Part shown: positions 1 through 34,553 of the stretch, one piece after another
How positions within the stretch are numbered: the stretch's first letter is position 1
Layout of the letters: each line of letters starts with the position of its first letter
Origin: an uncultured Pseudomonadota bacterium
GTDB lineage: Bacteria > Pseudomonadota > Alphaproteobacteria > UBA9219
NCBI GenBank assembly: GCA_903875345.1
Contig: CAIQVS010000090.1
Span: forward strand, 1 to 34,553
Direction of reading: 5' to 3'
Length of the DNA: 34,553 nt
Position numbers and translations under genes: made by a program
Notes under the pieces: generated by a model
The model's input: the letters and a program-made list of their open reading frames with translations, nothing else
Told to the model about the DNA's origin: nothing
Databases searched by the model: none

Positions 1-1
1 A

Positions 2-271
2 GGTGATGATCAAAACACCGCACCGAAACCCGCTGCATCAAAATCTGCCGACGACACTTTTGATGCGCCCATCTGGTCACCCGAAGCCGTCGATGCGCGC
101 GAAGACCGCGTGATCGCGTTCGGAACTATCCCCTCTAACGACACCATCTATCATTACAAAATCAAGGCCGTAAACGCCGGAACCTTTACCGTACCACCAG
201 CTTATGTCGAATCCATGTATGAACGCGCTGTCAAGGCGCGTGGCGTAGCGGGAACGGTTACTGTGCATTAG
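2..271 (+). CDS. Alpha-2-macroglobulin family protein, C-terminal end (partial)
   Basis: This open frame enters from the left edge and stops with TAG at 269-271, so only the last 89 codons are visible. They read like the very end of bacterial alpha-2-macroglobulins of the YfhM type: a stretch 'REDRVIAFG', a beta-strand run 'IYHYKIKAVNAG', then 'FTVPPAYVESMYE' and a short 'GTVTV' tail. These proteins are large periplasmic, usually lipid-anchored protease traps. The next gene, 6 bases downstream on the same strand, is pbpC. That pairing is a well-known operon in proteobacteria, where the trap is thought to guard the periplasm while PBP1C repairs peptidoglycan. The identification rests on the C-terminal motif plus this neighbour; the bait region and any thioester lie outside the window. 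Confidence 0.85.
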   Translation, partial: GDDQNTAPKPAASKSADDTFDAPIWSPEAVDAREDRVIAFGTIPSNDTIYHYKIKAVNAGTFTVPPAYVESMYERAVKARGVAGTVTVH

Positions 272-277
272 TTCACC

Positions 278-2611
278 ATGTCGATGACACAGAAGCGTTT
301 CTTTCATGTTTTTCTCGTAGGAATGGCTGTACTTGCGTGTGTGCCGATCGTCTTATTCCTCATTTCCAAACCGCCCCTTCTCGATAACATCAGCTTTTCG
401 CGCGCCGTGTATGATCGTCACGGAGAGTTACTGCGCCTGACGTTATCGGCAGATCAGAAATATCGCCTATTCACACCCCTGAAAGATATTTCGCCGCAAT
501 TTCGCGAGGCGGTGTTGTTGCATGAAGACAAATATTTCTACGATCATATCGGCGTAAATCCGGTTTCCCTTATCCGTGCGTCATGGCAAACGATTACAGG
601 TGGCCGCAAGATAGGAGCCTCCACGATCAGCATGCAACTCGCGCGGATGGAATATGGCCTTCACAGCCGCCACATCATCGGCAAGCTCATGCAGATTGCT
701 CGCGCGCTGCAGCTTGAGGCGCATTACAGCAAAGACGAATTGCTTGAGGCTTATCTGAACCGCGCATCCTACGGTTACAATATCGAAGGTATTGGGGCCG
801 CCTCAGCAGTTTATTTTCACGAAGCGCCACAGCGTTTGACCCTGCCCGAAGCGCTGACACTGGCGGTCGTTCCTCAAAGTCCCTCACGACGCAAACCCGA
901 TCCAAACGATCCTGCAAAGCCCGCCCTTATCAGCGCGCGCAATCGGTTATTCGATCAGTGGCTGCAGAAACACCTTACCGATAAAATCCAGCAAACATAT
1001 TTTGCTTTGCCTTTGGTCGTATACGGACGCGCTGATCTACCGTTTGAATTGCCGCAGCTGACGCACAATCTGCTGTCTAAAAATCCACATACGCAGCACA
1101 TCACAGCTTCGGTTGATCTGGAAACACAGGAATTGCTGACACATATTTTGCAAAAATATGTCGGCGACCACCGCGAGATAGGCATCCGGAATGCCAGCGC
1201 AATACTGGTAGATACGCGCAATATGCACGTGATAACCAGCATTGGATCGGTAGATTTTACCGATGCCGCGATTAATGGACAAGTCGATGGCACCCGCGCT
1301 AAGCGCTCGCCCGGATCGACATTGAAGCCCTTTATATACGCGTTGGCAATGGATCAAGGCCTGATACATCCGCTGAGCATATTAGGCGATGTGCCGATTC
1401 AGGTCGGCAGTTACGCGCCGGATAATTTCGACAAGGATTTTCGCGGCCCCCTCTCGGCGCGAGACGCCTTGCGCCTGAGCCGTAACATTCCAGCAATCAA
1501 ATTGGCGGCGGAAATTCAGAAACCCGATTTGTATGATTTTATGAAGAACGCAGGAATTACCGGCCTGCATGATCGCGCGCACTATGGTTTGTCGATCGTG
1601 TTGGGCGGAGCCGAAGTCACGATGCGCGAACTTGCCGCACTGTACGCGACGCTGGCGAATGACGGGGTGTTAAAACCCCTGATTACGGAAATCACCGATG
1701 CAGCGCCCACAAAGCCCGTTCGCCTCCTCAGTCCCGAAGCCAGTTTTATGGTATTGGATATGCTGGCGACGCAGCCGAAAGAATACACCACGTCACACAA
1801 TCGCATCGTCTATTGGAAAACCGGCACATCAAACGGTTTTCACGATGCATGGACTGCGGGAGTCTTTGGGCATTACGTCTTGGTGGTATGGGTCGGTAAT
1901 TTCAATGGCGCAAGCAATCCGGCGCTGGTAGGAGCGCGTGCCGCAGCTCCGGTTTTCTTTCAAATGATCGACGCCGTAAACGGCAAAGAATCCAACAATG
2001 AAATGATTGCATCAAAAGCGCCGCTACTCCATCTGCGTAAAATCGATATTTGCGCGACGACCGGCGATGTGTCTCTGGAAAATTGTCCGGCGCGCGATAA
2101 GGGGTGGTTTATCCCCGGAGTCTCCCCCATCCGCAATCACAATATATATCGCAAAATTCTGGTTGATCTGCGCACGGGAGAGCGCGCTTGCCATTTTCAA
2201 TCGGGGCTCACTGTCTATCGCCTGTTCGAAGTCTGGCCAAGTGATTTGCAACAAACGCTTGAAAACGCCGGTATCCACAAAGAGCCTTTGCCGACATGGC
2301 CAAAAAATTGTGCCGATGGCAACGATGCAGAAACAACGGATGACGGCCAGAAACCTACCATCACTTCGCCTCAATCCGGCGTCGAATATCATGCGCGTGT
2401 CAATGATGTGAGCGACACCGTACCCTTTATCGCCAACGCCGACGGCGCTGCACAAACGCTGCATTGGTTTTTGAACAACAAATATCTCGGCACCTCAAAA
2501 CCCGCCGAGCCGTTCTCATGGCATCCTGAACCTGGGCACTATCACGTCCGTGTGGTCGATGATCAGGGGCGGTCCAATGCCACCAACATACAAGTCATTG
2601 TGATACCATAA
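278..2611 (+). CDS. pbpC: Penicillin-binding protein 1C (bifunctional transglycosylase/transpeptidase)
   Basis: A 777-residue class A penicillin-binding protein that polymerises and cross-links peptidoglycan in the periplasm. An N-terminal membrane anchor covers about residues 9-29. The GT51 transglycosylase domain (about 45-230) has 'HEDKYFYDH' with catalytic Glu83, then 'GASTISMQLAR' at 113-123 and 'ELLEAYLNR' at 154-162. The transpeptidase domain (about 300-560) has the nucleophile motif S347-T-L-K350, 'SRN' at 401-403 and 'KTGT' at 514-517. The last 90 or so residues form the beta-rich C-terminal domain typical of PBP1C, ending 'HYHVRVVDDQGRS'. Length and domain order match PBP1C rather than PBP1A or PBP1B. 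The ATG at 278 lies 6 bases after the macroglobulin stop, so co-transcription is likely. A second ATG two codons later is an alternative start. Confidence 0.95.
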   Translation: MSMTQKRFFHVFLVGMAVLACVPIVLFLISKPPLLDNISFSRAVYDRHGELLRLTLSADQKYRLFTPLKDISPQFREAVLLHEDKYFYDHIGVNPVSLIRASWQTITGGRKIGASTISMQLARMEYGLHSRHIIGKLMQIARALQLEAHYSKDELLEAYLNRASYGYNIEGIGAASAVYFHEAPQRLTLPEALTLAVVPQSPSRRKPDPNDPAKPALISARNRLFDQWLQKHLTDKIQQTYFALPLVVYGRADLPFELPQLTHNLLSKNPHTQHITASVDLETQELLTHILQKYVGDHREIGIRNASAILVDTRNMHVITSIGSVDFTDAAINGQVDGTRAKRSPGSTLKPFIYALAMDQGLIHPLSILGDVPIQVGSYAPDNFDKDFRGPLSARDALRLSRNIPAIKLAAEIQKPDLYDFMKNAGITGLHDRAHYGLSIVLGGAEVTMRELAALYATLANDGVLKPLITEITDAAPTKPVRLLSPEASFMVLDMLATQPKEYTTSHNRIVYWKTGTSNGFHDAWTAGVFGHYVLVVWVGNFNGASNPALVGARAAAPVFFQMIDAVNGKESNNEMIASKAPLLHLRKIDICATTGDVSLENCPARDKGWFIPGVSPIRNHNIYRKILVDLRTGERACHFQSGLTVYRLFEVWPSDLQQTLENAGIHKEPLPTWPKNCADGNDAETTDDGQKPTITSPQSGVEYHARVNDVSDTVPFIANADGAAQTLHWFLNNKYLGTSKPAEPFSWHPEPGHYHVRVVDDQGRSNATNIQVIVIP

Positions 2612-2653
2612 AAGATGGGCTTGATTGTCTTCTAGGAGAAGATAACAGGACGC

Positions 2654-3823
2654 TCATTTGGCGCACAGAGCCCTCCAGCGTGCCTTGGCCGCTGAATAGA
2701 GTTCCTCGCCAAGGGAACTCGATAGATCATCTGAATTCATGCGGATGGGCTGGTTCTTTGCGCCATCAGCGAGCCATGACGCTCCGAGAGCCATTATGAG
2801 ATCGACTTCGGACTGTTGAACCGCGTCCATACCAAGCTGAGTCAAATCCTGAAATTGTTCAGCGGTCAGCCCCGATGGAAGCCCCCAAGCGCCGTTGGTC
2901 AAAATAGGACGAATAACAGGACTCAAACGGACGACGCGCCCGACCTGAGTTGGATCGGCTCCCGCTACCGAGGCAAGAATAACGTGAGCCGAAAAAGTCG
3001 CCATGTCCGGAGGATCATCCGTAATGCACCTCGCCGCCTTTTTTAAATCATTGAGCGTATTGGACGCTGTGGGCGGTTGTGTCAGAGCGAGCGGCGCGGG
3101 CGGCACAACCGTCGAAGGGGCAAGCTTAACCGTGCCGGTACCCAAAGAGAGAGCAACTATATCCGTGGCCATTATACCATCGCTCATCAGGTCAACGATC
3201 CCCGCCAAGAGCGGGTTGTTAAGACCAGCCATAGCGCCATCCCAATAGCGATGGGCGGCATACTCCGTTGGTTTGTCGAAAAATTCAACGGGCGCATCGG
3301 AGGAGGCATGAACGGCCTGAACGAGCGGCACATCGTCCGCCGTTGCTCCATGCGGAGTGCTGTATGATCTGAAAAAGCGCGCGCGCTGTGAATCGTAATC
3401 GAAGGCGACAATCAAGAGTTTAACATCCTGCCCATTGGGACTTTGCACCCAACCTTTGCCGCGAAACCCGGAAAGAAATCGTGAACCCATGGCTCCAAAC
3501 ACGCGCGTAAGCCCCGCAAGCTTTCCCTCGGTGGAGTATTTAGGAAAGATCGGTATGTGCGAAAGCAGATTTTCCCAAGGCGGCAGTGGAGCAAAAATTG
3601 CTTGGCGATTGGTTTGGTCATTAAAGAGATTGATGATTTCACTGGGCGTCATGTTCTCAACAAGACCGCCAAGCACAATACTGCCGCCAGAGTTGGCAAC
3701 CGCCAGATCGAACTTAGCCAGAATCTGGTGCCCCGGTACGTCCCCGTACAAATCCTTCAAAGCGATGGCCTGAAGCACAGCCCAAGCGCCACCACCGTCC
3801 AAAGACAATACATGATGAGCCAT
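2654..3823 (-). CDS. Patatin-like phospholipase
   Basis: A 389-residue patatin-family lipid acyl hydrolase, predicted to cleave acyl chains from phospholipids with a Ser-Asp dyad. The N-terminus carries the oxyanion-hole motif 'SLDGGGAW' (residues 7-14). The nucleophile elbow is 'ANSGGS' at 43-48, with Ser45 as nucleophile; the first Gly of the usual G-x-S-x-G is Ala here. The catalytic Asp lies in 'YWDGA' (Asp195). No signal peptide is evident, so the protein is probably cytosolic or exported by an unrecognised route. The start ATG has a good GGGAG ribosome-binding site. The gene is convergent with pbpC and is followed upstream by unrelated minus-strand genes. The physiological substrate cannot be read from the sequence. 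Confidence 0.85.
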   Translation of the reverse strand: MAHHVLSLDGGGAWAVLQAIALKDLYGDVPGHQILAKFDLAVANSGGSIVLGGLVENMTPSEIINLFNDQTNRQAIFAPLPPWENLLSHIPIFPKYSTEGKLAGLTRVFGAMGSRFLSGFRGKGWVQSPNGQDVKLLIVAFDYDSQRARFFRSYSTPHGATADDVPLVQAVHASSDAPVEFFDKPTEYAAHRYWDGAMAGLNNPLLAGIVDLMSDGIMATDIVALSLGTGTVKLAPSTVVPPAPLALTQPPTASNTLNDLKKAARCITDDPPDMATFSAHVILASVAGADPTQVGRVVRLSPVIRPILTNGAWGLPSGLTAEQFQDLTQLGMDAVQQSEVDLIMALGASWLADGAKNQPIRMNSDDLSSSLGEELYSAAKARWRALCAK

Positions 3824-3884
3824 CTTTTTACTCCCTGCTGTGGGTCACTTTTCTATGATGAATGTTTTCTATAGGACAAGCACC

Positions 3885-4430
3885 TTATCGGGACTGGAAA
3901 GGTTGACGGTCCATCACCGCGCTTGGATTGGCAGGTGTATTGTCCGGAGCTTTTCCCCGAGGAGGATTGTTCGGCGGGTTGGGTAAAGAATTGATCAGCG
4001 CCCTGCGCTGCTGGCCATCGGCGCTGCCGGGATGTTCGGCGTTCATCTTCTCGCGCAGGGTTTGCACACGGTCATGCAGAGCTGCGGCGCGTTGATGCAA
4101 ATTCTCCATCCGTTGCTTGCAATCGTCGGACATTGGCGGTTGCTTGGCACCCTGCCCCAATCCTTGTCCGCATTGGCCTTTCAGTTTTTCGCGTTCGGCG
4201 TGGATGGCCTCGTGTTCGGTGCGGATCTTCGCGCGCTCCTCGCGCAGCTCGCGACGTTCCAGACGCTCACCGCTCGGACCGCTGGGCTGGTTTAATGCAG
4301 GATTTCCGGTCGCGGTCGGCGGTGAAGGCGGCGGATTGTTACTGGCCGATTGGGCATATGCGCCACCGACAAGCAGAATGACCGCGCCGACCGCTATGAC
4401 CATACCAATAATCAGCAACTCACGGCGCAT
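3885..4430 (-). CDS. Secreted or membrane-anchored proline-rich helical protein, unknown function
   Basis: A 181-residue protein that I do not recognise as a named family. Residues 1-26 form a signal peptide or membrane anchor, with basic 'MRRE', a hydrophobic core and 'AYAQS' as a likely signal peptidase site. A Pro/Asn/Ser-rich linker follows to about residue 55. A highly charged helical stretch (about 57-135), rich in Arg, Glu, Lys and Gln, has heptad-like spacing and is probably a coiled coil with one Cys pair ('GQCGQG' and 'DDCKQ'). The tail is again rich in Pro and Asn. The start ATG has an AGGA site just upstream. It lies 78 bases downstream of fau on the same strand and could be read through from it. 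The composition suggests a periplasmic spacer or Spy-like helical protein, but this is a guess. Confidence 0.6.
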   Translation of the reverse strand: MRRELLIIGMVIAVGAVILLVGGAYAQSASNNPPPSPPTATGNPALNQPSGPSGERLERRELREERAKIRTEHEAIHAEREKLKGQCGQGLGQGAKQPPMSDDCKQRMENLHQRAAALHDRVQTLREKMNAEHPGSADGQQRRALINSLPNPPNNPPRGKAPDNTPANPSAVMDRQPFQSR

Positions 4431-4508
4431 TCCTAACCCTCGATCTTCTCCACGCGTATATCACACTAACAAACGAATTCGACCAAACTGTGGCGGATGG
4501 TTTAATAT

Positions 4509-5120
4509 TCAATTAAAGCGCGTTACGCCCTTTTCCGTCACAATCATATCCAGCCGCGCGTCATGAAAACCTGTCGGAACATCGGGAACTTCCTGACAGG
4601 AAAAAGCAAGGCCGATGGCCAACATCGCGCCTTGCTGCCTCAGTCCATTGATCGTCCGGTCGTAATAACCGCCGCCGTAACCGAGCCTCTGTCCACGCGC
4701 GTCGAAGGCCAAAAGCGGCACCAGCAACACGGATGGCGTCACGACCGGAGCCGTCGGCAAGGGTTCGAGGATATTCATCATAGCGCCCGGCGCTAGCGGA
4801 TCACCCGGAGCGTAAAGGCGAAAGATCAGCGGTTTTTTCCGCGCATCGATGACAGGCAAAGCCAGTGTCGCGCCGCGATCATAAAGCCCACACATAAGTG
4901 TCGCGGTATCCATCTCGCTGCCCTGACGGCTGTATCCGGCAACGATGGAATGGTCCGGAACATCGATTTCGTCGAGAAAGTTTTTTTCAAGCAACGATGC
5001 CGCATCGGGACTTTGCGACATGGCCTCGGCGCGGCGTTGTTCCATCGTGCGGCGCACGGCCTGTTTGATTTGACGAATATCCTGCACGATATACAGTTCT
5101 CGCAACTCAAGAGTTGGCAT
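4509..5120 (-). CDS. fau: 5-formyltetrahydrofolate cyclo-ligase
   Basis: Cytosolic enzyme converting 5-formyl-THF to 5,10-methenyl-THF with ATP, salvaging the folate pool. The hallmark is near the C-terminus: 'PLLAFDARGQRLGYGGGYYD', the Gly/Tyr-rich substrate and Mg-ATP loop of the family. The N-terminus has the expected basic helix 'IKQAVRRTMEQRR'. I chose the ATG at 5120 (203 aa) because a GGAGGT lies upstream of it, although the spacing is long; an in-frame GTG at 5153 would add 11 residues without a visible ribosome-binding site. The neighbours are the 6S RNA gene and zapA upstream on the same strand, which is the conserved zapA-ssrS-fau order of proteobacteria. In other bacteria this gene can be co-transcribed with 6S RNA. 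Confidence 0.92.
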   Translation of the reverse strand: MPTLELRELYIVQDIRQIKQAVRRTMEQRRAEAMSQSPDAASLLEKNFLDEIDVPDHSIVAGYSRQGSEMDTATLMCGLYDRGATLALPVIDARKKPLIFRLYAPGDPLAPGAMMNILEPLPTAPVVTPSVLLVPLLAFDARGQRLGYGGGYYDRTINGLRQQGAMLAIGLAFSCQEVPDVPTGFHDARLDMIVTEKGVTRFN

Positions 5121-5220
5121 CCTGTTTCGCTTTACCTCCGATTTTATTGGCACATCGGGGCACGCGACGCCAACCCTTGAACTGCGAGAGGTACACCAAC
5201 GAACATGACCCTAAAAAGTT

Positions 5221-5388
5221 GGAAGGCCCCACCTCGACCGTTGGCAGCGCTATCCTCCGAGGCCTGCACTAAGCAGGTGGGTGCCATATGTCCGGAACCA
5301 CGGCTCCGGTCAGGGACAGCTCCCGAGAGGTTCTAAGTATCGGCCCTGGGGATCTTGGCTCCTGTCGCGTCGCGCAGATGCCTTCCGC
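5221..5388 (-). ncRNA. ssrS: 6S RNA (RNA polymerase-binding regulatory RNA)
   Basis: Found by position and structure. The 280-base gap between zapA and fau holds a G+C-rich segment whose two ends pair perfectly: GGAAGGC at 5386-5380 and GCCTTCC at 5227-5221, read on the minus strand. Between them lies a long, imperfectly paired rod interrupted by internal loops, as in 6S RNA, which mimics an open promoter and traps sigma70 holoenzyme in stationary phase. The size of about 165-170 nt, the zapA-ssrS-fau order and a well-placed promoter directly upstream all agree. The exact ends are inferred: 5' near 5388 from promoter spacing and 3' near 5221 or a few bases beyond, where a short T run (CTTTTTAG) follows. 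Confidence 0.82.
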
Positions 5389-5393
5389 TGGCG

Positions 5394-5421
5394 ATTATAC
5401 CCTATGACCAACGAGGATCAA
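5394..5421 (-). promoter_or_regulatory. Sigma70-type promoter of 6S RNA
   Basis: On the minus strand TTGATC (5421-5416) and a perfect TATAAT (5399-5394) are separated by 16 bases. Initiation is expected about 6-7 bases downstream, near 5388, which coincides with the 5' side of the closing stem of the 6S RNA. Confidence 0.7.
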
Positions 5422-5433
5422 AGCGGAACCTGA

Positions 5434-5742
5434 TTACGCCCGCCCGACCTGTCCGGCGATGGATTCAACGCGCTGGCGCAAATGCTCGACGGCGGCGACG
5501 AACAGATCTTCGTCCTTCGCGCGGGCATCCGACGTTTCGCGCTGCAGCTCGAACAGCTGATCGGCGAGCGTCAGGCAGGTCAGCATCAACAGGCGCGCTT
5601 CGGTGGTGTTGCCAACACGCCCCGCGACTTCCTGCATTTTGGCTTCCACAAGCGCCGCGATTTCGCCGAGGCGTTGCTCTTCGCCGGGACCGCAATTAAC
5701 GGTATATTCACGATTATAAAGGGTAATTGTGGCCTTGGACAT
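5434..5742 (-). CDS. zapA: Cell division protein ZapA
   Basis: A 102-residue FtsZ-associated protein that bundles FtsZ filaments at the division ring. The N-terminal beta-rich head is 'ITLYNREYTVNCGPGEEQRL', followed by the conserved 'ALVEAKMQEVA' helix and the motif 'RLLMLTCLTLADQLFELQ', then a C-terminal coiled-coil helix. The length matches the family. The ATG at 5742 has a strong AAGGGGAG ribosome-binding site. It lies 14 bases after the small coiled-coil gene 5757-5981 and directly upstream of 6S RNA and fau, the standard proteobacterial arrangement. Confidence 0.93.
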   Translation of the reverse strand: MSKATITLYNREYTVNCGPGEEQRLGEIAALVEAKMQEVAGRVGNTTEARLLMLTCLTLADQLFELQRETSDARAKDEDLFVAAVEHLRQRVESIAGQVGRA

Positions 5743-5756
5743 GGATGACGCTCCCC

Positions 5757-5981
5757 TTAATGCCGGACAATGTTTTCGACATGTTCAATCGCCTGATCGA
5801 GGCGCGAGGCGACTTTCTGCGCGACAGCCAGCACTCCAGTCTCACGCGAACGGCTCATCCGCAGCAACTCGGCCTGTTTTCTTTGCGACTCGCGGCGCAC
5901 GTCTGCATCGATACCGACTTTATCCTCAAGATCGGAAATGGTTTCATCCAGCAGTTCAAGTGCTGTTCTCAGGCGTTGCAT
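5757..5981 (-). CDS. Small coiled-coil protein, DUF4164-like
   Basis: A 74-residue, almost wholly helical protein ('ALELLDETISDLEDKV', then 'QKVASRLDQAIEHVENIV') with heptad spacing throughout and no Cys or membrane segment. It sits immediately before zapA with 14 bases between, as the DUF4164-type genes of alphaproteobacteria do, so it is probably translated together with zapA and may act in division. The assignment rests on size, coiled-coil character and synteny. The start ATG has a GAGGTG site upstream. No function is established that can be read here. Confidence 0.7.
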   Translation of the reverse strand: MQRLRTALELLDETISDLEDKVGIDADVRRESQRKQAELLRMSRSRETGVLAVAQKVASRLDQAIEHVENIVRH

Positions 5982-6103
5982 GGATCACCTCGTGACTCGA
6001 TGGGGTGCGAACTCGGCATGTCAGGATGCTAGGGTGTCTTAAGCAAAGCGTCAACTTCAGGTTTAAGGTTAACGGCAAACTCAAAACAGGTAAAGATGCC
6101 GCG

Positions 6104-6913
6104 CTAACGGCATGATTTCCCTATCATGCTCATGAGCAAATCAAAAGTCGGGAAACTCGAACCCGTCCCCACAATATTCCCCTCCACCGATGCAATTCGC
6201 CTCAGGTCAAGACTGTTCGTCAGGAACGCCTCGTCGGCCTGCGTTACGTCATCCGGACTGAGGGATTTCTCGATCCCGCCTGTCGCCGCGAGGATTTCGG
6301 CGCGCATGATGCCCGGCAAGGCGCCATCCGCAACGGGTGGGGTCATCACGCGTCCGCCCTTCACGATAAACAGATTGGACGATGTCGCCTCGGACACACG
6401 TCCCGCACCGTTCAACAACAGAGCATCATCGGCTCCACGTTCCTGAGCTTCCTGCCGCGCCAGAATGCCGTCGAGATAATTCAGCGATTTGATCCGCGAT
6501 AAAGGCGAATGCTCGTTCCGCCGCGTGACCGCCGCAATCACGCATCGTGCCGGAGTCTGCTGCTGCGGTAACGATGTGACCGAAACCAGCAACGTCGGTG
6601 CCGGATTCTCCGGCGGCATCACGCCACGCGCTCCGATCCCTCGCGTCAAGGTCACGCGCACGATCGCGTCGGCCAGAGCGTTGGCCGTTACAGTCGCGGC
6701 AATAACTGCGCCAAGATCATATTCAGGGCGAGGCAACCGCAACACATCGCAGCCTTCCCGCAAGCGCCGTTCATGCGCCGCAAGCCGGAGAATCTTCCCT
6801 CCCCGTACGGTAATGGTTTCAAACACACCGTCACCGAGTAGAAAGCCCCGATCAGCAGGATCAATCCGCGCCGCAGCGCTATCCAGCAATGCGCCGTTCA
6901 GCCAAACGATCAT
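6104..6913 (-). CDS. pabC: Aminodeoxychorismate lyase (class IV PLP aminotransferase fold)
   Basis: A 269-residue PLP enzyme of the class IV aminotransferase family. The N-terminus 'IVWLNGALLDSA' and 'ADRGFLLGDGVFETI' are typical. The PLP lysine lies in 'RIKSLNYLDGILARQEA', and the cofactor phosphate motif follows in 'GRVSEATSSNLFIV'. The family includes branched-chain and D-amino-acid aminotransferases, but the overlap with the upstream pabB (35 bases) argues for 4-amino-4-deoxychorismate lyase, which releases pyruvate to give p-aminobenzoate for folate. No separate glutamine amidotransferase (pabA) is present in the window; trpG or a distant pabA may supply ammonia. Confidence 0.88.
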   Translation of the reverse strand: MIVWLNGALLDSAAARIDPADRGFLLGDGVFETITVRGGKILRLAAHERRLREGCDVLRLPRPEYDLGAVIAATVTANALADAIVRVTLTRGIGARGVMPPENPAPTLLVSVTSLPQQQTPARCVIAAVTRRNEHSPLSRIKSLNYLDGILARQEAQERGADDALLLNGAGRVSEATSSNLFIVKGGRVMTPPVADGALPGIMRAEILAATGGIEKSLSPDDVTQADEAFLTNSLDLRRIASVEGNIVGTGSSFPTFDLLMSMIGKSCR

Positions 6914-8279
6914 GTCCTGTTTCTCCTGTTACGGCACGCAGCAAAGGCGCGATTTTGATCATGCATTCATCATACTCGTCGGCGGGAGCGGAATCGGCGA
7001 CAATGCCTCCGCCCGCCTGAGCCACCACTTTATCCCGCGTAATCGTCAGGGTGCGGATCGTCATGCTCATATCCATCGCGCCGTCGAAACCGATCCAGCC
7101 GAGGCACCCGCAGTAAAACCCGCGCGGCGAAGGCTCCAGCTCATGAATAATCTCCATGGCGCGTATTTTCGGCGCGCCGGTAATCGAGCCGCCCGGAAAC
7201 GTCGCCCGCAACAAATCAACCGCGCTCAGTCCCTGCCGTAACTTCCCCTCAACCGTCGAAACCAGATGATGCACCGAGGCGAAAGATTCCAGCGCGTTCA
7301 GACGCGGCACGCGAACCGAGCCAAGCTCGGCGACACGCCCCAGATCGCTGCGCATCAGATCGACGATCATCAGATTTTCGGCGTTGTCCTTGGCGCTGCG
7401 ACGAAGCTCGTCGGCCAACAGCGCATCGCGGCGCGGGTCATCGTTGCGCGGACGCGTGCCCTTAATCGGCTGCGCCTGAATGAGACCATCCGCGCTGAGC
7501 CGCAGGAACCGCTCAGGTGACGCGCTCGCCAGCGCGATATCGCCGCATCGCAGGAAGGCGGAAAAAGGCGCGGGATTGAGGGCACGGAGACGACGGTACA
7601 GATCAAAATCGCCGAGTCCCTCCGGACGCTGCGCGCTAAAACGTTGCGTGACATTCGCCTGAAAAATATCTCCGGCATAAATATAATCGATCACACGCCG
7701 GATGCTTTGCTCAACCACGGCGCGAGTCTGCTCGGCTTGCCACGCCGCGCCGCGATCCCAATTCAACGGCGGAAGATAATCCGGCGCATCCTTCAACCGT
7801 TCGGCCAATCGCGCGCTTTTGGCTTCCGCATCGGGAGCATGGCTGATAATCCACGCCTCACGCGCCGCATGATCGAACGCAATGACGGTATCGTAAACGC
7901 AGGCCGACAGCACCGGCAACCTTAGCGCGCCCTGTTTTGGAGACGGCAACCGCTCCAGACAGCCGCCAAGCTCATAACCGAAAGCGCCGACCAGCCCGCC
8001 CACGAACGGAACCGGCGCGGCGGCGGCATCAACGGCGCTCACAGCGAAATTTTTCATCACCCGTTCAATTGCAGTGAAGGTGTCACAGTCCTGTTGTTGT
8101 CCGTCGATGAACACGCCTTCCTGTCCCGCGAGAATGACGTGATCTGGATCAACGGCAAGCGTGGAAACGCGCCGTTCACCATATGCCGCGAACCCATCCA
8201 GCAACGCAACATAAGTGTCCGCCGCGAAAACCTGAAACGCGGCAAGCGGATCGCAATAAGGGATGGAAAGAATGATCAT
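6879..8279 (-). CDS. pabB: Aminodeoxychorismate synthase component I
   Basis: A cytosolic chorismate-using enzyme that makes 4-amino-4-deoxychorismate, the first committed step to p-aminobenzoate. The C-terminal chorismate-binding domain shows 'QPIKGTRPR', where the Lys (274 from the chosen ATG) is the PabB-specific nucleophile replaced by Ala or Gly in anthranilate synthases. It also has 'DLMRSDLGRVAELGSV', 'FPGGSITGAPKIRAMEII' and 'GFYCGCLGWIG'. I chose the ATG at 8279; an upstream in-frame TTG at 8285 is the only extension. It overlaps pabC by 35 bases, so the pair is translationally coupled. It is divergent from mucR across a 194-base gap. Confidence 0.93.
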   Translation of the reverse strand: MIILSIPYCDPLAAFQVFAADTYVALLDGFAAYGERRVSTLAVDPDHVILAGQEGVFIDGQQQDCDTFTAIERVMKNFAVSAVDAAAAPVPFVGGLVGAFGYELGGCLERLPSPKQGALRLPVLSACVYDTVIAFDHAAREAWIISHAPDAEAKSARLAERLKDAPDYLPPLNWDRGAAWQAEQTRAVVEQSIRRVIDYIYAGDIFQANVTQRFSAQRPEGLGDFDLYRRLRALNPAPFSAFLRCGDIALASASPERFLRLSADGLIQAQPIKGTRPRNDDPRRDALLADELRRSAKDNAENLMIVDLMRSDLGRVAELGSVRVPRLNALESFASVHHLVSTVEGKLRQGLSAVDLLRATFPGGSITGAPKIRAMEIIHELEPSPRGFYCGCLGWIGFDGAMDMSMTIRTLTITRDKVVAQAGGGIVADSAPADEYDECMIKIAPLLRAVTGETGHDRLAERRIAG

Positions 8280-8385
8280 TATCAAGTCTTACGACGCCAG
8301 ATTGCGACAGACAAAGGCTTTTGATCGAGACTATCTTAACAATAAATCGCGTGTCTTGCGAATATTGAATTTTTAAGATTTTTTC

Positions 8386-8414
8386 TTGACGCTATCCAAG
8401 TAAAAGATCATAAG
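8386..8414 (+). promoter_or_regulatory. Probable mucR promoter
   Basis: TTGACG (8386-8391) and a weaker CATAAG (8409-8414) are separated by 17 bases, about 60 bases before the mucR start. The surrounding T-rich tract is the kind of AT-rich DNA that MucR-type proteins bind, so autoregulation is possible but unproven. Confidence 0.45.
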
Positions 8415-8473
8415 GGCGCATCCTCAACAAACAAATCTGCGCCAAACGCAGTATTCATGGAGTCTAAAGAATT

Positions 8474-8899
8474 ATGCCTGAGAACACATCCCCCAACGAT
8501 CGCCTGATCACGCTGACCGCACAGATTGTCGCTGCCTACGTCGGCAATAACACGGTCGCTCCGTCCGACATCCAGCACGTTATGTCGAGCGTTTTCCAAG
8601 GTCTTGTTCGCCTTGGTCAGGGCAGCCCTTCCGCCGAACGTCCGGAGCCGGCCGTCTCGCCGAAGAAATCGATATTCCCGGATTACATCGTCTGCCTTGA
8701 AGATGGCAAGAAGCTCAAGATGCTAAAGCGCCATTTGAAGACAGCCTACAACATGACGCCGGAGCAATACCGCGAACGTTGGGCATTGCCTGCCGATTAT
8801 CCGATGGTTGCGCCGAACTACGCCAAGCAGCGCAGCAGGCTCGCCAAGCAAATTGGCCTCGGCACCTCGCGCCGTACCGCCAAGCAGAAAGCGGCCTAA
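8474..8899 (+). CDS. mucR: MucR/Ros family transcriptional regulator
   Basis: A 141-residue DNA-binding regulator of the alphaproteobacterial MucR/Ros family, which controls exopolysaccharide, motility, cell-cycle and symbiosis or virulence genes. The N-terminal helical oligomerisation region has 'LTAQIVAAYVGNNTV'. The zinc-finger-like DNA-binding region is 'CLEDGKKLKMLKRHL' (Cys74, Asp77, His87), continued by 'YNMTPEQYRERW' and 'YPMVAPNYAKQRSRLAKQIG'. Length and motif spelling match MucR rather than the plasmid Ros proteins. It is a single gene with its own promoter and terminator. The same region of the window has a CtrA-type box upstream of the fibre gene; MucR and CtrA regulons overlap in Caulobacter and its relatives. 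Confidence 0.95.
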   Translation: MPENTSPNDRLITLTAQIVAAYVGNNTVAPSDIQHVMSSVFQGLVRLGQGSPSAERPEPAVSPKKSIFPDYIVCLEDGKKLKMLKRHLKTAYNMTPEQYRERWALPADYPMVAPNYAKQRSRLAKQIGLGTSRRTAKQKAA

Positions 8900-8929
8900 T
8901 CGTCGCCTCTATCTGTAAAGAAACAGGAG

Positions 8930-8954
8930 CCCTCGCATACGCGGGGGTTTTTGT
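8930..8954 (+). terminator. Rho-independent terminator of mucR
   Basis: A 7-pair stem, CCCTCGC (8930-8936) with GCGGGGG (8941-8947) and loop ATAC, is followed directly by a run of six T. It starts 31 bases after the mucR stop. Confidence 0.88.
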
Positions 8955-8997
8955 TTGAGAATACTGCTTCAAGAGCGCACCCAAACTATAGCTCGCT

Positions 8998-11900
8998 TTA
9001 GGGTTGCTTGGTCGTCGGAACGCTCTGTTGTGGCGAAGCCGAGGCCGAAGCTGGAACTGAAATTGGCGCTACATTCTGCGCCACGGTTTCCGAGCGCATG
9101 ATTAGCGGCTCGAAAATCGGCGCGAGCGATTTCAGCATTTGCGCCGACAGCGCGCTAGTGAAAACATAATCCGCAGCGTCCTCGCCCGCGACATGTGCCG
9201 TGATCGTGCCAAAGAATTTATCGCCGATGAAAAACGCGAAGGTGCCGGTTCGGTTGACGACGCGCGACGACAGCAAATGCCCGCCTGCCCCGAATTCGTC
9301 ATAACGCTGGTCGCCCGTTCCAGTCTTGCCGCCCACCGGCAACAGGTTGCCTGTCGCATCCTTGTAAACGCCCTTGACCCGTTTGGCCGTGCCGTTGTCC
9401 ACGACTTCGGCCATGACGCCGCGCATGACGCGGGTAATCGCCGGATCGAGCAGTTGGCGCTGCGCCGCGCTTCCGTCCTCGACCAGTTGCGTCTCATAAG
9501 GCGTGCCTTGACCGAACAATAGAGATTCAAAACGCACCGTCGGATTTTTGAGTCCATCATTGAGGATAATGCCAACCAGCTCGGCCAAAGCGCCCGGACG
9601 GTCACCGGAACTGCCGATCGCCGTCGCCAGACTCGGCACCAGCTTGTTGAACGGATAACCCAACCGCGCCCAACGCTTCTGCAGTCGCGCGAAGGCGTCT
9701 TCCTCCAGAATAATGCGGATGCGCGTATCCTGCGCATGCTTCAGGCGCGGATGGAACAGCCACGAATAACACTCGATCCGCACCGGCTGGCTAACTTCGA
9801 GAATGGCGCGCCGCGTAGCATGTGGATTGGACTGCAAATAACCGACCAGCCATAATTCCAGCGGATTCAATCCGGCGATATAGCCGCGATCTTCAAGATC
9901 ATACCGCTCGACCGGATAGTTCTTGTAAAGCTCGGCCAGCCGTCCGTTGCCAAGGGGTTCGCCATTGACCTGATGATAAATCATGAAATCGGCGTACTCC
10001 TCAAAGCTGGCCTGTGGCCGCAACGAACGGAAAATAATCGTTCGCGCCGTCGCCCCCTTGTGGGCATGGGTCAGCAATTTTTCCATCGCCGCGTCGGAAC
10101 CTTCGCCGCTGTAATCGCTGATATAGCGATTAAGGAACGTCATGCCTTCCTTATCGGCAAAACGCTGCAGATAGCTTTGCCGCGCCGGTTCATCCGGATC
10201 GTCGAGCAGCTCCTGCTTGGTTTGTGGTCCTTGCGCTATGGTGTAGTTGATGATGTCGCGCATCAGCCGAACAAAGACCAGATTGACCGACTGGCGGAAC
10301 GCTTCGTGCAGATCCATGACCTGAACGTCTTCCTCATGCTCGAAATTCACGAACTGGTGCGCTCCGCCGCCGGTGAAAAAAACCTCGCCCGGATTGCCGG
10401 AATAGGTGCGTTCCATCGACGCATCGAGCATTTGATCAAGCGTGGCGTCAGGATTGCCGATGAGCCACGCCGTCGCCCATTCGGTCAGATTGTCCGGCGC
10501 CTCGTCCGACAGATCGTGCAGATCGTCCGGCGACAATCCGGCATAGCGGCGATAAAGCTCGCTGACGATTTCCAGATAGCTGACCAGCGTGCGCAGCTTG
10601 GCGGTCGAGCCGAGATCAAGCTTCACGCCCTCATTCATGTCGAACGGCTCGTCGATCGTGTCAGCCTGCACGCGCAGCTTGTTACCGTTCGGCGTCCGCT
10701 CGTATAACACAACGCTCCATTTGATTTTCTTCAGATCGTTCTCCGGCTTGAGCAACCGAAAGCCATAAAGCCCGATGGATTGGGCGAAAACCGGATCGTC
10801 GAGATGCCGTAGAAAATCGATCGTCTGTTGTTGCGAAGTCTGGTCGAGCGTGCTTTGCGCCGCGAGGTCGAGCCGGTCGATCTCGTACAATTTCTTTAGC
10901 CCCAACATCGTCAACAGATGACTGCGCAGCGCCGTGGTGGCTTTTTGTTCGACGAAAGGAAGCTGCGGCGCGGGCGGAACCTCAGGAATGAAACGAAAGC
11001 TCGCGGTTTTGGCGGCATCGCGGAGGACCGGTGAAATCACCTGCGCCGCCGCGAGCCGATCAAGAGTCACATCCGTCAGGACATCGAGCGCGGCGTGGTT
11101 GGAGACAAGATAATAACTTGGTCGCCTTTGCGCGAGGATCAAGCCGAGCGCCGCGCGATAGATTTTCGCCTTGAAACGCAAAGAATCCGGGTCCTGCTCC
11201 GGCAAGTTCAGGGCGATGACCGCGTCGTTAAGCTCGATGCCGAACCACGCCCACAGCCCGTCGCCGATACTGTTGATCTCGCCGCCCCCCGGACGGGCGC
11301 TGAGCGGCGTGCTGTTCAGGTAGTCGAGGACGATCTTCTCCCGCGCCTTGCGCGTATCTTCGCCGTCCATATAGACGCGCAGACTGGCCGAAGCGATCTG
11401 GCGCAATTTCTCAACGCCGCTGGCGGTCTGGCCGCCGGGCGAAAAACGGAATTTCTCGATTTGCGTCGCCAGCGTGCTACCGCCGCCCGTGTTCAGTCCG
11501 GGCGCAAGGCTGTGCAACACATGCCCTAACAGGGCGTAGAAAAAGCGATCCCATTCGATCACCGGATTACGCGTCACCGGACCGTCGCGCAGCAGCTCAC
11601 GGTTTTCGATATACAGCAACGTGCTGACCAGCAACGGAGGAATACCGCTGTAATTCGTGAAAACGTGGTTCGGATAACTGGCCGTGTAGAGTTTTTGCCC
11701 ATTGCGGTCGGTCAAGGTCAGCCCGGCGACGCTCTTGACGTGGTAAACCGGATAAAGGCCGCGATCCATAAAGAAGTCATAGGTCGGCGAGGCGCGCATC
11801 TGCTCGGCAATCGTAAAGCCGTCGCCTTGCAATCCTTTGAAAAAGACCGGCAGGTAACTGTACCCCAGCCGTTGATTGTAAGGACCGAATTTGGGATAGC

Positions 11901-12153
11901 GCATATCGGGATTCACGCCCGGCTGCGGATCGAACGCGATACGCGACCCGTACCAAGCCAGCCATTCCGCCTGTATCTTTGACGTGCGCATTTCCTCGCG
12001 CGCCATCGACCCGATCACCGCGATGATGCCGAGGAAAATGATGAACGGGATCAGCCAGAAAACCGGCGGCAACCGCATGCCGTGCGAGGGTTCGGGCTTG
12101 CGAACAACGCGACGGTTAGGATGGGGCGCGTGCTGGGGCTTGGCTTTTTTCAC
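8998..12153 (-). CDS. Large divergent class A penicillin-binding protein (transglycosylase/transpeptidase)
   Basis: A protein of about 1050 residues predicted to build peptidoglycan at the inner membrane. Counted from the GTG at 12153, a basic tail precedes a membrane anchor at about 31-48 ('VFWLIPFIIFLGIIAV'). A diverged GT51 domain has 'YIENREL' (181-187) in place of the usual E-D-x-x-F, 'GGGSTLATQIEKF' (223-235) and 'LDYLN' (276-280), where the family normally has E-x-Y-L-N. The transpeptidase motifs are S516-T-A-K519, a later S-V-N and 'KTGTG' at 943-947. The C-terminus is Pro/Ser-rich. An insert of about 240 residues separates the two domains. The frame stays open up to 12393, but longer starts overlap the KamA gene heavily; an ATG at 12195 is the main alternative. 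It overlaps the KamA gene by 38 bases. Confidence 0.85.
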   Translation of the reverse strand: MKKAKPQHAPHPNRRVVRKPEPSHGMRLPPVFWLIPFIIFLGIIAVIGSMAREEMRTSKIQAEWLAWYGSRIAFDPQPGVNPDMRYPKFGPYNQRLGYSYLPVFFKGLQGDGFTIAEQMRASPTYDFFMDRGLYPVYHVKSVAGLTLTDRNGQKLYTASYPNHVFTNYSGIPPLLVSTLLYIENRELLRDGPVTRNPVIEWDRFFYALLGHVLHSLAPGLNTGGGSTLATQIEKFRFSPGGQTASGVEKLRQIASASLRVYMDGEDTRKAREKIVLDYLNSTPLSARPGGGEINSIGDGLWAWFGIELNDAVIALNLPEQDPDSLRFKAKIYRAALGLILAQRRPSYYLVSNHAALDVLTDVTLDRLAAAQVISPVLRDAAKTASFRFIPEVPPAPQLPFVEQKATTALRSHLLTMLGLKKLYEIDRLDLAAQSTLDQTSQQQTIDFLRHLDDPVFAQSIGLYGFRLLKPENDLKKIKWSVVLYERTPNGNKLRVQADTIDEPFDMNEGVKLDLGSTAKLRTLVSYLEIVSELYRRYAGLSPDDLHDLSDEAPDNLTEWATAWLIGNPDATLDQMLDASMERTYSGNPGEVFFTGGGAHQFVNFEHEEDVQVMDLHEAFRQSVNLVFVRLMRDIINYTIAQGPQTKQELLDDPDEPARQSYLQRFADKEGMTFLNRYISDYSGEGSDAAMEKLLTHAHKGATARTIIFRSLRPQASFEEYADFMIYHQVNGEPLGNGRLAELYKNYPVERYDLEDRGYIAGLNPLELWLVGYLQSNPHATRRAILEVSQPVRIECYSWLFHPRLKHAQDTRIRIILEEDAFARLQKRWARLGYPFNKLVPSLATAIGSSGDRPGALAELVGIILNDGLKNPTVRFESLLFGQGTPYETQLVEDGSAAQRQLLDPAITRVMRGVMAEVVDNGTAKRVKGVYKDATGNLLPVGGKTGTGDQRYDEFGAGGHLLSSRVVNRTGTFAFFIGDKFFGTITAHVAGEDAADYVFTSALSAQMLKSLAPIFEPLIMRSETVAQNVAPISVPASASASPQQSVPTTKQP

Positions 12154-13240
12154 AGGTTTCGTTTTCGCTCGGCAAAGACGCCGGAGAATCAGCATTGGCG
12201 TCGCAATAGATATGCCGCTTGCCGCGATAATCTTCAACACTCCAAACGTCGCCTTCACGTTGAATAAAGCCTGAAGAGATAGGAACCTTGCCGTGACCTC
12301 CCGGAATGTCGAGCATATAGCTCGGCTGGCAAAGGCCGGACAGATGCCCGCGTAACCCGCGAACCAGTTCCTGCCCGCGCTCGACCGACACACGGAAATG
12401 ACTCGTGCCGCGCGCCAGATCGCCGTGATGCAGGTAATGCGGAGTAATTCTGCACGCGACGAAAGCGCGCATCAGCTCGGCCAGCACCGCCGCATCGTCG
12501 TTCACGCCGCGCAGTAGAACGCTTTGCGACAGCATCGGGAATCCGGCATCGACCAAAAGGGCGCAGGCCGCGCGAGCCTCCGGCGTCAACTCGCGAGGAT
12601 GATTGCAATGCAGCAGCACATAAACCGGCGCTCGCCCGCGCAAGGCCGCGATCAAATCCGGCGTAATGCGTTCGGGATCGACGACCGGCAGACGGGTATG
12701 AATGCGCACAACCTTAACGTGAGAAATGGCATTCAGCTTTTCGATGACATCACCCAGCCGCCGGTCCGACAAAACCAAAGGATCACCCCCGGACAGGATC
12801 ACTTCCCAGATTTCCGTATGCGCGCGGATGTAATCCAGCGCGCGGTCAATCGCCTCGCCCGACAGCATCGCCTTGGCTTCTCCCACCTGCTCGCGCCGAA
12901 AGCAAAAGCGGCAATACACCGCGCATGTGCGCAACAGCTTCAACAAAACGCGGTCGGGATAACGATGCACGACGCCTTCAACCGGGCTAAACGCATCATC
13001 GTCGATGGGATCGGGACGTTCCCCCGGCAGGATATTCAGCTCCGCCGCCGAGGGAATGAACTGCGCGGCGATGGGGTCATGCGGATCGTCGCGGTCAATC
13101 AGGTTAACCATCGCCGGAGTCACGGCAACGCTGAATTCCTCGGCGACGCGCCGCAGCTCCGGCGTGATCGCGGGCAGAATATCAACGTTAACAAGATCTT
13201 CCGGCGAACGGGCTGTTTGAGAGAAAGGCAAGACAATCAT
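12116..13240 (-). CDS. KamA/EpmB-family radical SAM aminomutase
   Basis: A 374-residue radical SAM enzyme of the lysine 2,3-aminomutase family. The 4Fe-4S/SAM motif is C106-A-V-Y-C110-R-F-C113, followed by 'EVILSGGDPLVLSD', 'RIHTRLPVVDPERI' and 'LLHCNHPREL'. The PLP-binding region is 'LDIPGGHGKVPI', with the Lys that forms the Schiff base. The length fits EpmB (YjeK), which makes (R)-beta-lysine for elongation factor P, as well as short catabolic KamA enzymes. No epmA or efp is next to it here, so the substrate is left open. The ATG at 13240 has an AGGA site. It is first in a two-gene minus-strand unit with the large PBP and is divergent from the fibre gene. Confidence 0.87.
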   Translation of the reverse strand: MIVLPFSQTARSPEDLVNVDILPAITPELRRVAEEFSVAVTPAMVNLIDRDDPHDPIAAQFIPSAAELNILPGERPDPIDDDAFSPVEGVVHRYPDRVLLKLLRTCAVYCRFCFRREQVGEAKAMLSGEAIDRALDYIRAHTEIWEVILSGGDPLVLSDRRLGDVIEKLNAISHVKVVRIHTRLPVVDPERITPDLIAALRGRAPVYVLLHCNHPRELTPEARAACALLVDAGFPMLSQSVLLRGVNDDAAVLAELMRAFVACRITPHYLHHGDLARGTSHFRVSVERGQELVRGLRGHLSGLCQPSYMLDIPGGHGKVPISSGFIQREGDVWSVEDYRGKRHIYCDANADSPASLPSENETCEKSQAPARAPS

Positions 13241-13341
13241 GCGACGATCCTATCAGGAAAAGCCCATAGATAATCAATTTCTACCGCCGTTTCCTTTAGT
13301 CTAAGTGACAAATTTCGAGCAAATGGTAAGGTTCCCGATAA

Positions 13342-13357
13342 TTAACCATGCGTTAAC
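13342..13357 (+). promoter_or_regulatory. CtrA-type binding box upstream of the fibre gene
   Basis: The sequence TTAACCATGCGTTAAC is a full match to the CtrA consensus TTAA-N7-TTAAC and also contains the TTAACCAT half-site form. It lies about 100 bases before the fibre start and about the same distance from the divergent KamA gene. CtrA is the alphaproteobacterial cell-cycle and motility master regulator; binding here is inferred from sequence alone. Confidence 0.6.
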
Positions 13358-13382
13358 ATTGGTTTAATACAATTCAACCTGA

Positions 13383-13402
13383 TCAGTTTAAGGGTAAACT
13401 GA
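13383..13402. repeat. Perfect 8-bp inverted repeat, possible operator
   Basis: TCAGTTTA and TAAACTGA flank AGGG, forming a perfect palindrome 40 bases before the fibre start and 25 bases after the CtrA-type box. There is no T run, so an operator or mRNA 5' hairpin is more likely than a terminator. Confidence 0.45.
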
Positions 13403-13442
13403 CTTATTACGGTCAGACACAATCGTCGCGGGGGTACAGAGA

Positions 13443-14608
13443 ATGCACATGCGGAAAAACACTGGCAGCAATCGCCGTTTTGTCCCTTGGCGTTTCGCAG
13501 CACGCCTATGCAGCCAACTCAGGCGTAGGAATGAACTCAGCAGCGAATACTGACCTGCCGCTTGGCGCTGGCGGAGTGGATTATATGTGGATCGGTGCGG
13601 GCGGAGACACTTTGACTAGGGGATATGTCGGCTTTAATAGCACTACGAACGCCGCAACTCCGTTAGCATGGATTAACTCCAGCGACGGAAGTGCAGGTTT
13701 TAGCAAAGTCGGAATAGGCTATTCAGTATTGACGGCACCTGTTTCGCCTTTGGACGTGAATGGAAAAATTAGCACTCCGCATTTAGGTAATAACTCAGGA
13801 AATTTATTGATATACGGCAAATAACGCTGGCAATATTACGCTAGGCAACAGCTATATGTTCATTCAATCGGGAGGCAACATCGGGATGGGGGTAACGACA
13901 CCCGGCACAGCCAAGCTTAATGTTGCTAACTCAGGCAGTAATGTTGGGCTATACGTAGGTAATACTTCACCCTTTGGCCAGGCACAGATCGAAATGGACG
14001 GAGGCGTTGTGACCCATATCTGGGCAGCGGAAGGAGGGTCGAGAGTATTCTCCGTTACCGGTGGAGGCGAGGGATACTTTGCCGGCAATGTCGGGATAGG
14101 AGTGGCCCCCTCGTCAACGTATGCGCTGGATGTGTCTGGCAATACAAATGTCACCGGCAATCACTCCGTTGGTGGAAACGCAGTTATCACAGGTAGTACT
14201 ACGGCACTCTCCTACTACCACTCGTCCGATGCGCGGTTGAAAACCGACATTCGTCCCATACCGGATGCCCTTGACAAGCTCCTGTCCATTCAGGGCGTTG
14301 AGTTCAACTGGAAAAAAGACGGACGGTCAGACATGGGCGTAGTGGCACAAGATGTCGCCAAAGTGTTTCCGAACGTGGTTTCGAAAAGTGAAAACGGCGG
14401 CATGATGACGGTCGAATACGACAGCCTTATCGGTCCGATGATCGAAGCGATCCGCACGTTGAAAACGGAGAACGACTCCATGAAGGCGGAGTTGGCCGAG
14501 ATTCATGCGTCGCTGAAAGCTATAAAAGAAGACAACACGCGGTTGCGGTCGATTAACGCAGGCGATGGAGTCAAGGCGCCTGAACCTTCCCCCTCGGTCG
14601 AACCCTGA
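13443..14608 (+). pseudogene. Secreted fibre-type protein with C-terminal S74 chaperone domain, two apparent frameshifts
   Basis: Three frames join into one gene of about 387 codons. ATG at 13443 and 13449 start in one frame. Skipping one A in the run AAAAA at 13455-13459 gives a normal signal peptide, 'MRKTLAAIAVLSLG...QHAYA', then mature 'ANSGVG'. That frame ends at TAA 13822-13824; skipping one A in the AAA at 13819-13821 continues as 'GNNAGNITLGNSYMFIQ'. The body repeats the fibre motif 'VGIG...P...LDV.G' at least three times, and the end is a peptidase S74 domain. Such domains trimerise beta-helical fibres in phage tail spikes and in bacterial surface proteins. Both lesions are single extra A bases in A runs, so sequencing error, phase variation or true decay are all possible. 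The two Cys-rich genes follow, the first 23 bases later. Confidence 0.72.
13856..14608 (+). CDS. Open C-terminal part of the fibre gene with intact S74 (ICA) domain
   Basis: This is the longest uninterrupted frame of the fibre gene, 250 codons from the first in-frame ATG. It is open a little further upstream, to the frameshift at 13819-13821, and has no convincing ribosome-binding site of its own. Residues 1-115 are Gly/Asn-rich fibre repeats. The S74 domain begins at 'HSSDARLKTDI'. The Ser124-Lys129 pair has the five-residue spacing of the self-cleavage dyad known from phage endosialidase, so cleavage before Ser124 would release a chaperone of about 127 residues. It continues with 'VEFNWKKDGRSDMGVVAQDV' and ends in a coiled coil (about 195-235) rich in Glu, Lys and Leu. 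The catalytic end is intact although the upstream frame is broken. Confidence 0.75.
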   Translation: MFIQSGGNIGMGVTTPGTAKLNVANSGSNVGLYVGNTSPFGQAQIEMDGGVVTHIWAAEGGSRVFSVTGGGEGYFAGNVGIGVAPSSTYALDVSGNTNVTGNHSVGGNAVITGSTTALSYYHSSDARLKTDIRPIPDALDKLLSIQGVEFNWKKDGRSDMGVVAQDVAKVFPNVVSKSENGGMMTVEYDSLIGPMIEAIRTLKTENDSMKAELAEIHASLKAIKEDNTRLRSINAGDGVKAPEPSPSVEP

Positions 14609-14631
14609 GTACAATCTGAAAGATTACGCTC

Positions 14632-15879
14632 ATGCACTGTTCAGCGCCGCAAAAACTTCGCTTTCTAACGTTAATAATTGCTCTGGCGTGCTTATTGCTT
14701 GGGATATTTCCCCACAACACACTGGCGATACCATCGTTGCAAGAATGTTCAATCGATGGCACATGCGCCTATGTTCCGAATAACCAAGCGGTTGCAGTTA
14801 GTCCAAATTTTTCTGACGCAAATCCTCTTTGCAAACAGATCAAGAATAACAGCTGCGACGGTACCGCCGACGTCATGGTCCCGATAAAGAATCAGAATGA
14901 ATGGACATCCTTCCTCACATCCAATTTCGTCACCGCCCCGAGTTCCTGCATCACCATTTCCGCTTGCCCCGACTATATCGCCGGCGGTTACGGCTCATGT
15001 TCGGCACAATGCGGCGTAAGCGCCGTAACACTCACCCCGACAACCTGCACAAACAGCATAACAGGAGCATCGGTTAGCCTCAGCCTTTGCAGCAACGTGG
15101 GCGAACAATGCAACACAATAGCCTGCACACGCGGGGACGGTTGCAACGTTGCATCTCTGCCTTTACCGACGGCCACGAACTCATTTGTAGCTTGGACGAA
15201 TAGCGGCAGTCCCTTCGGCAGTTCCTGCGCAGGAGGATGCACCAATCCAAATCCACAAACGGGAACTTGCAATTGTCCAAGCGGATATATCGATGCAATC
15301 GATACCAACACTGGAGGTAGCATCGGCAGCGAGGGATGCACGGGATTTACCCATACATGCATTTCGACTTGCGGCGGCAAGTTTGATCAATGGTCGAATG
15401 GCGCTAATGCCTTCGGCAGTTCCTGCTCAGGAGGATGCAGCAGTCAAAACCCTGCAACTAGAGCATGCACTTGTCCATCGGGATATTACGACGGCAGTCA
15501 GTCCAACACCGGCGGCAGCGTGGGTGATGAGGGATGCACAGGATTTACCCATGCGTGCCTTCCTATTCCTTCTGGTTCCTGCTTAACCAACGATCATACG
15601 GATTATTATAACGGGGAGACTTGGAGGCCAGGAGGCATGAGTCCTGCTGGACCAACATTCCAATGCTACACTACAGATCCGAATACTGGCGCAATGCAAC
15701 TGGACGGCGCAACCATGGGACGGGAAATGTATAGCACGCTTGACAAGTGTAGTAACGGGAGCGTTGTTGATATCACCAGCACAAGCAACTCATCCTTTAT
15801 GTTCTGTAACTCCTGCCCGGCACAAGACACCAACGCTGCCGGGGAAGCCTCTTGCAGTACCCCACCCTCAGGCAATTAA
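14632..15879 (+). CDS. Secreted cysteine-rich protein with TSP1-like and tandem 51-residue modules
   Basis: A 415-residue protein with no family name that I recognise. The signal peptide spans about residues 1-32 ('FLTLIIALACLLLGIF', ending near 'TLA'). The mature part has 32 Cys, an even number that suggests extensive disulfides. A thrombospondin-1-like segment lies at about 112-165: 'GGYGSCSAQCG...TLTPTTC'. Two tandem modules follow at 195-245 and 261-311, each with 'FGSSC.GGC', 'C.CPSGY.D' and 'NTGGS.G.EGCTGFTH.C', also very similar at DNA level. The C-terminus is unique, with further Cys. A paralog lies at 16159-17346 with a matching sequence around its start codon. The S74 fibre gene ends 23 bases upstream, so co-expression is likely. 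A disulfide-rich adhesin or protease-resistant surface protein is the natural inference, not a demonstrated role. Confidence 0.75.
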   Translation: MHCSAPQKLRFLTLIIALACLLLGIFPHNTLAIPSLQECSIDGTCAYVPNNQAVAVSPNFSDANPLCKQIKNNSCDGTADVMVPIKNQNEWTSFLTSNFVTAPSSCITISACPDYIAGGYGSCSAQCGVSAVTLTPTTCTNSITGASVSLSLCSNVGEQCNTIACTRGDGCNVASLPLPTATNSFVAWTNSGSPFGSSCAGGCTNPNPQTGTCNCPSGYIDAIDTNTGGSIGSEGCTGFTHTCISTCGGKFDQWSNGANAFGSSCSGGCSSQNPATRACTCPSGYYDGSQSNTGGSVGDEGCTGFTHACLPIPSGSCLTNDHTDYYNGETWRPGGMSPAGPTFQCYTTDPNTGAMQLDGATMGREMYSTLDKCSNGSVVDITSTSNSSFMFCNSCPAQDTNAAGEASCSTPPSGN

Positions 15880-15927
15880 TTTGCGCAGCATTGTTATTTC
15901 TGACTTCTGAACCGGTTGCTCAACGGA

Positions 15928-16026
15928 TTACTTCACTGTAATCTCATGCTTCGCCGCCTCGACGTCCATACAAATTTTCTGCTTGAGGGCTTCGGAATTA
16001 TGGAACCCCTGTTCCGAAGAGATTAA
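15928..16026 (-). pseudogene. Diverged remnant of the ribF 3' end
   Basis: Read on the minus strand this 33-codon stretch, ending in TAA, translates to '.EQGFHNSEALKQKICMDVE' followed by 'AAKHE'. The C-terminus of the intact RibF (17355-18299) reads '.EQAFPNVEVLKQQICQDVE' followed by 'TARRR', with the same frame and orientation. The DNA is clearly related but far from identical, for example around CTGCTTGAGG.CTTC. A TAA precedes it, so nothing larger is coded. It sits just downstream of the first Cys-rich gene, exactly as real ribF sits downstream of the second, which makes it a footprint of duplication or insertion. Confidence 0.75.
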
Positions 16027-16158
16027 TTAAGCGCTACCCCTAATTGCCTCATTACAATCCATGTTGAACTGTTTTACACTTAACGTTGGAGAAAGAATCA
16101 GTGCAACTCAACTTTTGCTTTCGATCGAAATTTTGGTCCGAACAGAAGGATTAAGCTC

Positions 16159-17346
16159 ATGAAATATTCAGCGCAGCGAAATCTTAGCTTTCTACCATTA
16201 ATCATGGCGTGGGCGTTCCTGTTGTCGGTGGCATTGCCTCACGACGCTTTTGCTGATTGCTCAACAGATAGTCCCCCAACCTGCGTCTATATTCCGGACA
16301 ACACAACGGTCACACTCTCCCCGACACTCTTCACCCCAACGCCCCCGAACTATTGCAAGAAGATTACAACCAACAAATGCTACCATGAAATCATGGTGCC
16401 GCTGGGCAGCATCGACGAGTGGGAGGGGCCGACTTACGCTGGTGGTCCGGTTGGATTCGTGAACTCCACTTTCGCTACCCAGGGGGGATGCGTTACCCTT
16501 GCCGATTGCGAGACCTATACGTGGGTTGCCGGGGGATGGGGATCCTGTACATCTACCTGCGGCACAGGAACACAATCCCAGACCGTGACCTGTCATGAAA
16601 ATAATGCAAGCACACGCGTCGTTTCCACCGTTAACAATAGCTATTGCACAAGCTACGCCCCCGGTATCCAGCCCCCTACGAGTCGATCGTGTTCCAGCAT
16701 ATCCAGCTGCGTATACACTGCTGGCGGGTACGGTTCTTGTTCGACACAATGCGGAGCAGCCGCCCAAACCCTCTACCCGGCAACTTGCTGGAACTCGACG
16801 CTTGGTGTACCGGCTGCTCTTAGCTATTGCAACACAAGCGTGGGCGAGCAATGCAACGCAATAACGTGCGGTGCTTGCTCCTCCGCTCCGGCAACACCCG
16901 GCGGTTCGTTTGTCCTGTGGACGGCATATTCTCCTGGCGGCCCAACATGTGGAGGACTGGGCAACAGTGTAAATCCGGAGACAGGCGACTATACTTGTCC
17001 GTCGGGATACACGGATGGACTGGACGTGAACACGGGAGGCAGCATCGGCAGCGAGCACTGCACAGGATATACTCACAACTGCATTTCAACTTGTGAATCT
17101 TATTTTGAAAACGCGGAAGGAAAGGGATGTGCATGGCCATGGAATCCCAGCGGCGTTTTGTGCGTTAAAGTTAATCCGCAGACTGGCAGCTGCACTTGTC
17201 CGTTAGGAACATCTCCCAACCCAAGCGACTTAAACGGCAGTTACGGCGACGGAACTACAAGCGGTGGGGACTTCAATAATAATGGCAACTACGTTGATCT
17301 GGGATCCGGGAAGACATGTTCAGGGCGTCTTCATATCTGCCAATGA
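16159..17346 (+). CDS. Secreted cysteine-rich protein with thrombospondin type 1-like repeat, paralog
   Basis: A 395-residue paralog of the protein at 14632-15879. The signal peptide spans about residues 1-32 ('FLPLIMAWAFLLSVALP', ending 'AFA'). There are 30 Cys, all in the mature part. Residues 121-178 are a strong thrombospondin type 1 match: W-x5-W-G-S-C-x3-C-G-T-G with 'QSQTVTC', a central Cys and 'TSRSC'. A second, looser copy at 187-237 aligns with the single one in the first paralog. One 'CPSGYTDGLDVNTGGSIG...CTGYTHNC' module is at 280-308 and a diverged one follows at 324-394, ending 'GRLHICQ'. It stops 8 bases from the end of the convergent ribF. The 279 bases before it hold the ribF remnant and no other gene. 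An extracellular binding role is inferred. Confidence 0.75.
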   Translation: MKYSAQRNLSFLPLIMAWAFLLSVALPHDAFADCSTDSPPTCVYIPDNTTVTLSPTLFTPTPPNYCKKITTNKCYHEIMVPLGSIDEWEGPTYAGGPVGFVNSTFATQGGCVTLADCETYTWVAGGWGSCTSTCGTGTQSQTVTCHENNASTRVVSTVNNSYCTSYAPGIQPPTSRSCSSISSCVYTAGGYGSCSTQCGAAAQTLYPATCWNSTLGVPAALSYCNTSVGEQCNAITCGACSSAPATPGGSFVLWTAYSPGGPTCGGLGNSVNPETGDYTCPSGYTDGLDVNTGGSIGSEHCTGYTHNCISTCESYFENAEGKGCAWPWNPSGVLCVKVNPQTGSCTCPLGTSPNPSDLNGSYGDGTTSGGDFNNNGNYVDLGSGKTCSGRLHICQ

Positions 17347-17354
17347 GCTTCAGT

Positions 17355-18299
17355 CTAGCTTGATGTTCCTTCCAACCGCCGCCGCGCCGTCTCCACATCT
17401 TGGCAAATTTGCTGCTTGAGGACTTCAACGTTCGGGAAAGCCTGTTCGAGGCGGATAAAGCCGATCAGGGCGACTTCCAGCTCCTGCCCATATAAATCGC
17501 CATTGAAATCGAACAGGTGCGCCTCCAGCAATTCCGTCTTGCCGTCGACCGTGGGACGCACGCCGATATTGGCGACTCCGCGATAGAGCGGCCTTGCCCC
17601 GACCGGTCCCGCCTCAATCGCGTAAACGCCATAACGCGGACGCAAATAATCGCCGAGCGCGATATTGGCGGTCGGGAATCCGATCGTGCCGCCGCGCTGC
17701 GCGCCGCGTTGCACCACGCCCGCAATCGTCCAGTCGCGCCCCAAAATATGCCGCGCCGTTTCGATGTCCCCCTGTTGCAAGGCTTCGCGCGTGCGTGACG
17801 ATGACATAATCTCGCCCGCGCTGTCGCGAAACGGACTCACTTCGGTCACGCCGACTCCGTGCGCCGCCAGCCACGTGCGCAGATTATTCATATCGCCGCC
17901 GCGCCGATGGCCAAAGACGAAATCGAATCCGGCGATAACATGTTGCGCCTGAAATTCATCGACCAGAATCTGGTTGGCAAAATCCATTGCGGAAACAAGC
18001 GCGAACGCGGGCGTAAACTCCTGCACGATCACATCGTCGATGCCCAGCGCATAAAGCAGACGCAACTTGACCTCCGCCGGAGTCAGGCGAAACGCATCGA
18101 TATGCGGATTAAATACCGAGCGCGGGTGCGGCTCCAGAGTCAGCACACGCGCCGGAACGCCAAGACTTCTTGCCTTATCGATGCAGACCTTAATCAAAGC
18201 CTGATGGCCGCGATGAACGCCGTCAAAATTTCCGAGCGCGAACACGCCGCCTTTCGCACTCGGCGGCGCGCGTCCAATCATTTGAAGATATTCACTCAT
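17355..18299 (-). CDS. ribF: Bifunctional riboflavin kinase/FAD synthetase
   Basis: Cytosolic enzyme making FMN and then FAD from riboflavin. The N-terminal adenylyltransferase domain has 'GNFDGVHRGHQ', whose H-x-G-H motif lies at about 29-32, and 'SSSRTREAL' near 166-174. The C-terminal riboflavin kinase domain has 'GGTIGFPTANI' (about 203-213), 'YGVYAI' and 'GVANIGVRPTVDG'. Length is typical. I chose the ATG at 18299, preceded by GGAATGAGA; an ATG two codons upstream is also possible. The 3' end is nearly abutted by the second Cys-rich gene, and a diverged copy of its last 30 or so codons sits 1.4 kb away at 15928-16026. It is divergent from the hydrolase gene. Confidence 0.95.
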   Translation of the reverse strand: MSEYLQMIGRAPPSAKGGVFALGNFDGVHRGHQALIKVCIDKARSLGVPARVLTLEPHPRSVFNPHIDAFRLTPAEVKLRLLYALGIDDVIVQEFTPAFALVSAMDFANQILVDEFQAQHVIAGFDFVFGHRRGGDMNNLRTWLAAHGVGVTEVSPFRDSAGEIMSSSRTREALQQGDIETARHILGRDWTIAGVVQRGAQRGGTIGFPTANIALGDYLRPRYGVYAIEAGPVGARPLYRGVANIGVRPTVDGKTELLEAHLFDFNGDLYGQELEVALIGFIRLEQAFPNVEVLKQQICQDVETARRRLEGTSS

Positions 18300-18397
18300 T
18301 CTCATTCCAAGATTCTGAATTACGCCTTTGATTGCGCGCCTCCGTTTATGATACGTATAAGCCCCTTTTTCCTCAAGCAGCGATTGCCGCCCGCGTT

Positions 18398-19336
18398 ATG
18401 CAACACTTATTGATTGACCAAATGACCGACGCCAGCGTCGGGTATCACCATTGCGATGACGGAGGCCACCTACGCTATGCTCTGCTGTGGCCGAAGGGCG
18501 AGCCGCGCGGCACTATCCTCGTCGCCCCGGGACGACGCGAATTCATCGAAAAGAAGCATCTCGAAGTTGGCGAGGATTTTATCAAGCGCGGCTATCGTCT
18601 GGTGATGTTCGAATGGCGCGGGCAAGGGCTGTCCGACCGCTTTCTTGACGGCGACAAGCGCCAACGCGATTTCGTTCCCGATTTCACCATTCACATCCGA
18701 GATCTGTCGTCGTTCTATGAACGGGTCGTCAAGCCGAACCAGAGGGGAAAGCTCCTGCTCTGCGGTCATTCGATGGGAAGCCATCTGTTTCTGCGCTGGC
18801 TGATCGAAAATCCCGCGCTCGATGTCGCTGGAGCGATCCTGACCGCGCCGATGCTGGCGCTGGGCGGACATGTGGCGCACAACTCCGCCAACCTGCTCAG
18901 CTGGAGCGCGACCAAGCTCGGCTACGGCTATGATTACGCCTACGCCCAGCATGACTATGACCAACAGGACATGTTGTTTGACGGCAATCCCTTGACGCAT
19001 GACGCCATGCGCTTTGCCGTGCTGGAGCAATATTTCAAGGCCTATCCGCAAATGACCGTCGGCGGCGTGACGTGGGAGTGGATTCACGCGGCGATGCGTT
19101 CGATGCACGTCACCCAGCGCCGGCACAGTCTCGCGCAGGTCAAATACCCCATCTTGACGATGACCGGAGCGCGCGACCGCGTCACGCCGCTATCCGAAAC
19201 GCAACGCTATCTGGCGCTTCTGCCGCATGCCGAAAACGTGACAATCAACCATTCCTTGCATGATATCATGGCCGAAACCGATGCTTGCCGCACCGAAGCG
19301 TGGGGGCATATTGACCATTTCCTAGCTTCGCGTTAG
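18398..19336 (+). CDS. Alpha/beta hydrolase, lysophospholipase-like
   Basis: A serine hydrolase of the alpha/beta fold, PldB or monoacylglycerol-lipase type. The nucleophile elbow is 'CGHSMGSHL', the oxyanion region follows strand 'GTILVAPGRREF', the acid is in 'TGARDRVTP' and the catalytic His is in 'NHSLHDIM' near the C-terminus. No signal peptide is seen. The start is uncertain: ATG 18398 gives 312 residues, an in-frame TTG at 18332 gives 334, and ATG 18421 is also possible; none has a good ribosome-binding site. It is divergent from ribF and lies 13 bases before the next gene, so the two are probably co-transcribed. The true lipid or ester substrate is unknown. Confidence 0.85.
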   Translation: MQHLLIDQMTDASVGYHHCDDGGHLRYALLWPKGEPRGTILVAPGRREFIEKKHLEVGEDFIKRGYRLVMFEWRGQGLSDRFLDGDKRQRDFVPDFTIHIRDLSSFYERVVKPNQRGKLLLCGHSMGSHLFLRWLIENPALDVAGAILTAPMLALGGHVAHNSANLLSWSATKLGYGYDYAYAQHDYDQQDMLFDGNPLTHDAMRFAVLEQYFKAYPQMTVGGVTWEWIHAAMRSMHVTQRRHSLAQVKYPILTMTGARDRVTPLSETQRYLALLPHAENVTINHSLHDIMAETDACRTEAWGHIDHFLASR

Positions 19337-19349
19337 GACAGATAGCATC

Positions 19350-20246
19350 ATGATTCCTCATCATTCCACCTCGGACTTAATTCTGGATTCCGGCGCGCTG
19401 TCGATCTGGGATCGTGAGAAAGGTCCTATCTTCTGGTACGCCTTGGGCGTGCCGGGACCGTTTTATCTCAACACCGAACTGATGATAGGGCGCGAGCTGT
19501 CGGTGCGCATCCTGACGAAGATCGACGCCATTCTTGCCGAAAGCGCCGATCCCTCAACCCGTGCGCACCACATCGAAAAAACCATCCTCGCCGCCTATAG
19601 CGACAAAAGCGCCTATCACCGGATTGTTTCCGCCTTGGCCGACAAAGCGCGGGAGATTTTTCCGCCGCGCAGTTACACCCTCGTTTCAGGCGGGGAGCGG
19701 CGCGACTGGCTGTTCTCCATTCCCTTTGCGCATGAGATCGGCGTCCGTCATCTCTTTCTGTTCAAGGATCAGTCCAGCTATTGCAAGGAGAGCGTGCATA
19801 AGGATGAACATGTGCTGCATGTCGCCGATCTGATTAACAACGCCGCCAGTTACTTTGACAACTGGTTGCCGATGCTCACGCGGCTTGAAACGCATTGCGT
19901 CGGCACCGCCGCTGTCAATGTGCGTGGAGAGGAAGGGCAAAAACGCCTGAGCGAAGCGGGTTGCAAAATCGCGGCGCTCAACATCATCGACGCCGCGTTC
20001 TTCGACGAGTGCCGGAATCAGGGATTGATCGACGAAGCGACGCGCGATGAACTCACCCTGTTCCTGAAATCGAATTCCGAATGGGCGAGCCGTTACCTGA
20101 TGGACAGGCCGGAACTATTCGAGACCAAAAACATCGACGCCAAATCCCGCGCCCGCCTGAAATCCTTTTTCGCCAAGGATCCGTGGAACCTGCGTCCGGC
20201 GCATGAGGATTTTTTCCGCACGATGCTGGAGAAGATCGGGGATTAA
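19350..20246 (+). CDS. Phosphoribosyltransferase-like protein
   Basis: A 298-residue cytosolic protein whose middle looks like a type I phosphoribosyltransferase fold: 'SYTLVSGGERRDWLFSIPFA', then 'VRHLFLFKD', and 'HVLHVADLINNAASYFDNW' in the place of the PRPP-binding loop. In a true enzyme this loop would have two adjacent acidic residues before a small-residue stretch; here there is only one, so activity is uncertain. Orotate phosphoribosyltransferase-like proteins of this size are known in alphaproteobacteria. It follows the hydrolase by 13 bases and is convergent with the DUF190 gene, sharing four bases at the stop codons. The functional name is tentative. Confidence 0.55.
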   Translation: MIPHHSTSDLILDSGALSIWDREKGPIFWYALGVPGPFYLNTELMIGRELSVRILTKIDAILAESADPSTRAHHIEKTILAAYSDKSAYHRIVSALADKAREIFPPRSYTLVSGGERRDWLFSIPFAHEIGVRHLFLFKDQSSYCKESVHKDEHVLHVADLINNAASYFDNWLPMLTRLETHCVGTAAVNVRGEEGQKRLSEAGCKIAALNIIDAAFFDECRNQGLIDEATRDELTLFLKSNSEWASRYLMDRPELFETKNIDAKSRARLKSFFAKDPWNLRPAHEDFFRTMLEKIGD

Positions 20247-20599
20247 GCCGATGTTTCTTTTGGGCGTTTACCGTTGCCGTAAGAGAGAACCTGCACATTT
20301 TCCACAGTCACAAGACCGCTTTTCATCATGCCATCCAACACCGGCAGAAAACCGTCGATCTTTTCCTGCGTGTCGACGATTTCAATGACGATGGGCAGAT
20401 CTTCCGAAATTTCAAGAAAGCTTGAGCGATGCACGCGTGTCGAATGGCCGTATCCCATCGGGCCGCGCAAAACCGTCGCGCCGGCCATGTGTTGTTTCCG
20501 GGCTTCCAGAACGACGGCTTCATACAGAGGTTTTCCGTGGTGGTGGTCTTTTTCTCCGAAAAAGATTCGCAGCAGCACGGCGTCTTTGGGAAGTTCCAT
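20243..20599 (-). CDS. DUF190 (PII-like) protein
   Basis: A 118-residue protein of the DUF190 family, which has a PII-like ferredoxin fold. Typical motifs are 'AVLLRIFFGEKDHHHGKPLYE', 'GATVLRGPMGYG' and 'LPIVIEIVD' with a following 'I..FLPVLD'. It starts 2 bases after the crcB stop on the same strand. DUF190 genes are commonly paired with crcB in fluoride-resistance loci, where a regulatory role is assumed. There is no membrane segment. Confidence 0.87.
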   Translation of the reverse strand: MELPKDAVLLRIFFGEKDHHHGKPLYEAVVLEARKQHMAGATVLRGPMGYGHSTRVHRSSFLEISEDLPIVIEIVDTQEKIDGFLPVLDGMMKSGLVTVENVQVLSYGNGKRPKETSA

Positions 20600-20601
20600 G
20601 A

Positions 20602-21003
20602 CTAGATTCCTTTCAACTGATTAAGCGCATGCGCGGAAATGGCACCAAGCCATACCGCCAGAAGGCACAAGAAGACAGAAGCGGCGACATGAATGCCAGC
20701 CTGACCCCAATCGCCTTTTTGCGCCATGTTTAAGGTTTGCAGGCTGAACGACGAAAAAGTGGTATAGCCGCCGCAGATGCCGATCATAAAAAACTGCCGA
20801 GCCACCGTCGCAACCAGAACGCGACCGTCAGGTCCGGTGAGCGTGCTGAAGAAGCCGATAGCAAAGCAGCCTGTTACGTTAACGATCACGGTTCCCCACG
20901 GAAATCCCGTTCCGAGCCACGACGCAAAGGCTTCCGCCAGCCAGAAACGGCCAAGGCTTCCGAGCGCCCCGCCAACGGCGACCCAAATCGAACTTTCAAA
21001 CAT
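20602..21003 (-). CDS. crcB: Fluoride ion channel CrcB/FluC
   Basis: A 133-residue inner-membrane fluoride channel that works as a dual-topology dimer. It has four hydrophobic helices and the family motifs 'GGALGSLGRFWL', 'GTVIVNVTGCFAIGF' (with the conserved Asn) and 'GICGGYTTFSSFSLQ' (the Thr/Phe pore track). Length is typical. The start ATG has a strong GGAGATAAGG site. It forms a two-gene unit with the DUF190 gene. The leader contains a hairpin but no recognisable fluoride riboswitch core. Confidence 0.95.
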   Translation of the reverse strand: MFESSIWVAVGGALGSLGRFWLAEAFASWLGTGFPWGTVIVNVTGCFAIGFFSTLTGPDGRVLVATVARQFFMIGICGGYTTFSSFSLQTLNMAQKGDWGQAGIHVAASVFLCLLAVWLGAISAHALNQLKGI

Positions 21004-21364
21004 TCTGCCTTATCTCCTGTCCCGATCTCCTGTGCCGTACAAAGGCGGATTGGAATACAGCCTTCTGCCCGACTCCGCCTGAATTTCCAAGAGCCTATTG
21101 TAGCTGGCGATCATTCGCTGCAGCACAAACCCGATGCGGAAATTTTAAGAAATTGTCGTCTTTAAATGATAGATTTTCTTTTCTTGACTGTTCCACTCGG
21201 AATTCACTTCTCGAAATTATTTGATCCTTGTCTTTTCTGCATATATACGGCACGGCTAAAAAAATTTTGGTTAGGCTCGACAATTTAACGTTAAACGCCT
21301 TTAAGGATAGAGTAAATCTGTCGCTTATTGTTCCCTCTCAATCGTTTATCTCATAGGCTGCATC
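21004..21364. other. Intergenic region between crcB and the glycosidase gene
   Basis: 361 bases without a gene. It holds the minus-strand crcB leader, with a 7-bp stem at 21043-21049 and 21074-21080. It also has a possible plus-strand promoter (TTGATC 21221-21226, TATACG 21244-21249, 17-base spacer) and a perfect 12-base palindrome TTTAACGTTAAA at 21284-21295 that could be an operator for the glycosidase gene. It is AT-richer than the neighbours. Confidence 0.4.
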
Positions 21365-22471
21365 ATGAATCACTCTTCTTGCAAATCACTTTTTGTTTTA
21401 GCATCGATTCTGACGCTGCTACTGACTACTTGGCATTCGAGTATTGCGCAAGGGGCTGAATGCCCTGTCGGGGTTAACGTAAATAACTTTCAGAATTTTA
21501 ACCCCACAGAGCAGCAGTCCATTGTCGATCAACTGAAGCGCTCTGGGGTTGGTTTCGTGCGCACATCCTTGCGTCCGGATGATAAAAACATGAATCTTGC
21601 GAAGACTCTTCAGTCTGAGCGAATTGGACTGGTGTTGGTGCTTGGCTTCCAATTTTTACCGAATGCCCCCTCACGTCCAGCTGATCCAGAACGGCACATC
21701 AGAAGCGCGGCATCTTTATCCTCCATTGACATCAATGCTTCCAAAGCCTCTTTTCAGACCACTTTCGACAAACTGGATGCATACGGAGTTACGCTGGTAG
21801 GAGTGGAGCTTGGCAACGAAATCAACTGGGTTGATTTCAATGGAGATTTTCCGGTACCCGGCCAAGGAAAGTCATTTTCTTTGAGCGACCTTTCCTACGA
21901 CCCGGAAGCAAGACGTGTCGCTCAAGGTCTTCTTCAATACCTCAATGTCTTGGCCGCCTTAAAGGAGGTACGGGATCATTCCAAATTTAATCGGCATACG
22001 CCCATTATCTCTGCAGGAATGGCCACAGTGGGTGGTGGGGCTTGGCAGCAAAAGCTAAGACTCGATGGCGTATCCATTTCGGCCACCTATGCGTTCTTAC
22101 GTGCCCATGGACTCGACCAACTGGTTGACGGCTATGGAGTTCATACCTATCCCCCGCAAGTTAAACCGGGGGACGGAGTTGCCGCCGCCCAGAGGCTAGC
22201 CCAATTGGACGAGAAAGTTTTTCCTCCGGGAAATTCAAAACCATATTGGCTCACAGAATGGGGTTTCCCTAGCGCTGCGACGTCGTCGGAAGAAGATCCG
22301 GCGCGAACGCAAAACGTAAATGATATGCGTAATTATTTTCTTGGTCTTTATCGGCACGGACGCTTGGGAGGCATTTTCTGGTATGTATGGAACGAGCCGG
22401 ATAAGGATTCCATTTATCGCGGCGGTGGCATTATGGACGCAGGAAGACGAGCAGTCGCACCGATGCCGTAG
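21365..22471 (+). CDS. Secreted TIM-barrel glycoside hydrolase, clan GH-A-like
   Basis: A 368-residue secreted protein with a signal peptide at about 1-31 ('LFVLASILTLLLTTW', cut near 'AQGAE'). The fold is an (alpha/beta)8 barrel of clan GH-A type. 'VELGNEINW' gives the acid/base Glu152 after strand 4, 'YGVHTYPP' lies at 257-264, and 'YWLTEWGFPS' gives the likely nucleophile Glu298 after strand 7. 'GGIFWYVWNEPD' closes the barrel. The exact GH family cannot be fixed by eye; GH39- and GH5-like cellulase or xylosidase relatives are the nearest. The gene stands alone between crcB and a fibre-gene remnant, with AT-richer codon use than the housekeeping genes, which suggests acquisition. A role in trimming external or own exopolysaccharide is an inference. 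Confidence 0.75.
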   Translation: MNHSSCKSLFVLASILTLLLTTWHSSIAQGAECPVGVNVNNFQNFNPTEQQSIVDQLKRSGVGFVRTSLRPDDKNMNLAKTLQSERIGLVLVLGFQFLPNAPSRPADPERHIRSAASLSSIDINASKASFQTTFDKLDAYGVTLVGVELGNEINWVDFNGDFPVPGQGKSFSLSDLSYDPEARRVAQGLLQYLNVLAALKEVRDHSKFNRHTPIISAGMATVGGGAWQQKLRLDGVSISATYAFLRAHGLDQLVDGYGVHTYPPQVKPGDGVAAAQRLAQLDEKVFPPGNSKPYWLTEWGFPSAATSSEEDPARTQNVNDMRNYFLGLYRHGRLGGIFWYVWNEPDKDSIYRGGGIMDAGRRAVAPMP

Positions 22472-22512
22472 CACTAACGCATCATGTATGTATTCCTTTG
22501 AAATACGTGTAG

Positions 22513-22536
22513 AACAAATCCATGTATGGATTTGTT
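22513..22536. repeat. Perfect 11-bp inverted repeat after the glycosidase gene
   Basis: AACAAATCCAT and ATGGATTTGTT flank GT, 41 bases after the stop codon. The right arm ends TTTGTT, so it may work as a weak terminator for the glycosidase gene; it could also mark the junction with the fibre remnant that starts just after it. Confidence 0.5.
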
Positions 22537-22986
22537 GATCGTCCTCCGGCGATTAATTGCTACCAGCCTTCGGTACCCGGCAACGGTTCGTAGAACATCA
22601 ATTTCGATGTTTACGAGGCGGGCAGCAGCGGCGCCACCGACAATCCTCCGACCACGGCGATGACGATCACGGGCGCTGGCCTTGTCGGCATCGGGGCAGC
22701 GCCGAAATCCGCGCTGGATGTGTCTGGCGGCATGGCAATCGGCAGAGGCTATGCCGGTATTGTCGCCGCTCCGGCCAACGGACTGATCGTTCAGGGCGGC
22801 ATCGGAATTGGAACGACGACCATTTCCGCAACAAACTCCATCATGGTCACCAAGCCCGATTACCACATGGCCTATTTCCAGAGTACCGGTGCCAACAACT
22901 CGGTCGTTACACTCGACAACGCGTCGAGCGGCAACTTCGATCAGATTTGGTTCAACAATACCGGCTCAGAAATAGCGGTCGGATAA
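22537..22986 (+). pseudogene. Truncated fibre-gene remnant (relative of the S74 fibre protein)
   Basis: In one frame the DNA reads '.NCYQPSVPGNGS', a TAG at 22591-22593, then 'NINFDVYEAGSSGATDNPPT' and on through 'GLVGIGAAPKSALDVSGG', 'GLIVQGGIGIGTTT' to 'WFNNTGSEIAVG' and TAA. The repeats 'VGIG..P...LDV.G' are those of the fibre gene at 13443-14608. There is no start codon with a ribosome-binding site, one internal stop, and no S74 domain; the frame ends about 20 bases before the convergent barrel-protein gene. An ATG at 22660 could give a 108-residue peptide but nothing argues that it is made. Confidence 0.65.
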
Positions 22987-23006
22987 CAACAAGAACGATG
23001 CGTTGG

Positions 23007-23840
23007 CTAGAAATGCCAATCCGCGCCGATAGTGGCAGCTTGTTGCATGTTGGTCCAGACAACGCGCTCAAGGCCGCAGCTTGCGCAGATTACCTGTTTA
23101 TCTGTTTGTGATGTCAGCGCGAGCACACTGTACTGCGCACGGATGGAGATTTTTGGTGATACCATGAACTCCGCTCCGGCGCCCCCCTTGATGCCGGGTG
23201 CCCACCTATCTACAGTCCAGTTAAGGCCAGTGTTTACCGGGGCACTTCCCCTCAGGCGAGCAATCGCTGGCCCGGGCCCGGCATCCGCGAAGAATATTGT
23301 GTCACCCAAGGCGATACCGGCACGGCCAAGGAGAGCAGCTGACCAGCTGATCCGGGACTTTGTTGACTCAGGGTTACTTTCTTCACTCATCGCTCCTTTA
23401 TTATTCTGGCTGCCGAGGTTGATTTCGGCCTCTCCACCAAGAATTGTATTTCTTATCTGGTAATTATACCCAGCGTGAAGCCCTCCTTGCACAATAGCAT
23501 CACTGAAAGCTTCAGTTCCGCCGAGATATTCCTGTATGACATTCCCATTCACCATTCCAACACCGACATTCGCGCCAGCATAAGGTCCCGACCAGTCGTG
23601 CTTATCGGCGGCTGCAGTAGTTTCTTCTAATGCAGCTTGGCTTGGCATAATCGTCGGTGCCGCCTGTTGTGCTTGGAGGCTATCGACTTTGGATTCCAGC
23701 TTCTGAATCTCCGCCTTAAGCGCTGAAATCTCCGCCTGCTGATCCGTATCGGCAATAGCCGGGGTGGAGAACATCGGTGCCGACGCGCCAACAAGCGCCA
23801 CAACGGAAAGAATGCCCATAACGCGATGTTGTCTGCGCAT
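23007..23840 (-). CDS. Outer-membrane beta-barrel protein, Omp25/Opa-like
   Basis: A 277-residue protein with a signal peptide ending near 'TPAIA' (about 30). A coiled-coil stretch of about 45 residues follows ('AEISALKAEIQKLESKVDSL'), then an Ala/Thr linker. A predicted eight-strand barrel begins with 'DWSGPYAGANVGVGM', continues through 'GGLHAGYNYQI', 'ILGGEAEINLG', 'SWSAALLGRAGIAL' and 'PKISIRAQYSVLAL', and ends 'QQAATIGADWHF'. The last residue is Phe, as barrel assembly requires. The 'W.G.Y.G...G' opening is the signature of Omp25/31-type porin-like proteins of alphaproteobacteria. The start has a GGGGAA site. The N-terminal coiled coil may trimerise or reach the cell wall. Two Cys near the C-terminus ('CASC') are unusual for a barrel. 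Confidence 0.82.
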   Translation of the reverse strand: MRRQHRVMGILSVVALVGASAPMFSTPAIADTDQQAEISALKAEIQKLESKVDSLQAQQAAPTIMPSQAALEETTAAADKHDWSGPYAGANVGVGMVNGNVIQEYLGGTEAFSDAIVQGGLHAGYNYQIRNTILGGEAEINLGSQNNKGAMSEESNPESTKSRISWSAALLGRAGIALGDTIFFADAGPGPAIARLRGSAPVNTGLNWTVDRWAPGIKGGAGAEFMVSPKISIRAQYSVLALTSQTDKQVICASCGLERVVWTNMQQAATIGADWHF

Positions 23841-23973
23841 GGATGTTCCCCTTTTCCAGATTGTTTAATGATTCGTCGCAGCACTATGAGAGAAAAATAA
23901 AAGTCGCAACTCAAAATTGATTCGCGGCGTCGTCATTTTTATGCACTGGCTAGTCGAAATCCGCGCTTGATAA

Positions 23974-25380
23974 TCAATCGTGACCTGACGAAAATTCATC
24001 GCCACTCCATCCCCCTCCCAAAGCCTGAATAAGGGCAACGCTGGCGTCCATACGGCTCTGGCGCGTCATCAGCAAGGCTTGCTCGTTGGTTAGCTCGGCG
24101 CTTTGCGCAGTCAGGACGTCGGCATAAGGGGCAACGCCTCTCTTGTATTGGGAGAGAGCCAGCTTTTCCACAGCGCGCGCATGAGCGACCGCCGCTTCCT
24201 GCGTTGCGCGCTCTTCGGCCAAAATGCGCATGGAGGCGAGGCCATCTTCCACCTGTTGGAAAGCCGCCAGAACGGTTTGCCGATAATTGGCTACGCTTCG
24301 GTCGTAGTCGGCGCTGGCCTGTTTCGCGCGGGCTTCGCGTGCGCCGCCGTCAAAGATAGCTTCAGCAAGCGCTGGGCCGACCGCCCAAAAGCTGTTTGAT
24401 GTCTGCAACAATTTGCTCAACGCCTCACCGGCGTAGCCAGCGGATGACGAGAGTGTGAGGTTAGGAAACCATGCCGCTTGTGCCACACCGATTTGGGCAT
24501 TGGAGGCTGCAACCAGACGTTCGGCGGAAGCAATATCCGGGCGACGTTCCAAAAGCGCCGAGGGCAGCCCCAATGGAACCTCAGGTGCAGGGTCGATGGT
24601 GAATTTCGGCTGCAAAGAAAATTCAGCCGGAGGTTTGCCAACCAGAACGGCAAGCGCGTGTTCCAATTGCGCGCGCCGAACGGCGGCATTCATGGATTGA
24701 GCCTGAACATTTTCGAGCTGCGTTTGCGCCGCCAGAACATCGGCCAAAGCGCCCGCCCCGGAAGTATACTGCCCCTGTGCAATGCGCAGAGCCTTTGTAT
24801 CGACCTCCGTTGCGCGGTCGAAAAGACGCTTCAATTCGTCCTGCGCACGCAGATCAAAATAATCTGTTGCCAGTGTCGCCTGCATGGCCAGCTTTGCCGA
24901 GGCCAGATCAGCGGCGCTGGCGTGCGCTTTGGCTTGATCGCTTTCGACGCCGCGACGAATGCGTCCCCAAACATCCGGCGTCCATGATGCGGAACCATAC
25001 AGGCTGTTCGTCGCCGTTAACGTCGGCATAGTGCCGACTTTCCGTCCGCTCGTCGCGTTCACCGCGACGGTCGGAAACAGGGACGCGAGCGACTCTTCGA
25101 CAACGGCGCTGGCTTCGCTCCATGTCGCTTCCGCCGCTTTCAGATTTTGGTTCGAGATCTCAACCTGTTTTTCGAGATCATTGAGCGCCGGGTCTTTATA
25201 AAACGACCACCATGCGCCACGATCTGTTTCGTCCTGCGGTGTAGCCCTTCTCCATGCGCCGTAATCCTCCTTGTAGGACGCGGGAACATCGATAGACGGG
25301 CGTTGATAATCGGGACCCATAGCGCACGCAGCCAACAAGGAAAGGCTCAGAAACGGCAAAACATAGCGTAATCGTGTCAT
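23974..25380 (-). CDS. cusC: Outer-membrane efflux channel of the RND system, CusC-like
   Basis: A 468-residue outer-membrane factor of the NodT/CusC lipoprotein group. The signal 'LSLSLLAAC' gives lipid attachment at Cys19. Two repeats of the TolC-type channel follow, with 'LRAQDELKRLFDRATEV' and 'QYTSGAGALADVLAAQTQLE' in the first half and 'YKRGVAPYADVLTAQSAELT' in the second. It is the last gene of the efflux unit, overlapping cusA by four bases (ATGA), so the complete tripartite pump is encoded together. By sequence alone its substrate follows the pump partner, copper or silver. Confidence 0.9.
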   Translation of the reverse strand: MTRLRYVLPFLSLSLLAACAMGPDYQRPSIDVPASYKEDYGAWRRATPQDETDRGAWWSFYKDPALNDLEKQVEISNQNLKAAEATWSEASAVVEESLASLFPTVAVNATSGRKVGTMPTLTATNSLYGSASWTPDVWGRIRRGVESDQAKAHASAADLASAKLAMQATLATDYFDLRAQDELKRLFDRATEVDTKALRIAQGQYTSGAGALADVLAAQTQLENVQAQSMNAAVRRAQLEHALAVLVGKPPAEFSLQPKFTIDPAPEVPLGLPSALLERRPDIASAERLVAASNAQIGVAQAAWFPNLTLSSSAGYAGEALSKLLQTSNSFWAVGPALAEAIFDGGAREARAKQASADYDRSVANYRQTVLAAFQQVEDGLASMRILAEERATQEAAVAHARAVEKLALSQYKRGVAPYADVLTAQSAELTNEQALLMTRQSRMDASVALIQALGGGWSGDEFSSGHD

Positions 25381-28300
25381 GACGCCGTCTCCGTGGGTTT
25401 GTGGCTTTTGACCAACGCATACACGGCGGGAATAACGATTAAGGTCAGAAGCGTGGAGGATGCCATGCCACCCAGCATCGGCACCGCTATGCGCTGCATA
25501 ACCTCAGACCCCGTGCCGTGGCTCCACATTATCGGCAGCAATCCGGCCATGATCGCGCAGACCGTCATCATTTTCGGACGTACGCGCTCGACCGCGCCTT
25601 CCATGATTGCGGCGTAAAGATCGGCGGATGTTATCGACTGACCTGCACGTGCAAGGCGCATTCTCTCATACGCATGATCGAGATAGACCAGCATCACAAC
25701 CCCTGTTTGCGCCGCCACGCCTGCCAAAGCTATAAAGCCGACGGCGACTGCAACACTGAAATTGAAGCCCAACGCATACATCAGCCACAGCCCACCTACG
25801 AGCGAGAACGGCAGGGACAGAAACACAATCAGCGACTCCGTCATGCGGCCAAAATTAAGGTAAAGCAGCGAGAAGATAATCAGAAGCGTCACCGGCACGA
25901 CGATCTGCAATTTGGCAATCGCGCGCTGCATGTATTCGAACTGCCCGCTCCACACCAGATAAACTCCGGCAGAAAGTTTGACTTGATCGCGCAATGCATT
26001 CTGGGCTTCGGCGACATAGCCGCCGATGTCGCGGCCATGAATGTCGATATAAATATAGGCCGTCAGTTGCGCGTTCTCCGTGCGTATCGAAGACGGGCCT
26101 TGCGACAGCGAGACATGCGCGACCTGTCCCAATGGAATCATTCCGCCGGAAGCCAAAGGAACCAAAATCTGCTCAGCGATTGCTTGCGGATCGGAGCGGA
26201 AATCACGAGGATAGCGCACTGTAACGCCATACCGTTCGCGGCCTTCCACCGTGGTCGTTACCGTCTCGCCGCCAAGCGCCGTTGAGATAACGTCCTGCAG
26301 ATCCCCGACGGTTAGGCCATAACGCGCCAGCGCCATGCGGTCGGGATCGATATTCAGGTAATAACCGCCAGTGACGCGCTCGGCATAGGCGCTCGACGTG
26401 CCGGGAATTTTATGCAGCACGCTTTCGATCTGTTTGGCCGCGTCCTCGATTTGCGCCAGATCCTTGCCGTAGACCTTGATGCCCAAAGGCGTACGAATGC
26501 CGGTCGAAAGCATGTCGATGCGGGCGCGGATCGGCTGCGTCCATGCGTTGCTGACGCCGGGAAGTTGCAACGCCGCATCCATATCAGCAATCAGCTTGTC
26601 GAGAGTCATGTCTTGCGGCCAAGCGTCTTGCGGTTTCAGATTGATGACGGTTTCGAACATCTCGGTCGGCGCGGGATCGGTCGCGGTTTCCGCGCGTCCC
26701 GATTTTCCAAATACGCTTTCGACTTCGGGAAAAGTTTTGATAATGCGATCTTGGGTTTGCAACAGCTCGGCAGCTTTGGTGATCGAAATTCCCGGCAGCG
26801 TCGTCGGCATAAAAAGCAGGGTGCCTTCGTTGAGGTTCGGCATAAATTCGGAACCGAGTTTCGTCGCCGGATATACCGAGACAAACAACAAGACCAAAGC
26901 CAACGCGAGCGTCGTCTTCCGGTAGCGCAGAACCTTGGTGATAACGGGACGGTAAATTAGGATCAGGAGACGGTTGAGTGGATTTTTGCTCTCCGGCGTA
27001 ATGTGACCGCGAATAAGCATGGTCATCAGCACAGGAACCAATGTCACGGACAGTAAGGCCGCAGAGGCCATAGTAAAGGTCTTGGTCAACGCCAACGGCC
27101 TGAACAGACGTCCTTCCTGTGCTTCAAGCGTAAAAATCGGCAAGAACGACACGGTGATAATCAGAAGGCTGAAAAATAATGACGGTCCGACTTCACACGC
27201 CGCATCGACAAGAATCGTGAACCGGTTTTCGTCCGGCGTAGCGCGCTCCAGACGTTTGTGCGCGTTCTCTATCATAACGATCGCTGCGTCGACCATAGCG
27301 CCTATGGCGATGGCGATACCGCCGAGGCTCATGATATTGGAGCCGATGCCCAAAGCGTACATTGAGGCGAACGCCAACAACACGCCGATCGGCAGCATGA
27401 CAATGGCGACCAGAGCACTGCGCATATGCAGCAGAAACAGAAAACATACGGCCGCAACGACAAAGCTTTCTTCGATCAGTGTACGGTTGAGGTTCTTAAT
27501 TGCGCGATAGATCAAATCGGAACGGTCATAGACCGGTTTCAGGGTGACGCCTTGCGGCAGGCCTGGTGTCAGACTCGCCATCTGCGTTTTGACGTTCCTG
27601 ATGACATCAAGCGCGTTTTGACCAAAGCGTTGCAACGTGATGCCGCCGACCGCTTCGCCTTCTCCATTATAATCCGCCAGACCGCGCCTTTCGTCGGGGC
27701 CAAGCTCAATGCTGGCCACATCGCGCAGCAGGACGGGCGTGCCTTCGGTACTGCGCAGGGCGATTTGCTCAAGATCGGATTTGTCGCGCAAATACCCGCG
27801 TCCGCGCACGAGATATTCGGTTTCGGTCATTTCAATCGAACGTCCGCCGACATCGCGGTTGCTTTGCTTGATCGCCTGCGTAACCGCCGACAGGGAAATC
27901 CCATAAGTCTGCAAATGATGTGGATCGACGACGACCTGATATTGCTTGACGAAACCGCCGACGCTGGCGACCTCGGCGACTCCTTCGGCGCGCGCAAGGC
28001 CGTAACGCAGTGTCCAGTCTTGAAGGCTGCGTAACTCGGCTAGGGTCTTTTGCGCACCCAGAACAACGTATTGATAAACCCATCCCACCCCCGTCGCGTC
28101 CGGCCATAAAGTCGGGATAACGCCCTGCGGCAACCGTCCGCCAATGGAATTGAGGTATTCGAGAACCCGGCTTCGCGCCCAGTAAATGTCCGTGCCGTCC
28201 TCGAATATAACGTAGACAAAGGATGCGCCGAACATCGACAATCCGCGCACCGCTTTCGAATGCGGCACGCTGATCAGCGCGCTGGTCAGAGGGTACGTCA

Positions 28301-28493
28301 CTTGATCCTCGACGACCTGCGGCGCTTGTCCCGCATAGTCGGTATAAATAATGACTTGCGCGTCCGATAGATCGGGAATCGCATCCAGCGACACATGCGT
28401 CACGCCATAAACGCCTGAAACGATAATGAAAACAGTCGCCAGCAAAACTAAAAATTTATTCTGCGCCGACCAGCGAATGACGTGGGCGATCAC
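25377..28493 (-). CDS. cusA: Heavy-metal RND efflux pump, CusA type
   Basis: A 1038-residue inner-membrane proton-driven pump of the heavy-metal RND family. It opens 'MIAHVIRWSAQNKFLVLL' and has twelve predicted membrane helices and two large periplasmic loops. The signature 'IAIGAMVDAAIVMIENAHKR' contains the proton-relay Asp and the MIENAHK spelling typical of the copper/silver CusA branch, rather than CzcA or CnrA. The last third contains 'TGVVMLVYLDHAYERM' and 'PIMWSHGTGSEVMQRIAVPM', also family landmarks. Start is GTG, overlapping the cusB stop (GTGA). It works with CusB and CusC, encoded on either side, to expel Cu(I) or Ag(I) from periplasm and cytoplasm. Confidence 0.95.
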   Translation of the reverse strand: MIAHVIRWSAQNKFLVLLATVFIIVSGVYGVTHVSLDAIPDLSDAQVIIYTDYAGQAPQVVEDQVTYPLTSALISVPHSKAVRGLSMFGASFVYVIFEDGTDIYWARSRVLEYLNSIGGRLPQGVIPTLWPDATGVGWVYQYVVLGAQKTLAELRSLQDWTLRYGLARAEGVAEVASVGGFVKQYQVVVDPHHLQTYGISLSAVTQAIKQSNRDVGGRSIEMTETEYLVRGRGYLRDKSDLEQIALRSTEGTPVLLRDVASIELGPDERRGLADYNGEGEAVGGITLQRFGQNALDVIRNVKTQMASLTPGLPQGVTLKPVYDRSDLIYRAIKNLNRTLIEESFVVAAVCFLFLLHMRSALVAIVMLPIGVLLAFASMYALGIGSNIMSLGGIAIAIGAMVDAAIVMIENAHKRLERATPDENRFTILVDAACEVGPSLFFSLLIITVSFLPIFTLEAQEGRLFRPLALTKTFTMASAALLSVTLVPVLMTMLIRGHITPESKNPLNRLLILIYRPVITKVLRYRKTTLALALVLLFVSVYPATKLGSEFMPNLNEGTLLFMPTTLPGISITKAAELLQTQDRIIKTFPEVESVFGKSGRAETATDPAPTEMFETVINLKPQDAWPQDMTLDKLIADMDAALQLPGVSNAWTQPIRARIDMLSTGIRTPLGIKVYGKDLAQIEDAAKQIESVLHKIPGTSSAYAERVTGGYYLNIDPDRMALARYGLTVGDLQDVISTALGGETVTTTVEGRERYGVTVRYPRDFRSDPQAIAEQILVPLASGGMIPLGQVAHVSLSQGPSSIRTENAQLTAYIYIDIHGRDIGGYVAEAQNALRDQVKLSAGVYLVWSGQFEYMQRAIAKLQIVVPVTLLIIFSLLYLNFGRMTESLIVFLSLPFSLVGGLWLMYALGFNFSVAVAVGFIALAGVAAQTGVVMLVYLDHAYERMRLARAGQSITSADLYAAIMEGAVERVRPKMMTVCAIMAGLLPIMWSHGTGSEVMQRIAVPMLGGMASSTLLTLIVIPAVYALVKSHKPTETAS

Positions 28494-29740
28494 GGTTGGC
28501 TCCCAGACGCAGAGAAACCTTGCAAAGCCGCGCGCAGATTGCTTTCGGAATCGATCAGGAAATTGGCGCTTGTAACGATGCGGTCGCCTTCCTTAAGCCC
28601 GTCGATTATCTCAATGTAATCGCCCCCACGTTTTCCGATAGTGACCGATTGAGGCCGAAACCGACCTTCACCCAAATCAACAAGAACCGCCTGCCGTTCA
28701 CCGCTGTTCAAAACCGCAGGAACCGGAACCGTCAGGACATCAGCTCCTTCCGCCACTTCGATGGTCGCTTCACCGTACATATCCACGCGCAAAGAATCGT
28801 CTGGATTAGGCAGATCAATGCGCGCTCTGGCGGTTCGCGTGTCCTTGTTGATGTCGGGATAAATAAAACCGATTTTTCCTTCGAAGGTTTTTCCCGGATA
28901 GGCGTTGATGGTCATTTTTACGGATTGTCCGACGGCCACGCGAGACATGTCCTGTTCGAATATGCTGGCGATCATCCAGACATTGTCCAGCGCCGCTATG
29001 CGATAGAGCACATCTCCCGCCGAAAATTTCATGCCTTCGACAACCGGCTTTTCCATAACCGTTCCGTCTGCGGGAGCGCGAAGCTTCATATGGACGTTGA
29101 TTGTCCGCTCGCGTTGCAGGCGTTCGAGTTCGTCGTCCGGAACGCCGAGCGCCCGTAACTTTTCAAGTGAACCGTTCGGCAGAGGACCGTCGTCCTGAGC
29201 TTTGCCTTTTGGGGATGCGGTGAGAATTGAACGGGAGACAAGGTATTCGTTTTCGATCTGCACCAATTGCGGGCTATAGCAATCCAGCAGGGCATCGCCC
29301 TTTCTAACTTTCTGTCCGGCAGCGTTGACGGCGAGTTTTTCGACCCAGCCGTCGAAACGCGGCGCTATGACCGTCTGCCGCGTTTCGTCAATTTGAATGG
29401 TGCCAACGGCATGGATGGGCTGCGCCAAATTCCGACGCTGAACGGGTTCCGTTCGCACGCCGAGTTTCTGGATACGATCCGCGCTCAGGCGCACCATGTC
29501 GACGTTGTCCTTAACATCGCTCTCGTAAACGGGAACATAGTCCATTCCCATTGTGTCCGTTTTCGGCGTCGGGGACGTATCGGGCAAGCCCATCGGGTTG
29601 CGATAGTAGAGAATTTTTCCTTTGTTCTCATGTCCGTCTGCCGCAGGCGCGGGCGATTGCGCCCACGCGGATGCAGCCAGAACCGTCAGCGCCAGTGTAA
29701 GGCCGACGCGACGGCTCTGTTTCAGAAGTTGGGACGTCAC
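28490..29740 (-). CDS. cusB: Efflux periplasmic adaptor, CusB-like
   Basis: A 416-residue membrane-fusion protein linking CusA to CusC. The signal peptide ends near 'ASAWAQS' (28). Residues 41-72 hold the heavy-metal-binding segment 'KILYYRNPMGLPDT' and 'DTMGMDYVPVYE', whose Met residues capture Cu(I) or Ag(I). The lipoyl/barrel-sandwich and hairpin regions follow ('VIAPRFDGWVEKLAV', 'VRKGDALLDCYSPQLVQIENEYL'), then the beta-barrel ('GQSVKMTINAYPGKTFEGKI') and membrane-proximal domain. Start is GTG, overlapping the previous gene by four bases. Position and metal-binding Met motif support copper/silver specificity. Confidence 0.93.
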   Translation of the reverse strand: MTSQLLKQSRRVGLTLALTVLAASAWAQSPAPAADGHENKGKILYYRNPMGLPDTSPTPKTDTMGMDYVPVYESDVKDNVDMVRLSADRIQKLGVRTEPVQRRNLAQPIHAVGTIQIDETRQTVIAPRFDGWVEKLAVNAAGQKVRKGDALLDCYSPQLVQIENEYLVSRSILTASPKGKAQDDGPLPNGSLEKLRALGVPDDELERLQRERTINVHMKLRAPADGTVMEKPVVEGMKFSAGDVLYRIAALDNVWMIASIFEQDMSRVAVGQSVKMTINAYPGKTFEGKIGFIYPDINKDTRTARARIDLPNPDDSLRVDMYGEATIEVAEGADVLTVPVPAVLNSGERQAVLVDLGEGRFRPQSVTIGKRGGDYIEIIDGLKEGDRIVTSANFLIDSESNLRAALQGFSASGSQP

Positions 29741-30141
29741 TTAATCACCTGAAAGTGAGTGGAAGAGGTCAACGGCTCATTTTCACCCGGTACTGCAGCG
29801 GTGAGGTCGAGCGTCCATTCTCCGTACATCGACAGATCGGCGCCGAATCGGTCGTTCCCTTTCTCATCCGGCGGCAAAAGTTTAACAGGGATCGGCATGT
29901 CCATATCGCCCATGACCATATGCAGTTTTGGCTGTGTGATCGCGACGTTAGGCACGGCTTTACCCGTGGCGGACTGCGTCAATTGCACGACGAAAGAAAC
30001 GTCGTGTCCGGCCTTGACTGGCTGACCGAGAACTTCGAAATGGTAATCCTGCGTCGCTGCAAGACTTGGTGTGCTGGTTAGACTTACCATGCCGATTGCG
30101 ATCGACAGAACAAGCATGGTTGACGTGAAAGTACGGATCAT
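29737..30141 (-). CDS. YtkA/FixH-like periplasmic protein of the copper efflux operon
   Basis: A 134-residue exported protein with a signal peptide ending near 'PSLAA'. It has an Ig-like beta-sandwich of the YtkA type: 'YHFEVLGQPVKAGHDVSFVV', then 'ITQPKLHMVMGDMDMPIPVK' and 'FGADLSMYGEWTLDLTA'. The run H-M-V-M-G-D-M-D-M is a plausible soft-metal site. I chose the second ATG (30141), which has a GGGGA site 7 bases upstream, over the ATG at 30153. It overlaps cusB by four bases and so belongs to the same transcript. YtkA-like genes often travel with Cus-type pumps; a role as periplasmic metal carrier or sensor is inferred. Confidence 0.72.
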   Translation of the reverse strand: MIRTFTSTMLVLSIAIGMVSLTSTPSLAATQDYHFEVLGQPVKAGHDVSFVVQLTQSATGKAVPNVAITQPKLHMVMGDMDMPIPVKLLPPDEKGNDRFGADLSMYGEWTLDLTAAVPGENEPLTSSTHFQVIK

Positions 30142-30276
30142 ATTTATCCCCATTTTATGGCGATTTGTTTTCGGACAAACCGCAGGTTGTTTAAGGCTAA
30201 TTCAAGGGAACGCGGACCATCAAAGCCCGTTCATCATAGGAACAGCACCAAGCGCGCAGCGTTCAGCTATAGGAAT

Positions 30277-30669
30277 TTAGGCCTTAGGCCGAGGGGGATC
30301 GGGCGGAACGTCTTTGCCGGTCGAGGACTGCGTGTCCATTATGTAAAAGCGGCTGACGGTATAGTGGACGGGCGCGGAAAACTGAGACGGCAACATAGCC
30401 GTTTGAACCGCAGCCATGCAACAGACACCGCACAAACTGCTTTTGGGGGCATGACTTTTGTCCGAATGCGAACAACAGGTTTTTTCCTGCGACCGATGCG
30501 CGCCAGAGGCCATAACTTTCATGTCCATGCCAGACGTACTCGCCATCATGGACGCTTGTTCCATGGTCACAGAGGGCGCAGCCATCGCCATACGCAGCGG
30601 ACCGTGGCCAATGGTCATCGCCACGATAAGCAAGACGGCTAACACCCGTGTGAACAGCGACTGTCTCAT
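30277..30669 (-). CDS. Small exported Met/His/Cys-rich protein, possible copper binder
   Basis: A 130-residue protein, not assigned to a family with confidence; it resembles the DUF2946-type proteins found beside copper genes. A signal peptide or anchor covers about 1-30. It is followed by a Met-rich stretch ('TMEQASMMASTSGMDMKVM'), then 'CCSHSDKSH' and 'CGVCCMAA', which look like soft-metal ligands, and a Pro-rich end 'PPDPPRPKA'. The start is ATG 30669 (a TTG lies two codons upstream). It is the first gene of the minus-strand efflux cluster, 135 bases before the YtkA-like gene, and divergent from the cytochrome operon. Confidence 0.6.
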   Translation of the reverse strand: MRQSLFTRVLAVLLIVAMTIGHGPLRMAMAAPSVTMEQASMMASTSGMDMKVMASGAHRSQEKTCCSHSDKSHAPKSSLCGVCCMAAVQTAMLPSQFSAPVHYTVSRFYIMDTQSSTGKDVPPDPPRPKA

Positions 30670-30675
30670 GATCAA

Positions 30676-30868
30676 AGTCTAGCAGGCTTTCTTTTTCTGG
30701 CAAGACGATCATTTAAAATTTGTCCACCGGCACGCGATTAAAAGCAGCTTATGAATAAACAATCTCTTGTCCCATATCATTTTTCATTTTGTGCTACCCT
30801 GATACGTCTTTATACGTCTAATGCACGTATTCTGTCGGGTCTTTCCCTCTCTCTAGAATCCACCGGTC
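30676..30868. other. Divergent intergenic region between copper and cytochrome units
   Basis: 193 AT-rich bases that must carry the promoters of both operons. I see no clear sigma70 pair, no CueR-like or CopR-like palindrome that I would defend, and no RNA gene. Confidence 0.35.
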
Positions 30869-31921
30869 ATGCCAAAACATATTGTGCGCCTTATCCTATT
30901 GCTGATTGTTTTTTGCGGCGGCGCTTATTTGGCCAAGCGTTATTTTACGGTCGATTCCTTTTATGAGTACGGCCATTATCGCGGCAGTTCCGTGGCCTCC
31001 ATTGCCTCGGACAAGCCAAAATTTAAAGGCGATGCTTCGTGCCTGTCGTGTCATCCGGAGCAAGCCAAGCTTTGGTCCACCGGCTTTCATTATACGCCCG
31101 CTGAAGGCAAAGTCGTCCGTTGCGAAGTCTGTCACGGTCCCGGCGGAGACCGCGACACAAAGGGCGCGTTCGAAAATGTTTCGACCGGAAACGATCATCC
31201 GACCAATCTGAAACTTTCCGTGCCTGCGGACTCCGTCAAACTCTGTACCCTGTGTCATGAGCAGATTACCGGTCGTCCCGCGCAACAGAAACAAATCGTC
31301 GTCGCAGAACATGCCGGAAACCAGCAATGCACGGCTTGCCATAACGCCCATTCGCTATTGACTATTCAGGCGGCTGAAGCGGCCCCGTTCGGCAACGCCG
31401 AAGCGGGGAAAACTAAGACCGAGGCGGAGGGCTGCCCCGCATGCCATGGCCAAGGCGGGGTAAGCAATGGCTTGCCCGGTCCCAATCTGGCAGGACAGAA
31501 AGAGACATATCTGGCCGCCGCGCTGAAAGCCTATAAAGTCGGCACACGCGGCAACAGCCTGATGAAAGATGTCGCGGCGAATGTGAAGGATGGAGATATC
31601 GACGATATCGTCGCCTATTTTTCCGCTTCGACTTGTAAAAGCGCGCAAAATGGCGATGCAAAGGCGGTGGCAGCCGGGCAAGCCTTGTCCGCGCGCTGCG
31701 TTGCCTGTCATGGGGTCGACGGCATTGGCAAGCGTCCCGAATGGCCTAATCTGGCCGGACAATCCGCCAACTACATTGTTGGCGCTTTGCAAGCGTATAA
31801 GAACGGGACACGGACCAACGGGTTCATGACAAAAATAGCCCAAGAACTCACAGACACTGACGCTGCAAATCTGGCGGCTTATTTTGCCAATGCCGCATGC
31901 CAACCAAAGGATGCCAAATAA
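30869..31921 (+). CDS. Six-haem c-type cytochrome (multihaem head plus cytochrome c4-like tail)
   Basis: A 350-residue periplasmic cytochrome anchored by an N-terminal hydrophobic segment (about 6-20). Six C-x-x-C-H haem sites are visible, at Cys58, 85, 126, 154, 189 and 277. The first four are in a compact multihaem region ('CLSCHPEQ', 'CEVCHGPGGD', 'CTLCHEQ', 'CTACHNAHS'). The last two are each in a class I cytochrome c domain of about 85 residues with 'GLPGPNLAGQ' and 'PEWPNLAGQ', like cytochrome c4. The fusion suggests electron transfer from the membrane partner into a chain of haems and on to a soluble acceptor. The stop overlaps the next ATG (TAATG), so it is translated together with the ferredoxin gene. 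Confidence 0.85.
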   Translation: MPKHIVRLILLLIVFCGGAYLAKRYFTVDSFYEYGHYRGSSVASIASDKPKFKGDASCLSCHPEQAKLWSTGFHYTPAEGKVVRCEVCHGPGGDRDTKGAFENVSTGNDHPTNLKLSVPADSVKLCTLCHEQITGRPAQQKQIVVAEHAGNQQCTACHNAHSLLTIQAAEAAPFGNAEAGKTKTEAEGCPACHGQGGVSNGLPGPNLAGQKETYLAAALKAYKVGTRGNSLMKDVAANVKDGDIDDIVAYFSASTCKSAQNGDAKAVAAGQALSARCVACHGVDGIGKRPEWPNLAGQSANYIVGALQAYKNGTRTNGFMTKIAQELTDTDAANLAAYFANAACQPKDAK

Positions 31922-32808
31922 TGGAGGATAAAACCCCACATCCGCCCTGCGCAAACTGCTCTTCGGAAAGCGAGCCCTCCGTTGCCAAGCCCTGCGATAT
32001 TTCCCGGCGTGGCTTTCTCGGCAATCTCGGTTGCGCCGCGACCGTCGGCGTAGCGTCGCTTACGGCGTCATTATTGCCTACAGTGGGCAGGGCTGCGAGC
32101 GAGAACACGCAAGCGCCTCCTGCCATTCCTGATTATGATTGGAGCAAACATCACTGGGCTTACGGCGTCGATGCGACGAAATGCATCGGCTGTTTGCGTT
32201 GTGTCGAGGCCTGCAAGACGGAAAACAACGTATCGCATGACGCAAACCATTTCCGGACATGGGTCGAACGTTACGCCTATATCGAAGGGGAAGAAAAACC
32301 GCGCATCGATAGTCAGGCCGATCCCGTTAACATCGCGGCCTCCGGATCGGAGAAAGAATATCGCTTCGCCAACCGTTATAAGGACCAGAAAGTCGATAAG
32401 GCCTTCTTCGTGCCGAAACTGTGCAATCACTGCACGCATCCGGCCTGTGTGCAGGTTTGCCCTACGGGCGCAACCTACAAGACGGCTGATGGGGTTGTGC
32501 TTATCGACCACACCTACTGCATCGGCTGCCAGTACTGCGTGCAGGCTTGTCCCTACGGCGCGCGGTTTTTCGATTACGAAAACCGTGTCACCAACAAATG
32601 CACATGGTGTTATCACCGCATCACCAAAGGCCTGATGCCGGCCTGCGTCGAGGTGTGTCCGGTTGAGGCGCGTATTTTCGGCGATCTCAAGGATCCGCAA
32701 AGCAAGATCAGCCAGTTTGTCAAAAACAACCGTGTTCAGGTCTTGAAACCGGAAACGGGAAATGCGCCGAATGTCTTCTACATCGGCTTGGACAAGGAGG
32801 TTGTCTGA
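31921..32808 (+). CDS. Tat-exported four-cluster ferredoxin, PsrB/NrfC/DmsB type
   Basis: A 295-residue iron-sulfur protein. The twin-arginine signal 'SRRGFLG' (28-34) precedes a hydrophobic stretch, so it is exported folded. Four 4Fe-4S motifs are complete: Cys88/91/94/98, Cys168/171/176/180, Cys200/203/206/210 and Cys227/230/242/246, the last with the long gap usual for this family. It passes electrons between an NrfD-type quinone site and a periplasmic redox partner. The start overlaps the cytochrome stop and the stop overlaps the NrfD start (TGATG), so the three genes are coupled. An unusual N-terminal stretch with three Cys precedes the Tat motif. Confidence 0.93.
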   Translation: MEDKTPHPPCANCSSESEPSVAKPCDISRRGFLGNLGCAATVGVASLTASLLPTVGRAASENTQAPPAIPDYDWSKHHWAYGVDATKCIGCLRCVEACKTENNVSHDANHFRTWVERYAYIEGEEKPRIDSQADPVNIAASGSEKEYRFANRYKDQKVDKAFFVPKLCNHCTHPACVQVCPTGATYKTADGVVLIDHTYCIGCQYCVQACPYGARFFDYENRVTNKCTWCYHRITKGLMPACVEVCPVEARIFGDLKDPQSKISQFVKNNRVQVLKPETGNAPNVFYIGLDKEVV

Positions 32809-33983
32809 TGGGATCCCCCTACGATGTCGCCGCCTACACCGGCTATGTGTACCCGAATGAAACCGTTATTCCCTGGGGCATGCTGATTGTCGTTTATCCC
32901 TATCTAACCGGATTGGTGGCAGGGACGTTCACCGTGTCGAGTTTGTATCAGGTCTTCGGTTTTCAGAGCCTCAAGCCGGTTGCCCATCTTGCCCTGCTGA
33001 GTTCGTTATGCCTGATGATCTTCGTGCCGGTGCCGCTGCTGCTCCATCTGGGGCATCCGGAACGTGCTTTTAATGCCGTCATTACACCGCATGTAACCTC
33101 GGCTATGGCGATATTTGGCTATGCGGCAGGCCTCTGCATCATCTTGCTCATGATTGAAAATTGGTTCGTATTCCGACCTTACATCGTGCAGCAAGCGCAG
33201 CGAGAAAAAGGGATTTTAAAATGGTTCTATCGATCCTTGACCCTCGGCTCCTATGATGTGTCGGAGGTGGCGATGCGCTATGACCGCCAATGGATCCATG
33301 CGCTTTCGATCCTCGGTATACCGGTCGCATGCGGCTTGGCCGTCTATAGCGGGTTCTTGTTCGGTTCCCTAAAGTCCCGCGAATGGTGGTCGTCAGATCT
33401 GATGCCGCCAATATTTTTACTCTCGGCCATCGTGTCGGGAACTGCGCTGTTGATCGTTTTGTATGTTCTTTCCTGCCGGTTGCGCAAAACGCTCCTTGCG
33501 GAAGATTGCATGAAAACCATGGCCTACGTTCTTTGGAGCTTCTTAATCTTGGCGCTCGCCTTGGAAGGTCTGGAATTCGGGAGCATGATTTACAAGGCTC
33601 GAGAAGGCATCGAAATCATCAAGGAATTTGTGTACGGACGTTTGTTTGTGCCGTTCTGGATTTTACAATTGGGCATCGGCGCGATCGCCCCGATTCTTCT
33701 GCTTTCGTGGCTGTTCCTGCGAAAGACATCGGGGAAGATTCTGCTGGTCGGCATTACGGCTTGCGCCCTGATGGCGCTGTTGGAAGTTCTGATGATGCGA
33801 TACAACGTGATCATTGGCGGACAGGAAATTTCCAAAACCGGCAAGGGATTGCTGGAATTTCCATGGGTCATTTTCGGTCAGGAAGGCGTTCTCACGGCGA
33901 CGGGCGTCTTTGTCGCACCCTTCATTCTGTTGTCGGTGATCGTTCGCGTGTTTCCGCCATGGAACGACAAACCGTCACATTAA
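32808..33983 (+). CDS. NrfD/PsrC-type membrane quinol-interacting subunit
   Basis: A 391-residue polytopic inner-membrane protein with eight to ten hydrophobic helices, for example 'WGMLIVVYPYLTGLVAGTF', 'LALLSSLCLMIFVPVPLLL', 'LLSAIVSGTALLIVLYVL' and a C-terminal 'VFVAPFILLSVIVRVFPP'. The early 'VYPYLTGLVAGTF' and 'HLGHPERAF' segments are NrfD/PsrC landmarks next to the quinone site. It exchanges electrons with the quinone pool and passes them to or from the ferredoxin encoded just upstream. It is the last gene of the three-gene unit. No catalytic partner follows; the next gene is on the opposite strand. Confidence 0.92.
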   Translation: MGSPYDVAAYTGYVYPNETVIPWGMLIVVYPYLTGLVAGTFTVSSLYQVFGFQSLKPVAHLALLSSLCLMIFVPVPLLLHLGHPERAFNAVITPHVTSAMAIFGYAAGLCIILLMIENWFVFRPYIVQQAQREKGILKWFYRSLTLGSYDVSEVAMRYDRQWIHALSILGIPVACGLAVYSGFLFGSLKSREWWSSDLMPPIFLLSAIVSGTALLIVLYVLSCRLRKTLLAEDCMKTMAYVLWSFLILALALEGLEFGSMIYKAREGIEIIKEFVYGRLFVPFWILQLGIGAIAPILLLSWLFLRKTSGKILLVGITACALMALLEVLMMRYNVIIGGQEISKTGKGLLEFPWVIFGQEGVLTATGVFVAPFILLSVIVRVFPPWNDKPSH

Positions 33984-34128
33984 ATGGTGGTTTGTTGACG
34001 GCAGAAGCGTCTGGGTTAAGTTACAACACATTTTAGGGATCAGGTATTGAACCTCCACGGAAATTTTCCTTTAACTCTTGGCTTACTCACGAATCTTGAT
34101 GTCCCATAGCAATGGGAATCCAAAGGGC

Positions 34129-34553
34129 TTAGTCGGGATCCCCAAGTTTATCTTCTATTTCAATTGGACAGTGAATATGCTGCTTTATATTTTCTAATAA
34201 GGCTTTTTCAATATTTCCTAGGTTGCGACGATCTATGACTACGGGCGAATTTGAATTTTTCAGCGAAAACACCATGCTCTGCGGCCTTATGCAAAAAATA
34301 TCCTGTACCTGATTTTCGATTTTTAACCCAGACACCTCGTTAAATAGAACCCGTAGATATGGCTCTTGGCGAGAAACCAATTGATCGGAATTTCTTCCCC
34401 ACACCAATCCGATCGAAAAGCGTATGCCATTATCATCAATAAGAACTTCTTTTGCACACGTACGCATATAAAGAAAATAAATTTTAAGATAGTGAAACAA
34501 AGCAACAGCAGCCATCGCCATGCCCACAAGGGGAAGGCAGAAAATCAAAATCA
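34129..34553 (-). CDS. Unidentified membrane protein, 5' end cut by the window
   Basis: An open minus-strand frame runs off the right edge; the TTG at 34548 is not convincing as a start, and the codons beyond it stay open. The visible part, about 140 residues, begins with a hydrophobic segment ('FCLPLVGMAMAAVALFHYL') and a second hydrophobic/aromatic stretch ('IYFLYMRTC'). A beta-rich soluble region follows ('EVLIDDNGIRFSIGLVWG', 'PYLRVLFNEVSGLKIE', 'SPVVIDRRNLGNIEKALLE'). This layout resembles small PH-like membrane proteins that sense or stabilise envelope complexes, but no family is claimed. AT-richer codon use than the neighbouring NrfD operon is visible. Confidence 0.5.
   Translation of the reverse strand, partial: ILIFCLPLVGMAMAAVALFHYLKIYFLYMRTCAKEVLIDDNGIRFSIGLVWGRNSDQLVSRQEPYLRVLFNEVSGLKIENQVQDIFCIRPQSMVFSLKNSNSPVVIDRRNLGNIEKALLENIKQHIHCPIEIEDKLGDPD

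Follow-up and report, generated by a model that had tools for sequence, protein, structure and literature searches.

A decayed ribF 3' end between two Cys-rich genes as the probable scar of an old tandem duplication

How did a second copy of the end of ribF come to lie between two genes for Cys-rich proteins? The stretch of DNA analysed here, called the window, is a contig of 34,553 nucleotides from an uncultured alphaproteobacterium. Its intact ribF gene, encoding a bifunctional flavokinase/FAD synthetase of 316 residues, is on the minus strand at 17355–18305. An earlier note made from the sequence had pointed to a short minus-strand frame at 15928–16026 as an in-frame ghost of the ribF C-terminus, and had offered two explanations, an old tandem duplication or an integration of foreign DNA into the ribF 3' end that brought a replacement end along. 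The follow-up described below bears out the ghost and argues for the first explanation.

The ghost and its likeness to ribF

The fragment is an open frame with its own stop codon at 15928–15930. Read from 16026 to 15928, it translates as LISSEQGFHNSEALKQKICMDVEAAKHEITVK, and the RibF C-terminus with which it aligns is IRLEQAFPNVEVLKQQICQDVETARRRLEGTSS, each followed by a stop. The BLOSUM62 local score is 75; over 1000 dinucleotide shuffles the scores averaged 29 and went no higher than 47. At the DNA level the ghost is 73% identical to ribF over 63 bp, without gaps. The earlier claim of a 33-codon match therefore stands in that the alignment is far above the shuffles, but not in its length: the homologous core is the last 23–28 codons or so of ribF, in decayed form, and the ribF likeness fades in the last few codons. 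The similarity stops at around 16020–16030. As had been claimed, the ghost has the orientation of ribF, converges with a Cys-rich gene and lies 1.4 kb from ribF.

When 33 whole genomes of the order were scanned blind in all six frames with a profile of the RibF C-terminus, the ghost came out as the top match beyond the 33 intact ribF genes (E = 2.8e-5, calculated for a genome of 3.1 Mb). It was followed by a second ghost in a related genome, G018 (0.0041), and then by the background in unrelated frames, which starts at 0.015; no other ribF ghost in the 33 genomes rose above that background. When the same profile was run on the ribF neighbourhoods of the relatives, two matches other than intact genes exceeded the noise, with 25.1 and 19.3 bits against 8.1 for the next, and these are again the ghosts of the window and of G018. 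The absence of ghosts from the other relatives' neighbourhoods has a partial scope, in that the contigs of several of them stop soon after ribF. Judged by these comparisons, the fragment at 15928–16026 is a genuine yet dead copy of the ribF end.

The ghost is nearest to the ribF of its own genome, with 69.6% identity over 69 nucleotides, while 29 orthologues reach 58% at most. Its own ribF is also the nearest in 1731 of 2000 codon bootstraps (87%; 30 ribF genes compared), which for so short a sequence is moderate support. Because the ghost resembles its own ribF more than the 29 orthologues, no foreign donor is needed, and the suggestion that the copies come from different lineages finds no support. 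Over 23 codons the differences between ghost and ribF fall at the three codon positions in the numbers 5, 7 and 9, while in functional orthologues most of the differences are at third positions (7, 7, 15; 9, 5, 15; and 8, 7, 20). A ghost free of selection would be expected to show such a spread, although the counts are small. With the same reservation about the numbers, these figures suggest that the copy arose within the lineage and then decayed without selection, and the ghost is most likely without function.

The two units and their outer ends

The ghost lies between two plus-strand genes, Cys1 (14632–15879, 415 residues) and Cys2 (16159–17346, 395 residues). Both have signal-peptide-like N-termini, on which basis the products are predicted to be secreted, and Cys2 contains a thrombospondin type 1 domain (Pfam TSP1_ADAMTS, E = 7.7e-8). 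The two proteins are paralogues, with 44% identity over 249 residues (E = 6e-55). Each gene converges on a ribF-type stop codon, Cys1 at a stop-to-stop distance of 48 bp and Cys2 at 8 bp. It is worth adding that a 171-bp internal repeat occurs twice in Cys1 (15193–15363 and 15391–15561) and once in Cys2 (16915–17085), with 60–74% identity between copies.

Upstream of Cys1 is a gene with an S74 endosialidase chaperone domain (13480–14608, plus strand; Pfam E = 4.8e-18). Its frame is broken by a frameshift near 13825, and the two frames join into one protein; the gene is either a pseudogene or carries a sequencing error here. A short frame elsewhere in the window, at 22660–22986, contains S74/tail-fibre-like repeats (GIGTTT, LDVSGG) with no Pfam match, and is possibly a remnant of another such gene.

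The final S74 codons, which run to 14608, together with the 23-bp spacer before Cys1, occupy 14553–14631 on the plus strand. The same stretch is found again directly upstream of Cys2, at 16080–16158: the two align without gaps over 79 bp, with 51 identities (65%) and a local score of 23, the maximum in 2000 shuffles being 15. The S74-derived part of this second copy, 16080–16135, is a truncated and non-coding relic. An S74 tail of comparable length stands next to a Cys-rich gene in the relative G013, although not at ribF, and for this reason the tail in the window is taken to be a real coding tail. The presence of the pair in G013 also indicates that the order of S74 and Cys-rich gene is old.

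The unit of Cys-rich gene and ribF 3' end does therefore occur twice, as the earlier note had it, and the S74 tail is also part of it. Unit A spans 14553–16026, from the intact S74 end to the ghost, and unit B spans 16080–17447, from the S74 relic to the last 28 or so codons of the intact ribF. The two are collinear and lie head to tail, and at the junction a truncated copy of ribF meets a truncated copy of S74. Between the end of the ribF similarity and the start of the S74 similarity, at around 16075–16080, there remain about 53 bp (16027–16079) that match neither gene: the identities to ribF and S74 leftovers, 13/53 and 15/53, are at chance level.

Origin of the repeat

On the basis of these observations, we consider it very probable that the ghost was left behind by an old tandem duplication, in which about 1.4 kb comprising the S74 tail, a Cys-rich gene and the ribF tail were copied. 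The ancestral locus would have consisted of the S74 gene followed by a single Cys-rich gene, with ribF converging on it from the other side. The duplicated segment would have run from a point within the last 18 or so codons of S74, through the entire Cys-rich gene, into the last 28 or so codons of ribF. The ribF tail would have been copied along because the stop codons of the two convergent genes are so close together (at Cys2 the gap is now 8 bp) that a unit reaching beyond the Cys-rich gene takes in ribF sequence. The product would be S74, Cys1 and a ribF tail, joined at 16027–16079 to an S74 tail, Cys2 and ribF. At the outer edges would stand the S74 gene with its end complete and the whole of ribF, while the inner ribF and S74 tails, being non-functional, would have decayed, and the two Cys-rich genes would have diverged after the event. 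The outcome, as read from the sequence, is a pair of putatively secreted Cys-rich paralogues.

The homology, collinear from one end of the unit to the other and sharply bounded at both, argues for this model, and the relic upstream of Cys2 supplies the other end of the unit. Against it stand the unassigned 53 bp or so at the junction, and the exact breakpoints and any microhomology have been lost. The divergence of the three segments is comparable (65% identity for the S74 relic, 67–69% for the 5' region of the Cys-rich genes and 73% for the ribF tail), which fits a single old event. The view that the duplication was not recent was thus right, the inner fragments and their sources being 65–73% identical, and with copies so far apart a collapsed or chimeric assembly is unlikely. 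That a duplication took place, and where it ends, can be read directly from the alignments, and the recombination process behind it is our inference; a circular copy of the locus, integrated by a single crossover, would produce an identical arrangement.

A third Cys-rich paralogue, Cys3, is found on another contig of the same genome (C265, 719–1645; locus L046), adjoining a signal peptide peptidase-like gene and with no ribF relic there. The N-terminal half of Cys2 matches Cys3 with 167 bits, and Cys2 matches Cys1 with 176 and 147 bits. The later part of Cys2 is common to Cys1 (the 176-bit match) and its N-terminal half to Cys3, and the segment shared by Cys2 and Cys3 is absent from Cys1, which on this comparison has probably lost it by deletion. 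Since the N-terminal half of Cys2 matches Cys3 as strongly as the whole of Cys2 matches Cys1, a later deletion or gene conversion would have to be added to the model.

The principal competing explanation is that a small foreign cassette or element brought in Cys2 together with a ribF 3' end of its own, replaced the end of ribF and left the original as the ghost. An intact end, cargo and a displaced end are what such an event would also leave; the Cys region has a lower G+C content than ribF (52–54% against 59%); and in G018 an intact ribF with an abnormal C-terminus is followed by unrelated Cys-rich genes and then by a ghost with a normal-looking stop. This explanation does not, however, predict an S74 relic upstream of Cys2, nor the paralogy of Cys1 and Cys2 in the same context, and the ghost is closest to the ribF of its own genome. 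In addition, Pfam finds no recombinase or integrase domain on the genes spanning 12116–18305, neither phage relatives of Cys2 nor a tRNA at the duplication site were found, and the unit has no convincing inverted repeats at its borders. We therefore regard foreign integration as improbable, and with homology extending over the whole unit it is not needed. Islands and integrative elements that insert into a conserved gene and restore its 3' end resemble this locus in having intact and displaced ends on either side of the cargo, but the locus has neither a recombinase nor an att-like identical repeat. Nor is its cargo unrelated to its surroundings, Cys2 and the DNA upstream of it being a copy of Cys1 and the DNA upstream of that. 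Segmental tandem duplication matches the locus in the direct multi-gene repeat, the complete outer ends, the truncated inner copies and the later divergence of the paralogues; the low identity of the inner fragments and the unassigned junction are the points of difference.

Two further readings concern the ghost itself. One is that a fragment born by duplication was retained for an acquired role, for example as a structure with a part in regulation between the two Cys-rich genes. The ghost sits in the 3' flank of Cys1 and the 5' flank of Cys2, and within it is a perfect 8-bp inverted repeat (CTTCGGAA...TTCCGAAG) that is absent from the intact ribF end. Such a repeat is, however, expected by chance at the level of several percent by our estimate, neither a terminator-like site on the plus strand nor a promoter-like site was found at the ghost, and its changes look unconstrained, so that a retained role appears very improbable. 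The other is a chance likeness of noncoding DNA to the RibF C-terminus. The similar stretch is short, but its score exceeds that of every shuffle, it is the best match outside ribF itself in 33 whole genomes, it lies where and as a duplication predicts, and an independent relic marks the opposite end of the unit; chance can be practically dismissed.

Tandem duplication is an ordinary route of bacterial gene-family growth. The locus shows such growth in a family of putatively secreted Cys-rich proteins, with two decayed gene ends marking the limits of the event. It also cautions against taking a displaced 3' gene end for the mark of an integrated element before the other end of the repeat has been checked.

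The ribF flank in related genomes

The duplication was compared with relatives outside the genus, the window genome being its only member in the set, and among these relatives none with the single-copy order of S74, Cys-rich gene and ribF was seen. A RibF search of named genomes gave no close relatives, but 20 distant loci, mostly from Pelagibacteraceae. The Cys family of the window has weak relatives in G013 and a marginal one in G012 within the bacterial family; among 385 genomes of the class, it was found at E ≤ 1e-5 in the window genome alone. In many relatives ileS directly follows ribF. In the window genome ileS is on another contig, and a search beside it found no ribF ghost.

The earlier note had asked whether any relative carries insertions or Cys-rich genes at ribF, and one does. 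In G018 (locus L049, contig C174, 12111–13478), which belongs to the same family but another genus, two convergent Cys-rich genes specific to that genome lie between the intact ribF and a weaker ghost of the ribF 3' end, whose stop still looks normal. The intact RibF has an unusual extra C-terminus (MVTNAVIPATFSPRPLA). As in the window, the ghost lies 1.4 kb past ribF in the same orientation, with convergent Cys-rich genes in between. Unlike in the window, it lies outside both Cys-rich genes instead of between them, and these genes are unrelated to those of the window, with no match in the window genome. A matching relic at the other side of the G018 locus was not found. The G018 locus may have arisen by an insertion that replaced the ribF end, or by an older duplication with later loss of the outer gene.

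The ribF 3' flank may thus have been rearranged repeatedly, but a single example is a lead and no proof of a hotspot. It seems rather unlikely to us that in this family the flank is a recurrent site of gain or amplification of secreted Cys-rich genes that leaves displaced ribF ends behind, with the window and G018 as independent cases and G018 as a true end-replacing insertion. A literature search found nothing on ribF as an insertion site, nor on duplications of Cys-rich genes in Micavibrio, tentatively guessed to be the group of this bacterium. The possible recurrence at ribF is the one part that merits following, and the ghost in G018 makes this wider question testable once more genomes of the family are available.

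Finally, two Cys-rich genes of G013 (loci L047 and L048, contigs C8 and C9, bases 1–270) are near-identical from just after the signal peptide, while their signal peptides and upstream DNA differ. The two contigs break off at one and the same point of the shared stretch, a sign that the repeat may be homogenised (gene-converted).
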